This document shows, piece by piece, positions 1-64,000 of a DNA stretch of 64,000 bases. The notes under the pieces are model-generated. The model was not told where the DNA came from. It ran no database searches and saw nothing but the letters and a program-made list of their open reading frames with translations. Every line of letters begins with the position of its first letter. Positions within the stretch are counted from its first letter, which is position 1. The stretch lies in assembly GCA_020974905.1 (NCBI GenBank), contig CP087563.1:3162001-3226000 (forward strand), given 5' to 3'. Source of the DNA: Planctomycetes bacterium syqfu (GTDB lineage: Bacteria; Planctomycetota; Phycisphaerae; Phycisphaerales; Phycisphaeraceae). The position numbers and the translations under genes were made by a program.

Positions 1-2
1 AA

Positions 3-3000
3 TTAAAAACTGGCGAGTCGTTTCATGATGAAGTTACTGTTGAAGCAGCTGTTCGTAACGGCATCACCTCCGATGAAAAAGCATTGATTCAGTTCTTCAT
101 GAAATTGAGAAATTCCCGCCCGCCAGAATCTTTACAGCGAGCAATTTCAAAGTCCATCACTGATCGGTACTACGGCCTAGAGTCCCTTGCTCTTGCATCA
201 TTAGTTGAGCAATCAGCTCATACAAAAACAATCGAAGCGCTGCCAGATATTCCTGGTTACGCGATTTCGGCTCCTGAAAAGCTAGCTCTAGCACGTGCAT
301 GGTTGCGCTGCTGGACAGGTCCTGGCATTTGGTTTACTCATATGCCGCAGTATTGGTGGCAAATGGAGATACAGCCACATTCAGGTAAATTCAAAGATAT
401 AGAAGACCGACTAATCCGAGAGAAATCTGCCAAGCGAGTATTCGTCAAAGAATGGCTTCCTAAGTTGCTTAACATTTTTACCGAGCCATTTGGAGCAGGT
501 AAATATCGGATGAAAGGACGAGAATTATCTCTTTGGGTTGGTGGAGATTGGTCTTATTGTCAGGCCTGCCGAACTGCACAACGACCGTTCCCTGGACGCT
601 CTACCTGCATCAACTGCGGCCAAGACAAAGCACAGCCAATCGACCCAGACAATGATTCTGTTTTTGTTGCCCGCAAGGGCTACTACCGTGCGAGCACAAT
701 CAATGCGTTGCGAGAACCTCCAACTCCGCCGATGGCACTCATCGCAGCAGAGCACACCGCGCAACTAAACACTGCACAGTCACAGGATGTGTTTTCAAAG
801 GCTGAAGAAAACGAACTCTTGTTTCAGGATGTCGATCTTGGAGAGGACAGTACGGGGCGCGATCGACCAGCGGTCGATGTACTGTCATGTACCACCACAA
901 TGGAGGTGGGCATTGACATCGGGACGCTTTCCGGTGTGTCTCTGCGCAATATGCCGCCAGCACGCGCCAATTATCAGCAGCGTGCAGGACGCGCAGGACG
1001 CAGGGGGAATGCTGTAGCCACGGTGACTGCATTTGGCAGTGCCGATAGCCACGATGAACATTATTTCTCTCATCCTGACCAAATGATTCGCGGTGATGTG
1101 GACGACCCTACACTAACGCTTGCAAACCGTGAAATCGCTCGCCGTCATGTTACAGCGTATCTGTTGCAACGCTATCATCAGGATAAACTCCCAAACATCC
1201 AGCCTGAGGACCAACCCCATCTCTTCGCCGTTCTCGGAACAGTGTCTGATTTCAAAGACCCCAATTCTGTACTCAATCGCGCAAGTTTTGAATCATGGTT
1301 AACAACAAATGAAGCGGTTCTCAAAAACGAGGTTCTTGGGTGGCTTCCCGATGAAATACCGCAAACAGACCGACACAAGATGGTAAATGCGATTGTGGCA
1401 GAGACACTCCAACCCATTGATGCTGCTATCGAATACGCAGGAAATTCGTCGCCGACTCCTGAGAGTGGAACGGCCGCACCCACTCCGAATGTAGTAGCAG
1501 ATACTGATGTCCCGGAAGTGCCTGACGAGGAAGGCGAAGAACGCCCGGTTCATAATGAAACTAGCGAAAATTTACTCGACCGACTACTCTACAAAGGCGT
1601 GCTTCCCAGATACGCTTTTCCGACCGACGTATCGGCGTTTCATGTTTTTGATCCAGAACACTCGACAAAGTATCGCCCAGCATTCCGATTTAGTCCGTCT
1701 CAAGGATTACCGGCGGCTCTCTCCCAGTACGCTCCCGGTAAGGAAGTATGGATCGGCAACAAGCTATGGACTTCAGGAGCTATTTATTCACCTATTTCAA
1801 GCGATCGTTTCCGTGCATGGGAAAATCGCCGTTACTACTACGAATGCAGTCATTGCCATTACGCGCGCACTGTGCCCATCGCAGAAGGCACACGGCGTGA
1901 AGTGAAAGACTGTGAAGCTTGTGGTCGTGTTGGAACATTCGGCCCTGCCACATACTGGCTACGCCCCCCAGGTTTTGCCCACCCGGTGTTCAAGGAAGAA
2001 GGTACCACCCCCGATGACCAGCCAACTCGTAGCTATGCCACTCGCGCAAAACTCACTATGCCCACACCGCTTGACCAAAACAAGTGGATTACTCTTAATG
2101 ATCATCTTCATGTTCACAGTACGCGGCAACATCTTCTAGTTACAAATCGCGGGCCACGCGAAGAAGGCTATACATATTGCACAAAATGTGGGCTAATCGA
2201 ACCGACGGCACTTCCGAATGGTGTTGTTGGTGCAGCACACCGAAAACCATTTCCAGACCAGAATGAGCCCATGTGCAGTGGTGGTGGTGCTACGCGTGGC
2301 ATGGTGCTTGGCACTGATTTCATTAGTGACGTTCTTTTGATTTCACTATCCGTTGAAGCGCCACTTATGTTGATGCCTGGGCTGTTGGCGACGGATGTGG
2401 CACTGCGAACGATTAGCGAAGCTCTAACAAAAGCAGCCTGCCGCTGCCTTGAACTGGAACCGAACGAATTGCAGGCGGAATACCGACCTGCCCTTACACC
2501 AGCTGGTCGCGATGGCCGCGAAGCGGAAATCTATCTGTATGACACTCTTCCAGGCGGTGCAGGCTTCGCTCAACGAGTCGGCAAGCTTGGACTCGCGGTA
2601 TTTGAGGATGCGCTTCAGATACTCCAAAATTGTCCAGCAAACTGTGACCGCTCGTGCTATCGCTGCTTAAGAAGTTACAAAAACAAGTTTGAGCATGATC
2701 TTCTGGACCGCCATGTCGGCGCGAGTCTTCTTCGCTTCATCCTCCACGGTGAAATACCTGCCGTCACACCAGAGCGTTTAGAACGCTCCACGGACTTACT
2801 TTTCCACGACCTGGAGCGTCAAGGAGTTGAGGGCTTGACATTAACTCGGAATGCAATGGTATCAGTACCGGGACTGCCGAACGCGACAGCACCGATTCTT
2901 GCTGTGACATCGACGGGACGCCAAGTGGTCATCGGTTTACATGGACCGTTGACTCCGGACACATTTGATGACGCAACATTGATCCAATTGAAAGAGTTTT

Positions 3001-3092
3001 CATTATCGATTCCTATCGAGCCAGTGGATGAACTGGTGGTTCGTAGAAACCTTCCCAGCGCGACGACTAAATTGCTGTCAAAACTTGCATAG
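3..3092 (+). CDS. DUF1998-type superfamily II helicase, C-terminal part (runs off left edge)
   Basis: The frame is open from base 3, so the true start lies outside the window. What is visible is the second RecA-like helicase lobe and the C-terminal region of a large DNA/RNA helicase. A conserved segment around residues 290-335 carries MEVGIDIG and the arginine-finger motif QQRAGRAGRRG. Several zinc-ribbon-like Cys pairs follow (near residues 185-205, 615-640 and 715-755), and the C-terminal MZB/DUF1998 block has PGGAGFAQ and a Cys cluster (CPANCDRSCYRCLRSYKNK). The family includes MrfA-like repair helicases and the helicases of DISARM, Druantia and related defence systems. The nuclease gene begins 8 bp downstream, so the two are probably one operon. 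Family is clear; repair versus defence cannot be decided because the N-terminus and upstream genes are missing. Confidence 0.85.
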   Translation, partial: LKTGESFHDEVTVEAAVRNGITSDEKALIQFFMKLRNSRPPESLQRAISKSITDRYYGLESLALASLVEQSAHTKTIEALPDIPGYAISAPEKLALARAWLRCWTGPGIWFTHMPQYWWQMEIQPHSGKFKDIEDRLIREKSAKRVFVKEWLPKLLNIFTEPFGAGKYRMKGRELSLWVGGDWSYCQACRTAQRPFPGRSTCINCGQDKAQPIDPDNDSVFVARKGYYRASTINALREPPTPPMALIAAEHTAQLNTAQSQDVFSKAEENELLFQDVDLGEDSTGRDRPAVDVLSCTTTMEVGIDIGTLSGVSLRNMPPARANYQQRAGRAGRRGNAVATVTAFGSADSHDEHYFSHPDQMIRGDVDDPTLTLANREIARRHVTAYLLQRYHQDKLPNIQPEDQPHLFAVLGTVSDFKDPNSVLNRASFESWLTTNEAVLKNEVLGWLPDEIPQTDRHKMVNAIVAETLQPIDAAIEYAGNSSPTPESGTAAPTPNVVADTDVPEVPDEEGEERPVHNETSENLLDRLLYKGVLPRYAFPTDVSAFHVFDPEHSTKYRPAFRFSPSQGLPAALSQYAPGKEVWIGNKLWTSGAIYSPISSDRFRAWENRRYYYECSHCHYARTVPIAEGTRREVKDCEACGRVGTFGPATYWLRPPGFAHPVFKEEGTTPDDQPTRSYATRAKLTMPTPLDQNKWITLNDHLHVHSTRQHLLVTNRGPREEGYTYCTKCGLIEPTALPNGVVGAAHRKPFPDQNEPMCSGGGATRGMVLGTDFISDVLLISLSVEAPLMLMPGLLATDVALRTISEALTKAACRCLELEPNELQAEYRPALTPAGRDGREAEIYLYDTLPGGAGFAQRVGKLGLAVFEDALQILQNCPANCDRSCYRCLRSYKNKFEHDLLDRHVGASLLRFILHGEIPAVTPERLERSTDLLFHDLERQGVEGLTLTRNAMVSVPGLPNATAPILAVTSTGRQVVIGLHGPLTPDTFDDATLIQLKEFSLSIPIEPVDELVVRRNLPSATTKLLSKLA

Positions 3093-3100
3093 AAAGGGCT

Positions 3101-4333
3101 ATGGTGAACACACCAACACAACACTCAATGCCTTGGACTGCAACTCCTCCGACTTCGTGGCCTGACGCGCCTACTTATCTTACTTTTAGCACGCTGAAGG
3201 AGATAGAAGCCTGCCCCCGTCGGTGGGCTCTTTCCACAGCAAGTTATCCATCGCTATGGGATGGGCGTGGATATCCGTCCAAAGCTAACATCAAGGCAAT
3301 GGCCGGAACGGTCGTTCATACCGTGCTGGAAACACTCACCAAAGAATTGGTCGACGCAGGATGCGAGTCCGTATGTGACCCGTCCGCCATCACGGTTCTG
3401 CAACGACTTGAGGGGCTCTCACGTGTTATTGAAAAAGCAATTGATCAGGTTTGTTCGCATCTTGCAGCGAACCCACGAGCATTTCGGCTATCGGATTATT
3501 TCACCCGATCACTGAAATCGCAAATACCAGAACTGCGTAGTAGTGTCCAGACGATGCTGGCCAAGCGAACTCTTTTCGCAAAACCCAATTCCAGCAGTAC
3601 AATGCCCTTGCGGCACGAACGCGGCCCGCTGAGCCACGGCGTGTATTGCGAGTTAGAACTTCGCGTCCCTCATCTACAATGGAAGGGACGAGCCGATCTT
3701 CTGTCGTTAACTCCCGATACATGCGAAATTACAGATTTTAAGACAGGAGCACCATCTGAAGACCACGCGTTTCAACTACGGATTTATGCCGTTCTCTGGT
3801 ATCTCGATAAGACGCTCAATCCAACCTCGTCGTTAGCTACGCAACTCGCATTGGCATACGTGCAAGGCGATACAATGGTCCAGGCTCCAACAAAAGAAGA
3901 TATCGCGCAGTTTGAGGATGAACTTACGGCGCGGGGAGCAACTGCTCGTAAGATAATCACCGAGCATCCGCCTGAAGCGAAGCCCAGTGCTGAGCAATGT
4001 CGATTTTGTGGAGTTCGTCACTTATGTGATGTGTACTGGCAGCCAGATATTCAACAGCAGTTAGCAAATGAACATGACGACCATAGCAAAACCTTTGTCG
4101 ATGCAGAGGTGTCAGTCACAAAACAACACGGCCCGAAGAGTTGGGATATTTCGATTGTTTCAGATACTGATGAGGTACAAGGCCTTTTAAGAACCGCTGG
4201 CGATCTCGACGTACAACCGGGGCAGAGATTACGAGTACTTGACGCAGCCTTGAGCAAATACGATACAGGCACGAATAGCGTAATCTGTTTGACTATTGGT
4301 ACCTTTAGCGAGATCTATATTGTTTCACCATAA
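3101..4333 (+). CDS. PD-(D/E)XK nuclease, RecB/Cas4-like
   Basis: A 410-residue protein with the layout of RecB-family nucleases. The N-terminal motif FSTLKEIEACPRRWAL and AGTVVHTVLE are followed by the catalytic core GRADLLSLTP then EITDFKTG (D and E/K of the PD-(D/E)XK site, about residues 195-220). A Gln-containing helix (FQLRIYAVLWYL) follows, and the Cys-rich end EQCRFCGVRHLC resembles the iron-sulfur cluster region of Cas4/AddB-type nucleases. It starts 8 bp after the helicase stop and the purine-rich GAAAGGG lies before the ATG, so co-expression with the helicase is likely. The C-terminal ~90 residues after the Cys motif are unrecognised. A helicase-nuclease partnership acting on DNA ends is inferred. 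Confidence 0.8.
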   Translation: MVNTPTQHSMPWTATPPTSWPDAPTYLTFSTLKEIEACPRRWALSTASYPSLWDGRGYPSKANIKAMAGTVVHTVLETLTKELVDAGCESVCDPSAITVLQRLEGLSRVIEKAIDQVCSHLAANPRAFRLSDYFTRSLKSQIPELRSSVQTMLAKRTLFAKPNSSSTMPLRHERGPLSHGVYCELELRVPHLQWKGRADLLSLTPDTCEITDFKTGAPSEDHAFQLRIYAVLWYLDKTLNPTSSLATQLALAYVQGDTMVQAPTKEDIAQFEDELTARGATARKIITEHPPEAKPSAEQCRFCGVRHLCDVYWQPDIQQQLANEHDDHSKTFVDAEVSVTKQHGPKSWDISIVSDTDEVQGLLRTAGDLDVQPGQRLRVLDAALSKYDTGTNSVICLTIGTFSEIYIVSP

Positions 4334-4417
4334 TTCTTATATTTTCTTTAAATGTCAATCTACGCAACTTTAATATATTCGATTCCCATCAAATAACTTG
4401 CAACAAAAACTGTTTTA

Positions 4418-5005
4418 TCAACCATCTGAATTATTTTTCGCACCAATGATCCCACTGATATCAATTCTCATCTCACGAGGTGAGTAACGCCCATCACGCT
4501 CATTAATGACACCTAAATCGTACAATGATTCGCAAATACGTGATGTGTCCTTCTCCTCAAGAGACAAGACTTTGGCAATAGAATTTACAGTTACACCATT
4601 CTGGTCATCTGAAGACCTATAGATTTGATCAAGAACAGCAGCATGATTTTTATCAAAGGACTTAACATCCCCCGCAATCGCACGAAGTTCAACAAGAGCC
4701 CAGAAAACACCCGCAATAATCGCAGGCCTATTAGCTAGCCCTCCAGCAGTAATCGCCCAAGTGCCACTGGTTGCAAATCGTGCCAAGTCAATACCTTTTA
4801 TACGTCTCACTACCCGTGCGCCACCCTTTCCACTGGCCAGCAATATTGTCATGTCTTGTATGTGATCATGGAAAGCATCATCCACCAACTCAGATTTCAC
4901 ATTGTATTGATCAGCAATTACATTTTCTAAAAATTGACTTTTGACGCTGATTGCCATCTCCCGCTCAGCCTGCTGCATCCATTCCCACATGTCACTATAC
5001 CCCAT
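4418..5005 (-). CDS. Unrecognised protein with possible C-terminal winged helix
   Basis: 195 residues. I do not recognise the family. The middle holds a hydrophobic Gly/Ala-rich stretch (about residues 80-110) that could be buried or membrane-associated. The C-terminal 60 residues (VTVNSIAKVLSLEEKDTSRI ... LYDLGVINERDGRYS) read like a winged helix-turn-helix. Its ATG overlaps the end of the upstream 428-residue gene by 11 bp, which points to translational coupling and a joint function. It converges on the helicase-nuclease pair. Base composition is AT-richer than in the prophage to the right, as for all genes in the first 6 kb. Confidence 0.55.
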   Translation of the reverse strand: MGYSDMWEWMQQAEREMAISVKSQFLENVIADQYNVKSELVDDAFHDHIQDMTILLASGKGGARVVRRIKGIDLARFATSGTWAITAGGLANRPAIIAGVFWALVELRAIAGDVKSFDKNHAAVLDQIYRSSDDQNGVTVNSIAKVLSLEEKDTSRICESLYDLGVINERDGRYSPREMRIDISGIIGAKNNSDG

Positions 5006-6281
5006 GATAATTACAAGAAGTTATATAGCTATCAATCTGATAATCAGACAGATCACTCATTCGATTCCGTCTCTTCGTCATAACAAGATCACGTACATAT
5101 GATGGCCCCTTGTTTAGAATTTCGATTCGCCCGTCGATATAGTCACTCACTGTTCGATCGATATTTCGAATGGCAAGAGCGTAACTTTTTGTTCCATATA
5201 ACCATCGTGACAAAAAATCATAAGTTTCATATCTACGTTCACTATACTCATCTTTCTGTTGTGATGCATATCGGTCTAGCGCATAATTAAGCCAGACAAT
5301 ATCTTTATAGTTTTGGTCACTTATTTTGCCGGGCCAAAGCTGTGATTCGAGGGAGTTACAGGTAATATTCTTCCCTGCAAAGCCTGCTCCGGGATCAAAA
5401 GAAACCACGCGCCCATCAGGAGCAAAGGTCTTGATTCCCGGTTTGGCGGCATGTCGCCAAAAACCAAACAATCCGTTCCAAGCAAGTGGAATGGTAAAAT
5501 GGCACAGTTGGGACGGGGAGACAAGACGTGCAATCAAAAATGGAGCAGTATGAAGAGATGGTAAAGCATGTCGTCTGAGAAACGCAACAAGCGCCATCTC
5601 CTTACAAAACCGACCATGTGTATTCACGTAAGACTTGACAGGACCATCAATGATCCCCATGCCGCGCGTCAGCAGCCGCCAAAGCGCAACTGGACTGGTA
5701 TATAGCTTTTGGATATCTGCAAGGGTCAAATGATCACATCGTAGACAAAAAGCCGCTGGTAAGCGGTCGGCTGTATTACCCAGATTGACTGACGGGGGAG
5801 CCTCGCGTGCCAGACGATATTCTTCTAGTACAGTCATTTGCTGACGTATGACAATCGTATCGGCTTTGATAGAAACAATTGCACTAAGCGTTTTACTACT
5901 ATAATCACACATAGAGACTGCCCGCGTACAAGACACGCGACTTGCGGTCAATGCCCAGTTGACATACAACCAGAAAATAGACCGTAAAAGGCTTGTATGA
6001 TGTGCAGACTCGTGGAGTAGATCAGCATCCGCAGAGCGAATTTCTTCCTCAAATGCAGTCTGCATTTCATCGAAAATCATTTGATCATTGGTATTCAACC
6101 GGCCGGCATCTACCACAGTGAACCGTTGGATATCAGCAGGGGTCATAACCGAGAACGCTGAGGCCGGGAGAGCAATGTAACGAAAGCGGTACATCGCCCG
6201 AATTTCGTCTGAGTCCGCGTCATAAAAGCATAGTCCATCGGGCAGAACATCCGATAAACTTGGGGCTTTAAGCAGTATCAT
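4995..6281 (-). CDS. Unrecognised 428-residue protein
   Basis: No family recognised. The frame is open from an ATG at 6350, but the ATG at 6281 has a GGGGG purine run at a suitable distance and is preferred; the longer start would add 23 residues. The protein is soluble-looking and mixed alpha/beta, with two Cys near the middle (FCLRCDHLTL) and basic residues near the C-terminus (VMTKRRNR). The next gene overlaps it by 11 bp. The pair lies between a helicase-nuclease module and the integrated prophage and may belong to a defence or accessory module, which is inference from position only. Confidence 0.55.
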   Translation of the reverse strand: MILLKAPSLSDVLPDGLCFYDADSDEIRAMYRFRYIALPASAFSVMTPADIQRFTVVDAGRLNTNDQMIFDEMQTAFEEEIRSADADLLHESAHHTSLLRSIFWLYVNWALTASRVSCTRAVSMCDYSSKTLSAIVSIKADTIVIRQQMTVLEEYRLAREAPPSVNLGNTADRLPAAFCLRCDHLTLADIQKLYTSPVALWRLLTRGMGIIDGPVKSYVNTHGRFCKEMALVAFLRRHALPSLHTAPFLIARLVSPSQLCHFTIPLAWNGLFGFWRHAAKPGIKTFAPDGRVVSFDPGAGFAGKNITCNSLESQLWPGKISDQNYKDIVWLNYALDRYASQQKDEYSERRYETYDFLSRWLYGTKSYALAIRNIDRTVSDYIDGRIEILNKGPSYVRDLVMTKRRNRMSDLSDYQIDSYITSCNYHGV

Positions 6282-6627
6282 GATGCCCCCTGACTCACTC
6301 TGGTTACGTCGCACAAAAACGGGAGAACGCCCCCCAGTTGCCAATATCATTTTCCAACTGAGGTATTCCTTGTCAATGTCTTAATCTGCCAGGTAAAAAC
6401 AAGCTCGTTCACGAAAGACATATAGGCTTATTTGCATCCAAAAATTCTTAACAATCATTCTGCCTAGGATATACCCTACTCACCCGCAAAATCTCGCCGG
6501 ATTGGAACCCTAACCGCGCATAAAAAAGGCCCAGCATTTCCGAAGAAAAGTACCGAGCCATTCCGGGGGCTGTGTTATGTCATTCAATGTATCTGTCCTA
6601 CCTGCCCATGTAAAGCCCCCAATACCC
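6282..6627. other. Intergenic region at the left prophage edge
   Basis: This is the likely place for the left attachment site, between the accessory gene pair and the 3' end of the integrase gene. I compared it by eye with the right edge (40156-40552) and found no convincing shared core. One copy of the TTCCGGGGG motif is at 6561-6569. No tRNA gene could be folded here. Confidence 0.3.
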
Positions 6628-8034
6628 TCATCCCTTGAGAGCAAAATCCGGCAGCGCATTGACCGCCCCATTGACGTCCAGCAAGGCCGGATCGGTGTAG
6701 AAATTGGTGGTCAACTCGATCCGACTGTGCCGCATGGCAGCCTGGGCGACGCGGGGATGGACACCAGCGACGGCCAGGTGAGTGCCGAAGGTGGTGCGTA
6801 GAGCGTGGATGTCGACGACTCGGCCACGAGCGTCGTTTTTTGAGATTCCTGCTGCATGGCAATCTGCATCAAAGACACGAATGCCAGGCGGGTTGTCGAA
6901 CAATAACGTCTTGTAGCCTTGCTTGCTACGATGTTCGAGGTGTTGCCTTATCTTTTCAACCACATCAGCTCTCAATGGCAACCGACTCTCCTTACCGCTC
7001 TTGGATTGGTTGGCATAGAGTTCAAAGTACGGCATGGGTTGAACATCCAGGAACAACTGGCCATGTGTTAAGCTGCGCAGTTCCTTGTGACGCAGGCCAG
7101 TGGAGACGGCCATCAGGTAGAACAGGGCGCGTTCCCGGCCAAGGCGTTCGAGCTTCTTGAGATGGGTTGGCTTGAGTTTGGACAGGCCGCGTTCGTAACA
7201 GGCGTCGAGATTCTGCTGCGTGATGGTTTCGTATTTCCAGGTTTGACGGCCTCTGCGTTTGGACTTGGGAATCTCCACTTTGCCTCTGCCCCACTCGGCA
7301 ATGGGGCGTAGTGTTGTGGCTCGGAGCAGGTTGCCGACTTCTTCAATCGTCAGGGCTCTACGGATGTGGCGACGATCACTGGCGCGATCGGCTTTCTGCA
7401 CCATGGTGAGTGGATTGGTGACGATGCGTTGTTCTCTGACGAGCCAGTTGCAGAACGCATGCATCGAGATCACGTATTCGTTGCGCGTGGCAGCGGCCAT
7501 GTCTTTGTCTTCAGCTTTGCTGAGCCAACGGTTCATCGCATCGCTGGTGATGTCAGACAGTTTCTTGATCTTCAAGTCTTCAACCAAACGGTTGAGTCGA
7601 CACTTCACATTCTTGCGATAGTTCTCTGAGACTTTACGGCCACGCACACGTTTGATCTTCAGGTGCTCCAGATATTTTTCGATGTGATCGGTGATCGCAG
7701 CCTTGCTGTGTTCAGCGACTTCGATTTCCTGAGGCGTGATGAACCCGGCACGAATCTTCTCCTGTTCGGCAAGGACATCGGAGAGCACGCGCTGGGCAGC
7801 CTGCTCATCGCGACAGCCGGTGGAGATGCGTTTATCGTTGCCTGCATGATCGGTATAGCGAGCATACCAGACTTCCGAGACGTACATCATACGCTTGCCG
7901 TCTTCAGCTAAGGGTGCCGTCTTGAGCTTGCCGTGTTTCGTGCGCCATTGGACGACGGGTTTGTTGCGTCGGGTAACGATTTCAGCACCAGCAGGCATAG
8001 GGATCGGGTAGGTTTTCTTATACAGGTTGGCCAT
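6628..8034 (-). CDS. int: Tyrosine recombinase/integrase
   Basis: 468 residues, normal length for a phage integrase. The N-terminal ~75 residues hold an arm-type binding region (VWYARYTDHAGNDKRISTGC). A SAM-like core-binding domain follows (about 105-215), then the catalytic domain. The active-site residues are visible: Arg in STGLRHKELRSLT, His-x-x-Arg in DIHALRTTFGTHLA, His in AMRHSRIELT and the nucleophile Tyr in TNFYTD. It catalyses site-specific integration and excision of the prophage. It sits at the left end beside the excisionase gene, as expected for an integration module. Confidence 0.93.
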   Translation of the reverse strand: MANLYKKTYPIPMPAGAEIVTRRNKPVVQWRTKHGKLKTAPLAEDGKRMMYVSEVWYARYTDHAGNDKRISTGCRDEQAAQRVLSDVLAEQEKIRAGFITPQEIEVAEHSKAAITDHIEKYLEHLKIKRVRGRKVSENYRKNVKCRLNRLVEDLKIKKLSDITSDAMNRWLSKAEDKDMAAATRNEYVISMHAFCNWLVREQRIVTNPLTMVQKADRASDRRHIRRALTIEEVGNLLRATTLRPIAEWGRGKVEIPKSKRRGRQTWKYETITQQNLDACYERGLSKLKPTHLKKLERLGRERALFYLMAVSTGLRHKELRSLTHGQLFLDVQPMPYFELYANQSKSGKESRLPLRADVVEKIRQHLEHRSKQGYKTLLFDNPPGIRVFDADCHAAGISKNDARGRVVDIHALRTTFGTHLAVAGVHPRVAQAAMRHSRIELTTNFYTDPALLDVNGAVNALPDFALKG

Positions 8035-8159
8035 GGTTTTTTACGCAAGCCTTTCACTAAAAGTGTCGCGTTGTTGTGACACCATTCATCCTCAAATCCG
8101 CTTAAACATCAAGGCATCATCCGCGATGATTTGACTTATTTTTGAGGGGTTTCCGGGGC

Positions 8160-8399
8160 TCAACGCTTACGGGGGCGGACTGGCGGGCAACCGGCGTTGA
8201 TCCACTTTTCGATAACAGTGCGATTCCAACGAACCAACATACCCAGACGCACGGGCGGTGGCATACGTTTGGTGTCGCAAAGGCGATAGACATGACGCGA
8301 ACTACAATTGAGCATCGCGGCAACTTGATCCACGGTGAGCAGCACGGAGGACGGCATGGCATCAGCAGATGAATCGATAACAGTGGTTTGGGTGATCAA
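8160..8399 (-). CDS. Excisionase/AlpA-like helix-turn-helix protein
   Basis: A small protein (79 residues from TTG at 8399) with the MerR-like HTH of excisionases: LLTVDQVAAMLNCSSRHVYR, then VRLGMLVRWNRTVIEKWI. The TTG at 8399 is chosen because AGGAG lies 6 bp upstream; an in-frame TTG at 8405 lies too close to that site. It probably binds att DNA to direct excision with the adjacent integrase, or regulates that operon. Confidence 0.75.
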   Translation of the reverse strand: MITQTTVIDSSADAMPSSVLLTVDQVAAMLNCSSRHVYRLCDTKRMPPPVRLGMLVRWNRTVIEKWINAGCPPVRPRKR

Positions 8400-8437
8400 G
8401 AACAACTCCTTCTATATAGATACGGTGACAAGAAGAT

Positions 8438-8794
8438 TCACAGGGCTTGCAACAACCATCGCCACCAGACGCGTGGCAGGCCACACCAACCGGCGCGGTT
8501 CATTGTGGCCATACGGGACTTGCAACTGGTGCAGGGACGCAGCAAGCCAAAAGTGGTGACCTGGATGAACATGGATAGCCATGTGCCTGGCGGCAGGATC
8601 CGACTGGGCCTCGGCGCGGGAACGTCAGCCCATTTGCCCAATGGACACTTGGATGCAGGCGTGCTTGTGCGGGATTTGAGATCGGCACCGTCGATATCGC
8701 AGTTACATTTACGATCTGGATGGGACAGGCACGCAACTGCGTGTTCGCATTGACGGCATATTGATCGACGTGTGGTGATGAAGTCGGTGGGCAT
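8438..8794 (-). CDS. Small cysteine-rich phage protein
   Basis: 118 residues. The N-terminal half holds CRQCEHAVAC, CNC and CPLGKW, a spacing that suggests a small zinc-binding fold. The C-terminal half is rich in Trp and Arg and is less convincing, so the true end of the fold is uncertain. It lies 12 bp after the preceding Cys-rich virion-type gene and reads in the same direction as the tail genes, so it is probably a late gene. Function unknown. Confidence 0.5.
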   Translation of the reverse strand: MPTDFITTRRSICRQCEHAVACLSHPDRKCNCDIDGADLKSRTSTPASKCPLGKWADVPAPRPSRILPPGTWLSMFIQVTTFGLLRPCTSCKSRMATMNRAGWCGLPRVWWRWLLQAL

Positions 8795-8806
8795 GAATAA
8801 GAGCTC

Positions 8807-9580
8807 CTATATGCCGGGGGTTGGATCGGAACAACTGCCATCGCCATTGGAATCGCCGACGATGCAGTTGCCTTGTTCGTCCATACAACTCGTTTCGTCG
8901 AGGACTTCGATTTGCAGTTGGACACGGGCGGGGTTGTCGTAGACGTTCCAGACGTTGGTGCAGATGCTGTGGTTGTGTAGTTCGTCGCTGAGGATTGATG
9001 CACTGCGGCAACTTCCGGGGGTTGAAGGAATGCAGGCAGCGAAGATGCGCCCGCATGTGTCATCCGAATCCTCGTTGGCATAACCATCGACAGTGACATA
9101 CCAACGTGTGGTGCCATCGCCATCGCAACCGGCGAGTACCATCGCATTGACGTAACTGCCACAGGTCGCCCCCGAAAGTTCAATACCATAGCCTTGCCAA
9201 CGCGGGCCGGTGATCGTGTTGCTTTCGCAGTTGGGTTGGGGGTGGCCACCGATCATGCCGGAGTGACCGCAGCCTGGGCAATATGGTGGGTTCCACGCGC
9301 CACAGTTAAATGGGATCTCGATGGTGTTGCCCATGAAGGCCGGATCAGTGCAGCAGCAACGATCCTGTTCGTTGCCGTAGTCGATCAATTGCCATGTGAT
9401 GCGTATGCGCGATTGATTGCTGAAGCAACATGGCCCACAGGCACACGCGTTGGCCAAGACCGGTTCCTGACCGCAGCATTTGCCACAGATCATAAACTCA
9501 CCCCCGGAAGTTAAACCAAACCCACCTTCTCCTTCATTCCGGGGGCGCGGGTCGATGTCGAATTCACCGTTACTCCCCAT
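8807..9580 (-). CDS. Cysteine-rich putative virion/tail protein
   Basis: 257 residues from ATG at 9580, which overlaps the stop of the upstream gene by 11 bp; the open frame extends further upstream but would overlap that gene extensively. About 25 Cys residues are spread over the length, many in pairs or triplets (ICGKCCGQ, CACGPCC, DRCCCTDP, CPGCGHS). This is unusual for a cytoplasmic protein and suggests metal binding or a disulfide-stabilised surface protein. It lies downstream of the tape measure and other tail genes, so a tail tip or adsorption role is possible. No family recognised. Three TTCCGGGGG motifs fall in or beside its coding sequence. Confidence 0.65.
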   Translation of the reverse strand: MGSNGEFDIDPRPRNEGEGGFGLTSGGEFMICGKCCGQEPVLANACACGPCCFSNQSRIRITWQLIDYGNEQDRCCCTDPAFMGNTIEIPFNCGAWNPPYCPGCGHSGMIGGHPQPNCESNTITGPRWQGYGIELSGATCGSYVNAMVLAGCDGDGTTRWYVTVDGYANEDSDDTCGRIFAACIPSTPGSCRSASILSDELHNHSICTNVWNVYDNPARVQLQIEVLDETSCMDEQGNCIVGDSNGDGSCSDPTPGI

Positions 9581-10477
9581 CGTCACATACCTCCACGGCC
9601 AAAGTCTCGTTGGCGTCATACAAGATGAACTCGCGTGACCCGTCATAGGGATTGGTGATGTAGTAACCCGTGCCGATGATGCCATCACCGGTGGCTGGTG
9701 CGGTGACGAGTTTGCCTGCTGCGGGACGTTGTTTAAGGGGTGTCATTTCTTCACCGAGAATTGTGCCGTCCTCTTCTTCGTCGTAGGCGTCAATGGTTTT
9801 GACGAAGTAGGTGCGATCACATTGTGTCGTTGCATCACCGTCTGTGTATCCACCATCCTGCCAGACTTTGCAGGGAATGAGTGTGGTGGTGTCAACCAAG
9901 CTGGGCACACCGAGTTTGACGATAGCCCAACACGGTTCACCAATGGGAACATCGGGTTGACTCCATAGAATCTGCGTGCTGCCGGTAGCAGACGATGCCA
10001 TGATCGCCGGGAATCCCACCGGTGCTTTGGCAAATTGATGGGTTTCATCGGTGATGATGATGCGAACCTGGCACACGCCTTGAATCATCGCACGGCCAAC
10101 TTGCCCCGCACGGATCGGTTCAAGCAGGATGGCGTGTTTGTCCATGGCGACATGCGTATCAAGCTCAGGGAACACACCACTGAAAACGATCTGGTCAACA
10201 AAGCTGCCTTCCAGATCCATGATCGTCTGCGGTTCATGCACCGAGTCTTCGATGCCAAGGATGAAGTACCGCCAGCAGTCCATGGGCGAATCATTCTTCA
10301 CCCAGATCACCCCGCCTTGCCCCCGACCCCGGAAGCACTGGCAGATTGCATGGATTGTTCGAGTTTTTGGCGTGGCTTGATGCGCTGCTGAAAATCCTGA
10401 GCCGCATCGATGAATGCGTTGTATGTGTTGGCCGGGATCACCAAGGGATCGCCGGTACTGACTTTTTTCAATGTCAT
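9570..10477 (-). CDS. Phage tail-associated protein with one frame break
   Basis: Translation from the ATG at 10477, which has GGAGG 8 bp upstream, gives a 56-residue start (MTLKKVSTGDPLVIPANTYN...) that hits a stop at 10307. The rest continues in another frame as GGVIWVKNDSPMDCWRYFIL and runs to 9570. Adding one G to the GGGG run at 10310-10313 restores one reading frame of about 300 residues. The alternative unbroken start upstream gives an implausible Arg/His-rich N-terminus. The C-terminal part has acidic and aromatic residues typical of structural proteins. Whether this is a real mutation or an assembly error cannot be told. Function unknown; position suggests tail or baseplate. Confidence 0.6.
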
Positions 10478-10489
10478 GTTCAACCTCCA

Positions 10490-11353
10490 TCAAGAACCGA
10501 TGTCCAGCAAACCAAAGTCGGCATCTTCATAGACCTGTTCGACATAAGCTGCGACCGGGCGTTTGACCATGGCCATGGCATCCATGTCCTCGACGTCGGC
10601 GTATCGCACCCACAGGTATTCCCAACCTTTTTTGGCAATGCCACTGATGCTGCCGATGGTGATGCCGGTTTTGTTGGGCGATGCGGCGAAGCGATATGTG
10701 ATCTCCCAGTCGCCAGTCGTCTCTGTGTCAGTCTCAGTACCGTGCAAGGTTCCTGATGCACCGAGGAATAAGCATTCACCTGCAGCCAACCCACGGAACG
10801 TTACGTTGTTCACTTTGCCGGTGAGTTGAAAGAGCGTGCCTTTGTATTCGGGCGTGACTTGCTCAACGGTCAGGTAATGGGTTTCGCTGAAGTTGTAGAT
10901 GGGCACGGTGATATCAACGCCCTGGACTTCGGCATTGCCATTGGTGTTGGACACGCCGATCGCACCATGAAAGTCAGGCGCAGATGGAATCGATGAATCC
11001 GCATACGAACCCACGGTGTTCAACGACTGGGTGATGTGCTGCGTCCCACCCATCGTGTCGAAGCTGTACGTGTACTCGCCACTTCCGGGGTCCGGATTTG
11101 AACTACCTCCACTCGAAGTTGACGCGGATTCAGCGTAGCGAACCGATGCATCCCAATACTCTTCGCTGATCGGTTCAATCTGCACGGACTGCATAGGCAG
11201 ACCGTCATATGTTTCAGGAGCAAAGTTTTCGACAGCGGATTTGATCGCCAGATCGTCATCACTGCCACTGGCAATGTAAGTCAACGTCACTTGAGCATTG
11301 CTGCCTGTGGTGCTTTGGCGACTGTCATATTTTTCAGCAACGGTGATAGGCAT
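10490..11353 (-). CDS. Putative phage tail/baseplate structural protein
   Basis: 287 residues, rich in Ser, Thr, Gly and Asn, with beta-strand-like alternation and no signal peptide. The middle (VDITVPIYNFSETHYLTVEQ) and the C-terminal half (GDWEITYRFAASPNK, KGWEYLWVRY) look like a beta-rich structural domain. It follows the tape measure gene and precedes the frame-broken gene by 12 bp, so it fits a baseplate or tail-tip role. A Gly/Ser linker with PDPGSGE near residue 90 contains a near match to the repeated TTCCGGGG motif. Family not recognised. Confidence 0.6.
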   Translation of the reverse strand: MPITVAEKYDSRQSTTGSNAQVTLTYIASGSDDDLAIKSAVENFAPETYDGLPMQSVQIEPISEEYWDASVRYAESASTSSGGSSNPDPGSGEYTYSFDTMGGTQHITQSLNTVGSYADSSIPSAPDFHGAIGVSNTNGNAEVQGVDITVPIYNFSETHYLTVEQVTPEYKGTLFQLTGKVNNVTFRGLAAGECLFLGASGTLHGTETDTETTGDWEITYRFAASPNKTGITIGSISGIAKKGWEYLWVRYADVEDMDAMAMVKRPVAAYVEQVYEDADFGLLDIGS

Positions 11354-11376
11354 ACTTACTCCGGCATAGAGGATGA

Positions 11377-13751
11377 TTAACTGAATGACAGGGACGATGA
11401 ACCACCGCCACCGTTCTGCACTTCGTTGTAGAGCTTCTTGACGTAACGGGCGGTGTCTTCACTGGCGGCTGCGGTGCGGCTGGGCGATGGACTGATTCGT
11501 CATGAGTCCCTGCAAGGCAGCGGAATTGAACGTGCCACGCGATTGTTGATTAGGACTCAGCGAGCCAATCTGCCCACCCAGTTCGGCAAGTTTTTTCTTG
11601 AGGGTGTCGATCAGGTTGTTGGGTGACGAAGGTTGATCACCAGACTGATTACCCTCTGCCGGTTTATTTTGAGCAGCCTGCTGCAAAAGCTGCTGATATT
11701 CAGCACGGGTCTTTTCCAGATCGTCCAACGCTGTGGCCATCTGTTTTTCGTACTGGGTCTGACGATTCTTATTGCCAACAGCCTGTTCCTGATCAATCAG
11801 ATTCTGTTGTGTTTGGCGTTCGTGCTCGATGCGTGCAAGGTCTGAATCATATTGCTGTTTGTTCTCAGACAATGCTGCATCACGTTGCCTTGTGATGTTG
11901 GCTTTATCCGCGTTGGCATTGGTGCGGGCGATGTTGATCGCCATGTCGACGTTGTAGTCTTTGTCGAACAGGCCGATCAGATGGTGCATCCCTTCCTCAA
12001 CTTTGAGTTGGGCCGAACGGAACGTTGACTGCAATCCCGCCGTCATCGTCGTCCATGCATCGGAGAGGAACGTTGTGGTTTGAACCCACAGGATGCGAAG
12101 GCCATGCCAGGCATCGACGAGGACCTTGGTCACCTTATAGAAGGCTTGGCTGGCGACATTGACGATGGTGTACTTGAAGCTGTACCAGAGAGATTCGATC
12201 TGGTAGATGCCACGTTGCCATTCGACTTTCAAGGCTTGCCAGAGAATCTTCGCAGCCAGACTCAGATCACCGGAAGCCAGCGCATCGCGGATGCCTTGCC
12301 AAGCCACCAGAGCGCGATCCTTCAGTTCGCTGAAGCGATCACTTAACCAATTGAGGGTCTTACTGGCAATGTCCGTCATGCTCAGAATGGCAATGCCAAT
12401 CCCGGCCGCCGCGACGATCACCAATCCCATGGGTGAGATCAGTGCGCCCAGCACCGTGAGTAATGTCCCGATCACACCGACACTACCGGTGATGATGCCA
12501 GACAGTCCACCGAAGATGAACGCCACCGCCTGGGCCGCAACACCAGTCGTCATCAGGATCACACCGACAGCAGTGATGCCTGCAATCACCAGCGCGGCCG
12601 AACGCACCAGCGACTGGTTCTTACTGAGCAGATCAATCACCACGCTGGCATATTGCGAAACGATGGCCGCTGCCTTAGCCACGGGTTCACTTAACGCTTC
12701 ACCCATAATGCCCAGCACGATGATGCCCGCCTGCTTGATGCGGTTAAAAGCATGAGTGATGGTTTTACTGAGTTTTGCATAAGCCTTGTCGGCCAGGCCC
12801 GCGCGGCTCTGCATCGCATCAAGGTCGGATTCAAAACCCTTGAGATTGTTCAGTGCCGGGACAATGCCGCGCAGGGCAGCGGAATCGGGGAACAGTTTGG
12901 CCAGAACATCGGGCGGGAGTTTGGCGAGTTTTTCCATGACACCGTGCAAGCCCTCGGTCTTGAGCGTCGTGGTGTTCATTTCAAAACCGAGCTCGTGTGC
13001 TAACTTGGTTGCTTCGGCGGCTGGGCTTGAGGAAGCTGCGCAGGATGCCGTTGACCGAATCGATGGCCGTGGTGGTCCGCAGGCCGTTGCGCGTTAGCGT
13101 GGCGATCATCGCGCCCAGTTCGTCCAACGGCAGACCCGCACTGGCAGCTGTCGATGCGACCATGCCGATCTGCGGTGCCAGTTCGGCAAACGTCGTTTTG
13201 CCGCGTTGGACAATACCAAACAACCAGTCGGAGACATCGCCAGCGTTTTCCGCAGCCAGCCCATAACTATTGAGTACGGTGGTGATGGCATCGGCTGCCG
13301 TACGTGTGTCGGTCAAACCTGCTTTTGCAGATTTGGCCGCAACACCCAGCACATCCAGCGCCTTGGCAGGAGCAATAGACGCCGACAGGATGTCATACAA
13401 ACCACCGGACAATGCTTCGGTGGATTCACCAAAACTCACCGCCATCTTGCGGATGCCCTTGGTGAAGCTGTCCATGTATTTTTCGGCATCACTATCCGAG
13501 AGCATGGTGGAGACGGTGGCCATCTGCTGCTGAAAATCCGCGTAGATTTTCAGGCCGGAGAGCAGAGGCACCGCCGCCACAGCAGACACTGCGGTCAATC
13601 GCTTGCCGATCTCGCCCACAGACTTGCCGAAGGCTTTGACACGCTTCTGGGCTTTATCGAGACCACGGACCAACTTGCTGTCCTGCGTGGTCAGCTCAAT
13701 GTACGCAGCCCCAGCACGAATGTTCCGACTGTTGGCGATACCTGGTGACAT
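11377..13751 (-). CDS. Tape measure protein, broken into three frames
   Basis: The N-terminal segment (13751-13016) has the typical start of tail tape measure proteins, with AAYIELTTQDSKLVRGLDKA and a TP901-like core (MATVSTMLSD, ESTEALSGGLYDILS). At 13016-13022 the frame moves by +1 into KLAHELGFEMNTTTLKTEG, the expected continuation. The long second segment holds hydrophobic helices (about 130-200 of that segment) and then coiled-coil rich in Gln, Lys and Asp. A further +1 change at 11464-11470 extends the end to ...RYVKKLYNEVQ with stop at 11377. Restored length is about 790 residues. Both breaks sit at AGCCGCC on the coding strand. It would set tail length and template tail polymerisation if functional. 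Confidence 0.75.
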
Positions 13752-13775
13752 GTGAAAATTCCGAAGGTTAGTTTT

Positions 13776-13862
13776 TTAACACGAAGGACACGAAGACACG
13801 AAGGGCAAGACAAAAAGAATGTTTTTCTTCGTGTCCTTTGCGCCCTTCGCGCCTTCGCGTTA
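13776..13862. repeat. Hairpin-forming intergenic repeat (CACGAAG/CTTCGTG units)
   Basis: Between the tape measure start and the lipoprotein stop there are three ACACGAAG-type units in one orientation (13779-13806), then an A-rich spacer, then CTTCGTGTCC and CTTCGCG units in the opposite orientation (13826-13860). The arms can fold into a long imperfect hairpin. Such palindromic units are common dispersed intergenic repeats in bacterial genomes. Inside a prophage tail operon it may act as an RNA hairpin or be an inserted repeat. Confidence 0.6.
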
Positions 13863-13877
13863 AATCCCATAGCCCAT

Positions 13878-14357
13878 TTACGCAGTAGCAGCAGTGATAC
13901 CAGTGGATGTTGACGTGACCGTGGTCTTTCTGCCTTCGTCCAGGCCCTTGTTGAAGGAGTCTTCTTTTTCCTTGCGGAGTTTGCCAGAGCCGAGGAATAA
14001 CCCGAGTAGTCCGGATGCAGCAGGTAACATGGGGCCGAGAACGGGGACACCTGCAACGGTGGGGCCGATCTCATCGAGAGCAGACAACGACAACTGGTTG
14101 ACCATGTTGCGGATTTCGTTGGCGTGTTCGATGTTGGACTTCCACTGACTGCCAGCCGTTTGCATGTGCTGATACCAGAGTTGATATTCGCTCTCGGCTT
14201 CGTTGAGCGAGATGGTGCTGACCAGGCCCGTCTGCTGCTGGATGGTGTTGGGCGTTTTGACGTGGATCATGTCGCCCATATCGCAGCCCGCAAAACTCAG
14301 CAGGCCCAAGACAACAAACGTGAGGATAAACAGAAAGATCAGATGATTGGTTTTCAT
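13878..14357 (-). CDS. Putative phage lipoprotein
   Basis: 159 residues. The start KTNHLIFLFILTFVVLGLL then SFAGCDMG is a lipoprotein signal with a lipobox Cys at about residue 25. The exported part is helical (residues 45-95, coiled-coil-like). A hydrophobic Gly/Pro segment follows (VPVLGPMLPAASGLLGLFLG, about 103-122), and the end is basic and Thr-rich. It lies between the tail assembly chaperone and tape measure genes. A lysogenic membrane protein, for example for superinfection exclusion, is one possibility, but no family is recognised. Confidence 0.65.
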   Translation of the reverse strand: MKTNHLIFLFILTFVVLGLLSFAGCDMGDMIHVKTPNTIQQQTGLVSTISLNEAESEYQLWYQHMQTAGSQWKSNIEHANEIRNMVNQLSLSALDEIGPTVAGVPVLGPMLPAASGLLGLFLGSGKLRKEKEDSFNKGLDEGRKTTVTSTSTGITAATA

Positions 14358-14662
14358 AAAGATGGTTTCCTTTGAATTCCGGGGCTTCCGGGGTTGGGAA
14401 CAAAAGTGCGTTTGAGTAGTGCCATGGCATCGTCTGTATCCAACGGGATCACCGACGACGATTGGCTTTGAGCAAACGGATCAAAGTCCGCTGCTTTGAA
14501 CGTATGGGAACGATTGAAGGTCAGCAGATTGGCAAGCAGTGCCATCAGGTTGGACGTGTGCTGCCAATCCTGCTTCTGGCGAGACTGGGCCATCTCATAC
14601 AATTCACGCAGAGTGAACGGATCGGGGTGGACGCCGAGGACACCTGCCAATTGCCAGATCAT
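14354..14662 (-). CDS. Tail assembly chaperone, second component (GT-like position)
   Basis: 102 residues from ATG at 14662; the ATG overlaps the preceding gene's TGA, a tight coupling. Sequence features are MIWQLAGVLGVHPDPFTLRE, then ALLANLLTFNRSHTFKAADF. This resembles the small proteins coded after the first tail chaperone in siphoviruses, where a ribosomal frameshift often fuses the two. Position between the tail tube and tape measure supports the role. The end contains two near copies of TTCCGGGG encoding PGS/PG. Confidence 0.55.
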   Translation of the reverse strand: MIWQLAGVLGVHPDPFTLRELYEMAQSRQKQDWQHTSNLMALLANLLTFNRSHTFKAADFDPFAQSQSSSVIPLDTDDAMALLKRTFVPNPGSPGIQRKPSL

Positions 14663-15113
14663 GTCCTGGCAGGTTGCAGCAGGTGTTCGAGTTGCTGCTG
14701 GAGTTCCGGACTGTCCAGTTGGGCACTGGCGATTTGAAGGGCTTTTTCCTCGACCTGGCGAAGCTTGGCCAGTGCCTTCTTGAGCACGGTGCGGCTTCGC
14801 TGCGGGGAAAAAATCTGCCAACTCCTGGAGCAACGCTGTGGTCGCATGATCGATGACGTCACCGGCCAATGCCTGTCCGAACTGTTCGTCGGTGATGTTG
14901 GCGGCTTTCAGCTTGGTCTTTACAGATGACATAAAGCACATCACAGAGTAGGATCGGATCGGTGGACAGTTTTTCCAGCAAATGTGACTTACTGTCCAGC
15001 ACGTCCAGCAGGTTGACGCCGACGAGTGCTTGGACACGTTTGATGGTGGCAACGGTGATCTGAACCGTCCATACATTGTTGCCGTTACTTCCGGGGGCAG
15101 TAAAAGTATGCAT
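14659..15113 (-). CDS. Tail assembly chaperone, first component, with two +1 frame breaks
   Basis: It starts at ATG 15113, overlapping the tail tube stop by one base. Frame one reads MHTFTAPGSNGNN through VLYVICKDQAES. At 14900-14906 the frame moves +1 to ANITDEQFGQALAGDVIDHA, and at 14791-14796 it moves +1 again to RTVLKKALAKLRQVEEKALQ, ending at 14659. Removing one C at each break gives a continuous protein of about 150 residues. The order tail tube, this gene, short partner, tape measure is the classic site of tail chaperones that use programmed frameshifting. Two shifts of the same sign inside one gene would be atypical for the known mechanism, however. Confidence 0.6.
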
Positions 15114-15541
15114 TAGCTGCCACCTCCATCCACCCAAGTCGGAGCGCGGGTGACATAGGTTGGCTTAACAGTCACGTTGACGGTGATGGCTTCTTCGAGC
15201 GGTTCGTTGCGTGTGAAGTTGGTCACCGAGAAGTCAGCATCAAGGCCACTGCCACCTTCACCATCAAGTACGGCCATGGCAATGGGTGTGTTGTTGAAGT
15301 ACGCATCCTTGATCGCACCAAAGCCTTCGTCGCTTGAATCCCAATTCATCGTGAACTCAACACTGCCATTCTTAAGTGTGGCGATGGTTGCACGCCAGCC
15401 TTGGCTAGCGCGGGTCGTCACATCGGCCTCGTTGGTCTCGAGGTTGAGCGTGACATCCTTTGTGTTTGTCAGCTCGCTTGTTGCAGTTGTGCCGGCCGCG
15501 CCGTAGTACAGCTTGGCCTGCATCCCTAAACGGATGGACAT
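15113..15541 (-). CDS. Major tail (tube) protein
   Basis: 142 residues. The beta-rich pattern of siphovirus tail tube subunits is visible: MQAKLYYGAAG, then TKDVTLNLETNEADVTTRAS, GSVEFTMNWD and a C-terminal block EEAITVNVTVKPTYV. The N-terminal region with TKDVTLNLE/ADVTTR is characteristic of the TP901-1-like major tail protein family. Position upstream of the tail chaperone pair and tape measure agrees. It would polymerise into the tail tube. Confidence 0.75.
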   Translation of the reverse strand: MSIRLGMQAKLYYGAAGTTATSELTNTKDVTLNLETNEADVTTRASQGWRATIATLKNGSVEFTMNWDSSDEGFGAIKDAYFNNTPIAMAVLDGEGGSGLDADFSVTNFTRNEPLEEAITVNVTVKPTYVTRAPTWVDGGGS

Positions 15542-15577
15542 AAAAATCTCCTTAAAACAAGGTGTTTTGTGATTGGT

Positions 15578-15973
15578 TTATCGAATCGAGCCTGCCCAAA
15601 ATCGAGGCAGACGCGGTAAGTTTTTATTCAGTGCTGGCCCCATCAGTTGCCTTCGGGGGTAACGATGTCCACGGAACATGCCGCCGAATTCGTGGGCCAT
15701 GGCCGACGGGCCAACGTGGGCGAAACCGGGGCCAATCAGGATACGGTCGTTGCCTTCGCGGTCATAGACGATGGCACGCCGCAGTTGCCCATGTCGCGTA
15801 TGCGGTGGCGAACCGGGTGGTGCATAGCGTTTACTCCGTCGAATACTCCGCCTCGCTGTTAACCGAATCGCCGCACCGGCATGTCCCAAACTTTGGAAAC
15901 TCGCCTGGTTCATTTTTTGCCGAACGAGTTTTTTGTTGAACCCGTTATGGGGTTTAAAGTGAACTCTGAGCAT
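15578..15973 (-). CDS. Putative head-tail connector/minor tail protein
   Basis: 131 residues, strongly basic (many Arg) with YAPPGSPPHTRHGQLRRAI, then ILIGPGFAHVGPSAMAHEFG and MGPALNKNLPRLPRFW. The region with GP.......HE.G and the C-terminal GPAL helix resembles HK97 gp10-like neck proteins, which bind between connector and tail. It lies between other short joining genes and the tail tube gene. Family assignment is tentative. Confidence 0.55.
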   Translation of the reverse strand: MLRVHFKPHNGFNKKLVRQKMNQASFQSLGHAGAAIRLTARRSIRRSKRYAPPGSPPHTRHGQLRRAIVYDREGNDRILIGPGFAHVGPSAMAHEFGGMFRGHRYPRRQLMGPALNKNLPRLPRFWAGSIR

Positions 15974-15979
15974 GGTGGT

Positions 15980-16411
15980 TTACTTTGTGATGCGATACGT
16001 CAACGTCAGCACCGACGTGAACACCCGCTGATTGGCCAGGTGATCCGGATCGTAGATGGGCTGATTCTCCACTTTGATCCAGATCGCATACGGCATGTCC
16101 AATAGTGGTTGGCGTTGCAGGTAGTCGGCGATCTGCTCAACCAATCCGCTCAAATCTTTAACAGCTGTATCGATTTCATCCTGCGGTACCGTGAGTTTTT
16201 GCTGGATGCCAATATCAACCTGACAGTCGTATTGGCTGAGTTTGCGTGTGATGCTTTGAACCTGCACGCCACGTGGCACGACACTGACGGTCAGTGCCAT
16301 TAGTTGCGATAGATCGTGGATCGGTAACACAGTGCGTTTGGCATTGGTGACGATCTCCGATTGATTGAGTTGTGAAGTCACTGCATCAGCAAGGTCTATT
16401 GTCATTTGCAT
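15980..16411 (-). CDS. Putative tail completion/minor tail protein
   Basis: 143 residues. It begins with a helix (MTIDLADAVTSQLNQ), then alternating beta strands (VLPIHDLSQLMALTVSVVPR, YDCQVDIGIQQKLT). It ends in a second beta region (VFTSVLTLTYRITK). The layout suits tail terminator-like proteins, and the gene lies in the head-tail joining cluster. I cannot assign a named family. Confidence 0.5.
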   Translation of the reverse strand: MQMTIDLADAVTSQLNQSEIVTNAKRTVLPIHDLSQLMALTVSVVPRGVQVQSITRKLSQYDCQVDIGIQQKLTVPQDEIDTAVKDLSGLVEQIADYLQRQPLLDMPYAIWIKVENQPIYDPDHLANQRVFTSVLTLTYRITK

Positions 16412-16430
16412 ATTTACCCTCGGCCCCGGA

Positions 16431-16664
16431 TTAACCCCGAAAAATACTAAAAAGAATATTCACCAGACTCGTCACACCAGCACCGGCAATGAGCCACATC
16501 CAGCGTGCGTGGCGAATCGCGTTTTGTTCCAGGCGATCCAAACGAATGTTGATGCCCGGTTCACCGTTGCCACGGATGGCATGATCGAGCCGGTCGAGTT
16601 TGTTGTGCAGTTCATCGAACTGACTGCAACTGGAATCGCATGCGTGATGCGTTGGGTTGGTCAT
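16431..16664 (-). CDS. Small single-helix membrane protein (holin/XhlA-like)
   Basis: 77 residues from ATG at 16664, which overlaps the upstream stop by 4 bp. The N-terminal part is hydrophilic with an amphipathic helix (FDELHNKLDRLDHAIR). One C-terminal membrane segment follows (WMWLIAGAGVTSLVNILFSI). This coiled-helix plus single membrane segment layout is shared with XhlA-type holin partners and other small phage membrane proteins. No endolysin gene was recognised nearby, so a lysis role is only possible. Confidence 0.5.
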   Translation of the reverse strand: MTNPTHHACDSSCSQFDELHNKLDRLDHAIRGNGEPGINIRLDRLEQNAIRHARWMWLIAGAGVTSLVNILFSIFRG

Positions 16665-17026
16665 GTATTTGCATCTCCCAATAGTCGAGTGTGAATGCGT
16701 AAAGTGGTGTGATAAGGATCGCAGTAGCGGTAGCAACCGTCATCACCGAAGTTGGTGATTTCATATTGCTTGCCATCCATCGTCAGGACGTCACCGGGTT
16801 GAGGTTCAAACTCCGCCGGGAAGTCATCTGCGTTGACGAGAAAATCCCACATGCTCGATTCGATGGTCACGCCACCGACCGTGGATTTTTCGTACTTACT
16901 GATGCCCGGCGAGGCATGGACGGTGTACGCGGATTCACCTTGTTGATAGACGACTTCCTGCGTACACCATCCCGCCCTCACCCTGGCGAGCCACTGCATG
17001 CCCTCTTTCATGTAGTCTCTGGCCAT
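16661..17026 (-). CDS. Putative head-tail joining protein
   Basis: 121 residues. It starts with a short helix (YMKEGMQWLARVRAGWCT) and continues as a beta-rich domain with FEPQPGDVLTMDGKQYEITN. That segment resembles small head completion proteins in which a beta-barrel binds the connector. The gene lies between the capsid accessory gene and the membrane-protein gene. Family not certain. Confidence 0.5.
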   Translation of the reverse strand: MARDYMKEGMQWLARVRAGWCTQEVVYQQGESAYTVHASPGISKYEKSTVGGVTIESSMWDFLVNADDFPAEFEPQPGDVLTMDGKQYEITNFGDDGCYRYCDPYHTTLRIHTRLLGDANT

Positions 17027-17041
17027 TCTGCCCCCAGAAGT

Positions 17042-17374
17042 TTAAGCCAGTAGTTTCATACGAACAGTTGCATCGTTGTCACCGGCATCGGCCACAGCCT
17101 TGCCCATGTACTTGCCTTCGATTTCGGTGGGCGTCACGTATTTGTTGGCCGAATCCCAGTAAAGCTTTGTGCCCGTGGTGATGGCCATGCCGGGGCCACC
17201 GATCTTGGGCACATCGAAAATGCCGGTCACCGACAAACTGCCCAACGTGTTTGCAGCGATGTCGAGTTTGGCAATGCCAACGAGATCTTCCTGGACAACC
17301 ACGTCGCCAGCGGCCACATCAACGGCTGGGGTGTAGTCAATACTGTCACCTTTGTGAACGAATGTTGCGATCAT
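17042..17374 (-). CDS. DUF2190-family capsid-associated protein
   Basis: 110 residues, beta-rich: ATFVHKGDSIDYTPAVDVAA, then GDVVVQEDLVGIAKLDIA and TGTKLYWDSANKYVT. This is the pattern of DUF2190 proteins, which are often coded directly beside major capsid genes and proposed as capsid decoration proteins. Here it directly follows the protease-capsid fusion gene, which supports the call. Confidence 0.8.
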   Translation of the reverse strand: MIATFVHKGDSIDYTPAVDVAAGDVVVQEDLVGIAKLDIAANTLGSLSVTGIFDVPKIGGPGMAITTGTKLYWDSANKYVTPTEIEGKYMGKAVADAGDNDATVRMKLLA

Positions 17375-17472
17375 GTAAGAAATGCTCCTGCGAGAAGAAA
17401 AAGATCAAAAACAGCTTGTTTTCAAGGGAAAAACTACGGATACTACCGAAGGTATGTTTTAACTTCCGGGGG

Positions 17473-19524
17473 TTAGGCTTCACCCTTAAGTTTCAGCGCA
17501 CCACGGTGATCCTGTTCACGGACACCGAAATCGATAAAGCCGCGGAAAAGAATGCCCAGCGAATTGAAATCTGCATCCGTTTTTTCAACGGTGGGACGAT
17601 CCACGCCGTTGAGGAAAGCCACCTCAATCGAGGGCAGACGATTGGGATCTGCCAGGAGATACCACGCCTTGCTGCTGGCACCGGTGAAGCTGGCATTGGC
17701 CAGGTAGACACTGGAGACGACGTCGAACTTGCCCACGTGCGGATTCGTCGTCGGCTTGGGTTTGTTCGTGGTGGTGGTTTCGTTGAGCTGGATGCTCTTC
17801 ATCAGCATCTCGGCTGCGACCTTCAGCGCGGTGGGCACGAGCAGGATGTTAGCAGGCATACCGAGCGGTTTACCGTTGGGCTTGATCTGTTCGCTGAATT
17901 TCACTTCGGCATTGGTCAGGCCATCGACGGATAAAGCAGTGTCTGCACCTTCGAGGTAATTGCCGTGATCAGCATGAAAGAAAGCGTTGCCATCGGATTG
18001 GGTGGGATTGCGAAGCCACAGGCCCCAGACGGCATCGGCAATGGCTTCAGCCGCACCCATACCAATCTGACGCGGGATGTCGGTGAAGGCCCCCATGTCA
18101 TCGTTGATGATCATCTGGCGAGTCAGGGCAAACATGATGCCGTGGGTGTCGGCACGCTGGCCGAACTTCTGCTCATCAAGTTTGCCATGCTTCAGTTCAC
18201 CGTCCGGGCCGACCTGTTCAAACTTGAAGGAACCGGTCATACGGTAGCGACTGTGTTCCTTAAAGTCGTTGACGCTGGCGACCTTGGCAATGCGACGCCA
18301 GGCATCTTCGACGTAGTTGTAGCCTTCGAGCAACATCTTGTTGGCAATGTTGCTCAAAACCCCCGGAAGTGTGGCCGAGCTGAATGCGGCTTGCAACCAG
18401 CCGCTGGCATCGCGACGGAAACGGGGAAGCTGTTGGCCCGATGCCATCTCGCAGAACTCCTGGACACCGATACCACGAAGTTTGTCGGCAGCTTCGAGAA
18501 CGGGTTCGGCATACATCGCTTCGATGCGGGTGTTGGGCAAACCACTGGCCATCAATGCTGCCGCTTCAAACACCTGCGGATTACCCGCATGCTGATTGAC
18601 TTTGGTGTGCATGGCAACGGGAAGTTGCGGGCGCGATGCGCGAAGGACGTGCAGTTCGGTCTTGGTCACATCCCAACCTTCCTCAATGGCCTGCGCTTCG
18701 ATGTCCGGATGTTTGCCTTCGCAGGTGCTGCGGATGGCCTGGATGCGGCGGGTTTCTTCAGCCATCTGCTGACGCATCTGCATCATGGGGTTCTGATCAT
18801 CCGGGGCAGAGGTCGGTGCATCCGAGACATCCTGCGTTGCACGCGCGGCGATGGCGGCAGGACTCGCGGTCGGCGTGGTCGAAGGTTTGGCCGGTTTGGG
18901 ATCGGTGACGATGGTGGTGGTTGCTTGGCTTTGTGTACCATGCGGCATGTGCGATTGCTCCTTGCTGTTGGCTGCGATACGGGCAGACGTAGACGAATCT
19001 GCCCCGTTGTCGACGAATGAAATTTCTTTGAGGGTTGCTTTGCGGACGACGTGAATCGGGCCATCAAACGTCCGGCCATTGACGGTGACGTTCTGGCCAT
19101 TGGGGATGAACTGGGCATCAATGACGGCAGCACCGATGCTGGCCTGCCAGGGAAAACCGTTCTGGCCACTGCGAATCACATCACGTGCCCAACTGGTGTC
19201 ACGGCTGACAAGGCCTTCGGCCACGAGCCTCCCGCCTCCGGAAGTTTTTTCAACAGCAACGCGCTGCGTGTGGCCGACGCCCTGACGCGATTGGTGATCC
19301 AGACGAACCGGAATGTCCTGGCGGTCAATGGCCAGACCTTCAAGGTCCACCACGACGGGATGCGGGAATCCCTCGATCCGCATCAGGCCACCGGTATAGG
19401 CAACCATTTTGAACTGAGGGGCACTTCCGGGGGTTTCTTTGTTTCCAGCGGCCTCAATGGTCAGCGGGCAGATGAACGACAGTTGGTCAGGCAGTTGTTG
19501 AGTTGGCGACAGTGTCATCGTCAT
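17473..19524 (-). CDS. Prohead protease fused to Mu gpT-like major capsid protein
   Basis: 683 residues in two modules. Residues ~1-190 look like a prohead (S78-type) protease, with MRIEGFPHPVVVDLEGLAI, IPVRLDHQSRQGVGHTQRVA (His in the first conserved motif) and LKEISFVDNGADSST. A linker rich in Pro, Thr and Ala follows (195-260). From ~330 to the end it reads as a gpT-like major head protein (QLPRFRRDASGWLQAAFSSA, FNSLGILFRGFIDFGVREQD). The fused order implies self-cleavage during head maturation, known for other phages with protease-capsid fusions. Start at ATG 19524 overlaps the portal gene's end by 38 bp. Confidence 0.82.
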   Translation of the reverse strand: MTMTLSPTQQLPDQLSFICPLTIEAAGNKETPGSAPQFKMVAYTGGLMRIEGFPHPVVVDLEGLAIDRQDIPVRLDHQSRQGVGHTQRVAVEKTSGGGRLVAEGLVSRDTSWARDVIRSGQNGFPWQASIGAAVIDAQFIPNGQNVTVNGRTFDGPIHVVRKATLKEISFVDNGADSSTSARIAANSKEQSHMPHGTQSQATTTIVTDPKPAKPSTTPTASPAAIAARATQDVSDAPTSAPDDQNPMMQMRQQMAEETRRIQAIRSTCEGKHPDIEAQAIEEGWDVTKTELHVLRASRPQLPVAMHTKVNQHAGNPQVFEAAALMASGLPNTRIEAMYAEPVLEAADKLRGIGVQEFCEMASGQQLPRFRRDASGWLQAAFSSATLPGVLSNIANKMLLEGYNYVEDAWRRIAKVASVNDFKEHSRYRMTGSFKFEQVGPDGELKHGKLDEQKFGQRADTHGIMFALTRQMIINDDMGAFTDIPRQIGMGAAEAIADAVWGLWLRNPTQSDGNAFFHADHGNYLEGADTALSVDGLTNAEVKFSEQIKPNGKPLGMPANILLVPTALKVAAEMLMKSIQLNETTTTNKPKPTTNPHVGKFDVVSSVYLANASFTGASSKAWYLLADPNRLPSIEVAFLNGVDRPTVEKTDADFNSLGILFRGFIDFGVREQDHRGALKLKGEA

Positions 19525-20989
19525 TAACGTTGGTCTCCTCTGAAGGTGAAGATTGATTGGGCTGAGAATCCGTAACCGTCAGCCCGAGTTGATTCATGAG
19601 TTTTGTTTCTTTGGCACGCTGACGGAGTTCGGTTTCCCAATCCTTGCCCTGACGGGCATATTCAGCTGCCAGTGTGGTGGTGTGACTGGTCAAGCGCGTG
19701 GCCTGAGCGTTGGCTTCCTTGGCCGGGTCCACATGTTCGGTTCCATCGAAAAACCAGCCTTTTTGCAGGGGTAACGGACGCCCGGACAAGGTGGGCATAC
19801 TGCGCACTGTGCGCAGTATGGAGAACTCCGGTGTCAGCATGGCCTCACGTATCCAGGCGTTGAAAATCTGATCCAAAACCACTTCAGCAAGATGCATCTG
19901 TTCGACACGAATGGACTTGTAGTAAGTCTGATGATCAAGCCGCCCTGATGCATAGTTGTAGCCTGACGAGTTGCAGGCGGCGATGTTGTAAGGAAGATTC
20001 AAGCACCGCGCGATCTCATTAAGAATCTCGCGTTTGAACTCGGCCAAACCCGTCACAGGCTGTTGGGCTTCAATCTGCCCCAGTCGCCAACCATCCGGTA
20101 ATACGGTGGCCATGCGCTTTTCCAGATTGACGATGTCCATCGGATCAAGCGGCTGGGCTTCACCGTTGGCCGGGGAATCGGTGTACAACACCGCAGCAAA
20201 ATCAGCAGCAGTTTCAGCAGCGGCCAGCACGGCGAGAATGTATCGACGCAACTGCGCAAACAATGGAAGTGCAGGAGTAATCTCCGGAATTCCACGATGT
20301 TGCTCGGGACGATCCGCACGAAACCAGTGAATCACAGATGCCGCAGGCACTTCGTCATACTGAGATGTCCACGAGGAATAATTCCCCAGGCCGCCCGGAT
20401 GCTGCCGCAGGATGGAATAGAACTGCGGACTTCCGAAACTGTCGAGAATCACCCCATCCACATCGTTGCGTGTGGGCAACATCACTGACGACGGCGACGC
20501 GATGCGATCCGCTTCAATGAGTTGTAGATCAAGTGCAACAGGCGAATCGATATTGGGATTGAAATTCAAAACACCGAACGCCTCACCATCAGTACTCTTG
20601 GCCATGCGCATGGTACGGAGCTTGGATGCCAGGCTGACCGCTTTGCTCCACTGGGCAAAGGCGTCTTCGATCTGACGATTGAGTTCATCATGCTTGGTGA
20701 GTAGTTGCAGGCGCGGCCCCGTACCGATGCAGTCATTGGCCAGCGTCAACACAATACCCTTGGCATAACTGTTGTTGGCTACTTCGTATCGAGCACGCTC
20801 ACGCAACTTCTTGCGAATGTCCGCAGACGCCGCACAGTCCGCTGACATCGCATCGGCCATCGCCCAGTGCCGGGCATTCTCTGCCGTTGTCTGCGCCGCG
20901 TCGTAACGCGCCCGCACCACGTTGGCCACCGGCAGTTGGCGTTGCACCTGAGGTTTGGATTTTTTGAACCAGTTACGAACGTGCATCAA
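19487..20989 (-). CDS. Phage portal protein, lambda gpB family
   Basis: 500 residues, the usual size. Family signs are the N-terminal ARYDAAQTTAENARHWAMAD, RARYEVANNSYAKGIVLTLA, an IHWFRADRPEQHRGIPEITP core and FKREILNEIARCLNLPYNIA followed by YNYASGRLDHQTYYKS. The portal ring forms the DNA entry vertex and anchors the terminase and connector. The gene starts 4 bp inside the preceding small gene and overlaps the capsid fusion downstream. Confidence 0.92.
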   Translation of the reverse strand: MMHVRNWFKKSKPQVQRQLPVANVVRARYDAAQTTAENARHWAMADAMSADCAASADIRKKLRERARYEVANNSYAKGIVLTLANDCIGTGPRLQLLTKHDELNRQIEDAFAQWSKAVSLASKLRTMRMAKSTDGEAFGVLNFNPNIDSPVALDLQLIEADRIASPSSVMLPTRNDVDGVILDSFGSPQFYSILRQHPGGLGNYSSWTSQYDEVPAASVIHWFRADRPEQHRGIPEITPALPLFAQLRRYILAVLAAAETAADFAAVLYTDSPANGEAQPLDPMDIVNLEKRMATVLPDGWRLGQIEAQQPVTGLAEFKREILNEIARCLNLPYNIAACNSSGYNYASGRLDHQTYYKSIRVEQMHLAEVVLDQIFNAWIREAMLTPEFSILRTVRSMPTLSGRPLPLQKGWFFDGTEHVDPAKEANAQATRLTSHTTTLAAEYARQGKDWETELRQRAKETKLMNQLGLTVTDSQPNQSSPSEETNVNDDDTVANSTTA

Positions 20990-21183
20990 ACGGTGCCTCC
21001 GGGATTGATCTTGAAAACTTTGATACCTAAGCCCTTGGATTGAGCAGCCTTCTTCGATGCCAGGTAACGATCTACCGCGATCTGATCCTGCAGCGGATGC
21101 TGCTTAACGTGCTGGCCGTCAACCGATACTTCAGCCGGTGCAGCAGCGTTTTCTTCGATGTTGTTTTCAACGGAGTCTGTCAT
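20986..21183 (-). CDS. Small protein between terminase and portal (gpW-like position)
   Basis: 65 residues: acidic N-terminus, then VSVDGQHVKQHPLQDQIAVD and a basic end (KGLGIKVFKINPGGTV). The 'AVDRYLASKKA' helix suits small head-tail joining proteins like gpW, and the position between terminase and portal matches. The ATG has no strong Shine-Dalgarno, but a GAGGGAAAC purine run lies upstream. The 68-bp repeat at 21217-21284 ends 34 bp before this start, so this gene may be the first of a transcript covering portal and capsid. Confidence 0.55.
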   Translation of the reverse strand: MTDSVENNIEENAAAPAEVSVDGQHVKQHPLQDQIAVDRYLASKKAAQSKGLGIKVFKINPGGTV

Positions 21184-21216
21184 GAGTTTCCCTCGGACTT
21201 ATGTGTCGTCCCTACA

Positions 21217-21284
21217 TTACTAGTTGCCGATACCCCGATTTTTCACGAGTGGTTTTTGCCAAAAAAATGAAAAAAGTGCAGATT
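21217..21284 (-). promoter_or_regulatory. Copy A of a 68-bp repeat upstream of the portal operon (candidate phage promoter)
   Basis: It matches 37970-38037 without gaps. A 16-bp block TTACTAGTTGCCGATA is identical, 11 bp are variable, and a 41-bp block has about 33 matches including the A7-TG-A6 tract. Both copies lie 34-47 bp upstream of a leftward start codon. On the transcribed (minus) strand the order is T-tract, CTCGTGA, spacer, TATCGGCAACTAGTAA. This looks like a phage-specific promoter or binding site. Confidence 0.5.
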
Positions 21285-21309
21285 GTTGGGATGCGTTGTT
21301 GTGATCGGC

Positions 21310-23367
21310 TCAAAAACGACGCTGTTGCATGTCAGAAAGCTTCATTCGAGGACGTGATTGCACACTGCGCGACTCGACACCCGGGAGTGAGACACCTTGA
21401 ATCGACGCAGCAACTGCGCAACCAACCAGGCAATCCAGCCAATGATTGTCCGGGCGCGTGGCACGCAACTTCCACTCATCAACGGTACGACCTTGGGCTT
21501 GGGATTTGACGCGATACTCGGCTGTCAGGTGATCAGCGAGTAGGCGATGGGTTTTGTCATCACGGCCAAACAGAGACAGACAGCCTGGATCACCCATGGC
21601 AACACTGAGCCGTGCATGCACGAAGGTCTTCCAGTAGTTGGTGTCGATCAAGGCATGGCGAACCTGGCGCTTGCCCACTGTGTTGGGAATGCGCCAGTGC
21701 AGCCCCACGCGATCCCCACGCTTGCGTCGGTATTCACTGAATGGAATGCTCGACGCTCCGACATATCGACCGTGGCTGGGCAATAGCAATCCAGCATATT
21801 GGCTTTGCCGACAGAATTGGTACACCACATCGGTGGACTGGCCCCAGTTGGCGTCGATCAGACAACGGTCGATGCGCATCTCCGCGCCATCGTCCCGCCG
21901 ATACGTTGCAGCAAGTTTTTCGGCAGTAAGAATGTCGAGCCCCGCATAGATCTGCCCTTCTAATCCTGCGCCCGGTGCTGCGCGGCTGATCGTGGATCGG
22001 ATGTCACGTAGTGTGTAATAGGCTCGTTTTTGCTCGGGCCACGTGCCATAATCCACGACGTAGCCGGTAAAGTTTTCCTCCCACCCGCACAGCATCCAAA
22101 ACAAAACCTTCTGCTGGACATCGATGAACATGGTCAGGTGGTTGCATCCCAGCGGGATGATGCTTACGTGGGTGGCCATTGGTTTTGGCGGCAATGGCGT
22201 CACTTGTGAGCATTTCTTCGCCAACGGATTCGATGATCGGTTCGTTTTGATATTCCGCAAAGAATGCTGCTTCGTCACGCAGGCGAAGATTCATAGCGTG
22301 TTGGAGAGCAGACAGTTCATCCTCGTTGTACCGTTGCGGCCATGCAACATTGACTGCCTGCGTCCATAACATCACGGTTGCTTCGGTAAAACTCGGTGGC
22401 CTGTGAACCATCACCATCATTGCGAAGACTGTCGGCACGAATCTCAGCATATTTGGCCCAGAGCTTCTCCGCATTGGCATCCGGAAATGAATAAATCATC
22501 TTCGTCCGTTCACCCTGCCATTCCGGGTGTTTGTCCCGGTCGAGGATGTTGTCGGCCATATCACCCGGCCGGATCACCGTACAGGCCATGAGTCCGGCAA
22601 TCTTCTTGCCCGGACCAGCCATGCCCAACACGTCACCGGCCAGGATCGCTTCACGCCGCTGACTTTGCGATGGTGACCATGCCGACTCGGTGGTTTGTGG
22701 GTCATCGACCAACACCAACTGCGGACGCACGACCTGTCCATCGGCCCGGGCATAGTTCTGCCCACGAATATCGCTTCCCTTCATGCCGCTGCTTGAGATA
22801 ACGATGCCCGATGACAGGCTGCCTTCGATCACAGGCAGCACGACGCGATCCGACGACCAATCAATGCGCGTTGGTTCACCTTTGATACTTTTGTCCCTTC
22901 TGACGATTGGTGATCCGTTCCAGGCAACGGATCGGATACGTGACCTCCGGAAAATCATCATGCAATAGCGGGTTGGTCTCCAGCCATATTTTGATATTTT
23001 CCAGCAGGTCGCGGGCGCGTTCGGCACTGGCAGCGATCAGGCAAACAAAAGGTGCTGCACCGATCAATGCTGCCCACAACACAGCGGTCTGACACAAAAC
23101 TGTTTTCCCTGATCCGCGCGGCATGGCCATTGCAAACAACCCGCCGGTACGGACAGCTTTCTCGATTTTTGAAATGACCGTCCTGTGATCTGCTGACCAA
23201 GGCAAGTAAAAAACCTCAGCAAAATAGGTTTCGCAAAACGCTCGGAATGATGCGATGCATCGGGCTTTGCGATCCGGATCAACGACTAGTCGGTATCTCG
23301 CCAATATCCTGTGCTGAGCGTACGGCCTCGGCGTTGCGCTCGGCCTGCCTTGCCTTCTGTTCGTCAT
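21310..23367 (-). CDS. Terminase large subunit, interrupted by three +1 frame breaks
   Basis: Four consecutive frame segments make one terminase. Segment 1 (from 23367) carries the Walker A-like MPRGSGKTVL. After a break near 22878-22884, segment 2 carries the Walker B-like LVLVDDPQTTES. After a break near 22352-22358, segment 3 continues with ALQHAMNLRLRDEAAFFAEY. After a break near 22160-22164, segment 4 holds the nuclease part (TMFIDVQQKVLFW, CLIDANWGQ, NHWLDCLVG) and stops at 21310. Each join restores a sensible sequence if one base is dropped. Intact, it would be about 680 residues and drive ATP-dependent DNA packaging. As read, no full-length protein can be made. Confidence 0.85.
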
Positions 23368-23602
23368 AACTCAACGGCCCGGATTTCGGCTTGGCATATT
23401 CCAATGTCAGCCAGGCTGCGTACCGAAACAAATCCACCGACTGCGGATTGGACGGATCACTGATGCTGTAACCAGCGCGGTTGCGGTGCCTACGCAGTTG
23501 CGACTCCGTCAATGGATCAGCATTGGGAATATCGATGGCATTGACGATCCGCAGCAGATCGGCAGGTCGAAGTTGACGTGGGTTGAAGGATTTTTTACTC
23601 AT
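23279..23602 (-). CDS. Phage protein upstream of terminase (small terminase-like position)
   Basis: 107 residues, basic. It has MSKKSFNPRQLRPADLLRIV, then ADPLTESQLRRHRNRAGYSI and an aromatic segment (RYAAWLTLEY). Its C-terminal part overlaps the terminase start by 89 bp in another frame. The position is that of a small terminase subunit, but a clear DNA-binding HTH is not visible, so the name is only positional. Confidence 0.5.
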   Translation of the reverse strand: MSKKSFNPRQLRPADLLRIVNAIDIPNADPLTESQLRRHRNRAGYSISDPSNPQSVDLFRYAAWLTLEYAKPKSGPLSYDEQKARQAERNAEAVRSAQDIGEIPTSR

Positions 23603-23819
23603 CGTTCATTTCCTCCACTTCCGGTCGGGCCAGATACGCCACGTAGTCAATCAGGCTGAACGTGCCATCGGCTCGCAGCAACTGACCATCGTCAACCACC
23701 TGCTGAATCTGCTCTTCATCGATCCGGCGATTGAACGCCTTGGACAGAATCTGAGTTGCCTGCAGCACGTTGACTGCCGTCATTCTCAATGTCTTTGGAC
23801 TATCTGTAGGTTGTGTCAT
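23595..23819 (-). CDS. Small phage protein, first gene of the leftward structural block
   Basis: 74 residues. The middle (MTAVNVLQATQILSKAFNRR, DEEQIQQVVDDGQL) is two helices that could form a helix-turn-helix, followed by FSLIDYVAYLARPEVEEMND. It overlaps the next gene by 8 bp. It could be part of a small terminase or a regulator; no family recognised. Confidence 0.45.
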   Translation of the reverse strand: MTQPTDSPKTLRMTAVNVLQATQILSKAFNRRIDEEQIQQVVDDGQLLRADGTFSLIDYVAYLARPEVEEMNDE

Positions 23820-23925
23820 CGAATTACAAAAAAGCCTTAAAAATAAGGGTAAATAGTCGCATTATCCGACTTGATAACTCCGTTTCGAATGCATGGCTTC
23901 ATGTGTCTATAGAAAGGCCAACAAC
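23820..23925. promoter_or_regulatory. Divergent intergenic region between structural block and rightward cluster
   Basis: 106 bp separate two divergently transcribed blocks. The region is AT-rich (TACAAAAAAGCC, TTAAAAATAAGGGT) and holds TTGATAACT at 23870-23878 as a possible -35/-10 fragment. It must carry promoters for one or both directions. It does not contain the 68-bp repeat. Confidence 0.4.
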
Positions 23926-24120
23926 ATGAAAGCCAAAACCACCAAACGCACGCAGGCATACAAGGACGCAGCGGTCAACGAGATCGCCCAACGCATCCTC
24001 AACATCGACACCTTGCAGACACGTAAAAGCGATTCTTTGGATTTCCACGACTGTGCGGTCTGGAACATTAAGGAAGCGTTGGAAGCCGCCTTTGAGGCTG
24101 GACGCAAAGCAGATCATTAA
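23926..24120 (+). CDS. DUF6900-like small protein
   Basis: 64 residues from the ATG at 23926; the open frame begins at 23893 but the later ATG is a better start. The core reads IAQRILNIDTLQTRKSDSLD, then FHDCAVWNIKEALEAAFEAG. This matches my memory of the short DUF6900 domain, found in phage and plasmid proteins of unknown role. It is the first gene of a rightward four-gene cluster. Confidence 0.65.
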   Translation: MKAKTTKRTQAYKDAAVNEIAQRILNIDTLQTRKSDSLDFHDCAVWNIKEALEAAFEAGRKADH

Positions 24121-24142
24121 CCATTCGCAACAGGAGAAACAC

Positions 24143-24403
24143 ATGCGGATCACACGTATTGAATTTGCCGGACGAACAGGCATCTTCGCCATCATCAAAC
24201 GACCACATGAAGCCAAACAGATCGAGGTCGAGATTCTGCAACCCAACAAGAAAGGCACCCATTGGGTGAAAGCCGATGACGAGGATGAACTCTTCTCGAT
24301 GGCCACCTTCCTGCAACAAGTACTCGACGGCTACGAAGGCACCATGGAAGAAGCATCCTGTTACTACAACGCACTGCTGTGCATCAGCGACATCGGAATT
24401 TGA
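24143..24403 (+). CDS. Small phage protein of unknown function
   Basis: 86 residues, starting with a beta hairpin (MRITRIEFAGRTGIFAIIKR) and another strand (QIEVEILQP), then an acidic helix (DEDELFSMATFLQQVLDGYE). The ATG has AGGAG at a good distance. It lies 22 bp after the DUF6900-like gene and 9 bp before the next gene. No family recognised. Confidence 0.6.
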   Translation: MRITRIEFAGRTGIFAIIKRPHEAKQIEVEILQPNKKGTHWVKADDEDELFSMATFLQQVLDGYEGTMEEASCYYNALLCISDIGI

Positions 24404-24412
24404 GGAACCACA

Positions 24413-24661
24413 ATGACCACCAAACATAAAAAACAAACGGCCCAAGACGTCTACTTCCAACACCGAAAAGACATCACCAGCCTGATGCTCTGGCTGGAAC
24501 TCGAACTGGAAAAACACCGCATCAACGCCAAAGGCAAGACCGACAACTGGGCGATGGCCGAAGACCTTGAACTCACTCGAAAACAATTGATAGAGGCACT
24601 GACATCGCTCTCCCACAGCGAACAACATGAAATCGAAGACCTGCTCAGCGAAAGTCGCTGA
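24413..24661 (+). CDS. Small helical phage protein of unknown function
   Basis: 82 residues, nearly all helical (VYFQHRKDITSLMLWLELEL, DLELTRKQLIEALTSLSHSE). The mixed charge pattern suggests a helical hairpin or a dimerising protein. It is the third gene of the rightward cluster, with short spacing on both sides. No family recognised. Confidence 0.6.
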   Translation: MTTKHKKQTAQDVYFQHRKDITSLMLWLELELEKHRINAKGKTDNWAMAEDLELTRKQLIEALTSLSHSEQHEIEDLLSESR

Positions 24662-24697
24662 GCATTTTTGTTTACCCATTACCACAAGGACAAAATC

Positions 24698-25255
24698 ATG
24701 AAACAAGAAGACATTCAAATCGGCGTCACGTACCTCGTCGGCCTCGCAGGCAAACTGGTCCCGGTGCAGATCACCGAAAACCATCCCTCCGGTACTGGCT
24801 GGTTGGGCAAGACGATCAAAACAGGCAAGCAGATTACGATCCGCTCTGTCCAACGGATTCACCGAAAAGCCGGTGACGATAAACAGGTCGGCAACACGGC
24901 CAAACCTGACGCCACGAAGGGTAAACGCAAACCCAATGCGGCGACGGATACCGTCGACGCGCCCGAACGCAACACGCCAAAACCTACCGCGACGAGTGGC
25001 GTCCAGGACGGTGACAAGCCCATGAGCCTGCTCAACGCAGCAGTTGAGGTTCTGAGCCAAGGTGACCGTAAACCCATGCGGTGCAGAGATATCGTCAATG
25101 AAGCCATCACACAGAATCTCTGGGAATACGGCAAAGGGCTGACACCAGAAAGCACGCTTTATGCTGCCATCGCGCGAGAGATCAAAACCAAGGGCGAAAA
25201 CAGCCGGTTCGTCAAAGTCGAACGAGGCATGTTCACAATAGCAAACAAAGATTAA
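24698..25255 (+). CDS. HARE-HTH (HB1/ASXL) domain phage protein
   Basis: 185 residues from ATG at 24698, which follows ACAAGGACAA. The N-terminal ~55 residues form a small beta domain (GVTYLVGLAGKLVPVQITEN, GKQITIRSVQRIHRK). A Thr/Pro/Lys linker follows, and the C-terminal 75 residues match the HARE-HTH pattern: LLNAAVEVLSQGDRKPMRCR, DIVNEAITQNLW, TPESTLYAAIAREIKTKGEN, FVKVERGMFTI. This winged domain occurs in chromatin proteins, RNA polymerase delta subunits and restriction enzymes, and is thought to sense DNA or modified DNA. A role in transcription control or modified-DNA recognition is inferred. Confidence 0.75.
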   Translation: MKQEDIQIGVTYLVGLAGKLVPVQITENHPSGTGWLGKTIKTGKQITIRSVQRIHRKAGDDKQVGNTAKPDATKGKRKPNAATDTVDAPERNTPKPTATSGVQDGDKPMSLLNAAVEVLSQGDRKPMRCRDIVNEAITQNLWEYGKGLTPESTLYAAIAREIKTKGENSRFVKVERGMFTIANKD

Positions 25256-25263
25256 AACATCAC

Positions 25264-25908
25264 TCACGCCATCACCTCCCCCTTCACCCCGGCATCCGTC
25301 GGGGTTTTATCAGTGGCATTGGCAGCAAAAACCGCTTCAGCAAATCCCTTGGGCGTTTCACTACGAAGGCTCTGCCGATCCTCCGACGGCGGCATTTTGA
25401 TGATGAGACTGCCCAGTACCGGCTCGACGCGATCCTTGGGCGGCATCACAAAACCATTGCCCGTCCACAGACAGGTTTTCTTGGTCCACGGGTCACCGTA
25501 GTCACACGGATCAAAGGTGTAATCCGGTTTGCGATAATGACTGGATATCACCGACACCGGATTCTCAACCATCCATGGAGCATCAGCCCATTCGCAGAGG
25601 CGCACACAGGCACCGAAAATATCAATCGACTCGGACAGAGCGCGTAGGCCTTTATGCCGGAACCATCGCGCCCCCGATACGGCAATGTGTGTGCATGGTG
25701 GAAACGCAAACGCGATTGCAAACCGTCTATGCGGTGGCAGCCAGTCCCGCACATCCGCACCGACGCGCACCAGTCGACTGTTCCGGGGGTCACGATGAAT
25801 ACCCGAGTCATGACGAACGTCCACGATCCAGCATTCGTACCCGGCCTTGAGCCAGGGCTCAACGATGTTGCCGGTGTAATCACAGAGGCTCAGCACAATG
25901 CCGTTCAC
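25264..25908 (-). CDS. C5-cytosine methyltransferase-like phage protein
   Basis: 214 residues. It has the PPC motif in AFPPCTHIAVSGARWF (catalytic Cys context) and the ENP-type motif in WMVENPVSVIS. The N-terminal segment (IVLSLCDYTGNIVEPWLKAG) replaces the usual FAGxGG of C5 methylases. The protein is shorter than typical C5 methyltransferases, and the target-recognition region is small, as in phage Dcm-like proteins. It overlaps the upstream ParB-methyltransferase gene by 4 bp. Methylation of phage DNA is likely; sequence specificity is unknown. Confidence 0.7.
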   Translation of the reverse strand: MNGIVLSLCDYTGNIVEPWLKAGYECWIVDVRHDSGIHRDPRNSRLVRVGADVRDWLPPHRRFAIAFAFPPCTHIAVSGARWFRHKGLRALSESIDIFGACVRLCEWADAPWMVENPVSVISSHYRKPDYTFDPCDYGDPWTKKTCLWTGNGFVMPPKDRVEPVLGSLIIKMPPSEDRQSLRSETPKGFAEAVFAANATDKTPTDAGVKGEVMA

Positions 25909-27281
25909 TCGGACACCTCCGGTTTTTCGGAAGCATTGGTTGTGATACGTTGAGCCTTCTTGCCGGTAAATGCTTCCCAGCGATTAACGATGAGATCACA
26001 ATATAATTCATCCATCTCCATCAGAAACGCGCGACGATCCGTCTGTTCGCAGCCAATCAATGTTGACCCACTACCGCCGAATAAGTCCAGCACGTTGTCA
26101 CCAGGCATCGATGAATATTGAATAGCACGAACCGCCAACTCAACCGGCTTCTCTGTGAGATGGGTCATGCGGCTCGGATTCAATTTGCGAATGGGCCAGA
26201 GATCCTGTGCGTTGGTAGGACCGGCGTATAGATGGGCTGCGCCTTCCTTCCAACAATAGTATCCCATCTCATATGCTCCCATATACGTTTTGCGTGTTAA
26301 TACCGGATGCAACTTATGCCAAACGATACCCTGGCTAAAATATAAACCTGCTTCTTTAATAGGTCCGGGATAGTTTGCAAGGTTGGCGTAACCGCCCCAT
26401 ATATATGCTGAAGCTCCGGGACGCATCACGCGTGACAAATTGGAAAACCATGCACGTAGCAACTTGTCGAATTCTTCATCACTCACAAAATCATTGGCAA
26501 GTGGACGATCCTTGGGCCGCAGCTTACGTTTGATTTTCTTACCATCCGTTGCGCCACGCGCTTTGTCGAAACTTTGGTGATGGAGTTGGGCTTTCTTATC
26601 CCCGAATGAACTGAGCCCAGCAGCAATGGCCGTACTGCTGCGAGGCTCCAGGCCAACATTGTAGGGAGGGTCCGTATTCACCAAATCGATGATCGCGCCA
26701 TCCAACAAACGGTCCACATCTTCCGGTGAAGAACTGTCACCACACATGAGTCTGTGATTGCCAAGTATCCATATGTCACCACGCTTGCTGATCGCTTCAT
26801 CCGGTGGTTCGGGAATATCATCGGGATCAGTCAAACCTTCACTCACACCTTGAGCAGCATTCAACAACTGACCGAGTTCGTCTTCATCGAATGCGAGAAC
26901 ATCCATGTCGAATTCGTTCATACGCAGTTCATTAAGTTCGATGGGCAGAATCGACAAGTCCCATTGTGCGATTTCACCGGTGCGGTTGTCAGCCAGGCGA
27001 TACGCACGCACCTGATCGGGCGTCAGATCGGTGGCGACATGCACAGGCACTTTGGAAAGGCCGAGTTTTGTTGCTGCCTTCCATCGCGTATGGCCAGCGA
27101 TGATCACGCCGTCTTCATCAATGACGATGGGCTGCCGAAAACCAAACTCCGACAGGGATGCGGCAACAGCATTCACAGCTTTGTCATTCAAACGTGGGTT
27201 GCGTTCGTAGGGTTTGACGTCTTCGATATTGCGAAGTTCGACCTTGAAATTGGAAGTGACGATGTCCTGAGTAGTGGTCAT
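25905..27281 (-). CDS. ParB-domain fused N6/N4 DNA methyltransferase
   Basis: 458 residues from ATG at 27281; the frame is open further upstream without supporting signals. Residues ~1-110 form a ParB/Srx-like domain (EDVKPYERNPRLNDKAV, VIAGHTRWKAATKLGL). The rest is a methyltransferase with catalytic DPPY in LVNTDPPYNVGL and the SAM site near the C-terminus in VLDLFGGSGSTLIGCEQ. That order (DPPY before FGGSG) fits the beta class. ParB-methylase fusions are common in phages and are thought to modify phage DNA against restriction. Confidence 0.85.
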   Translation of the reverse strand: MTTTQDIVTSNFKVELRNIEDVKPYERNPRLNDKAVNAVAASLSEFGFRQPIVIDEDGVIIAGHTRWKAATKLGLSKVPVHVATDLTPDQVRAYRLADNRTGEIAQWDLSILPIELNELRMNEFDMDVLAFDEDELGQLLNAAQGVSEGLTDPDDIPEPPDEAISKRGDIWILGNHRLMCGDSSSPEDVDRLLDGAIIDLVNTDPPYNVGLEPRSSTAIAAGLSSFGDKKAQLHHQSFDKARGATDGKKIKRKLRPKDRPLANDFVSDEEFDKLLRAWFSNLSRVMRPGASAYIWGGYANLANYPGPIKEAGLYFSQGIVWHKLHPVLTRKTYMGAYEMGYYCWKEGAAHLYAGPTNAQDLWPIRKLNPSRMTHLTEKPVELAVRAIQYSSMPGDNVLDLFGGSGSTLIGCEQTDRRAFLMEMDELYCDLIVNRWEAFTGKKAQRITTNASEKPEVSE

Positions 27282-27529
27282 AAAAGTCCTTGAAAAATAG
27301 TGTTTTTTGCTAAAAACAGTTTGCGACACGTTTTTAAAAAACTGTCTCTAACCCAGTGGCTGGTTCCCGCGACATCACAAAGGCATGCCCGGGAAGGAAC
27401 CATTGCATGGTCGGCACTGGTCGCCCCGTGTGGCCGACCTTGGCCACGGCGGCATCCTTGCCACGCCCAAAGCCTGGACACCACAGACGCCAACGTGTGG
27501 CGATGTGTGGCCGTGGCTTTGAGCATGGA

Positions 27530-27760
27530 TCATGAAGCGGCTTTGTGATGACAAACGTGACTGGTTTGATAACTCGAATGCGCTTCGAAATGACCGCACC
27601 AATCTTTTGGCCAGACGGCAGGCCAGGCGATACGATTGGGAACAAGGCGACATTCATCGTCTATGCTCGGAACCGGTGCATGGCGATGGCAAGTGCCCAA
27701 TTGATCTTTCATATCATCAGGTTCAAAGTATTGACAATCACGACAACGCGATTTAACCAT
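27530..27760 (-). CDS. Small zinc-finger-like phage protein
   Basis: 76 residues. The motif CRDCQYFEP, then GTCHRHAPVP and WPAVWPKDWCGHFEA has the Cys-x2-Cys ... Cys-x-x-His ... Cys spacing of short phage proteins that bind one zinc. The C-terminal tail (TSHVCHHKAAS) adds more Cys/His. It lies upstream of the ParB-methyltransferase gene on the same strand with a 250-bp gap. Function unknown. Confidence 0.6.
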   Translation of the reverse strand: MVKSRCRDCQYFEPDDMKDQLGTCHRHAPVPSIDDECRLVPNRIAWPAVWPKDWCGHFEAHSSYQTSHVCHHKAAS

Positions 27761-28080
27761 TCAAAAATTCCTTAAGTAGATTGTTTGATATTCAGTTCAG
27801 GTGATGGGGAAAAGATAGGCTCAGGCCCAAAATAGAAAACCGATATTCCCTCGCGCGTACGCGCACATACACGTCGTGAGGTATATATAGAGAGAGAGGG
27901 TGTTTTTCTATATATATTCTTCATAACCTCTTGTCCTTTTGCCTTTTGCGATTTTGAGAAAACCGCTTTTTTGCTGCGCGGTTTTCTGCGGTTTTCTCCG
28001 GCAATCTGCCTTACGACACGTTTTGGGCTTTGAAATGGGGATTTTTCGGAGAAAACCTCCGATGCTTTCTCCCCAGTTGG
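27761..28080. other. AT-rich intergenic region with hairpin terminator
   Basis: 320 bp without a credible gene. A stretch of TATATA and GAGAGA repeats lies at 27882-27920 (two TATATA runs flanking GAGAGAGAGG). Next to it (27955-28002) an inverted repeat of AAAACCGC/GCGGTTTT occurs twice on the right side and could form a terminator for the primase operon. The AT-rich tract could be a promoter or part of a replication origin; nothing here proves it. Confidence 0.4.
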
Positions 28081-30351
28081 TCACAGAAGTATCCAGCCTG
28101 TCCGTGGCTTGGTGCTGCCTTCAACGGTTTGAAACAGAATCCGCTTCTGCTTTCTCAACGCCTCAAGCACGCTGTCATACATATTGGGACTGGTGGCCAG
28201 TTGCCGACGCAAACGCCAGTCGGGTGTGGGATACAGACGCTGCTTGCCACTTTCCTGGCAGCGACGGAGATAACGCAATGCTTTTTTGCAGACGGCATCG
28301 AATTCGTTGGTACTGACATATTGATAGGCCATATAGAGCATGCGTTGCACCTGATGTTCAACGAATGCGCTGGCCCAGCGCACGGCATCGACACTGATCT
28401 CCGGTTTGGTGTGGTTTTCACTGCACGCATAAAGCAATGCCAGCTTGCGTGCGTTTTCGTTGGCACGGCCCCACACCGTCATCGCCACCTCGTCTTTGCG
28501 ATCTTCGGCTTGAGCATATTCATCATCTGCATGCTGACGGAATTCGGTGATATGATCCTTGGCCTGATCGCTGTAGGGCACAATGACGGGCACGGGATAA
28601 AAGCCGATGAGGTTGCCACGGTGTTCACCAGGCTGATAGTTGCCCCACCAGCGCGCGGTTTCGACGAGGCGGTCGGGCATGCTATCGACAAGTCCCGGTT
28701 CCTGACCAGGTGAACGTTTACCCGTATCGACAATAACCATACGAGCAAAGAAGCCATTGGTGAGCATGCGTTCGGACATGGCCTCGTAATAATGGGATGG
28801 TGTTGCCGTGCCGAAGACAGTGAGATGCGGTTGATGAATCACACCGGGAATGCGCGGCTTACCCGCCTTGGATCGCATCGAATACATCATGCTGGCAGAC
28901 GAGAACAATTCCAGCAGCACCGTCATGATGGATTCATTGCGCGCATCCTTGGACTTGTTGACGGATTGAAGAATGCCGTCGATCTCATCCGTTTGGTACA
29001 TCGTGCAGGGCTGAGTAGCCAGTTGATCTTCGATCCCTTCACCGGATGCGAACTTACGGCACAGCGAATCGGTCATATTGGCTGCGATGGCCAGGTGGGC
29101 ATTGATCTGGCGTGGGTAGTTTTTACCCGCAGAGGATGAACCCAACGCAAGCAGGTAGATGTTGGTACGAAGGTCACCTGCTTCCCGTACCTTACGGCCA
29201 CATAGATAGGATTGCATGGCCAAGGCACCGCAGAACGCCATGCCCAGTGACGGATACGGCGCGTTGGCCATACAGAAGTCGATCACCTCGCCGATGAACC
29301 CGGGAATGTAGAGCAGGTTTTCAGGCAGAGGGCCGGGATCGGGCACAGTGGAAGTAACATCATCCTGATCATCACCATCAAGAATTCCGGACAGGTCAAC
29401 ATCGGAATGATCAACGGCGTCGAGATCGTCACCGAATCCATACAGCGCCAATGTCCTGCTCGCAGCGGAAAAATCGCCACCGTGTTCCAGCAATGCATAG
29501 ACGGCAAATGGCGCATAACCTTGCTCAGGTTCAAACGGGGCTGCGTTGGAAGAGAAGACATAAAACACGCGATTCTTGAGTGACGCTGACCAGCAGGTGT
29601 CTTTACCAGGGCGACGCCAATATTCATTGTCACCCGGTTCTGCCAACTCCCAACCGTGAGTACGCAACAGATCACGCACATCGCCATGCTTGTTGTAAGC
29701 ATCGCCCGGCCTGTTAAGGTTGTGCGAGTTATCCGTCGCACATCGGCCATTATCCGATTTATTCGACGCTGTCTGGCTGACATTCGCACCATCAATCACT
29801 GGCGGTAAATACTCGTTGAGTTCCCATGCGGTTTTCAGCAACGTGTCGCGTTGGGATTCGGTCAAAACGGGCAGGTCGCACAAGTCGCCTTGCATCAATT
29901 CATAACCCGGCGTCGGTGAACACAGGAACAGCCCACCTTCACCACGGGTTTCGATGAGAGTCTGCACCTTATCATCGACCTTGCGCTGGGCCAGTTTGAT
30001 GTTGCCACAGACGGGAACATCACAGCGGTAGATCACATGCATCCCCCCGGAAGGTGTCGATTCGATCACCAGGTGATCACGCAAATCAGGATCGATACGA
30101 TCCATCCACGCGGGGAAAAGTTCACCACCACCATCAAAGTCGATGACCTCCAGGTTGCCGGAGACGGTGCCGCAGATGATGCATAGGGCGTCGTTCCATG
30201 GCCACATGCTTATTTCACCGCATTGAGGCAATCGCTGTTGATATTGTTTCCACTTGCCAATGGCTGGACGTTTTTCCGCACGAATAGCAGGCAGGACGGA
30301 TAAGCCTGTATCTAAGTAATTTTGAGCGATATTCATTAATGGTTCATTCAT
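28081..30351 (-). CDS. Primase-polymerase/helicase fusion (DUF3987-like)
   Basis: 756 residues from ATG at 30351, which overlaps the upstream TGA (ATGA). Residues ~1-170 are a prim-pol domain: YLDTGLSVLPAI, a catalytic-type VIDFDGGG (~69-76) and STPSGGMHVIYR (~100-112). The C-terminal ~400 residues form a helicase ATPase with a P-loop GSSSAGKN (Asn in place of the usual Ser/Thr) and a Walker B-like YQTDEIDGIL. This layout serves prophage and plasmid replication by priming and unwinding the template. The P-loop variation is notable but may be normal in this phage subfamily. Confidence 0.85.
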   Translation of the reverse strand: MNEPLMNIAQNYLDTGLSVLPAIRAEKRPAIGKWKQYQQRLPQCGEISMWPWNDALCIICGTVSGNLEVIDFDGGGELFPAWMDRIDPDLRDHLVIESTPSGGMHVIYRCDVPVCGNIKLAQRKVDDKVQTLIETRGEGGLFLCSPTPGYELMQGDLCDLPVLTESQRDTLLKTAWELNEYLPPVIDGANVSQTASNKSDNGRCATDNSHNLNRPGDAYNKHGDVRDLLRTHGWELAEPGDNEYWRRPGKDTCWSASLKNRVFYVFSSNAAPFEPEQGYAPFAVYALLEHGGDFSAASRTLALYGFGDDLDAVDHSDVDLSGILDGDDQDDVTSTVPDPGPLPENLLYIPGFIGEVIDFCMANAPYPSLGMAFCGALAMQSYLCGRKVREAGDLRTNIYLLALGSSSAGKNYPRQINAHLAIAANMTDSLCRKFASGEGIEDQLATQPCTMYQTDEIDGILQSVNKSKDARNESIMTVLLELFSSASMMYSMRSKAGKPRIPGVIHQPHLTVFGTATPSHYYEAMSERMLTNGFFARMVIVDTGKRSPGQEPGLVDSMPDRLVETARWWGNYQPGEHRGNLIGFYPVPVIVPYSDQAKDHITEFRQHADDEYAQAEDRKDEVAMTVWGRANENARKLALLYACSENHTKPEISVDAVRWASAFVEHQVQRMLYMAYQYVSTNEFDAVCKKALRYLRRCQESGKQRLYPTPDWRLRRQLATSPNMYDSVLEALRKQKRILFQTVEGSTKPRTGWILL

Positions 30352-30758
30352 CAGTTGCACATAATTTCCTTTGTTCGATTCATGGCCGAGTTGGCCAAGG
30401 CCCAGTCTTTCCACGCAGCAATCTCTCGCCGCAATCCATTGATATCTGCTGGCTCGGGAGGTGAGATGGTTTTATTCCAGACGGTTCGAATGCTGTCGAC
30501 GGTCATCCGTTCCGCATCACCTTCGACGATCAGCACGGTCGCTGGGCATAGCAATGTCAATCGCTCAAACAGAATCTTCTGGCCAACGCTGATGTTTTGA
30601 TGATCTTTCCATTCAAGGAACAGTAGATTGCCATTGATTTCCGTGACAGCGTCGATGTCGCTGAAGGCGATTCGTCCCGGCAGACAGTCGGCAAACATTT
30701 CGATCTTGGGACGTTTCTTAAGATTAAAACAGCCCTGCAGATCACAGTTCCAGAGCAT
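30351..30758 (-). CDS. Small PD-(D/E)XK/VRR-type nuclease-like protein
   Basis: 135 residues from ATG at 30758, 14 bp after the stop of the ParB-Dam gene; the longer upstream frame is antisense-like and rejected. Nuclease-like core: PGRIAFSDIDAVTEING, then LLFLEWKDHQNIS, giving D ... E-W-K of a PD-(D/E)XK site. The gene is coupled to the primase by ATGA. A structure-specific nuclease or resolvase-like role in replication is likely; the exact family is uncertain. Confidence 0.6.
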   Translation of the reverse strand: MLWNCDLQGCFNLKKRPKIEMFADCLPGRIAFSDIDAVTEINGNLLFLEWKDHQNISVGQKILFERLTLLCPATVLIVEGDAERMTVDSIRTVWNKTISPPEPADINGLRREIAAWKDWALANSAMNRTKEIMCN

Positions 30759-30771
30759 GGGGTTGTACCCG

Positions 30772-31893
30772 TTACTTGGCGGCATAGAACACATCCCCCA
30801 AGTCTTCGAACGCCTTGGTGAATCCATCGATGTTGTTGCCGATGTACAACACCGCCTGCCCCTGTAACGGTGCAGAGGTTTTGTCTGGATGCCAGAAGCG
30901 AACACGGCCAACAGGGAAGCACACCGCCGATGACACGGACAACAAGGCATGGAACCACTTGGTCTCTGTTGCGTTGTTCACCAGAACTATGGCTTGCGAG
31001 GTGTTGCCAGCCTGGAATTCGTGAACGAGTTTTTCACAGAATTGCTGGATCAGTGGTTGAGCGTACGGCGGATTCATAAACACCTGACCACACCAGTCAT
31101 GTTGCAGTCCATCGTCTTCTGCGGTGTAGATGCGTGCTGCACCGACAACCTTGTTTGCCGCTACGCAGGACGCTGGATCAAGGTCGATCCCACCCATCAC
31201 ATCCGTTGCCCGCTCGATGTATTGTGCCGGGGTATACCATTCGTTGTCGCCAGTGTTGTTGGCCACGTGGGGTTTGGTGACAGACTCACGAGCCTGCTGG
31301 ATTTCCGATGGTGTTGGATTTTCTGATAGAGAACGGGCAGCCTGTACAACCTCGTTGCGAGCAGGTTTGATCTGTCCACTGGCGATTTCACGTTGCATGT
31401 CGAGTTTGTCAACTGCATCAGCAAATCGTCCGTCGCGTTTAAGTGTTGTCGGTGAAACGCCATGTTCTTCAGCCAATACATCGGAAGATTTCAAAGGACC
31501 ACTTTGGCCCTTTGAAAAGTCACTGCGTCTGTCACCGCCACGCGGCATTTTCAGCCGGTTATACCGTCGCCCGCGTAACAGACTCATTTGTTCAGGTGAC
31601 AAATTACGTCTGCCCAATTGATGGTTGTCGATCCAGTCGGCAGCCGCAGCACGATCAGGCAGGCTGACTGTATGCAATTCATAATCGATGCCATACCTGT
31701 CACAGATAGCCTTGCGGTTGTGGCCATCAAGCAGAATGCATTGCTCTGCCCACACGATCAACGGATCGATACAGCCGTCGCGTAAGAGATTCTCTTCCAA
31801 ACCCATGAGTTCCTCATCCGTTAACGGTGGGATCAGGCTCTGGAATTCGTCATCAATGATGACTGGATCGTTTTCAAGACATGTTGTATTCAT
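30772..31893 (-). CDS. ParB-domain plus Dam-type adenine methyltransferase
   Basis: 373 residues from ATG at 31893 (another ATG at 31908 overlaps the upstream stop; the later one has a GAAAGA site). The N-terminal ParB-like half has DPLIVWAEQCILLDGHNRKA and an HTH-like SDVLAEEHGVSPTTLKRDGR. The C-terminal half is a phage Dam-like methyltransferase (PF05869 type): NEWYTPAQYIERA, GGIDLDPASC and catalytic NPPY in VFMNPPYAQPLI. It is the second ParB-methyltransferase in the element, pointing to extensive modification of the phage DNA. Confidence 0.8.
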   Translation of the reverse strand: MNTTCLENDPVIIDDEFQSLIPPLTDEELMGLEENLLRDGCIDPLIVWAEQCILLDGHNRKAICDRYGIDYELHTVSLPDRAAAADWIDNHQLGRRNLSPEQMSLLRGRRYNRLKMPRGGDRRSDFSKGQSGPLKSSDVLAEEHGVSPTTLKRDGRFADAVDKLDMQREIASGQIKPARNEVVQAARSLSENPTPSEIQQARESVTKPHVANNTGDNEWYTPAQYIERATDVMGGIDLDPASCVAANKVVGAARIYTAEDDGLQHDWCGQVFMNPPYAQPLIQQFCEKLVHEFQAGNTSQAIVLVNNATETKWFHALLSVSSAVCFPVGRVRFWHPDKTSAPLQGQAVLYIGNNIDGFTKAFEDLGDVFYAAK

Positions 31894-31904
31894 AAGCGAA
31901 TCTT

Positions 31905-33659
31905 TCAAAAGGGAATGTCATCGTCGTCGGGCCATTGAGTCCACGGTTGATCGGGCGATACCGTGCTGACCACGGGTTCACGTTCATCGCTACCGTCATT
32001 TCGTGGTGGAATGGACCCCAATTCGTAATTGATAATGCGGTCGAATTTTTCACCAGTCACTGAACGCACAGTGATGGATAAGGGTTGAGCCAACGCGCCG
32101 TTCTCAGCTAACTCGACAGCCTGTTCCACGGTATCGGGCATCGGTTCGCTGGACCGGGCCTGCCACCATGTCTGGGCTTTTTGCCAGGCATAGCTGCCTT
32201 TGGGATGGGCGACACAAACCCATTCGCTGTGATACTCGTTGAACCCGCAGCGGTAATCGACACGCAGTGTCTTGGGATGATCGGGTGGCGCGCCACGTTT
32301 AGTGTGAATGCTGTAATACACCTCACCCACGTCGTAATCGGTTTCAGTGACTTCACCTGACAAAACACCAGCTGTCGAAGCACTGCCATCATGTTTATCC
32401 CGCTCCGGCGGCGGGAACTCATGACCACAGTCCGGGCAGATGCTGTAAGACGCATGGATCAATGCCTGGCAGTTGGGACATTCCTTGGCCGGTGCTTCTG
32501 AACTACTTTTCCGATCCGACTTATCCTTGATCTGAAGCGCATCCACCGGGCCATGTCGTAAAATATTGCCACCAAAATCCAGCACCAGGCAGTTGGTTTT
32601 GTCCGGGTGCAACCTGAATCCGCGACCCAACATTTGATAGTAGAGGCCCGGTGAATTGGTCGGACGAAGCAGAGCAACGCAATCGATGTTGGGCGCATCG
32701 AACCCTGTCGTCAGCACATTGACATTGACCAGGAACTTGAGATCACCTTCTTTGAACCGACGAAGAATGTCATCACGAAAGATGCCCGAACTGTCACCGC
32801 AGACGAACCCGCACTCATGGCCCATCTCACTCAGGACGCGCTGCACGTGTTGGGCATGTTGCACGCTGGCAGCAAAGATCAATACCGAACGACGATCTTT
32901 TGTCTGCTCGACAATCTCACGGCAAGCCGAATGAACAAGACCGTCATCGTCCATCAATGCTTCAACTTCACCAGCAATAAACTCACCGGCACGGATATGC
33001 AAACCCGATGTATCTGCCTTGCGTCGACCAGCCTTGGTTTTGAGCGGACAGAGATAGCCTTGGGCAATCAGTTCCTTGACACCTACTTCAAAGCAAACGT
33101 GGTTGAGCAGATGTTCCGGAGCTGGACCGCAGATTGTGCCACTGGTCATGCGATATGGCGTGGCCGTCAAGCCAATCAACCGGACATTTGGATTGACGAT
33201 CTTGGCTTCTTTGATGAATTGCTGATACATGCCTTCGCCATTGGGCGGGATCATGTGTGCTTCATCAATCAGGATCAGATCAAATCGGTCCAGATCGGCT
33301 GCTTTGCGGTAGGCACTTTGAATGCCTGCCACGATGATGTCATGTTGGGTGTCTCTGCTCTTGAGCCCCGCTGAGTAACAACCGATCCGATACCACAGGT
33401 CAGGTGCCATCGCGTGCAGCTTATCGACGGCCTGCTCAATCAATTCCTTAACGTGAGCCAGGATCAGAACACGACCGTCCCACTGCGTAACAGCGTCACG
33501 GCAGATCGTTGCCATGATGGGTGTCTTGCCCCCAGCTGTCGGAATGACAACACAGGGGTTGTCATCCCGACAGCGCAGATGCTCATACACAGCATCCACC
33601 GCATGGGCCTGATACGGGCGCAGGGTGATCACAGGTTGTTTGGTGCAAACCTGTGTCAA
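31905..33659 (-). CDS. DEAD/DEAH-box superfamily II helicase
   Basis: 584 residues. Motifs in order: Walker A in CVVIPTAGGKTPIM (~35-48), DEAH in LILIDEAHMI (~128-137), GLTATPYR (~160), the C-terminal lobe ITTGFDAP-like VLTTGFDAPNIDC (~310) and the arginine motif QMLGRGFRLHPDK (~335). A Cys-x2-Cys zinc ribbon follows (CPNCQALIHASYSICPDCG). The end contains a small beta domain. It unwinds DNA at phage origins or during recombination. The ATG overlaps the next gene's stop. Confidence 0.88.
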   Translation of the reverse strand: MTQVCTKQPVITLRPYQAHAVDAVYEHLRCRDDNPCVVIPTAGGKTPIMATICRDAVTQWDGRVLILAHVKELIEQAVDKLHAMAPDLWYRIGCYSAGLKSRDTQHDIIVAGIQSAYRKAADLDRFDLILIDEAHMIPPNGEGMYQQFIKEAKIVNPNVRLIGLTATPYRMTSGTICGPAPEHLLNHVCFEVGVKELIAQGYLCPLKTKAGRRKADTSGLHIRAGEFIAGEVEALMDDDGLVHSACREIVEQTKDRRSVLIFAASVQHAQHVQRVLSEMGHECGFVCGDSSGIFRDDILRRFKEGDLKFLVNVNVLTTGFDAPNIDCVALLRPTNSPGLYYQMLGRGFRLHPDKTNCLVLDFGGNILRHGPVDALQIKDKSDRKSSSEAPAKECPNCQALIHASYSICPDCGHEFPPPERDKHDGSASTAGVLSGEVTETDYDVGEVYYSIHTKRGAPPDHPKTLRVDYRCGFNEYHSEWVCVAHPKGSYAWQKAQTWWQARSSEPMPDTVEQAVELAENGALAQPLSITVRSVTGEKFDRIINYELGSIPPRNDGSDEREPVVSTVSPDQPWTQWPDDDDIPF

Positions 33660-34486
33660 TCGATCACCTCCTCGGGCAACATGAATTGTTCAACGGTGAT
33701 CGGGTAGATGCGGCGGGGATTTTCACCATTGAGCCAGGCAGTCAAGACGCGTTCGACTTTGCCGTAAATCTCTTTTTGCAGGATTCGGTTGCGCGTGCTG
33801 CCCATGACCATGAGTTGATTACGCAGTTTGATGATGGTGGAATCCCACTCAGTTTCGGACACACCGGTGGACAGGACACGACAGAATTGAGCCAGTTCAT
33901 CGTGATCCACCGAGTACCAGGCTCGCGCGATCACGGCACGCACATAGCCGACTGCAATGCCCTTGGTCTTTGTGGCTATGTGTGCCGTCGCAAACTGCAC
34001 GGCATTGATGTGCCGATCCATAAGTTGGACTTCTTTGTAATACGCCAGCTTTTTGCCATCGCCCAGGCCACGAATCATTTCACGCAGTGTTGCCGTGTGG
34101 TTGGGAGACACGCCATCCAGGTCGAAGAGGCCATTGAGTCGCATCCGATCCACAACTGTACGGGCTTTCATGCCATCGATGGCATCGACACTGTCCACGG
34201 AGATGCCGAACGACACCGCCATGCGGATGGTGCAGCCGGATTGAAGGATGGCCCAGAGACGGTGCTGGCCATCGACTAAAATGCCTTGATCACTGAACGC
34301 AATGCCCTGATGAGTCATGCGCCATTTACCGGCCTCCATATCCTGAGCGAGGATGTCGACGTGCTTGGGATCAATGCGCCGGTTGCGCACATTACCTTCA
34401 AGCCACTGGGTTGCGAGATCCGGGTTAATGTTCATGTACGTGGTCTTGACCTGGGGAATGGGTTTACTGGTGAGCGTTGCAATCAT
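33656..34486 (-). CDS. ParB/Srx-like phage protein
   Basis: 276 residues. The N-terminal ~110 residues have the ParB-like fold signature, with TQWLEGNVRNRRIDPKHVDI and FSDQGILVDGQHRLWAI (the GQHR box). The rest is helical and includes ATLREMIRGLGDGKKLAYYK. Such proteins are frequent in phages next to helicases and primases; some hydrolyse CTP or act as nucleases, but this group is not characterised. It is coupled to the helicase gene by ATGA. Confidence 0.65.
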   Translation of the reverse strand: MIATLTSKPIPQVKTTYMNINPDLATQWLEGNVRNRRIDPKHVDILAQDMEAGKWRMTHQGIAFSDQGILVDGQHRLWAILQSGCTIRMAVSFGISVDSVDAIDGMKARTVVDRMRLNGLFDLDGVSPNHTATLREMIRGLGDGKKLAYYKEVQLMDRHINAVQFATAHIATKTKGIAVGYVRAVIARAWYSVDHDELAQFCRVLSTGVSETEWDSTIIKLRNQLMVMGSTRNRILQKEIYGKVERVLTAWLNGENPRRIYPITVEQFMLPEEVID

Positions 34487-35237
34487 GCTTGGTTCCTTCC
34501 TTGCGAGAGATGATTCGGATGGCTTCGGCTGCCAGTTGCTGCATATAAGGTTTGCCGTACAAACCGATCATGCACTTGGCAGCAAGTTGGGGATTGTTCA
34601 ATGGCAGTGACACGGACCGCATGGGAACGGGGCTGTGTTCACTGTGACAGGCTTTGGGACGATAGACTTTTTTGGGTGGTTGAGATGATTCAGGGCGACC
34701 GATGTTGCCCGTGTTCATCTGGCTGGGCTCACCGGTACGCGGGTGAATAAAGGTTCGATTATTTTTTAAATTTTTTTCATACTGCGCCAATGGCGCAGTA
34801 TGACTTTCTCTTGTCCGGCGAACGCTGGACTCTGCAACCCCACATTGTTTGGCGATTTCACGGTTTGACCACTGTGACCATTCCTTATCTTCGAGCATGA
34901 TCGTCACGGCCTTGCGTTTATCCTCATTGGTCCGGCGCAAGCCATGTGCGGCATTGGCACCGACTGAATAAAGGATCGCATCGCGGCGTGTCCCTTGCTG
35001 GACATCAACCGCAATCGCTTCACGTTCGGCTCGTTTACTGGCCCAGTAGCGATGGAAGCCATCAGCTAACCAATAGGTTGAACCATCATGAAAGACGGTC
35101 ACCGGTGGCAGATCGACACCGTCGGTGTACAGGTCGGCATATTCGAGCACGACATCTTCATCAATGGCCACACGCGGTTGGGTGCCACCGTCAATGCGGA
35201 TTTGGTCAAGTTGGAGCGTTGGGGTTTCAGTTGTCAT
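34464..35237 (-). CDS. ParB-like partition/regulatory protein
   Basis: 257 residues from ATG at 35237; the longer open frame reads in another style and is rejected. The N-terminal ParB module is clear: IDGGTQPRVAIDEDVV, YWLADGFHRYWASKRA. An HTH-type middle follows (NREIAKQCGVAESSVRRTRE). The C-terminal ~100 residues are basic and unrecognised. It overlaps the next gene by 23 bp and the RusA gene by 11 bp. This is the fourth ParB-fold protein of the element. Confidence 0.7.
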   Translation of the reverse strand: MTTETPTLQLDQIRIDGGTQPRVAIDEDVVLEYADLYTDGVDLPPVTVFHDGSTYWLADGFHRYWASKRAEREAIAVDVQQGTRRDAILYSVGANAAHGLRRTNEDKRKAVTIMLEDKEWSQWSNREIAKQCGVAESSVRRTRESHTAPLAQYEKNLKNNRTFIHPRTGEPSQMNTGNIGRPESSQPPKKVYRPKACHSEHSPVPMRSVSLPLNNPQLAAKCMIGLYGKPYMQQLAAEAIRIISRKEGTKHDCNAHQ

Positions 35238-35640
35238 TGAGATATTCACTTTCAAGGCTGGACATCGGACCACCACACAGTGGGCAACGATGAAGCGGGA
35301 ACGATGCGATTCGCACCACGAGTTGGCCACCGGGGATGGGCAGTCTGCGACGCGTGACAAGTAAATCAACCTGCGAATCGTCTTCGTAAATCCCGGCATG
35401 CTGCATCGAATCCAGCGACGCCTTCTGGATGTTGTCCAGGTCACGACGTCGCCGATCCGGTGGGAAGGCATCCATCGCTACGGCCAAACGACCATCGCGT
35501 GGCGGTTGACCGCCCATCCCCTGACACTGCGTTTTGACCTGTTGGCGATAGGCACGACCTTGGCGGCTGATAAGTGTTCGTCCCCGGAAGTGTCGCCAAT
35601 AATGATTGACCGACGGTGGATAAGGCAAGACTAATTCCAT
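35227..35640 (-). CDS. rusA: RusA-like Holliday junction resolvase
   Basis: 137 residues from ATG at 35640. It starts LVLPYPPSVNHYWRHFRGRT, the typical RusA beginning, and carries the catalytic acidic pattern in PDRRRRDLDNIQKASLD with D-x-D-N and a later D, then YEDDSQV. The C-terminal end adds a zinc-like CPLCGG. RusA resolves Holliday junctions during phage recombination. Neighbours DUF669, Sak4-like ATPase and exonuclease form a phage recombination cassette. Confidence 0.88.
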   Translation of the reverse strand: MELVLPYPPSVNHYWRHFRGRTLISRQGRAYRQQVKTQCQGMGGQPPRDGRLAVAMDAFPPDRRRRDLDNIQKASLDSMQHAGIYEDDSQVDLLVTRRRLPIPGGQLVVRIASFPLHRCPLCGGPMSSLESEYLNDN

Positions 35641-35651
35641 GTGACACCCCC

Positions 35652-36116
35652 TTAGCGCTTCCACGGTGCAGGACCATCGGAGACCGGTTTCTGACACGAA
35701 GCGTTGGAAGTTTCGGGAGATTGCTTGGGCTCGAATCCCTTGATTTCGTTGGTCAACTCATCGTTGTCGACCCGCTTTTTCAGCTTGACATTGACGACTA
35801 ACGGCAAGTTATGAAGATCGGTACTGTCCTTAGGCTGCATGACATTGACCGCACGACAGATGGCCGACAGATCGCCACGGGCAATCTTGACGGCAGTAGC
35901 GTTGGGATTGTCCAGGTTCAAACGAGCCCAGAGCATGCGCCCTTTGAAGTCGCCTTCCAGAATGCTGAGGGTCAATTCCAGATAACTACCGCCCCCGGAT
36001 TTTGTGGGCTTGGTTTCTGATGCGGTGATCGCTGCCAGGTATTTACCGGCGGGGATCGGTTCGAACGAACTGTTGGGTTCGACATCGTTTGCGTTAAAGC
36101 CATTGAGATTGGCCAT
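35652..36116 (-). CDS. DUF669 single-strand-binding-like protein
   Basis: 154 residues. The family start is seen in FNANDVEPNSSFEPIPAGKY, then ITASETKPTKSGGGSYLELT, LEGDFKGRMLWARLNLDNPN and an acidic/Pro tail. DUF669 proteins are small OB-fold-like, often coded beside Sak4 recombinases, and are believed to bind single-stranded DNA. The gene lies between RusA and the Sak4-like ATPase. Confidence 0.82.
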   Translation of the reverse strand: MANLNGFNANDVEPNSSFEPIPAGKYLAAITASETKPTKSGGGSYLELTLSILEGDFKGRMLWARLNLDNPNATAVKIARGDLSAICRAVNVMQPKDSTDLHNLPLVVNVKLKKRVDNDELTNEIKGFEPKQSPETSNASCQKPVSDGPAPWKR

Positions 36117-36175
36117 AAAGATATTCCTCCATCAATTAAAAAATGGTTGTTGACAAAAAGACTGTGTTTTATGGG

Positions 36176-36973
36176 TTAATGTTTATGCTTGGCAGTTTGA
36201 TTGGACGTGGGCGTGTCGGCCTGCATCATCGCTTCCATCAGGGCGTACCAGGACAACGGCAGTTCTGTCGGCAGGCCGTAACGATTCTTGGCAATGCAGG
36301 CCGGACTGCCAACGCATCGCATCACGCGCTCGCCACCATCTTTGCCCAAGCCGGAAGCCAAAGTGCGGTTGCGGTTGAAACCGGCATCTTCGGTTTTGGT
36401 GATGATCTTGCGTGTGGCAAACAACACCGCGTCGGCCCATTCGGTGATCACTGCATTGGCATGTTTGTGCAGACGTGGGGAAAACCGGTCATATGCCCCG
36501 ACTTCCGGATCAGAGAATGTTTCGACTTTGGCGTGCGCCAACAGAATGATGCACATGTTTTGTTTGGTGCGCAACGTATCGAGACCAGACAATAGCATGC
36601 GCCAGTGTGTCAACGCATGGGTGTAACCACGGGCATAACCACCGTCCACTTTTTCGATACTGTTAACGCCGTAATCCTTGCAAAGCCGATCCCAGATCAA
36701 GCGTTCGAGCCAGTCGAGGGAGTCGATGACCAACGTCTGGTATTCGTGATCTTCCTTGATCAAGGAATCAATGGCATTGATGACATCGTCGTATGTGGTA
36801 GCCAGCGGGAAACTCGCACAATCGATCTGATCCAGACCGTCTTCAGTTTGGATAAAAATGGGATTGGGAGCCTGCGATGCCGTGGTGGATTTACCGATAC
36901 CCTCAGTGCCGTAGAGAATGATGCGCGGCGGGGATTGACGTTTACCAGTGTGGACTTGTTGCAATAAGGACAT
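36176..36973 (-). CDS. Sak4-like single-strand annealing/RecA-type ATPase
   Basis: 265 residues. Walker A lies in IILYGTEGIGKSTTASQ (~18-34), Walker B-like LVIDSLDWLE at ~80, and the conserved GGYARGYTHAL and LLAHAKVETF follow. This pattern matches the AAA_24/Sak4 group of phage recombinases, RecA-fold ATPases that promote annealing with a DUF669-type partner. The gene lies immediately upstream of DUF669. A hairpin made from two TTCCGGGGG copies separates it from the exonuclease gene. Confidence 0.82.
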   Translation of the reverse strand: MSLLQQVHTGKRQSPPRIILYGTEGIGKSTTASQAPNPIFIQTEDGLDQIDCASFPLATTYDDVINAIDSLIKEDHEYQTLVIDSLDWLERLIWDRLCKDYGVNSIEKVDGGYARGYTHALTHWRMLLSGLDTLRTKQNMCIILLAHAKVETFSDPEVGAYDRFSPRLHKHANAVITEWADAVLFATRKIITKTEDAGFNRNRTLASGLGKDGGERVMRCVGSPACIAKNRYGLPTELPLSWYALMEAMMQADTPTSNQTAKHKH

Positions 36974-37029
36974 GAATCAAACTCCTGGATATGATGAGTA
37001 AAGCACAAAACAAAGTCGCCTGCTCCGAA

Positions 37030-37074
37030 CCCCCCGGAAGTTATGAAGAGCAAGCTTTTTGAACTTCCGGGGGG
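37030..37074. repeat. Inverted pair of TTCCGGGGG motifs (13-bp stem)
   Basis: The left arm CCCCCCGGAAGTT (37030-37042) and right arm AACTTCCGGGGGG (37062-37074) are exact reverse complements separated by 19 bp. They lie between the exonuclease stop and the Sak4-like start. An RNA hairpin here could tune expression between the two genes. A terminator would need a T tract, which is not seen on either side. Confidence 0.6.
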
Positions 37075-37098
37075 AGGCGATGAGATATGTAGGGAAGG

Positions 37099-37923
37099 TT
37101 ACGAGGCGTTTAGTAGACGCATGGTTTCGTAGCCGGTGGGCCAGTGATCCTTTTTGTGCGCTTTCTTGAGCCGATCAATGGCTGCATGGTTTTCACGGCG
37201 TGCCTGCTTAAGTGTTTGTTCACTGACCTGCCAAACACCGCAGCGGAAGGGCTCGGATTTTTCGACAGCGATGAGATAGACCGGCACGAGTTCACCAGTC
37301 ACTTTTGCGAGCATGTCCTGATAGAAAGCCATCTGGTTGGGATAGCGCCAACGCTTGGCTTCAAACTCGAAGCGATCCAGATCGCTGGTGGTCTTGACAT
37401 CCGCAATGCCCATATGAGGATGTACCCAATCCAAGCGTGCTTGACTGGCTAAACCGCAGTATTCCGTGCGAATCACACCTTCGGAGCGACCGTACAGCAG
37501 CAAGTCGATTGCCATGCTGTTCATACTCACGCCACTGGCCAGGTTCTCGATCAAGTCCATGTCGCTGTAGTGAACGCCCGGTTTGCCTTGAGCCTCAGCC
37601 CACCCCCGGAAAGCTTGAGTATCCCTGCCGAAGGGCTTGTTTGTCTTGGGATTGATCGGACCACCGAGAGCAAACTGCGATTCATACGCATCACGGCCTT
37701 CGAGAATGCGGCAGTGCGTCGCGCGGCCAATGAGCATGGCAGCGGTTTCCTCACGCTGCATCAGGCCCAGTTGTTTCTTGCGGTACAGCCACGGGCAGTT
37801 CATGAAATCAATGAGTTGGTGGCTTGACAGGTAACGTGTCGCCTGTGCGTGGTACTCATCGGCGGGTTCCGTTTCCAGCACGTCCAGGTCGATGGTCAGT
37901 TCCGGTTCTTCAATCTCCGTCAA
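37099..37923 (-). CDS. RecB/YqaJ-like exonuclease (PD-(D/E)XK)
   Basis: 274 residues from a TTG at 37923, chosen because AAGGAGG lies 6 bp upstream; there is no ATG in this stretch and the farther TTG at 37992 lacks a site. The core has YLSSHQLIDFMNCPWLYRKK, then MLIGRATHCRILEG (His motif) and the catalytic QARLDWVHPHMGIADVKTTS (D ... D-V-K). Such phage nucleases degrade one strand to load annealing proteins. Partners Sak4-like ATPase, DUF669 and RusA follow in the operon. Confidence 0.8.
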   Translation of the reverse strand: MTEIEEPELTIDLDVLETEPADEYHAQATRYLSSHQLIDFMNCPWLYRKKQLGLMQREETAAMLIGRATHCRILEGRDAYESQFALGGPINPKTNKPFGRDTQAFRGWAEAQGKPGVHYSDMDLIENLASGVSMNSMAIDLLLYGRSEGVIRTEYCGLASQARLDWVHPHMGIADVKTTSDLDRFEFEAKRWRYPNQMAFYQDMLAKVTGELVPVYLIAVEKSEPFRCGVWQVSEQTLKQARRENHAAIDRLKKAHKKDHWPTGYETMRLLNAS

Positions 37924-37969
37924 TGCGGCCTCCTTGGTTATGGGACGGAAAAAACTTCCGCCCTCATAG

Positions 37970-38037
37970 TTACTAGTTGCCGATAGGCCCAAATATCACG
38001 AGCGCTTTTTCCGAAAAAAATGAAAAAAGTCCAAATC
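37970..38037 (-). promoter_or_regulatory. Copy B of the 68-bp repeat upstream of the replication/recombination block
   Basis: Matches 21217-21284 without gaps (16 identical bases, 11 variable, about 33 of 41 matching). It ends 47 bp before the exonuclease start. The divergently transcribed sigma-like gene begins 196 bp to the right. A phage-specific promoter is the simplest reading. Confidence 0.5.
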
Positions 38038-38126
38038 ACATGTTCACACATGAGGATGAACCGGGGCCATGTTCACATGTCTATCCTCACATGTGCCCGG
38101 TCCAGGCTAATGTCCGGGCACATGTG
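38037..38126. promoter_or_regulatory. Cluster of ACATGT palindromes (candidate operator region)
   Basis: Exact ACATGT palindromes lie at 38038, 38075, 38089 and 38120, with a near copy (ACATGA) at 38048. Two longer inverted repeats overlap them: CACACATGAGGAT with ATCCTCACATGTG, and CACATGTGCCCGG with CCGGGCACATGTG (13-bp arms). The cluster lies between divergent genes (exonuclease block and sigma-like gene), the usual place for a repressor or activator. Confidence 0.5.
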
Positions 38127-38232
38127 TTCGACGGCCCACAGGTCCATTCGTACATACAACCCGACAGTCCTCCGTCATGATCGTGACTTGCCGCATGGAT
38201 GCGGTGCAGAAAACAGTCATGGAGGACCACAC

Positions 38233-38772
38233 ATGTCGAACAAACACGCCAAAGAGATTTTTCGCCAATATTCAGGAGCATTACAGCCCTGGCAGATCAG
38301 GTTAGCCTTCGGGCGCATCAAGCGATTCAAACTACCACCGCACACGTGGGATGATGTGATGCAGGACTTGGCGATCATCCTCTGGTCATTTGAGTTCGAT
38401 CCGGACAAAGCAGGCGAAACCAAGGTCGAAACGATCCTCACACGCATGATGGACAATCACATTCGCATGCTCCGTCGTTGCTATGCGCGACATCAGACGA
38501 TGCTGGAACGATTGGAGGAGATGTTGAAGATGGCCCAGCCCGAGCCACCAATTCCCGATGATCTGGCTGCATACGGTGAATTGCATGAGACGATTGCCGG
38601 TTTGCCAGAGTTGCAGCAGGAAGTGTGTAAGGCCTTGATGCATGGTGACAGCATACAGGTCATCGCCCAGGAAACCGGGCGTGCCTGGAGCACGATTCAA
38701 TTCCACGTGCAGTGCATCAAACAGGTTTTATCCGACAAAGGATTCGATAAAGGCTTCGAGCAAGGCGCATAA
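38233..38772 (+). CDS. Sigma-70-like (ECF-type) factor encoded by the prophage
   Basis: 179 residues from ATG at 38233 with GGAGG 9 bp upstream. The frame is open from 38020 but the upstream part is not protein-like. The N-terminal half matches sigma region 2 in outline (TWDDVMQDLAIILWSFEF, TILTRMMDNHIRMLRRCY). The C-terminal half matches a region 4 HTH (LPELQQEVCKALMHGDSIQV, IAQETGRAWSTIQFHVQCIK). It lacks a long linker. It may direct phage promoters such as the 68-bp repeats. It is followed by a terminator. Confidence 0.65.
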   Translation: MSNKHAKEIFRQYSGALQPWQIRLAFGRIKRFKLPPHTWDDVMQDLAIILWSFEFDPDKAGETKVETILTRMMDNHIRMLRRCYARHQTMLERLEEMLKMAQPEPPIPDDLAAYGELHETIAGLPELQQEVCKALMHGDSIQVIAQETGRAWSTIQFHVQCIKQVLSDKGFDKGFEQGA

Positions 38773-38773
38773 A

Positions 38774-38798
38774 AAAACCCGGCGATTAAACCGGGTTC
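38774..38798 (+). terminator. Rho-independent terminator after the sigma-like gene
   Basis: An inverted repeat AACCCGG/CCGGGTT (arms near 38777-38783 and 38791-38797) follows the stop codon. An A-run lies on its left, so it may act in both directions between two convergent genes. Confidence 0.6.
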
Positions 38799-38827
38799 GT
38801 GCAATCACTCATTGTGACAACGTGCAT

Positions 38828-39241
38828 TTACCTTGCAGTAAATGTGCTACCGCGTTGTCCCTTGAGATTCATGCGGGTGAGCTTACCGGCCTTGGCCAGT
38901 TTGGCGAGTGTGTTACTGGCCATGCCACTTCGCCCTTCCTTGATCCAGTGTTCGTTGACTTGAGCTGTAGTGCATTCGGGATTGGCTTGCACGAAGGCCA
39001 GAACTGATTCATCACCGGTCAGTGCGTAGCCACCACGTCCACGCCTTGTGGACTTAATAGATGGTTGATTGACCTTGGCAGGTCGACCACGACGAGGCTT
39101 AGCTGGCATCGATTCAATATTCATTCCCAGTTGCTGGAACGTCGAATCAATCGCCTCAATGGCTTGGACATGATCTGCACGTTCAGCCTGAAGCTTACCA
39201 ACGAGATTAAGCAATTCAGTTGAGGTAGTAGTTTGAGACAT
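38828..39241 (-). CDS. Putative DNA-binding regulator with winged-helix end
   Basis: 137 residues. The N-terminal helix (LNLVGKLQAERADHVQAIEA) is coiled-coil-like, followed by an AT-hook-like basic linker (KPRRGRPAKVNQPSIKSTRR). The C-terminal 60 residues resemble a winged helix: ESVLAFVQANPECTTAQVNE, MASNTLAKLAKAGKLTRMNL. It could be a nucleoid-like protein or a phage regulator. It converges on the sigma-like gene. Confidence 0.6.
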   Translation of the reverse strand: MSQTTTSTELLNLVGKLQAERADHVQAIEAIDSTFQQLGMNIESMPAKPRRGRPAKVNQPSIKSTRRGRGGYALTGDESVLAFVQANPECTTAQVNEHWIKEGRSGMASNTLAKLAKAGKLTRMNLKGQRGSTFTAR

Positions 39242-39324
39242 CGTAAAAAAACTCCGAAAGAAAAGGTTAAATCCTGTGCATGTTGCAACGACATTGACGC
39301 AACATGACAGGCAAGTTTGGACAG

Positions 39325-40155
39325 TTAAGTGTTTTGTAAATCGAAAAAAAGTTCTTCGGGGAAGTCATCACGGCATTCAATCGTGATCCAGTCGCGCAGG
39401 TGATAACCCACGCCACCGTTGGCAATCACATCCTCCTTCTCACAGATATAGGAAAGCCGGTTACGCATCACTGTGGCAATCCGATTGCGTATGGTTCGCA
39501 CAGCCTGTACCGCTGTGCCTTGAGACATATTCGGATGGAGTCTGCTGGCCAGTTGCCCACTGCTTAAGCACACGAAATGACCTTGTGAATTCTTGTCTTT
39601 TAGCAGATTCAGAATGCACCAGGAATGACTGCGCTCACCAAGCTCTGCAATGGTCTCATCACACAGTTCAAAGCGCGTGGCATAAACAGCCAGAACGCCA
39701 CCAGCAAAAGGCCGCATCGGTTGAACGATGGGTAGTGGTACGGGGAGCAATGGCCTGCGTCGAGATTTGCGCAATGCTTGTCGGATGACATACAGCAACG
39801 TGCGCCCTGTCGTTGAGAACGGCTTGGCAATGCTGCCGTCGATCCCCAACTCGTGCAACTCACCTATCAACTCAACACATTGTTGATGCTGAGCGGTCAT
39901 CAATACAACAGGCACTCGCGCCTTTGCGCGAATCTGTTTGAGTAAGTTGACCCCGTAATCTGGTGAATCACTGCCACCAGGACGTGAAGGGATTTCCAGG
40001 TCCAAAAGGATCAGGTCGTATTCGCAGGAGTCCAGAAACTCATTGGCTTCCTGCTGGTTCGTCGCCCAGTCGCTGGCACATCCCAGTGATGCAAGGCAAT
40101 CATCAATTGTTTGCGTTTTAATCTGCTTATCATCTTCAACGACGAGAAACCTCAT
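39325..40155 (-). CDS. Response regulator with C-terminal winged HTH
   Basis: 276 residues from ATG at 40155 (a start at 40179 adds eight residues). The receiver domain has acidic residues in FLVVEDDKQIK, the phospho-acceptor Asp in LILLDLEIPS, Thr in VVLMTAQH and Lys in GSIAKPFS. After a basic linker, a C-terminal DNA-binding region (QLASRLHPNMSQGTAVQAVR, TIRNRIATVMRNRLSYICE) suggests an OmpR-like wing. No partner histidine kinase lies nearby. It is the last recognisable prophage gene at the right edge. Confidence 0.8.
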   Translation of the reverse strand: MRFLVVEDDKQIKTQTIDDCLASLGCASDWATNQQEANEFLDSCEYDLILLDLEIPSRPGGSDSPDYGVNLLKQIRAKARVPVVLMTAQHQQCVELIGELHELGIDGSIAKPFSTTGRTLLYVIRQALRKSRRRPLLPVPLPIVQPMRPFAGGVLAVYATRFELCDETIAELGERSHSWCILNLLKDKNSQGHFVCLSSGQLASRLHPNMSQGTAVQAVRTIRNRIATVMRNRLSYICEKEDVIANGGVGYHLRDWITIECRDDFPEELFFDLQNT

Positions 40156-40552
40156 TCGTCGTGTGCCCTTTCCGCTCACGTATTGGAAGGGTGATCATAT
40201 TATCGTCCCGGAAATGAGACGGAACCACCATGAGCTAAAACGAATTCGTCAGGCTATTCCCCCAGCCTGAGCTTTTCTACTTAAACCGATATGAACCTTG
40301 TGGAATAAAGAAGGCAGTTTGCATGCCTTCATCTCCACCTATCGGTAACAACTACGTGGGCCTTGACACATCGACAATTGCCTTTGAATCGATGAACCTG
40401 TTGAGCACACTCGAATCCCGGCCCACGAAGGATTGAAGAGCATTCTGAATGTCGACGGCCAACGTAAGGACAAGTAAACGCTACGTGGCAAACGGTTTTA
40501 CATATGAAATATCTCCAATTTGAATCTATAAATTTGACGGATCAAATCCATA
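40156..40552. other. Right prophage edge, no gene seen
   Basis: 397 bp between the response regulator and the first chromosomal gene. The region should carry the right attachment site, but no repeat shared with 6282-6627 was seen. Its mixed composition shows no riboswitch or tRNA. Confidence 0.3.
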
Positions 40553-42145
40553 TCAAATCATGCTCTCATTGACATGTGCCTTGTGGTGATTACGAAATGT
40601 TGCAGCCAGATCAAGATTTCGCACGCAACAATAACGTCTACCGTCATGAACCTGCGCCAATTGCAATTGTGCATCTGTTTGCTTGATCAGATCCAATGCT
40701 CCTGAATGGGCTGTGCCTGCAAAAGCGTTCAGGAATAACGGGCCAACCGGTTGCCTGCGTGTTGCCAGTCGACGGATAATCTGACGATCACCACGCAAAT
40801 CAATGGCACCGATATGAAAAGTCCGGCCATCCATGTGTGGATCATCCACATCCACACCACGGGGATCAGGACGCCCCCAGTATCCGCTGGTCAACACATC
40901 GGGTTGGACACGCCATGCCACCGCTTCAGACTCAGCCATGACCTTCAGGACGCTGATCCCCGTAGCCTGAAGATATTGGCGGGTCATCTGACAATACGCA
41001 ATAAACCCTTTGGACCGATCCGTTCTAGGATGCCCATCTCCGATCATGGCGCCCAGTTCATGTGCTTCGAGTTTTTTCACATACCAGTCGAACAATCGTG
41101 GAGCCAGATCAATCAAGCCGGGATTGATGATCCAAGTACATGGCGGACAATCCGACAAATCGCTACGCATGATCAGGTCCGGCATGTACACCATGCTATG
41201 CAATAAATTGTCCCCATCCGCCACCTGGTAAGCCAGCATCACATCCTGCGATGTCACCTCGTGAGTAACAGGCTGATATTCGGGCATGGCAATATCCGAA
41301 CTGGGGCGAGAGGCTGAGTGAACACTCAGATTTTCTACGCCGATACAGGGAACCAAAAAGTATCCCATCTCCGAAAGAATCGATGCGCCTGGATGCTCAT
41401 CGATCCATCCCATCACGGGTGTACCGGCAGGATAGCATTGCAATACATCCGCAAAGTGCTGCTGTTCCCGAACATTTTTAACATCCAGATGAAATGTAAA
41501 AAGCTTCAGTGCCGTCACGTAGTCCTTGTTTGCCGCTCCCCAACTTTGCTTGTCTAACGTCATGTGCGACCAGACAAATGCAACATCATGAGAGGCACTG
41601 TCAAACCAGTTCTCCAACAACCAGCTCAAGCAGGCCAGGTTGTCAGCAAACTGCAATCGACGCAAATCTTCAACAACCGGCAGACGATGGCCAATCCATT
41701 GAGCCAACTCCGGCGAAACCACCAAGCTGTCGGTTTGAGCGGCGATGGTGGTGGCTGCTTCGATGGTCGCCTGATCCAGGAGCGGGTCCCAAATCACCAT
41801 ACCGGTACAGACGTGCTCAAACTGCCTGAACATTGCTTCAAAACCAGGCCAACGCGGATGCTTGCCACGTGCCATGACTTGCATCGGAATATCCGCATAA
41901 AGCTCATCGGCCAGGCGCTCAGAGACATGAGCCTGATTGCCCCCTCCGCCGTAGTTGTCCTGACAATAAGTGCCATGAACGTAAACCTTGCGTGTCTGCC
42001 CGCGATTAACCAAGCCTTGCAAGGCACAGGCTGCAATCTGGCCGTCCATCTGGTCACAGGACAAATCTATTTTCAGCAGACCATGACAAGGCGTGCGCAC
42101 CGTGGGATAACGAAAAACCAAGTTGGATTGTGAATGGCGTAACAT
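40553..42145 (-). CDS. GxGYxYP-type putative glycoside hydrolase
   Basis: 530 residues, no obvious signal peptide. The C-terminal half contains MLAYQVADGDNLLHSMVYMP with the DGDN box, then CTWIINPGLIDLAPRLFDW. These match the GxGYxYP family, a group of predicted glycosidases. The N-terminal part (LLKIDLSCDQMDGQIAACAL) fits the conserved beta domain of that family. It lies 31 bp after a GH-A-type hydrolase on the same strand, so the two probably act on related substrates. Enzyme activity is inferred, not shown. Confidence 0.6.
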   Translation of the reverse strand: MLRHSQSNLVFRYPTVRTPCHGLLKIDLSCDQMDGQIAACALQGLVNRGQTRKVYVHGTYCQDNYGGGGNQAHVSERLADELYADIPMQVMARGKHPRWPGFEAMFRQFEHVCTGMVIWDPLLDQATIEAATTIAAQTDSLVVSPELAQWIGHRLPVVEDLRRLQFADNLACLSWLLENWFDSASHDVAFVWSHMTLDKQSWGAANKDYVTALKLFTFHLDVKNVREQQHFADVLQCYPAGTPVMGWIDEHPGASILSEMGYFLVPCIGVENLSVHSASRPSSDIAMPEYQPVTHEVTSQDVMLAYQVADGDNLLHSMVYMPDLIMRSDLSDCPPCTWIINPGLIDLAPRLFDWYVKKLEAHELGAMIGDGHPRTDRSKGFIAYCQMTRQYLQATGISVLKVMAESEAVAWRVQPDVLTSGYWGRPDPRGVDVDDPHMDGRTFHIGAIDLRGDRQIIRRLATRRQPVGPLFLNAFAGTAHSGALDLIKQTDAQLQLAQVHDGRRYCCVRNLDLAATFRNHHKAHVNESMI

Positions 42146-42176
42146 ATAAATGACCTGTCATCAAAAATGATCTACA

Positions 42177-44204
42177 TTACCGATCCAGTAGATAGACTTG
42201 ACACTGGTAGGGTTGCAATGTGATTTGAGTGGACTGCTCAAGATCCAGGCGATTCGCGCTGGCCAATTGTTCGATACGTTGCCAGGATTTACCGTGATAG
42301 GCAAGACGAACGGGAACAGGTTTGGCCTGATAGTTAATCAGGTACAACACCCCACGATCACCGTGATCAATCAAGCCCGACTCCACACCGACAGCCAATG
42401 TGCCATCGATGTGTGAGACGGTAAGCGGTATTTGACGATTGGTTTTTTTCTGTACCTGGACCAATGCATTTCGCAGTTGATTCAGATCATCGGTTTGGCT
42501 TTGGATGTCAATCCAGCCGCGACCTTGTTGACCGGATTCCAGCCATGCAAGCTGACCAGTTCTAATCCCAAGATCGTCTGCATGAAAGCTCTGCTGATCT
42601 GTCACCAGCAAGCCGCCCGATTCAACCCATTGCCTGATTCGATCGGTGACCTTGGGCATGACGGCATGTGTTGCCGGGCAGATCACCGTTTGGTAGCGTT
42701 CGATCAATTCTGGGAATCTTGCCAATGCCTCTTCGGAAAGCACATCGACACGCTGCCCGTTGAAAATCATGGCCTGATAATACTGCCACGCCCGCCCCAG
42801 ATGCTTGCCACCCAACAGATCTTTGCCTGCAACACTGTCTTTGGCTTCGACAAGTACCGACGACTCGGACATCAGGATTGCGGTAGGTGCATGAAAATCA
42901 AGCGGTGCCAGATATGGTGCGAGCAAGGGTAAAGTACTGACCGTCTGTCCGACAATCCGTTCATCCGGCGGAAAAAGAAAGGGATCATCCAACCCGACAC
43001 GCCGTTTGGTTTCACCAGAATCCCACTTCCATAACTGGCACTCGGCCAACCCATGCAAGAACGGCATCAGCATTGACAATTGCAGCAGATTCTCACGGTC
43101 CTGCCCCTTGAGTTTGCTGTGATCGGGACGATGGTATTCACTGTTGGACAGCGGACGCCCCATGGCATTGGCGCGCAGGTAGTCCAACTGAAAACTGTAA
43201 CGGGCGATGTCGATGAGACTGCCCTGCTCATCGAACTTGGCAAACTCGTTGTCATGGCCAGCAATGTCTTCACAAGCAAGCATGATTGGGATATTGCCAC
43301 TGGCATACTTGCCCATGGTCGGCATGATCATCAACGCCAGTTTCTTGACGGACATCGGCACATGGCTACCGGTCTGCTGCATGATGACATCGCGCCACCA
43401 ACCCAGAAAGTCCGCTTGACGTTGAATGCCAAACCGCTCCCACGAGACGATCAACGGCAAAGGCTCATCGCCATAATGCAGCCTATCGCCGGCTTCGGAT
43501 TTGACGCGTTTGGGGATCGGAATCTCAATGGCATCGAAGCTTGAATAGTCCGTCGTCCAATGCTGGTTAAGTCGGTCGATTGAACCGTAACGTTGCATCA
43601 ATGAACGGATAAATCGCGATCGGCTCATCGGCCCGTAATCCACGTACCCCGGCTCGTTCCAAAGCACCATACTGCTGATCATGGCCAGATCGTTTTTGAG
43701 CTTATGTGCCTGCTTGCCCATCCATGTGTCCAAGGCAGCCATCACCTGCGGGTGATCGACGATGACGTTGGGATTCTCCCACATCATAAATCCATGCCAA
43801 AGTTCGGCAGGCAATTTTCGTGGATGTTGCTTGAGCACAGCAAGCGCCTCCTTGTCGCGTAGTGCAGTATGCCCGCTGGCCAGCACACTGACTTTAAATC
43901 CGTAACGAGAAGCCCTCTCCAAATCCGCTTGGGTGTACTTCCACAACGTCATGCCAATGAGGTTAAAGCCCATGTTCTTGATGCGTTGGTATTCCTGTTC
44001 ATTAGCAGGCATGCGTAACGGACCGATCAATAAAACAGGTTTATCACCGCGATAAAATGTGCCTTTTCGGATGGTCAAGGTGGCACCGGCGGCATCTTCA
44101 AGTCCATCAGCATGCACTGTTGGATTGGCAAAAAGAAGTAAACCGGTCATCAGCGCAGAGATCGCCTGGCCAAGAAGTGGTCTTGAAAACATGATTAAAC
44201 TCAC
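42177..44204 (-). CDS. Secreted GH42-like beta-galactosidase-type hydrolase
   Basis: 675 residues with a signal peptide (LLGQAISALMTGLLLFANPT then VHADG). The barrel has MGFNLIGMTLWKYTQADLER, SMVLWNEPGYVDYG (the acid/base Glu in the N-E-P motif) and RPLSNSEYHRPDHS (a possible nucleophile Glu). The C-terminal half holds a GH42-like trimerisation Rossmann domain (YQTVICPATHAVMPKVTDRI, GGLLVTDQQSFHAD) and a final beta domain. It would cleave terminal sugars from an outside polysaccharide. It is grouped with a sulfatase and beta-helix protein, which suggests sulfated glycans. Confidence 0.72.
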   Translation of the reverse strand: MSLIMFSRPLLGQAISALMTGLLLFANPTVHADGLEDAAGATLTIRKGTFYRGDKPVLLIGPLRMPANEQEYQRIKNMGFNLIGMTLWKYTQADLERASRYGFKVSVLASGHTALRDKEALAVLKQHPRKLPAELWHGFMMWENPNVIVDHPQVMAALDTWMGKQAHKLKNDLAMISSMVLWNEPGYVDYGPMSRSRFIRSLMQRYGSIDRLNQHWTTDYSSFDAIEIPIPKRVKSEAGDRLHYGDEPLPLIVSWERFGIQRQADFLGWWRDVIMQQTGSHVPMSVKKLALMIMPTMGKYASGNIPIMLACEDIAGHDNEFAKFDEQGSLIDIARYSFQLDYLRANAMGRPLSNSEYHRPDHSKLKGQDRENLLQLSMLMPFLHGLAECQLWKWDSGETKRRVGLDDPFLFPPDERIVGQTVSTLPLLAPYLAPLDFHAPTAILMSESSVLVEAKDSVAGKDLLGGKHLGRAWQYYQAMIFNGQRVDVLSEEALARFPELIERYQTVICPATHAVMPKVTDRIRQWVESGGLLVTDQQSFHADDLGIRTGQLAWLESGQQGRGWIDIQSQTDDLNQLRNALVQVQKKTNRQIPLTVSHIDGTLAVGVESGLIDHGDRGVLYLINYQAKPVPVRLAYHGKSWQRIEQLASANRLDLEQSTQITLQPYQCQVYLLDR

Positions 44205-44253
44205 TTATTACAAGTTAATGATGATTGAAAAGCAAACAGCCAAATGGCACGAA

Positions 44254-44967
44254 TCAGTAAAGGTCTTCAGGCGGAAAGGTGATCCAAGTGTATCGCAACA
44301 ATTGCATGTTATCCTGCTTGCGAGCTTCGACGTGGGTATCCATAAAAGCGATATTCGCAGTTTCGGCATGACGTGGATGAACGCGACGATCACCGCCGGA
44401 GGCATAGATCGTAAAGGATTGGCGCCCCCAGGTGGATCGCATGCTGTCAGCCAACAACAAGCCACGCGACAGTTGCGTCAACTGCTCAATCCGCAACGGC
44501 CCGTTGTTTAAAGTCGTATCCCAGGGCAAACCATAAACGCGCGACGGATCGGAAAATGCCGGACTCGGATTGGAAGCTGAACCGGCATTGCACGATGGAC
44601 AGGTCAACGTGTTACCATACGATTGCAGATAACCAGCTGCCAACAGTAACTGCGGCCACTGCGCCTGTGAACCAGAAGACGGCAATAAGCCCGGCCAATA
44701 CACATCTTCACCACGCGACTGCTTGATGTCGGCAGGCACCATCCAACCCTTGCTGTCATTGGCATACATGCACAGGATCGTCGCATTGCCCCGCAAGCTG
44801 GATTTACAGGTTACCGACCGGGCGGCCTTGCGGGCTTTGCCCAAGGCAGGCAACAAAATCGCGATAAGCAATGAGATGATCGAAATCACTACCAGCAATT
44901 CAATCAACGTAAAAGCGATCCAACGCCTGTCATGTTCAACGGCAGATTTGTTTGTGTAACCATTCAT
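44254..44967 (-). CDS. Type II secretion pseudopilin-like (prepilin N-terminal) protein
   Basis: 237 residues from ATG at 44967. The prepilin leader is clear, with cleavage expected before [21 protein letters not shown] helical stalk follows ([20 protein letters not shown]), then a variable domain and a C-terminal H-x-x-T-A-N-x-A-F/W-x-D type motif ([17 protein letters not shown]). Planctomycetes code many such proteins, often beside glycan-degrading genes. It lies between the GH-A hydrolase and the GntR/LacI-type regulator. Function unknown. Confidence 0.82.
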
Positions 44968-45018
44968 GATTTGTCTCCAATCTTGCCTTCGAATGTTCCG
45001 ATGCATCAGCGCAGCGGA

Positions 45019-46212
45019 TTACACTTCGGAGGTCTGAATTTGAATATTGGCTCCAGCGGGCATCTGGGGCAACATCGCCTGAGCGGTATCCTTGATCGAT
45101 GAACCACGGACGTTTAGCAAAATGGGAATCAACTCCGTGGATACCGCACTGTCCATCCCCTGTGCGCGATGAATCGCAAGCTCCGTGGCGCGGGCGGCAA
45201 CGCGCTGAACATACGGCCCAACGGTGGTCAGTTGCGGTTTGACCAAGGCGCCCAGTTGCCGACAGCTAAACCCGGTGAGTCCCAGGTCCTCACCGATTTT
45301 CAAGCCTGCTTCACAAGCTGCAATGTACAGGGCGTATGCCACGTAATCCCCATCGCATACCACAGCCAACGGTCGATCCGCCGAAGCCAACAACTCACGA
45401 CTGATCGGCAACGATGCTTCCCAGGGCACATCGACAAACTTCCGTGCCGCCTCCCATTCATCCACGCCGGCATGAATCACGTAGTTGTCCACCGACGCAT
45501 AACCGGCACTGCGCATCGCATTGCAATACCCCATGTAACGCGACCGCGCACTGGTGGGTTTGTCGTGCATTCCCAGGTAGTACACCGGCCCACCCCACTG
45601 TTCAAGCAAATGCGTCGTCGCGGCATAGGCGCCGGAAAAGTGATCCGGTACCACCATATCCACCCCCGACTTCACCGGCTTGCGGTCCAGGCACACCACC
45701 GGAATCCGCTGGCTGAGCAATTTCTCAATGCCCGCCTGCTGGGACGCAATCGGATAACCCAACCAGATCACTGCCTCTACCCATTGACGATTGACGCGCT
45801 CAAGCAGTTGCGGCATGTCCACCTGCCCTGCCTGACTATCGAAAATCACGCACGCATAACCATGCTGATGACAGATGTCCATGATCGCATTGGCATACTC
45901 CACGTTGTCTGGATACTGCATCGACCAGGCCACAAACAGAATGGTCTTGCGATCTGATGGAGACTCAGACGATTGGGGCTGCTGTTTAAGCACCAGCGAT
46001 CCGCGGCCGGGTTGACGTTCGATCCAACCGCTCTGTTCCAAATCATCCAGCGCCCGCCGAACGGTCACGCGACTGACGTTAAACAATTCCTGAAGCGATC
46101 GCTCGGGCGGCAGATATTTTTGGCTGGTATACGTGCCTTGGCGAATCTGGTCACGGAGTTGATCGGCGACCGTCTGCGTTAATGATCGATGTTCGTTGCC
46201 GGGCTCTTGCAT
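45019..46212 (-). CDS. GntR/LacI-type hybrid transcription regulator
   Basis: 397 residues. A GntR winged HTH comes first (VADQLRDQIRQGTYTSQKYL, PPERSLQELFNVSRVTVRRA, LDDLEQSGWIERQPGRGS). From residue ~85 it has a LacI-like periplasmic-binding fold (KTILFVAWSMQYPDNVEYAN, AVIWLGYPIASQQAGIEKLL, RIPVVCLDRKPVKSGVDMVV). The effector is probably a sugar. TAATACC palindromes at 46212-46240 lie over its start and again before the divergent sulfatase, so it probably controls both. No strong Shine-Dalgarno precedes its ATG. Confidence 0.85.
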   Translation of the reverse strand: MQEPGNEHRSLTQTVADQLRDQIRQGTYTSQKYLPPERSLQELFNVSRVTVRRALDDLEQSGWIERQPGRGSLVLKQQPQSSESPSDRKTILFVAWSMQYPDNVEYANAIMDICHQHGYACVIFDSQAGQVDMPQLLERVNRQWVEAVIWLGYPIASQQAGIEKLLSQRIPVVCLDRKPVKSGVDMVVPDHFSGAYAATTHLLEQWGGPVYYLGMHDKPTSARSRYMGYCNAMRSAGYASVDNYVIHAGVDEWEAARKFVDVPWEASLPISRELLASADRPLAVVCDGDYVAYALYIAACEAGLKIGEDLGLTGFSCRQLGALVKPQLTTVGPYVQRVAARATELAIHRAQGMDSAVSTELIPILLNVRGSSIKDTAQAMLPQMPAGANIQIQTSEV

Positions 46213-46240
46213 AATACCAGTTATGGTATGACCGGTATTA
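46212..46240. promoter_or_regulatory. Palindromic operator candidate (TAATACC/GGTATTA)
   Basis: TAATACC at 46212 and GGTATTA at 46234 form an inverted repeat, with a further GGTAT inside. The site overlaps the regulator's own start, suggesting autoregulation. Confidence 0.55.
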
Positions 46241-46382
46241 TGAAAGTCAAATCCAATTCTCTCAAAAAAACGTACACCAATAATTTATGACATAATGTAG
46301 CTTTTAAAGCGTATTTTGATCACAATCCACTGGTACACTTGTCATTCATCACCGACACGCCTATCATTCTACACCTTAGATA

Positions 46383-46398
46383 TAATACCAGTAATACC
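46383..46398. promoter_or_regulatory. Second operator candidate before the sulfatase
   Basis: Two direct half-sites TAATACC occur at 46383 and 46392, matching the arms at 46212-46240. They lie 22-38 bp before the sulfatase ATG. Confidence 0.5.
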
Positions 46399-46420
46399 AA
46401 TAAAATTTCGGAGTTCCCAC

Positions 46421-47770
46421 ATGTCCCGACACCCCAATATTCTACTGATCCACACGCACGACCAAGGCGATTACCTGGGCTGCTATGGCCATCCGATCCA
46501 ATCACCAAATCTTGACCGGCTGGCTCAAGACGGCGTCCGTTTCAACCAACACTTCTGCTGCGGCACGGTCTGCTCACCCAGCCGCGGCTCATTAATGACC
46601 GGCTGCTACCCACATACGCACGGCTTGATGGGATTGGTGCAAATGGGCTGGTCGCTGAATACCGACCAATGTCCGACACTGGCAATGATGCTGCGCGATG
46701 CGGGATACCACACACATCTATTCGGCTTTCAGCACGAGCATCACAATCCGTTGCAACTGGGCTATGACCGTGCTGACGAAGGACCGACGTATTGGTGTGA
46801 AGACGTCGCACCGCTGGTGGTCGATTGGCTCGGCCAACATTGCGATGACAATCAACCGTTTTTTGCCAGCGTGGGATTCATCGACACGCACCGGACACGC
46901 AACATGGACTTTGTCCGCGATGTGTATCAACAGGCTGATCCGGCCAAGGTGTTGGTGCGCGACGATCTGCCGGACCTGCCGATCGTGCGCGAGGAGTTGT
47001 CGTGGCTCTACGGCGCGGTGCAGCATACCGATCATTGCACCGGGCAGATTCTTGAGGCACTGGAGCAGGCAGGCTTAACCGAAAACACGCTGGTCATTTT
47101 CACCACCGACCACGGCGCATCACTGATGCACGCCAAAGGCACACTCTTTGACGGGGGCACGAAAGTGGCGATGATCGCGCGCTGGCCCAAGCGTATCGCA
47201 GCCAACCAGGTCGTTGAAGATTTGACCAGCCATGTCGATGTGGTGCCTTCATTGCTCCAAGCATTGGGATTGCCGGTCGGCAAGCATATCCAGGGACGTG
47301 CGTTGCCAATCCTCTCATGCCAGCCCGATATCCCAACACGTCAATATGTTTACGCGGAGAACAATTTCACCGACTACTACCACCCACAGCGCATGGTCCG
47401 CAACCAGCGATACAAGTACATCTGTAAACAACTCAATGAGAGTTTTTTCGACTTCCTGATCCCCGAACTGCGTCTATCCCAAACGAGTTTTTCCCGGCAT
47501 CCGCAGATGATGCGCTTTTACGATTGTAAACGTAGTCGTGAAGCCCTATACGACCTGCAAAAGGATGCAGCAGAGTTGTGCAATGTCGCGAACGAGCCTG
47601 AATATGCCGATGCGCTCGACACGATGCGCAAGCGACTGGATGAACAGATGGCGGTAACCGACGATCCATTTGCTCAACTTGGTATGACTTTACCGATGCC
47701 TGTCGACGGCTATCTGGACATCCGCGATCGCTTTGAGTCCCGCAACCAGCAAGGCAAACCTGCATTTTAA
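46421..47770 (+). CDS. Formylglycine-dependent sulfatase
   Basis: 449 residues from ATG at 46421 with GGAG upstream. The N-terminal metal site is seen in HPNILLIHTHDQGDYLGCYG, and the modified Cys in TVCSPSRGSLMTG (C-x-P-S-R). Later signs are FFASVGFIDTHR, FTTDHGASLMHAKGTLFDGG and the C-terminal YDLQKDAAELCN. The enzyme hydrolyses sulfate esters after conversion of Cys to formylglycine. No signal peptide is evident, which is a little unusual. It lies upstream of a beta-helix protein and beside the GntR/LacI regulator. Confidence 0.9.
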   Translation: MSRHPNILLIHTHDQGDYLGCYGHPIQSPNLDRLAQDGVRFNQHFCCGTVCSPSRGSLMTGCYPHTHGLMGLVQMGWSLNTDQCPTLAMMLRDAGYHTHLFGFQHEHHNPLQLGYDRADEGPTYWCEDVAPLVVDWLGQHCDDNQPFFASVGFIDTHRTRNMDFVRDVYQQADPAKVLVRDDLPDLPIVREELSWLYGAVQHTDHCTGQILEALEQAGLTENTLVIFTTDHGASLMHAKGTLFDGGTKVAMIARWPKRIAANQVVEDLTSHVDVVPSLLQALGLPVGKHIQGRALPILSCQPDIPTRQYVYAENNFTDYYHPQRMVRNQRYKYICKQLNESFFDFLIPELRLSQTSFSRHPQMMRFYDCKRSREALYDLQKDAAELCNVANEPEYADALDTMRKRLDEQMAVTDDPFAQLGMTLPMPVDGYLDIRDRFESRNQQGKPAF

Positions 47771-47801
47771 ATCACACGATCTTTCAGACAATCATCACAC
47801 C

Positions 47802-49649
47802 ATGCACCAGAATCTCTTAACCGATCAACTTCGAAAAACAGTTAGCAATTGGTCCAGTCAACCGCATCGCTGGGCCTGTTATCTTCAGGATCAACTGGCC
47901 ATCCTCAATCGGCTCGAACAAGCCATTGCCGATGCGCCCAACGATCATCCCGACATCGCGTATCTGGAAGCACAATTCCGACCTGCTGAATACAAGGCAC
48001 TGCTGGCCAACCTCCAAACCGAACTGACCGTTCTTGAACATCAACACAAGCTCGACAAGGCCGGCTGGCAAACCATCGACGGTCGTGCATTCGGCCTTGT
48101 CGGTGATAGTCAACACGACGACGGACCGGCATTGCGGCTCGCGATTCAAACCCTCGCATCCAAAGGGCCAGGAACCAAACTATCTTTACCTGCTGGCCGA
48201 TTCCTCATTGCAGACTTTCCCCCCGGAAGCATGCGAACCCATTGGCTGATTCAGGGACTGACCGACGTCATCATTCAAGGCCGGGGACCGATGCAGACAC
48301 AAATCGTCGGCAAACAAATCGGCACGGTCCTGCGCATGGAAGACTGTCAACGCTGCCAACTCATCGGTATCGGCATTGATCACGCCCCATTGCCCTTTAC
48401 CCAGGGACACCTGCTTGAATGTGACGAACAAAGCTACACCGTCATCTGGCAAAGCGAATCGGGTTGGCCCACGCCAATCGGCTTTCCCTTTAATCTTGTC
48501 AGTGATCCGACCGTCTTTGCTCGTCACATCAACACCAGCGCTCGTGATCCGCAAACCAATGCCGCGATGCATCACGGTGGATTCCATGTCACAAAAATAG
48601 ACAAACTGGACAAGCACACCTACCGCTTGCACGGCTGGAACAATCGCACGAAGTCCAACCATGGTCCTCTACCCAAGGGGTTTGAGCCCGGTGCCCCCGT
48701 GGTCATTTACTCGCGTGGCATCCCCGGCCATCAACCAGCCATGTGGGTTAGCGGCAATCAATATTGCGAATTGCAAAACGTGGCAGTCTATTCATCATGG
48801 GATCATGCGTTTTTACTCACCGATAACACCTCCCTGAAAGTACTCGGATGCGCGACACACCCCATGCCTCAAAGCGGTCGCCGCGGGTCGAGTAATGCCG
48901 ATGGATTTCACTGCCGATCCAATCGCATCGGGCCGTATTTTCATCAATGTGAAGTTCACTGCTGCCCGGACGATTGCATGAACCTGTACCAACGAATGGT
49001 CAGCGTGGTGGATCAACCCACGCCCGACAGCTTGCTGCTCGATGCTCCGTTTGACCCTTCGCAGCGCGCTGCCGAATGGCAACCCGACGGTCGGGCATTT
49101 GCAATCGGCGATCAACTGGCAATCCTCAACTCGATGTCCGGCCAGATCGATGCCTGCGCTTTAATCACAGATAAAAACGAACAACCCTGGCGCGGGACGC
49201 ATCGCGTGCATGTCCGATTGGATCGATCGCTCTCCCCACTGCGCACGCGCGAAACACTGGGTAAGCGCAGCCCCGTCGCATCCAACCAGGAATTCTTCAT
49301 TGACGATCCACTGATCCCCATCGAACACATGATCATCAACATGCAAACCAAGTCCGACGGTTTCGTTGTCCGCGACTGTCATCTGGCAAGCAACTCCGCC
49401 AATGGTATCAAGCTCAAGGCCAGCAACGGCATCATCGACGCCAATCATTTCGACCACAACAACATGCACAGCATCATCCTGATGATGGAAGTCCCCTGGC
49501 AGGAAGGCTATGCACCGAGAGCGGTTCATATCACCAACAACCACTGCACCAGCCAAGCCGGCATCGATCAACAAATCACCTTCCCCGGCGGCGAAAAGCA
49601 GGACTTGCCGCCCTATATCAACCATATTCTGATGACTGGAAAAAACTGA
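47802..49649 (+). CDS. Right-handed beta-helix protein (pectate-lyase-like)
   Basis: 615 residues from ATG at 47802; the longer frame starts inside the sulfatase gene. After an N-terminal helical stretch, the phrase LVGDSQHDDGPALRLAIQTL matches the pectate-lyase superfamily entry motif, then LPAGRFLIADF. Later repeats read CQLIGIGIDHAP, CELQNVAVYSSWDH, MNLYQRMVSVVD and MIINMQTKSDGFVVRDCHLA, typical of parallel beta-helix coils. It may bind or cleave a polysaccharide. The lack of a signal peptide leaves location open. It follows the sulfatase by 31 bp. Confidence 0.75.
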   Translation: MHQNLLTDQLRKTVSNWSSQPHRWACYLQDQLAILNRLEQAIADAPNDHPDIAYLEAQFRPAEYKALLANLQTELTVLEHQHKLDKAGWQTIDGRAFGLVGDSQHDDGPALRLAIQTLASKGPGTKLSLPAGRFLIADFPPGSMRTHWLIQGLTDVIIQGRGPMQTQIVGKQIGTVLRMEDCQRCQLIGIGIDHAPLPFTQGHLLECDEQSYTVIWQSESGWPTPIGFPFNLVSDPTVFARHINTSARDPQTNAAMHHGGFHVTKIDKLDKHTYRLHGWNNRTKSNHGPLPKGFEPGAPVVIYSRGIPGHQPAMWVSGNQYCELQNVAVYSSWDHAFLLTDNTSLKVLGCATHPMPQSGRRGSSNADGFHCRSNRIGPYFHQCEVHCCPDDCMNLYQRMVSVVDQPTPDSLLLDAPFDPSQRAAEWQPDGRAFAIGDQLAILNSMSGQIDACALITDKNEQPWRGTHRVHVRLDRSLSPLRTRETLGKRSPVASNQEFFIDDPLIPIEHMIINMQTKSDGFVVRDCHLASNSANGIKLKASNGIIDANHFDHNNMHSIILMMEVPWQEGYAPRAVHITNNHCTSQAGIDQQITFPGGEKQDLPPYINHILMTGKN

Positions 49650-49797
49650 CAGACGAGTACCTATCTGTCACCCCATTAAATCGATGATGCATGATTTGTT
49701 TTTGAAAACACGTCAGAAAAAGAAATTCGCAAACTCCCCCAAGTCGTCTACGCTAATGTTGACTTGAAACAGGCATCGCCAACCATCCTGCAACAAA

Positions 49798-50889
49798 TTA
49801 CGCATAATTGCCGTATTGGTCCAGCAATTCGATGACAAAGCGATAGGTAGCCAGGCTGACACCCGGCGGAACTGAGTGGTCGGAGTGATAGATGTAGCCA
49901 CGGTTAGCCATACCGGCGGCGAGTTTGCTGCGCACTTCTGCTTCGACCTTGTCGCGGTCATTGGTGCACAGCACTGTCGCATCGATGTTGCCAAAGAAGG
50001 TAAAGTCCTTGCCATGTGTGGGACCGATGCGGCGGATGTCCATGTTGGCCTTGGCTTCTAGCGGTTGGAGCATATCAAATCCGGCCTCACGATACAGATC
50101 CAGCACGCCGTTAACGTCGCCGTCGGTGTGATAAATCAATTTCATCCCACGTGTGTGCGCCGCTTGGGCCAGACGGCAGTGATCAGGCCAAATCAGTTCC
50201 CGATACATGGCCGGTGAGCAGAACGTGCCCCGGCTGTAGGCCATGTCGCCATAAATCCACATGCCGTCGGGTTGAATGCCGCAAGCCAGGGCAGCATCGA
50301 TGTTACGGATGGTCAAATCGGTGTACGTGACGGAGATTTCACGCACCCAGTCGGGATCTTCGGCCATGGTCATGAGCATGATCTCGTCGCCCATCAGTTT
50401 GCGCAGCATCTCAAAAGTTTCGTTCCCGAAGAGACAGGTCCAGCGACCAACTTGATGAGCGTGCTGAAATGATTGGCGAAGTTGCGTCGGATCCACTCTA
50501 GGCGGAGCGGCGAGAAGTGCGGGTCGATAAATCGTTTCCCACTTGCTCCGACGATCACAGTCGAATGTCAGATGTTCGGGGGTGCCGGCTCGATTTTTCC
50601 ACTGTTGCAACGTTGCACCCCACTCATTCCGTTGGACGATAACCTGCTCGTTCTCCTCAATGATTTGTGTTGGCTGAACCGGGAACGTGCGGATGTCACC
50701 ACCTGACAACATGTCGATATCAGAACCAAGCCAGTCATAAACCGTTCGGTCATTTCCCGTCAGTCCCTCTCGCTGCCATCGTTCGATTGTTTCCGCCCAA
50801 TAGGAATCGTGGCGCGGTACACGGTCATGATCTTGGTGATGGATGGCGCGGTTGACGCGTTGCCGCGACGTGAGTGTGGTTGTGGACAT
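49798..50889 (-). CDS. Uroporphyrinogen decarboxylase-family (UroD-like) protein
   Basis: 363 residues. It matches the UroD superfamily, with RVNRAIHHQDHDRVPRHDSY, WIYGDMAYSRGTFCSPAMYR, LIYHTDGDVNGVLDLYREAG, FDMLQPLEAKANMDIRRIGP and FTFFGNIDATVLC. The HTDG motif is normal for family members that act as methyltransferases or demethylases rather than haem enzymes. It is coded 15 bp after the PhyH-like dioxygenase. A catabolic role on a methylated or small carbon compound is more likely than haem synthesis here. Confidence 0.8.
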   Translation of the reverse strand: MSTTTLTSRQRVNRAIHHQDHDRVPRHDSYWAETIERWQREGLTGNDRTVYDWLGSDIDMLSGGDIRTFPVQPTQIIEENEQVIVQRNEWGATLQQWKNRAGTPEHLTFDCDRRSKWETIYRPALLAAPPRVDPTQLRQSFQHAHQVGRWTCLFGNETFEMLRKLMGDEIMLMTMAEDPDWVREISVTYTDLTIRNIDAALACGIQPDGMWIYGDMAYSRGTFCSPAMYRELIWPDHCRLAQAAHTRGMKLIYHTDGDVNGVLDLYREAGFDMLQPLEAKANMDIRRIGPTHGKDFTFFGNIDATVLCTNDRDKVEAEVRSKLAAGMANRGYIYHSDHSVPPGVSLATYRFVIELLDQYGNYA

Positions 50890-50904
50890 GATGTATTCCT
50901 ATGA

Positions 50905-51831
50905 TTACTCGGATGTCTGGTTTGTCTTAAGACCCTGTTTGTCTTTGCCCCAATCCCGGCAGCCGCTCTTGCCGTCGGGGCGTACATGCGGTCGGACGAT
51001 ATCGTCGATACCTTTGAAAGCGTAGGGATCGTTGCCGGCAACCATTACGATGTCGCGAAAATCCAGCGTGCCCATGCCCTGGCCTTCCTTGGGCGGATAC
51101 CAGGGCAACAGCGACTGGGCGGACATGTAGTGATTGACCAGTGCACGCCGGTAACCGGATTGGGATGCGTTGGGAAGCGAACGGTGCAACAGGTAACCAT
51201 TAAATAACACGACACTCCCTGCCGGGACTTCGACTGCAATGGCATCATCGTCGGTATAGGGATAACCACCGGCTTCGCCACTACAGGCAAAGCGTTCGGG
51301 CTCATGCTGTTCATGCTGCGGCCAAAGTACGCCATGTTTATGAGAACCGGGAATCACCCACAGGCAGCCGTTTTGAATGGTCGCGTCATCCATGGCAATC
51401 CACGCGCCTGTCAGTGAACGATCGCGCGTCGGGATATAGTATTCATCCTGATGCCACGCCTGGCCGGGCTTACCCGCAGCCTTGATAAAGAGCATCGATT
51501 GCATGCACTTGACGTCGGGGCTGATGATCCGCGCCAAGGTGTTGGCAATCGCCGGATGCTTCAAGGCCTCGAGCATCACCTTGGAAATCTTGTGCGGGAA
51601 ATGAATGCACAGGTACTGCTGCATCACCTGGTCGTCGGTTTGTCCGCGATGATCCCCCATGGAACCGCTTAACGCACCATGTTCTCCCCGGCAGATTGCC
51701 ACGGCATCCCGGCGCAACGCGTCGATTTCCTGTCTGGAAAAAACATCGAGCAAAATCATAAAACCATTGTCGTGATAAGCCTGAATCTGCCGGTCGGTCA
51801 ATAGCGGCAATAAAGTCTGCTTGGCGGTCAT
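50905..51831 (-). CDS. Phytanoyl-CoA dioxygenase (PhyH)-family enzyme
   Basis: 308 residues. The iron ligands are seen in GQAWHQDEYYIP (H-x-D) and GYLLHRSLPNAS (distal His), with an Arg in SGYRRALVNHYM for 2-oxoglutarate. The start LTDRQIQAYHDNGFMILLDV is typical for the family. These enzymes hydroxylate small substrates with Fe(II), oxygen and 2-oxoglutarate. It is divergent from the AraC-type regulator, suggesting that regulator controls it together with the UroD-like gene. Confidence 0.85.
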   Translation of the reverse strand: MTAKQTLLPLLTDRQIQAYHDNGFMILLDVFSRQEIDALRRDAVAICRGEHGALSGSMGDHRGQTDDQVMQQYLCIHFPHKISKVMLEALKHPAIANTLARIISPDVKCMQSMLFIKAAGKPGQAWHQDEYYIPTRDRSLTGAWIAMDDATIQNGCLWVIPGSHKHGVLWPQHEQHEPERFACSGEAGGYPYTDDDAIAVEVPAGSVVLFNGYLLHRSLPNASQSGYRRALVNHYMSAQSLLPWYPPKEGQGMGTLDFRDIVMVAGNDPYAFKGIDDIVRPHVRPDGKSGCRDWGKDKQGLKTNQTSE

Positions 51832-51941
51832 GGGGAATACTCCTTGGCTGATGAATCATGAGGTTAAAATGGCAGCCAGCGTCATCGGACTTGGCTCCAG
51901 TGAGCATGGGAACTAAGATACAGCTTTAGCCCGGTTGCACC

Positions 51942-52763
51942 ATGCACACGACTGCCCAATATATATCTGGAATTACCATCCCACTTCCCCCGGCACGAGC
52001 TTACTTCGGGCGCGTGATCTATTCGCCGGGTTCGACTCTGGGGCCGCGCCTACAAAATGATCTGCAACTGATGGGGTTGGAAGAAGGACGCATGCGCATC
52101 AGCATCGATGGCAAAGAGCACGAATTGCCCGAGGGATGGATGTGCCTGCTGCGTCCGGGCTGCCAGGAATTCTTCCGGTTTGCAGCCAAGCGGAATACCC
52201 GGCATAACTGGTGCACGATGAATTTTCCCCGGCTCCCCAAGCGGTTTACGGCATCCTTGGCAGACCTGCCTTTTGCCGTGCAAATGACTCCGCTGATCGA
52301 ATCGTTGATGGAATGGGGATTACAGAACCAAACCAACCCACTGCCGGTATCTGACCCGTTATCCATCCACCTGGGACAAGGCCTGCTGTATGCCTGGCTC
52401 AATGCGATCCAGCCAACCGCACCGGACCATCCGGATCCCTCCGCGGTGGCGTTGGCCAAAGCGTATATCTCCCGGAATCACCCCCGGCCGATTCTCATCG
52501 ATGACATTGCCGAGGCCGCCCATGTGAGCGTCACGCACCTGACGCGCCTGTTCAACGAACATCTGCACACCACGCCCATCCGCTACCTGTGGCAATACCG
52601 CACGCAGCGCGGCGTCGACCTGCTACGGCACACCGGCCTGAACGTTACGCAGATTGCCCAGCGCGTCGGCTTTGCCACGCCGTTCCATTTTTCCCGGCTG
52701 GTTAAACAAATGCACCATCTCTCCCCCAGACAACTGCGCGATAAATTTTGGAAGCTGCCATAA
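51942..52763 (+). CDS. AraC-family transcription regulator
   Basis: 273 residues. The N-terminal ~150 residues are a cupin-like sensor domain (EGRMRISIDGKEHELPEGWM, CLLRPGCQEFFRF). The C-terminal 100 residues carry the two HTH motifs of AraC proteins (ILIDDIAEAAHVSVTHLTRL, LNVTQIAQRVGFATPFHFSR, LVKQMHHLSPRQLRD). It is divergent from the PhyH/UroD pair with 110 bp between, and probably activates them in response to a small ligand. Confidence 0.9.
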   Translation: MHTTAQYISGITIPLPPARAYFGRVIYSPGSTLGPRLQNDLQLMGLEEGRMRISIDGKEHELPEGWMCLLRPGCQEFFRFAAKRNTRHNWCTMNFPRLPKRFTASLADLPFAVQMTPLIESLMEWGLQNQTNPLPVSDPLSIHLGQGLLYAWLNAIQPTAPDHPDPSAVALAKAYISRNHPRPILIDDIAEAAHVSVTHLTRLFNEHLHTTPIRYLWQYRTQRGVDLLRHTGLNVTQIAQRVGFATPFHFSRLVKQMHHLSPRQLRDKFWKLP

Positions 52764-52852
52764 CAATGATGGACACGTGGTCGAACGGTGCATCAAACAT
52801 GTTGATTCCGTTGCCCTGCAAGCTCTCAACGAATATTTCAAACCCATTCACC

Positions 52853-53074
52853 GGTGCCGAATTCGGTGCCAGGAAAACCCCCACGGGGCCAGAAATGGTG
52901 CCAAATCTCAGTCTCAGATAGGCTGTTGTTGTCAATCACTGACAATAGAACCACGCTCCGTAAACCAAGCCCAATCGCCCTAACTCTCGCCCGGTGCGCA
53001 AAATAAACAACGGCTGACAGTTGCTGTCAGCCGTTGGCAAAAGCGGGTGAACGGACTCGAACCGTCGACAATCA
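52853..53074. repeat. Left copy of an element-end duplication (integrase 3' relic, terminator, tRNA-Gly 3' end)
   Basis: About 220 bp resembling 56003-56225. On the + strand it reads as the tail of a protein (EFGARKTPTGPEMVPNLSLR then stop at 52919-52921). A hairpin terminator follows (53009-53035), then 33 bases (53042-53074) identical to the 3' end of the tRNA-Gly gene at 56193. The layout is that of an integrative element end at a tRNA gene. Confidence 0.65.
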
Positions 53075-53162
53075 GATGAAGTAAGCCATTTCAATGGCAC
53101 TTCATGTAAAACCATCAACACTTACCGGTCAATACTCGATCATTCTTGCCAGGTCGTGACAT

Positions 53163-53948
53163 TCACTGCGATTGCAGCATGATTTTCAACATGGCCTGGC
53201 TGCCTTGAGGCCATTTGAATTTGATCAGCAGATCAGCACCATCCTGCTCGGATGCGAATTTCACGGAATGTACTTCATCACCGAAGTATGCGGTCACACT
53301 GACTGTCTGATCCGTGGATGCGGTTTCCCAGCGGATCTGCCATTGGCCCTGGTTGTGAATGGGCAAATACAAAATGCGTTGCTTGTCATTTCGACACGCA
53401 ACCGCCCAACAATCTGCAATCCCCTCCACCGTCACCGGCAACGATTCTCCTGCATAGTCCTTCCACCACTGATAGGCTTTAAACACCGGCCGGGGTTGAC
53501 CGGTCTGCATGTCCCAAGGCGTGTAATCCGACTCCCACCAACCGACACAAAAATATTGGGCGGCATCTATCTGCTTGTCGGCAAAAAGCCCAAGATACTC
53601 CGACACATACAAAGCCTGCTGCTGGAAAGACAAGCCGTGACTTGCAAAATATTCATTGGACAGGACATTGAATTCCGTGATCCAGAACCATATCTTGCCT
53701 ATCGCATGCTTGAGATTCAAACAGACTTTGAGTGTATCGACACCGGGCAGCACCGTGACAGGTTGCTCAAGTGTCTGCCAATTTTGCGCGCCGCTGATAC
53801 CGGGTGCAAAGTCGGCCGTGCGTCATTTGCCTTTCTGCCATTGTTCAATGCCGATCATTGCATGGCCTTGATCAAGTTGCTCGACGCGAACGCGACAATG
53901 CAACAGATAGTCTCCTGGTTCCAAGGCATTCTTGATGGGGTGCAACAT
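53163..53948 (-). pseudogene. Glycoside hydrolase/carbohydrate-binding pseudogene
   Basis: From ATG 53948 the frame reads LEPGDYLLHCRVRVEQLDQG, like a carbohydrate-binding module, then meets an in-frame TGA at 53823-53825. It continues without a start (VTVLPGVDTLKVCLNLKHAI) and changes abruptly into a glycosidase-like end (WFWITEFNVLSNEYFASHGL, GWWESDYTPWDMQTGQ). The start of a catalytic barrel is missing, so an internal deletion joined the binding module to the end of a catalytic domain. The gene lies inside the tRNA-flanked segment and is probably decaying. Confidence 0.6.
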
Positions 53949-54776
53949 TCAATCCTCTGTTGCAGCACCATCACTATCCTGAAAACAAGCACAACCACGA
54001 TGCATCGGCTGTTCGTCTGTCGGCATCTGCTCTGCCAGCGCCTGCCTGCTGCGGATGACAAAATGACGGCTGTGATCCAGGCTCAGACTGCCGGACTGGC
54101 GCAGGGTCTGCAAAGCGTGCGTCACCATCACGCGCGACGCGCCCACCAGGGCGGCCAGTTCCTCATGTGTGATACGCGGCTCAATGCGCAGGCCTCTGGC
54201 GGTCGGTTGGCCATACTGCTGAGCAAGACGATCCAGAACTCTTGCCACGCGCCCCGGCACGTCATACAACGCCAGGTCAGTCAACTGCTCGGACATACGG
54301 CTGAGCTTTTCACCCAATGCCTGCATCACCTTGGCAGCGATACCCGGGTCGTGCTGAGCCAATGCTTCGAAGTCCGACTTCTCACACGCACAGACCGTGC
54401 TGGCCATCAGTGCCTGCGCGTTGAACGCACGTCTGCCTTCGCGGAACAATGTCTCTTCACCAAACAGATCATGCGGCTCAAGAAATCCCAGCGTAACTTC
54501 CTTACCCTCGGGTGAAATTTTAAACAGGCGCGCCCGCCCGGAAGTCAGCAAAAATACTCCTGCCACCGGGTCCCCCTGGTGAAAAAGCATCTGGCCCGGC
54601 AGATAGGATCGCCGCGCGGTCAACGACTCAAGCCGCTGTCGCTCTGCAACGGTCAGATGCTCAAAAAGCCACATATCCAGCATGCAAGCCAGTCGTGTCA
54701 TCGGGTAACTCCACATTTCATCCAAGTGATCATCATGATACCCGTGGCACACACAATCGGCACCATGCTGAATCAT
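53949..54776 (-). CDS. Crp/Fnr-family transcription regulator
   Basis: 275 residues. The cNMP-binding-type domain is seen in LFHQGDPVAGVFLLTSGRAR, LFKISPEGKEVTLGFLEPHD, LFGEETLFREGRRAF. The C-terminal HTH reads ITHEELAALVGASRVMVTHA, LQTLRQSGSL. There are Cys at the N-terminus (CVCHGYHDD) and C-terminus (RGCACFQ), which could hold a metal or sense redox state; this is inference. The ATG overlaps the stop of the upstream flavoprotein gene (ATGA). Confidence 0.88.
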   Translation of the reverse strand: MIQHGADCVCHGYHDDHLDEMWSYPMTRLACMLDMWLFEHLTVAERQRLESLTARRSYLPGQMLFHQGDPVAGVFLLTSGRARLFKISPEGKEVTLGFLEPHDLFGEETLFREGRRAFNAQALMASTVCACEKSDFEALAQHDPGIAAKVMQALGEKLSRMSEQLTDLALYDVPGRVARVLDRLAQQYGQPTARGLRIEPRITHEELAALVGASRVMVTHALQTLRQSGSLSLDHSRHFVIRSRQALAEQMPTDEQPMHRGCACFQDSDGAATED

Positions 54777-55438
54777 GCGAACCGCTGTGTCAACGTCTGA
54801 CGGATTTTCTGTCCCAATTCACGCGCCTGCTGCTGATTCTGTTCGTGAGTCGGAAATTGGTGGACACCCATCGACGCCACCGTCGCGTCCGGGCCGTGGA
54901 GCATTTGCACGCCACTCATGGAACACTGGTCACCATACCCACAGCGAATACAGGGCAGATTGCCAACCAGGACAATGCTGCCGACGTTGATCATGCCTTC
55001 CTCCAGCATCCAGATGGCAAACTGCTGCGTGGCGATCTGCGATGCCGGTGGCAATTGTGTCATCTCCGGTGGGCAGGCGGTGGTGATGACGGCAGCCCCC
55101 ACTTTGTTGCGGGATTTGCCTTGCTGATGACGCAGGCAATACATCCGTTCCATGAAAGTCTTGGTGCGCGCGTCCAGACTGCCATACGGTGTGAACCCAC
55201 CGACGACCACCGCATCCGCCTGGTCGAATTTTTCCGCAAGCATCGCCCCGTCATCCTTGAGCACGCATTGATTGCTATCCTTGCATCCCAGACAGCCGCG
55301 GCAAGGTTCAAGCTTATACTGGCTGAGCTTGATGAATTCGTATTCCAGCCCCGTTTCCTCCAGCACCATCTGCACGGCGCGATCGGTGTTGCTGTGACGG
55401 ATCGGACTGCCGCTGATTCCCAAAACACGCATGGTCAT
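54773..55438 (-). CDS. Iron-sulfur flavoprotein/NADPH-dependent FMN reductase-like
   Basis: 221 residues. The flavodoxin-type FMN loop is seen in VLGISGSPIRHSNTDRAV. It is followed by a Cys cluster (CRGCLGCKDSNQC) typical of iron-sulfur flavoproteins, then ADAVVVGGFTPYGSLDARTK and a further Cys set (NLPCIRCGYGDQCSMSG). It is the middle gene of a three-gene operon with a Crp/Fnr regulator and a pyridoxamine-oxidase-like protein, suggesting redox or nitrosative stress handling. Confidence 0.82.
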   Translation of the reverse strand: MTMRVLGISGSPIRHSNTDRAVQMVLEETGLEYEFIKLSQYKLEPCRGCLGCKDSNQCVLKDDGAMLAEKFDQADAVVVGGFTPYGSLDARTKTFMERMYCLRHQQGKSRNKVGAAVITTACPPEMTQLPPASQIATQQFAIWMLEEGMINVGSIVLVGNLPCIRCGYGDQCSMSGVQMLHGPDATVASMGVHQFPTHEQNQQQARELGQKIRQTLTQRFA

Positions 55439-55448
55439 GATTCAATCC

Positions 55449-55862
55449 TTAAGCGATACGTTTGCCGGCATCAAGGCCGACAGACTGGTCATAAACTTCA
55501 TCGACGGTGATCCGCACGACATACTCGACCGGCGGCATCTGCCTGGGCATCTGACGTATCTGCTCGGACATCTGCTCAAACAAATCACCGGCAGTCAGCA
55601 ATTCCGCAGTGCCCTTGAGTTGATAACCTTTGGCAGTCGCCGGATCGACCATCGTCACTGCCACGACAGGATTCTCCTTAAGATTCTGGCGGGTCTTTCG
55701 GGAGAATAAATCCGCAAAGGCAAGATGTGAATCATCGAGCACGCGCATCGTGCCCTTGGGCGTCACATTGGGTTGACCGGCTGCCGACACTGTGGCAATC
55801 CAACCCATTTTGCCGGGGATAAAATCGAGTACATCCTGAGGTATGTTCACCATTGTCGCCAC
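55449..55862 (-). CDS. Pyridoxamine 5'-phosphate oxidase-family protein
   Basis: 137 residues. The FMN-binding split barrel is shown by GWIATVSAAGQPNVTPKGTM, LAFADLFSRKTRQNLKENPV and VAVTMVDPATAKGYQLKGTA. Proteins of this size are usually flavin reductases or haem-utilisation enzymes rather than true PdxH. It leads the operon with the iron-sulfur flavoprotein. Confidence 0.88.
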   Translation of the reverse strand: MATMVNIPQDVLDFIPGKMGWIATVSAAGQPNVTPKGTMRVLDDSHLAFADLFSRKTRQNLKENPVVAVTMVDPATAKGYQLKGTAELLTAGDLFEQMSEQIRQMPRQMPPVEYVVRITVDEVYDQSVGLDAGKRIA

Positions 55863-56002
55863 CTTTCATGTGGATCCTATTCATGAATCAGGCAACAACG
55901 TACAGAAAATAAAGCGATCACTCTGTATGATTTCATACAAATCAGAACTCAATCACAGATTTCATCTCTCGATGACTCAACCATGAAATCCCCATCGTCA
56001 TC

Positions 56003-56225
56003 GGTGCCAAATACGGTGCCAAGAAAACCGTGACGGTGCCAGAAATGGTGCCAAATCTAAGTCTGGGATAGGCGATTGCTGTCAATTGCTGACAAAAGAA
56101 CTGCATCCCGGAAACCACCCCCAATCGCCCTAACCCTCGCCCCGTGCGCAAAATAAACAACGGCTGACATTTGCTGTCAGCCGTTGTCAAAGAGCGGGTG
56201 AACGGACTCGAACCGTCGACAATCA
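56003..56225. repeat. Right copy of the element-end duplication, adjoining intact tRNA-Gly
   Basis: Matches 52853-53074. On the + strand it reads KYGAKKTVTVPEMVPNLSLG then stop at 56069-56071, the same tail as the left copy. The terminator hairpin is at 56159-56185 and the shared tRNA 3' bases at 56193-56225. Divergence between the copies is moderate, so the duplication is old. Confidence 0.65.
56159..56185 (-). terminator. Terminator of the tRNA-Gly gene
   Basis: AACGGCTGACA and TGTCAGCCGTT pair perfectly around a 5-base loop. On the minus strand the hairpin lies directly after the tRNA 3' end and is followed by a T-rich tract (GTTTATTTTG). Confidence 0.75.
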
Positions 56226-56265
56226 CGTTGGCAACGTGACGCTCTACCAACTGAGCTACACCCGC
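56193..56265 (-). tRNA. tRNA-Gly (GCC anticodon)
   Basis: A 73-base cloverleaf. The acceptor GCGGGTG pairs with CACCCGC, the D-arm AGCTCAGTTGGTAGAGC is standard, the anticodon loop TTGCCAA gives GCC, and the T-arm is GACGGTTCGAGTCCGTT. CCA is not encoded. Its last 33 bases are duplicated at 53042-53074. Confidence 0.95.
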
Positions 56266-56417
56266 ATTGAGTTGTTCTCGTTCGTTCAAACGAGACGCAT
56301 ATATTAGCAATTCATCTTGGCCTTGCAAGTTCATGAGACCAAAAAATTCTGACAATTTCCTTCAAGCTACTCGATTTGCATCCAACCACACTTCTCGTTA
56401 GTGTCTTGGGCAACCAG

Positions 56418-56680
56418 ACAGGTGCTCAAAGTACAAGATATTGTGCTTGACTGAAAAGGGAAGCAAGGTGCGTTGGACTGAAAATGTCCGACAAGGCCTT
56501 CGCGGACGCGCCGCCGTAGGGGTTTGGAAAGGTGATTTTTTACCTTTCACGGTTACAAAGATGCCACTGGTGAATCGTGCAATGCGATTGACTGGGAAGG
56601 CTGGTGACTGCCGAACCTGAGCCGGAAGACCTGCCCGTTTGGACGAGTGTTGTGTCCTCGCGTATTGGGACGAACTCGGG
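56418..56680 (+). ncRNA. Cobalamin riboswitch 1 (upstream of the pseudopilin gene)
   Basis: Recognisable cobalamin-aptamer elements in order are AAAAGGGAAGC, a GC-rich hairpin with GCGGACGCGCC, GCCACTGG, GGGAAGGCTGG, and the B12-box tail GAGCCGGAAGACCTGCC at 56619-56635. A hairpin with GTCC/GGAC stem follows. A second hairpin (56839-56857) lies just before the Shine-Dalgarno AGGGAG. Binding of adenosylcobalamin is expected to repress translation of the gene at 56869. Confidence 0.88.
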
Positions 56681-56838
56681 CCAAGCCAGGTATTCATGCC
56701 CCGGACTACCCTTGAACTTGCCACCCCCTGAAGTAGTGTGCCAGCAAAATGATCGCTGAGTACTCTCGATGGGAATTGCCCGATTTCATCCTGCAAGCTG
56801 TTACGTGATGGGCCGGTTTTCAAACCATCACGGGGCAG

Positions 56839-56863
56839 GTCCTGCGCGAATCAGGACAGGGAG
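56839..56863 (+). promoter_or_regulatory. Expression-platform hairpin before the pseudopilin start
   Basis: Stem GTCCTG/CAGGAC around loop CGCGAAT, with the ribosome binding site AGGGAG starting on the next base. The same loop with a changed stem occurs at 59107-59127. Confidence 0.6.
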
Positions 56864-56868
56864 TTTTC

Positions 56869-57873
56869 ATGGCCGTTTCGTCTTCTCGTTCCTCGACACG
56901 TCGTCAATCACCGACATGGATCGCCAACGCATTTAACAGTTGGTGGCAAGGTCAGCGTCAACTGGCGTTAAGCCAATGGCGTTGGCGGATGCTCAAACCC
57001 AAACGGGCATACGTGCCTGTGAGGTATCAAGCACCGTTTGTTCAGCGTCGGACGCCGCGTGCATTTACGCTCATTGAGTTACTGGTGGTCATCAGCATCA
57101 TCGCCCTGCTCATCGGCATACTCTTGCCATCACTTGCCATGGCCAAACGCAGCGCCGAGTCCGCTCAATGCAAGAGCAATATCCGATCACTGGCAACGGT
57201 GAACATTGCCTATGCCACGGACAACAAACAGTATTTCGTCCCCGCAGCATTCGACGAGATGGCCAACCTTCAGCGCTGGCATGGCAACCGCAAAACCACA
57301 TCCGATGCCTTCGATCCCAAGATCGGCCGCTTAGCCAGTTACCTGGATAAACAAGGCGAAACCAAGAAATGCCCGACACTGCGTCACTACCAGGACTCGG
57401 ACCCCGGTGCATGGGGAACAACCTACGAAGCAGGCAGTGGTGGCTACGGCTATAACCATCAATACATCGGCGGACGCTACGATCTTGCAGGCTACGGTGC
57501 AGCGTCCAAACTCACCGCACGCATTGATGATGTCTACTCCCCCACCCAAACCGTCATGTTCACCGATGCAGGTAATTACAACACCGTCGATGGTTCATTG
57601 TCTCTGATCGAAAACTCCTTTGCCTGGTCCCCGCACTATGTCGACAGTGGCATCGTCGATCCCTGGGGCAGCTTCCAGCCCACACCCACGACGCACTTCC
57701 GACACAACGGCCAGACAGCCAACGTTGCCTGGGTGGACGGGCATGTCGATGCATGGGAAATCGAACACTCCGCGGCACACTTATATCTGAGCACCGGCAC
57801 CGGCGAAGAAACCATGAAGTTTAATCTCGGTTGGTTCGGACCCACAACGGTTGAGTTTTACGATCTTTGGTGA
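56869..57873 (+). CDS. Pseudopilin-like protein under a cobalamin riboswitch
   Basis: 334 residues from ATG at 56869 with AGGGAG upstream. The N-terminal ~65 residues are unusually long and basic before the prepilin site ([16 protein letters not shown], cleavage expected before FTLIELLVV). A helical stalk follows (MAKRSAESAQCKSNIRSLAT), then a globular domain with Trp, Tyr and Gly, and the end motif RHNGQTANVAWVDGHVDAW. These motifs belong to planctomycete pseudopilin-like DUF1559-type proteins. Control by B12 suggests a role in cobalamin uptake or in a B12-sensitive process, which is new to me for this family. It ends with a strong terminator. Confidence 0.8.
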   Translation: MAVSSSRSSTRRQSPTWIANAFNSWWQGQRQLALSQWRWRMLKPKRAYVPVRYQAPFVQRRTPRAFTLIELLVVISIIALLIGILLPSLAMAKRSAESAQCKSNIRSLATVNIAYATDNKQYFVPAAFDEMANLQRWHGNRKTTSDAFDPKIGRLASYLDKQGETKKCPTLRHYQDSDPGAWGTTYEAGSGGYGYNHQYIGGRYDLAGYGAASKLTARIDDVYSPTQTVMFTDAGNYNTVDGSLSLIENSFAWSPHYVDSGIVDPWGSFQPTPTTHFRHNGQTANVAWVDGHVDAWEIEHSAAHLYLSTGTGEETMKFNLGWFGPTTVEFYDLW

Positions 57874-57975
57874 CACACCAACTACGATTCATTGGTCATT
57901 TCATACCGTTAAAACGCGCTAAACCGCAGCGGTTTGACGGGGGAATCGCACGATACATTCTCCGTTCCCACCACC

Positions 57976-58015
57976 GACACACCGGCGAAGACAAACTTCG
58001 TCGGTGTGTCTTTTT
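57976..58015 (+). terminator. Rho-independent terminator after the pseudopilin-like gene
   Basis: A 15-bp stem GACACACCGGCGAAG/CTTCGTCGGTGTGTC, one G-T wobble, loop ACAAA, followed by TTTTT. It separates the pseudopilin transcript from the lipoprotein gene. Confidence 0.9.
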
Positions 58016-58118
58016 ACAACAATACCTCGATCACCCATTTGATCTGCTATTCCACGACCTTTACACTGCATACATATCAAAACCAAACCATCTTTTTCAA
58101 ATGACGGGGGAGCCATCA

Positions 58119-58583
58119 TTGTCAAAACTCATTTTCACTGTCACACTGACCATGCTTGTTCTGATGCAGCTGGGGTGTTCAAAATCGGATGATTCGACCC
58201 CAACCACATCAACATCGCAATCATCCAATCAATCAGCCGAAGAGACGATTCGCAATAACGTGCCGATGTTTGTTGACATGTTGCGTAAGCAGGGATTCAA
58301 AGCACAAGACACCAAAGTCGTTGAGCTTGATTTTGATATTGCAGACAAGTCTGTAGATAAAGCCAATGCACTCGCTGAATCGCTCAATCAATTGGGGTAC
58401 GAGGCGGAAGTTCTCTATTCTGACACAAAAATGACTCAACCCATTGTCACTGCCAAAACAACACCGATCGCTGTCAATCAAGAGGCATTGTCAAAACTGG
58501 TCGACGACATGATTGCCTTGGCCAAGAAGCACGGGAGCAGTTTGACCGGGTTTGCCATCCCCACGGACAAGATCACATTTTAA
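58119..58583 (+). CDS. Lipoprotein with RraB-like domain
   Basis: 154 residues from TTG at 58119, chosen because GGGGGAG lies 8 bp upstream; an ATG at 58101 has no such site. The N-terminus is a lipoprotein signal (LIFTVTLTMLVLMQLGCS). The exported part resembles the RraB ferredoxin-like fold (PMFVDMLRKQGFKAQDTKVV, FDIADKSVDKANALAESLNQ, LGYEAEVLYS). RraB inhibits RNase E in enterobacteria; an exported version must do something else. It lies between the two riboswitch-controlled units and has its own transcript. Confidence 0.65.
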   Translation: MSKLIFTVTLTMLVLMQLGCSKSDDSTPTTSTSQSSNQSAEETIRNNVPMFVDMLRKQGFKAQDTKVVELDFDIADKSVDKANALAESLNQLGYEAEVLYSDTKMTQPIVTAKTTPIAVNQEALSKLVDDMIALAKKHGSSLTGFAIPTDKITF

Positions 58584-58758
58584 GATTTACCAATATATCG
58601 TCTGTACAATTGCATCTCCCACCAACCCGAGTGATAGCAACACCTTGCTTAACACATTCAAGGTGACTGCCCAATGCACCGCTGTACTTTAACCACTAAC
58701 TTGGCAATTCATGCTTGCCATGTTGACCAGCCATCGCTAAATTAAGGCCAGTCAATTC
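58584..58758. other. Intergenic sequence before the second riboswitch
   Basis: No gene seen. It should carry the promoter for the receptor transcript, but I see no strong consensus. Confidence 0.3.
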
Positions 58759-59013
58759 AGGTTGCCTCTGTCTTTTTTGAAAGTCAGGGGCTGAAAAGGG
58801 AAGCGAGGTTAGTCGAATTTTCGATGAATCCTCCGCGGACGCGCCGCCGTGATGACCCGGTTTTCACTGACAAAACAGGTGAAAACAGCGTCTGGCAGTG
58901 ACCACTGACAAGCATGCAACGTGCCATGTCGGGAAGGTGCCAGACGACGGGCTAAGCCGGAAGACCTGCCTGTGATGACCGAGTGGTAGTCCTCGCGCTT
59001 TTGGGACGACTCG
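58759..59013 (+). ncRNA. Cobalamin riboswitch 2 (upstream of the BtuB-like receptor)
   Basis: The same elements as riboswitch 1 appear: CTGAAAAGGGAAGC, GCGGACGCGCCGCCG, GACCACTG, GGGAAGGTGCC and AAGCCGGAAGACCTGCC (58954-58970), then a hairpin with loop TCGCGC. The ribosome-binding-site hairpin is at 59107-59127. It precedes the TonB-dependent receptor, the usual target of B12 control. Confidence 0.9.
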
Positions 59014-59106
59014 GGTGGGCTAGTCTGACATCGGCCCGGCAGCGTTTGCACACCCGTCATTTTTGCCCTGCGAGATTACCGATTTTCACTTTGATCACTC
59101 GGGCCA

Positions 59107-59133
59107 GGTTCTGCGCGAATCAGAACCAGGGAG
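59107..59133 (+). promoter_or_regulatory. Expression-platform hairpin before the receptor start
   Basis: Stem GGTTCTG/CAGAACC with loop CGCGAAT; AGGGAG follows directly. Compared with 56839-56857 the stem differs by C-G to T-A exchange, keeping the pairing. Confidence 0.6.
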
Positions 59134-59142
59134 CTATATCGC

Positions 59143-61047
59143 ATGGTTCGTTTTTCCACTTTGTCCCGGTGCCTTTTGGCATCAACTCTCATCGCAAGTC
59201 CACTGTTAGCCCAAACCAATGCCGAATCGGAATCCGAGCAGGCAAAACCCAATCGGCCACAGGTCATCGTCACCGCAACCCGCATCGACACCGCCCAGGA
59301 AAATGTCGGTTCGTCCGTCACTGTCATCGACTCACAGCAAATTCAACAGCGACAGGATCAGGACATCGCAGATGTACTCTCCCATGTCCCGGGTGTTCAC
59401 GTGCGTCGTTCCGGTGGTCTGGGTTCGCAGGCAACGGTATTTATCCGTGGTGCCGAATCCGACCACACGTTGCTCCGCATTGACGGCATCAAACTCCACG
59501 ACGCCTCCTCCATTGGCAATACCGCAACCTTCGACTACCTGACCACTACGTCCATCGAACGCGTCGAAGTGCTGCGTGGTCCACAGTCTTCTCTTTACGG
59601 CTCCGAAGCCATGGGCGGCCTGGTCAACGTCTCCACCAAACGTGGCGATGGCCCCATCAATGGTTCCTACACCTTCGAAACCGGATCCTACCAAACCACC
59701 AGCCAGCAACTTTACATCGGTGGCGGAGATGACAGCTTCAACTACTCCCTGTCAGGCACACGTATCGACTCGGGGAATTTCTCATCAGCAACAACTGATG
59801 GTGAAGATGACCCCTATCGCAACTCAACCTTCCATGGTTTGATCGGGCTGACACCGGCTGACATGTTCGAGCTTGAACTGGTCTTCCACTTCACCAAAGC
59901 CGACACCGAAATCGACAGCACGTTCTATGACACCGATGCATACCAGACCATCTTCGAACAGTTTGCCTTCAAGGTTGAGCCCAGGTTCTACTTCCTTGAT
60001 GGTCAACTTGAAAGCAAGATTGCTTTCTCACTAAATCAAGTCCGTCGTGATACCAATGATGGTGCAAGTACGTACCTGCCCAGCGACTTCACAGGCCGCA
60101 ACTATGAAATCGATTGGCAAAACCAGTTGTTTATCAACGACAACAACACCCTCGTTTTCGGCATTGCCTACAACGAAGACCGTGGTCAATTTGCTTACAC
60201 CTCACCCTTCGGTAACTCCGACGAAACCTATACCTCCCACAGCTACAGTCTCTACATCCAAGACCAATGGCGAATCACCAATGACTTAACTGTGAACGCA
60301 GGCTTACGTTTTATCGATCATGAACAGTATGGCAGTGAAGTGACCTACCAACTGGCGGGGGCGTATATCCTGCCTTCAACCCAAACCATCTTCCGTGCCT
60401 CAGCAGGCACCGGCTTTAAGACCCCGTCTATCTCAGAAGTCTATGACTCGGGCAGCTTCGTCAACAATCTCAACCTCGAACCGGAAAAATCCATGGGGTG
60501 GGACATCGGCATCGAACAACCCCTGCTTGATGAGAAGCTGAGCGTTGGCGCGACCTTCTTCCAGAACACCATCGACGATCTGATCTTCTATGACAGCACT
60601 GCGTTCGTCGTTGAAAACATGGGTAAAGCACGCACGCAAGGCGTCGAAACCTTCATCCAATTCAAACCTGCCAAAGACCTCGCTGCGACGTTCAACTACA
60701 CTTACACCGACAGTGAAGTCCTCGACCCCAATGGCAGCTTCGGCCCGCAGGAAGGTAATCGTCTCTGGCGTCGTCCCCTGCACAGCTACAGCTTTGATCT
60801 GACCAAAGAACTCATCGAAGACAAAGCACAGGTCACGTTGTCTCTGCTCGGTGCATCAACCCGTGATGACAATGGTGGCAAAGCTGATTCGTATGTCATC
60901 GTTAATCTTGCAGGCAGTTATCAGGTCACCGACAACGTCGAAGTGTTCGGCCGCGTGATCAACCTTTTTAACCAACAGTACCAGGATCTCTACGGATACA
61001 ACGCTGCCGACGCCAGCGCGTACGCCGGCGTGAAGATCAATTTTTAA
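59143..61047 (+). CDS. btuB: TonB-dependent receptor, BtuB-like
   Basis: 634 residues, normal for a small-ligand receptor. A signal peptide (LSRCLLASTLIASPLLAQT) is followed by a TonB box region (RPQVIVTATRIDTAQENVGS). The plug domain has DIADVLSHVPGVHVRRSGGL, ATVFIRGAESDHTLLRIDGI and GSEAMGGLVNVSTKRGDG. A barrel with alternating aromatic strands follows, ending in YAGVKINF (terminal Phe). The cobalamin riboswitch and the following exbB-exbD-tonB genes support vitamin B12 transport across the outer membrane. Confidence 0.9.
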   Translation: MVRFSTLSRCLLASTLIASPLLAQTNAESESEQAKPNRPQVIVTATRIDTAQENVGSSVTVIDSQQIQQRQDQDIADVLSHVPGVHVRRSGGLGSQATVFIRGAESDHTLLRIDGIKLHDASSIGNTATFDYLTTTSIERVEVLRGPQSSLYGSEAMGGLVNVSTKRGDGPINGSYTFETGSYQTTSQQLYIGGGDDSFNYSLSGTRIDSGNFSSATTDGEDDPYRNSTFHGLIGLTPADMFELELVFHFTKADTEIDSTFYDTDAYQTIFEQFAFKVEPRFYFLDGQLESKIAFSLNQVRRDTNDGASTYLPSDFTGRNYEIDWQNQLFINDNNTLVFGIAYNEDRGQFAYTSPFGNSDETYTSHSYSLYIQDQWRITNDLTVNAGLRFIDHEQYGSEVTYQLAGAYILPSTQTIFRASAGTGFKTPSISEVYDSGSFVNNLNLEPEKSMGWDIGIEQPLLDEKLSVGATFFQNTIDDLIFYDSTAFVVENMGKARTQGVETFIQFKPAKDLAATFNYTYTDSEVLDPNGSFGPQEGNRLWRRPLHSYSFDLTKELIEDKAQVTLSLLGASTRDDNGGKADSYVIVNLAGSYQVTDNVEVFGRVINLFNQQYQDLYGYNAADASAYAGVKINF

Positions 61048-61096
61048 GTGATATCAGCGCCTTACAAGTGAGGCGTCTGAATAGAAAGTCAACACC

Positions 61097-61729
61097 ATGA
61101 GCGAACTGTTTGAAAAAGGCGGACCACTGATGTGGCCACTACTCGCCTGTTCGCTTCTGGCGTTGACCGTGATTCTTGAAAGGCTTGCCTTTGGGGTCCG
61201 CCGGACGGTAGCACGTCGTCCTCAAGCCGCAAGCCAGATCATTCGTCTCGTCTCTGCCCAGAAGCGTGACGAGGCTTTAGGTATCGCCGAATCTCATCCC
61301 AAGTGTCCGCTGTGCTGCGTGCTTCATGAAGGCTTGAAGCACGCAGCTTCGGGCCGGGAGACCGAAGCGATGCAATTGGCAGCATCGCGTCAACTCAAAC
61401 TCGACAAACGCGGGATCAACATTCTCGACACCATTGTGACGGTCGCCCCTTTACTGGGGATTCTTGGCACGGTGATGGGAATCATTGACTCGTTTAACCT
61501 GCTAAGCGATGCGGGAATCCAAAACCCGCAGGCGGTGCTAGGTGGTATCGCCCAGGCGCTGATCACCACGGCCGCAGGTCTGACGGTCGCGGTGATCAGT
61601 CTGCTGCCGATGAATTATTTTCTGTCCAAGCTGCAGAAACAGGCGGAGTTGATTGCCGACTTTGCCACGCAGTTGGAACTTGCCCTCGCCAAACCTTCGG
61701 ATGATTCGGAGGTTAATGGTGGAAGTTAA
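61097..61729 (+). CDS. exbB: ExbB/TolQ-family proton channel protein
   Basis: 210 residues. The N-terminal membrane helix is seen in GGPLMWPLLACSLLALTVIL. The conserved helices read NILDTIVTVAPLLGILGTVM and ALITTAAGLTVAVISLLPMN. ExbB uses proton flow to drive TonB. It follows the receptor by 49 bp, and its end overlaps ExbD. Confidence 0.93.
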   Translation: MSELFEKGGPLMWPLLACSLLALTVILERLAFGVRRTVARRPQAASQIIRLVSAQKRDEALGIAESHPKCPLCCVLHEGLKHAASGRETEAMQLAASRQLKLDKRGINILDTIVTVAPLLGILGTVMGIIDSFNLLSDAGIQNPQAVLGGIAQALITTAAGLTVAVISLLPMNYFLSKLQKQAELIADFATQLELALAKPSDDSEVNGGS

Positions 61730-62144
61730 GACCGGTTTTGAAGACCGTAAAGCGCGCGTGGAATTCCTGCCACTCATTGATGTGGTGTTCTTGCTGCTGG
61801 TGTTCTTCGTCTATGCGATGTTGAGCATGGTGGTGCATCGTGGCATTGAAGTGTCGCTCCCCACCGGTGGTAGTGCACAAGTCAGTCGCAAGGATTACGT
61901 GAACATCACCATCAACGCACAGAATCAAATCAGTGTCGATGGTGTGGTCGTGACATTGGATCAAACGGTATCACAAGTTAAAAGCGCGATGTCGATGTTG
62001 GCAGGCGATGATCAGGAAACCCCGATTTTCATTGCCGGTGATCAGGCATCGGACCTTGGAATTTCATTGAAGGTGTTGGATCGACTGCGTGGTGCTGGAT
62101 ACAAGCGTGTGTCGTTTGAGTTGGAGCAGGAAAGACCGGAATGA
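61716..62144 (+). CDS. exbD: ExbD/TolR-family protein
   Basis: 142 residues from ATG at 61716, which has GGAGG upstream and overlaps exbB by 14 bp. The single membrane helix carries the critical Asp in EFLPLIDVVFLLLVFFVYAM. The periplasmic domain has YVNITINAQNQISVDGVVVT and TPIFIAGDQASDLGISLKVL. ExbD works with ExbB and TonB in energy transfer. The next gene overlaps by 4 bp. Confidence 0.92.
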   Translation: MVEVKTGFEDRKARVEFLPLIDVVFLLLVFFVYAMLSMVVHRGIEVSLPTGGSAQVSRKDYVNITINAQNQISVDGVVVTLDQTVSQVKSAMSMLAGDDQETPIFIAGDQASDLGISLKVLDRLRGAGYKRVSFELEQERPE

Positions 62145-62974
62145 AAACATTGTGGTACATCCTTGCCTTTGGGATCAGTGTGACGCTTCACGCCTCGTTG
62201 CTGTTCTTTGGTGACCCAACGCACACCGCTGAGGTGCCCCTGCAACAGGGACATGCCGCGGTGATGATTAATCTCGTTGCATCGGTCGACAGTCAGGCCA
62301 TGCCACGTCCATCGCAAACCGAGCCGACACCACCGCAGCAGACGATTCCCACTGAGATGGTTGAATCGATTCTTGCCCAGGATGTTGCACTTGCCGCGCC
62401 GGTGATAAACCCTGCAGACGCGGATTTACCTGCCATGACCGAACCGGTGATACGTGAGATGCAAACACAACGGTCGACGACATCCTTACCTGAAACATCG
62501 CATGAGATGATAATCAAGCACAACGTTGCGAAGATTGATGTATCGGAAGTTCAGGTCAACAAAAATCAACCGGTATGCGAAACAATTAAAAAGCAAACGG
62601 ACATTGAGAAATCGCAACAAACCGAGGCTCGATCTGTCTCGTCGTCAAATGAAGCAAACACATCTCCCCGACCTCAAGGCATTACCACCGAAGCTCGCAT
62701 ACCTGACTCCATCGATGATCTGGTTAGAACTTTTTATCCCTTGATCTATCGCAGACGTGGCGTTGAGGGAACGGTTCGGGTTGAAGTCAACATTGATTCA
62801 AACGGTAAAGCGAATCAGATTACCGTCCTCAAAAGCAGCGGTCACAAGTTGATGGATAAAGCTGCAATTAAAACCTGTCGCCAAATTCCATATCGACCTG
62901 CATTGAAAAACGGTCATCCAGTGGAATCAATCTTTTCTCATGACGTTGTCTTCCGTTTGCAAAGCGACTCGTAA
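62141..62974 (+). CDS. tonB: TonB-family energy transducer
   Basis: 277 residues. An N-terminal membrane anchor (MKTLWYILAFGISVTLHASL) is followed by a Pro/Gln-rich periplasmic spacer. The C-terminal TonB domain (about 195-270) reads YPLIYRRRGVEGTVRVEVNI, DSNGKANQITVLKSSGHKLM, CRQIPYRPALKNGHPV. It is the last gene of the cobalamin uptake operon and would couple ExbBD to the receptor. Confidence 0.9.
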   Translation: MKTLWYILAFGISVTLHASLLFFGDPTHTAEVPLQQGHAAVMINLVASVDSQAMPRPSQTEPTPPQQTIPTEMVESILAQDVALAAPVINPADADLPAMTEPVIREMQTQRSTTSLPETSHEMIIKHNVAKIDVSEVQVNKNQPVCETIKKQTDIEKSQQTEARSVSSSNEANTSPRPQGITTEARIPDSIDDLVRTFYPLIYRRRGVEGTVRVEVNIDSNGKANQITVLKSSGHKLMDKAAIKTCRQIPYRPALKNGHPVESIFSHDVVFRLQSDS

Positions 62975-63095
62975 TTTATAATAATTCTAAATTGCATCAC
63001 GCCTTCATTTGGGAATAATCAGATGTTGGTGTGGGTAAGTCGTGTAACACAAACAATCGTATTTCAGCAATGACAAGGCAAAACAAGGTATTTTC
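62975..63095. other. Intergenic region before trxB
   Basis: 121 bp with no gene and no clear terminator. It is AT-rich at the start (TTTATAATAATTCTAAATTG). Confidence 0.4.
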
Positions 63096-64000
63096 ATGAG
63101 CGAGCAAAACGAGAACGTCGAAAAGGTTGTCATCATCGGTTCAGGGCCCGCAGGTTGGACCGCTGCGATTTACACGGCACGTGCGAACCTCGATCCGCTG
63201 GTGCTCGAAGGCGTCCCCAAGACCAGCCCGAGCATCATCCTCCCCGGCGGTCAGCTCATGCTCACCACTGAAGTCGAAAACTTCCCCGGCTATCCCGAAG
63301 GTGTTCAGGGCCCGCAGATGATGGAAGACATCAAGAAGCAGGCCCTGCGTTTTGAGACCCGCGTCAAGTCACTGGATGTCCTTAAATGTGATCTTTCCCA
63401 ACGTCCTTTTACGCTGGAACTCTCGGATAAGTCCACCATCAAGGCGCATAGCGTCATCGTTGCCACCGGCGCGACCGCTAACTGGTTGGGCCTGGAAAAC
63501 GAAATGCGTCTGGCTACCACCGGCGGTGGTGTGTCCGCCTGTGCAGTCTGTGATGGTGCGCTGCCCATCTTCCGTGACCAGCCCCTTGCGGTGGTCGGTG
63601 GCGGTGACAGTGCCATGGAAGAAGCCAGCTATCTCACCAAGTTTGCATCGAAGGTTTACATCATCCATCGTCGCGATGAGTTCCGCGCATCGAAGATCAT
63701 GGCCGATCGCGTGCTCAACAATCCCAAGTGCGAACCGGTCTGGAACAGCACCGTCGTCGACGTGCTCGGTGAAGACAAGATCACCGGCGTGAAACTCAAG
63801 AACACGCAAACCGGCGAAGAGTCCGAATTGCCAGTCAAGGGCTTGTTCATGGCCATCGGTCACACCCCTGCCACCGGCTTCCTGAACCCGGAACAAATCG
63901 AGTTAACGGAAAAGAAATTCCTCAAACTCACCGAAGGCCAGCGCAGCCTTACTTCCGTCGAAGGCGTGTTTGCTGCAGGTGACTGTGCAGACGCAACCTA
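63096..64000 (+). CDS. trxB: Thioredoxin reductase, 3' end outside the window
   Basis: About 301 residues are visible from ATG at 63096. The FAD loop is VVIIGSGPAGWTAAIYTARA, the redox-active Cys pair is in SACAVCDGA, and the NADPH loop is in LAVVGGGDSAMEEASYLTKF, followed by YIIHRRDEFRASKI. The end VEGVFAAGDCADATY matches the second FAD motif. Thioredoxin reductase keeps thioredoxin reduced with NADPH. Probably unrelated to the uptake operon. Confidence 0.95.
   Translation, partial: MSEQNENVEKVVIIGSGPAGWTAAIYTARANLDPLVLEGVPKTSPSIILPGGQLMLTTEVENFPGYPEGVQGPQMMEDIKKQALRFETRVKSLDVLKCDLSQRPFTLELSDKSTIKAHSVIVATGATANWLGLENEMRLATTGGGVSACAVCDGALPIFRDQPLAVVGGGDSAMEEASYLTKFASKVYIIHRRDEFRASKIMADRVLNNPKCEPVWNSTVVDVLGEDKITGVKLKNTQTGEESELPVKGLFMAIGHTPATGFLNPEQIELTEKKFLKLTEGQRSLTSVEGVFAAGDCADAT

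Follow-up and report, generated by a model that had tools for sequence, protein, structure and literature searches.

Why should a bacterium place a pseudopilin, a protein of the type II secretion and type IV pilus kind, behind a riboswitch for cobalamin (vitamin B12)? The question is raised by a stretch of 64,000 nucleotides from the planctomycete Planctomycetes bacterium syqfu (contig CP087563.1, positions 3,162,001 to 3,226,000; hereafter the window), in which a cobalamin riboswitch directly precedes a gene with a prepilin motif. To our knowledge, the purpose of the very large pseudopilin families of planctomycetes is unknown, and a full-text search of open-licence papers found no published description of a B12-linked pseudopilin. 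In this study, we show that the association recurs in genomes of the same order, more widely in the phylum, and in single contigs from two further phyla, and we weigh the explanations that it admits.

A pseudopilin alone behind a cobalamin riboswitch

The pseudopilin unit comprises the following features:

56403..56652, + strand: aptamer of the cobalamin riboswitch that precedes the pseudopilin (RF00174, full-length match to model positions 1-189, 58.8 bits)
56506..56510, + strand: aptamer L5 loop ACGCG, read off the cmscan alignment; proposed kissing partner of CGCG-loop hairpins
56653..56672, + strand: aptamer-proximal hairpin TGTCCT[CGCGTATT]GGGACG; a CGCG-loop hairpin is common at the same place
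56839..56857, + strand: hairpin GTCCTG[CGCGAAT]CAGGAC of the predicted expression platform, directly 5' of the Shine-Dalgarno sequence
56858..56863, + strand: Shine-Dalgarno-like sequence AGGGAG, identical in genomes G001 and G003
56869..57873, + strand: B12-linked pseudopilin, 334 aa (PF07963/TIGR02532; family profile A1)
57064..57081, + strand: FTLIEL of the prepilin cleavage/methylation motif (translation, PF07963)
57829..57873, + strand: family tail GWFGPTTVEFYDLW (conservation in alignment A1)
57976..58010, + strand: intrinsic terminator followed by TTTTT, closing the pseudopilin unit (15-bp stem, -27.5 kcal/mol, z -6.59)

The initial annotation had placed a B12-type riboswitch from position 56418 before a 334-residue protein with a prepilin leader and a long basic extension. 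A search with the cobalamin models (cmscan, Rfam) bears out the riboswitch (RF00174, + strand, E 5.1e-12, 58.8 bits at a gathering score of 31.5) and moves the start of the aptamer match to 56403. The protein is as described: the open reading frame (56869-57873) has 334 codons, and the prepilin motif, matched by PF07963 and TIGR02532 both over cut-off, begins 65 residues after the start. Between riboswitch and terminator the pseudopilin stands alone, with no B12-binding partner gene beside it. The neighbouring genes are:

58119-58583, + strand: small RraB-domain lipoprotein-like gene, between the terminator and the second riboswitch
58742..58987, + strand: second cobalamin riboswitch, btuB unit (RF00174, 67.1 bits, positions 1-189)
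59107..59127, + strand: hairpin GGTTCTG[CGCGAAT]CAGAACC directly upstream of the btuB Shine-Dalgarno sequence; its loop is that of the pseudopilin hairpin, and its stem is compensated
59143..61047, + strand: BtuB-like TonB-dependent receptor (TIGR01779, 289 bits; PF00593, PF07715)
61097..61729, + strand: ExbB (PF01618)
61653..62144, + strand: ExbD (PF02472; true start probably further in)
62141..62974, + strand: TonB (PF03544)

The second riboswitch and these Pfam matches also uphold the claim that the neighbouring unit is a B12-regulated receptor with ExbB, ExbD and TonB. TIGR01779 is the best match of the receptor, at 289 bits under a cut-off of 599.7. The frame after TonB resembles a thioredoxin reductase in its own sequence, and its relatives match Pyr_redox_2. 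Besides the two riboswitches of the window, no third cobalamin riboswitch was found in the genome of 7,376,598 bases. Pseudopilins as such are common there, since a search with the window pseudopilin gave at least 150 pseudopilin-like matches.

The pseudopilin protein

The protein consists of a basic leader of 65 residues, a prepilin helix and a large C-terminal domain. The long leader is a real part of the gene, because AGGGAG precedes the start codon by 5 nt and because the differences between the window genome and its genus mate G001 fall mainly on third codon positions (1, 3 and 15 at codon positions 1, 2 and 3). The cleavage/methylation motif with its long hydrophobic helix places the protein in the type IV pilin-like/pseudopilin superfamily. 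The equivalog models for GspG (33.1 of 88.85 bits) and ComGC (35.8 of 75 bits) match below cut-off and in the N-terminal region only. Pfam and TIGRFAM profile matches gave no enzyme domain. In the tail, G321 and G324 are invariant in alignment A1, and W322 and F323 are present in at least 90% of it. Residues 61 onwards were modelled with AlphaFold2 on a 14-row alignment (A2), which gave a mean pLDDT of 60.6; the helix at residues 8-58 of the modelled piece is predicted best, and the 110 of 274 residues below 50 lie nearly all in the C-terminal domain.

Linkage in related genomes

The linkage was followed in 61 genomes, namely the window's own, three of its genus and the rest of its family and order. 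With stricter filters, which lose weak riboswitches, the search gave 66 cobalamin riboswitches in 56 of the 61. Downstream of 55 of the 66, a pseudopilin on the same strand starts within 3.3 kb (profile A1), 10 to 3240 nt after the aptamer; by genome the linkage holds in 51 of 56, by genus in 41 of 46. From the density of first-look pseudopilin candidates, 2.55 linked pseudopilins would be expected among the 66 riboswitches. TPP riboswitches of the same genomes served as a control: at 20 loci, out of 55 TPP matches, no pseudopilin was found within about 4.4 kb (2.3 kb for one stretch). One TPP riboswitch (L255) showed a 34-bit prepilin match, and the oriented stretch of the same riboswitch (L296) had none downstream. 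Among the 11 unlinked cobalamin riboswitches, five precede btuB (G000, G001, G003, G016, G049), three run into contig ends (G025, G032, G033), one precedes PF01497, ABC and FecCD genes (G005), and two (G015, G051) have an exported-protein family present and the pseudopilin absent.

Profile A1 was built from 24 linked pseudopilins, the window protein among them. It scores 379 bits on the window protein and 125 bits on the next-best match in the same genome, a comparison which is partly circular, because the rows were chosen as riboswitch-linked. All 26 matches above 170 bits are riboswitch-linked, including two (G039, G058) that are outside A1. A1 leaves out the linked pseudopilin of 28 genomes; in these, the best A1 match is the linked protein in 22 and another protein in two (G014, G045); at 1e-20, A1 gave no match in three (G047, G051, G059), and G055 is absent among the matches listed.

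Phylum-wide recurrence

For a test without riboswitch selection, we searched a sample of 392 genomes of the phylum with A1, scoring six candidates per genome. At E<=1e-42, 39 of the genomes match, and 32 of these family members are new. Rfam models were run on as much as 6 kb of upstream DNA for each of the 32, less at contig ends. An RF00174 match precedes the gene on its own strand in 21 of the 32 and in 20 of 23 genera; 8 of the 18 stronger matches and 13 of the 14 weaker ones have one upstream. No riboswitch was found within about 6 kb upstream of the family members of G333 and of nine genomes that all belong to genus g109, and G133 has none in its 1.1 kb of upstream sequence. There are moreover 80 named relatives, of which 12 were scanned and three have a riboswitch upstream: the contigs from Chthoniobacteraceae (L109), which is the one named contig with riboswitch that represents Verrucomicrobiota, from Ca. 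Hydrogenedentota (L111) and from Phycisphaerae (L113). Another contig, L110, carries the same tail motif, and no riboswitch was found upstream of it.

In a quick tree of 107 pseudopilins the window protein belongs to a clade of 46 rows (SH-aLRT 99), which spans Planctomycetota, Verrucomicrobiota and Hydrogenedentota and holds 35 linked proteins, 10 family members with no riboswitch found, and L110. Other linked groups are supported separately. Since the backbone of the tree lacks resolution and the unlinked sequences from outside the family number just 18, the tree is compatible with one family as well as with several recruitments of pseudopilins to the riboswitch.

A common hairpin before the ribosome-binding site

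Both riboswitches of the window share a CGCGAAT-loop hairpin directly before the Shine-Dalgarno sequence. The pseudopilin leader reads GTCCTG[CGCGAAT]CAGGAC-AGGGAG-N5-ATG and the btuB leader GGTTCTG[CGCGAAT]CAGAACC-AGGGAG-N9-ATG. On its structure, the hairpin is a predicted expression platform coupled to the pseudopilin, and because it directly precedes the Shine-Dalgarno sequence of that gene, regulation most likely acts at the start codon of the pseudopilin.

Hairpins with the strict loop (CGCGAA[TC], stem of at least 4 pairs, within 420 nt) accompany 27 of the 66 riboswitches and were found 0 times in three control regions, which 60 to 64 of the 66 loci reach fully. Three of the 27 sit within the first bases after the aptamer, and the remaining 24 (19 distinct) were aligned. 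In this alignment, the loop of which was selected for and not free to vary, five of the six pairs are changed on both sides, 99.1% of the cells pair, and the covariation score is 0.585 as compared to at most 0.19 with the pairing slid. Directly behind the aptamer, a CGCG-loop hairpin occurs in 52 of the 66 riboswitches; the control, a window located 1.5 kb downstream and reached by 63 of the 66, has one at 5 loci. A looser search for distal CGCG hairpins finds one at 57 of 66 riboswitches and 20 in the control, and we therefore rely on the figures for the strict loop. Neither the stretch from aptamer to start as a whole nor the hairpin piece before the ribosome-binding site (z -0.76) folds better than its shuffles; the case for this hairpin hence rests on covariation and on the fixed loop.

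The CGCG of the L5 loop is self-complementary and could kiss the loop of a CGCG hairpin. We infer that L5 pairs with the CGCG-loop hairpin in this manner. Binding of cobalamin to the aptamer would probably allow this kiss and thereby hide the ribosome-binding site, and expression of the pseudopilin would be repressed by B12 via the riboswitch.

Partner proteins at linked loci

Between riboswitch and pseudopilin there are often genes for exported proteins, many of them with PEP-CTERM or dockerin motifs. The commonest partner, at 37 of the 66 loci, is a BtuH-like family, which has no Pfam domain besides export tags or weak matches; among the 80 named loci it is found at L109, L111 and L113 only. 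Its profile (A5) matches residues 385-658 of chain B of PDB 8blw (E 3.3e-15). According to excerpts of PMC10404256, this entry is BtuG1, whose C-terminal extension of about 250 residues is homologous to BtuH2, a protein that binds B12 at the cell surface. The structure of BtuH2 itself is absent among the structure matches of A5. A second partner carries DUF4465, a domain present in 7 of the 61 genomes and in all seven behind these cobalamin riboswitches (7 of 66 loci); it shares the locus with a pseudopilin in six, and the seventh locus (G032) is cut off by the end of its contig. DUF4465 proteins are described in excerpts of PMC13398666 as binding B12, and a planctomycete protein, from Mucisphaera calidilacus, is among them; the text of that paper mentions neither pilins nor Planctomycetes by name.

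Two further exported families occur, one tryptophan-rich (14 loci) and one that, as we read the sequences of its first genes (A6), appears to be propeller-like (8 loci); the third exported family is represented by alignment A7. A relationship of the A6 proteins to BtuG was considered and rejected, as no solved structure matched convincingly (best E 0.37). Altogether, one or more of the four exported families is encoded at the locus of 42 of the 55 linked pseudopilins, and none of the four was found for the other 13. Six of these 13, at the loci of the window, of its two genus mates, of G005 (two) and of G019, start 10 to 217 nt behind the aptamer. At the other seven, about 1 kb lies between aptamer and pseudopilin, room for an unclassified gene.

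Linkage to B12 transport genes

Some loci combine the pseudopilin with genes of an importer type, where the names BtuF, BtuD and BtuC rest on general Pfam families that also hold other importers. In G115 (L288) the riboswitch is followed by DUF4465, a BtuH-like gene, the pseudopilin, a periplasmic binding protein (PF01497), an ABC ATPase and a FecCD permease, and several of the frames overlap slightly. G182 (L218, L289) has a riboswitch, a BtuH-like gene, DUF4465 and a pseudopilin; the BtuH-like profile scores 164 bits on the second gene of L288 and 152 bits on the first gene of L289. In G305 (L226, L284) riboswitch and pseudopilin precede CobQ-like, CobT-like, PF01497 and FecCD genes. In L111 a BtuH-like protein and the pseudopilin form one frame of 1024 codons behind the riboswitch, for which an assembly error is possible. 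The pseudopilin is thus genomically linked with both B12-binding and B12-transport genes, as a component of an uptake system should be.

As regards B12 supply in the 61 genomes, 57 have a MetH activation domain, 60 have FecCD and 60 a secretin; a TonB-dependent plug was not found in 32 (27 of the 48 at >=90% completeness). A linked pseudopilin is carried by 27 of these 32, and the other five comprise two in which no riboswitch was found and three cut by contig ends. Some TonB-dependent plug is present in 24 of the 51 carriers of a linked pseudopilin. BtuB-like receptors above 270 bits occur in 6 of the 61 genomes and in only 3 of the 51 carriers. When weaker matches are included, TonB-receptor matches are found in 27 of the 61, and B12 could still enter these cells through other receptors.

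Function of the pseudopilin

The initial annotation had proposed that a secretion-like pseudopilus helps to bind or import cobalamin, or else stands in for a B12-dependent process, and had looked for a significant cobalamin-model hit and, among homologues, for an association with riboswitches or B12 genes. Both checks came out in its favour: the riboswitch match is significant, and the association does recur, in 55 of 66 cases in the related genomes and in 21 of 32 phylum-wide. We consider it rather more probable than otherwise that the protein is a B12-repressed pseudopilin serving cobalamin acquisition, made when B12 is scarce and often where BtuB is absent. The partner proteins, the L288 operon and the 32 genomes in which no plug was found make help in cobalamin import the best explanation; binding or import by the pseudopilin itself would be a further step. 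Gene linkage strongly supports a predicted role in B12 acquisition. As bacteria with a linked pseudopilin often lack the usual outer-membrane importer of B12, they may catch the vitamin with a pilus-like device.

The steps of fibre formation, capture and transport can be outlined as follows. After processing, the prepilin would be assembled into a fibre similar to those of type II secretion or type IV pili. This putative fibre would present or draw in the corrinoid, or corrinoid-loaded surface proteins (BtuH-like, DUF4465), and the pseudopilin would in this way capture or carry cobalamin. The cargo would then head to an outer-membrane secretin and on to a periplasmic BtuF-BtuCD importer. In relatives without TonB receptors, the pseudopilin may do the job of BtuB at the outer membrane; in the window genome, which has BtuB-TonB, it would work beside this system and is not the only candidate route. 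If the pseudopilin indeed moves or presents cobalamin, outer-membrane uptake of B12 would not require BtuB, and cobalamin would be both regulator and cargo. One member of the very large pseudopilin families of planctomycetes would then have a ligand that can be put to the test, and it would be clearer how bacteria that, by their MetH domain, appear to need B12 could acquire it where TonB-dependent receptors are often not found. A wider version is put forward tentatively, and we regard it as somewhat doubtful: many planctomycetes and some relatives might import B12 without a TonB-dependent receptor, with a B12-repressed pseudopilus that loads cobalamin from tethered BtuH- or DUF4465-type binders and pulls it through the secretin to BtuFCD, and the numerous other pseudopilins of each genome may be substrate-specific capture fibres within a single general system of nutrient uptake.

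The main rival explanation, which we judge unlikely, makes the protein a substrate-specific minor pseudopilin of type II secretion that exports or places the co-encoded B12-binding proteins, so that it would aid B12 uptake only indirectly and never handle cobalamin. The 42 of 55 linked pseudopilins that have an exported family at the locus speak for such an export helper, as do the secretins of 60 of the 61 genomes, and at least 150 pseudopilin-like matches in one genome fit one helper per cargo set. However, at 13 of the 55 loci none of the four exported families was found. The seven with about 1 kb of room for a gene are no argument against the export helper, but it is weakened by loci such as that of the window, where the pseudopilin stands alone behind the riboswitch and before a terminator, and by the other short ones among the six.

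Less probable still, and to be given little weight, is a fibre that acts as an adhesin to B12-producing neighbours or particles under limitation, outside uptake. Pilins commonly mediate attachment, which favours this view; yet in L288 the pseudopilin sits between B12-binding genes and genes of BtuF, BtuD and BtuC type, and in L111 it shares one frame with a BtuH-like protein, both of which point to an uptake path. That so abundant a class of proteins (at least 150 matches in the window's genome) came to lie behind the riboswitch by chance is most improbable, and is refuted at the level of association by density (55 of 66 seen vs 2.55 expected), by the TPP control (0 of 20) and by the test unselected for riboswitches (21 of 32). 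Equally remote is a stand-in for a B12-dependent process: B12 riboswitches control B12-independent isozymes elsewhere, but the pseudopilin has no enzyme domain that we could find, and the annotated neighbouring genes include those for B12 binding, transport and cobamide synthesis and no B12-independent isozyme, so that this second proposal of the initial annotation gains no support.

Relation to known systems

In competence pseudopili of the ComGC/ComP type, a prepilin-type fibre takes in an external molecule by way of a secretin. The N-terminal region of the pseudopilin is matched by the ComGC profile, over roughly the first 60 mature residues only; the ligand would here differ, being the vitamin or its binders, and so does the control by a cobalamin riboswitch. 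With the E. coli-type system of BtuB-TonB-ExbBD and BtuFCD, the window shares BtuB, ExbB, ExbD and TonB next door under their own riboswitch, whereas the pseudopilin unit has no counterpart there.

We know of no link between the fibres of planctomycete crateriform structures and B12 or this pseudopilin family. As described in excerpts of PMC5394234, these pili-like fibres bind gold-labelled dextran before uptake and are thus a precedent in the phylum for fibres that bind nutrients.

The BtuB-BtuG-BtuH-BtuJ loci of Bacteroides resemble the linked loci in their control by B12 riboswitches and in their surface binders, BtuH and DUF4465 (BtuJ), so far as excerpts of PMC10404256 and PMC13398666 describe them, and at least one carrier (L288) likewise has BtuF-, BtuD- and BtuC-type genes in the same operon. 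They differ in that a BtuB-like receptor above 270 bits is rare in the carriers (3 of 51) and in that the operon here contains a pseudopilin. Moreover, the Bacteroides surface proteins are, in the same excerpts, lipoproteins, whereas their planctomycete counterparts often bear PEP-CTERM or dockerin motifs.

Hairpins within the riboswitches

Behind the aptamer and before the start codon of the pseudopilin, the window carries two hairpins with CGCG in the loop:

56653-56672, CGCG-loop hairpin behind the aptamer
56839-56857, CGCG-loop hairpin before the start codon

Using a loose search, both hairpins were found together in 47 of the 66 cobalamin riboswitches from related genomes, in a layout matching that of the window. 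The aptamer loop L5 could pair with either hairpin, and the two hairpins may compete within the switch.

Genes around the riboswitch units

Two further genes accompany the B12 units of the window:

58119-58583, small lipoprotein-like gene with RraB domain (PF06877), flanked by the terminator of the pseudopilin unit and the second riboswitch
63096-63998, thioredoxin-reductase-like gene, after the B12 genes

G001 and G003, two members of the same genus, have a gap shorter than 200 nt from the pseudopilin to the second riboswitch, with no space for the RraB-domain gene. A thioredoxin-reductase-like gene is the next gene behind the pseudopilin in several relatives (L053, L054, L064, L067, L087).

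A family of PEP-CTERM proteins with conserved tryptophans (alignment A7; loci L045, L048, L050, L055, L064-L066, L072, L079, L082, L084, L085, L095, L113) often stands early in these cobalamin riboswitch operons. The three members scanned (L050, L082, L085) revealed no Pfam domain other than PEP-CTERM.

Pseudopilins in other settings

Nine genomes of one genus (L222-L225, L227-L229, L231, L232) retain a strong family pseudopilin, and no cobalamin riboswitch was found in the approximately 6 kb upstream of it. In the two of these loci that were read further down (L285, L286), the pseudopilin has two similar genes behind it. At another pseudopilin locus, L238, a TPP riboswitch (L238:1333-1432) precedes the cobalamin riboswitch by about 1.6 kb.

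The genome of the window itself harbours a pair of pseudopilins about 69 kb apart (C1:2895160-2895801, C1:2964242-2964883), identical over the compared protein stretch, possibly by recent duplication. On a contig of Ca. Hydrogenedentota, a single frame of 1024 codons joins a BtuH-like surface protein and a pseudopilin (L111:3796-6870).
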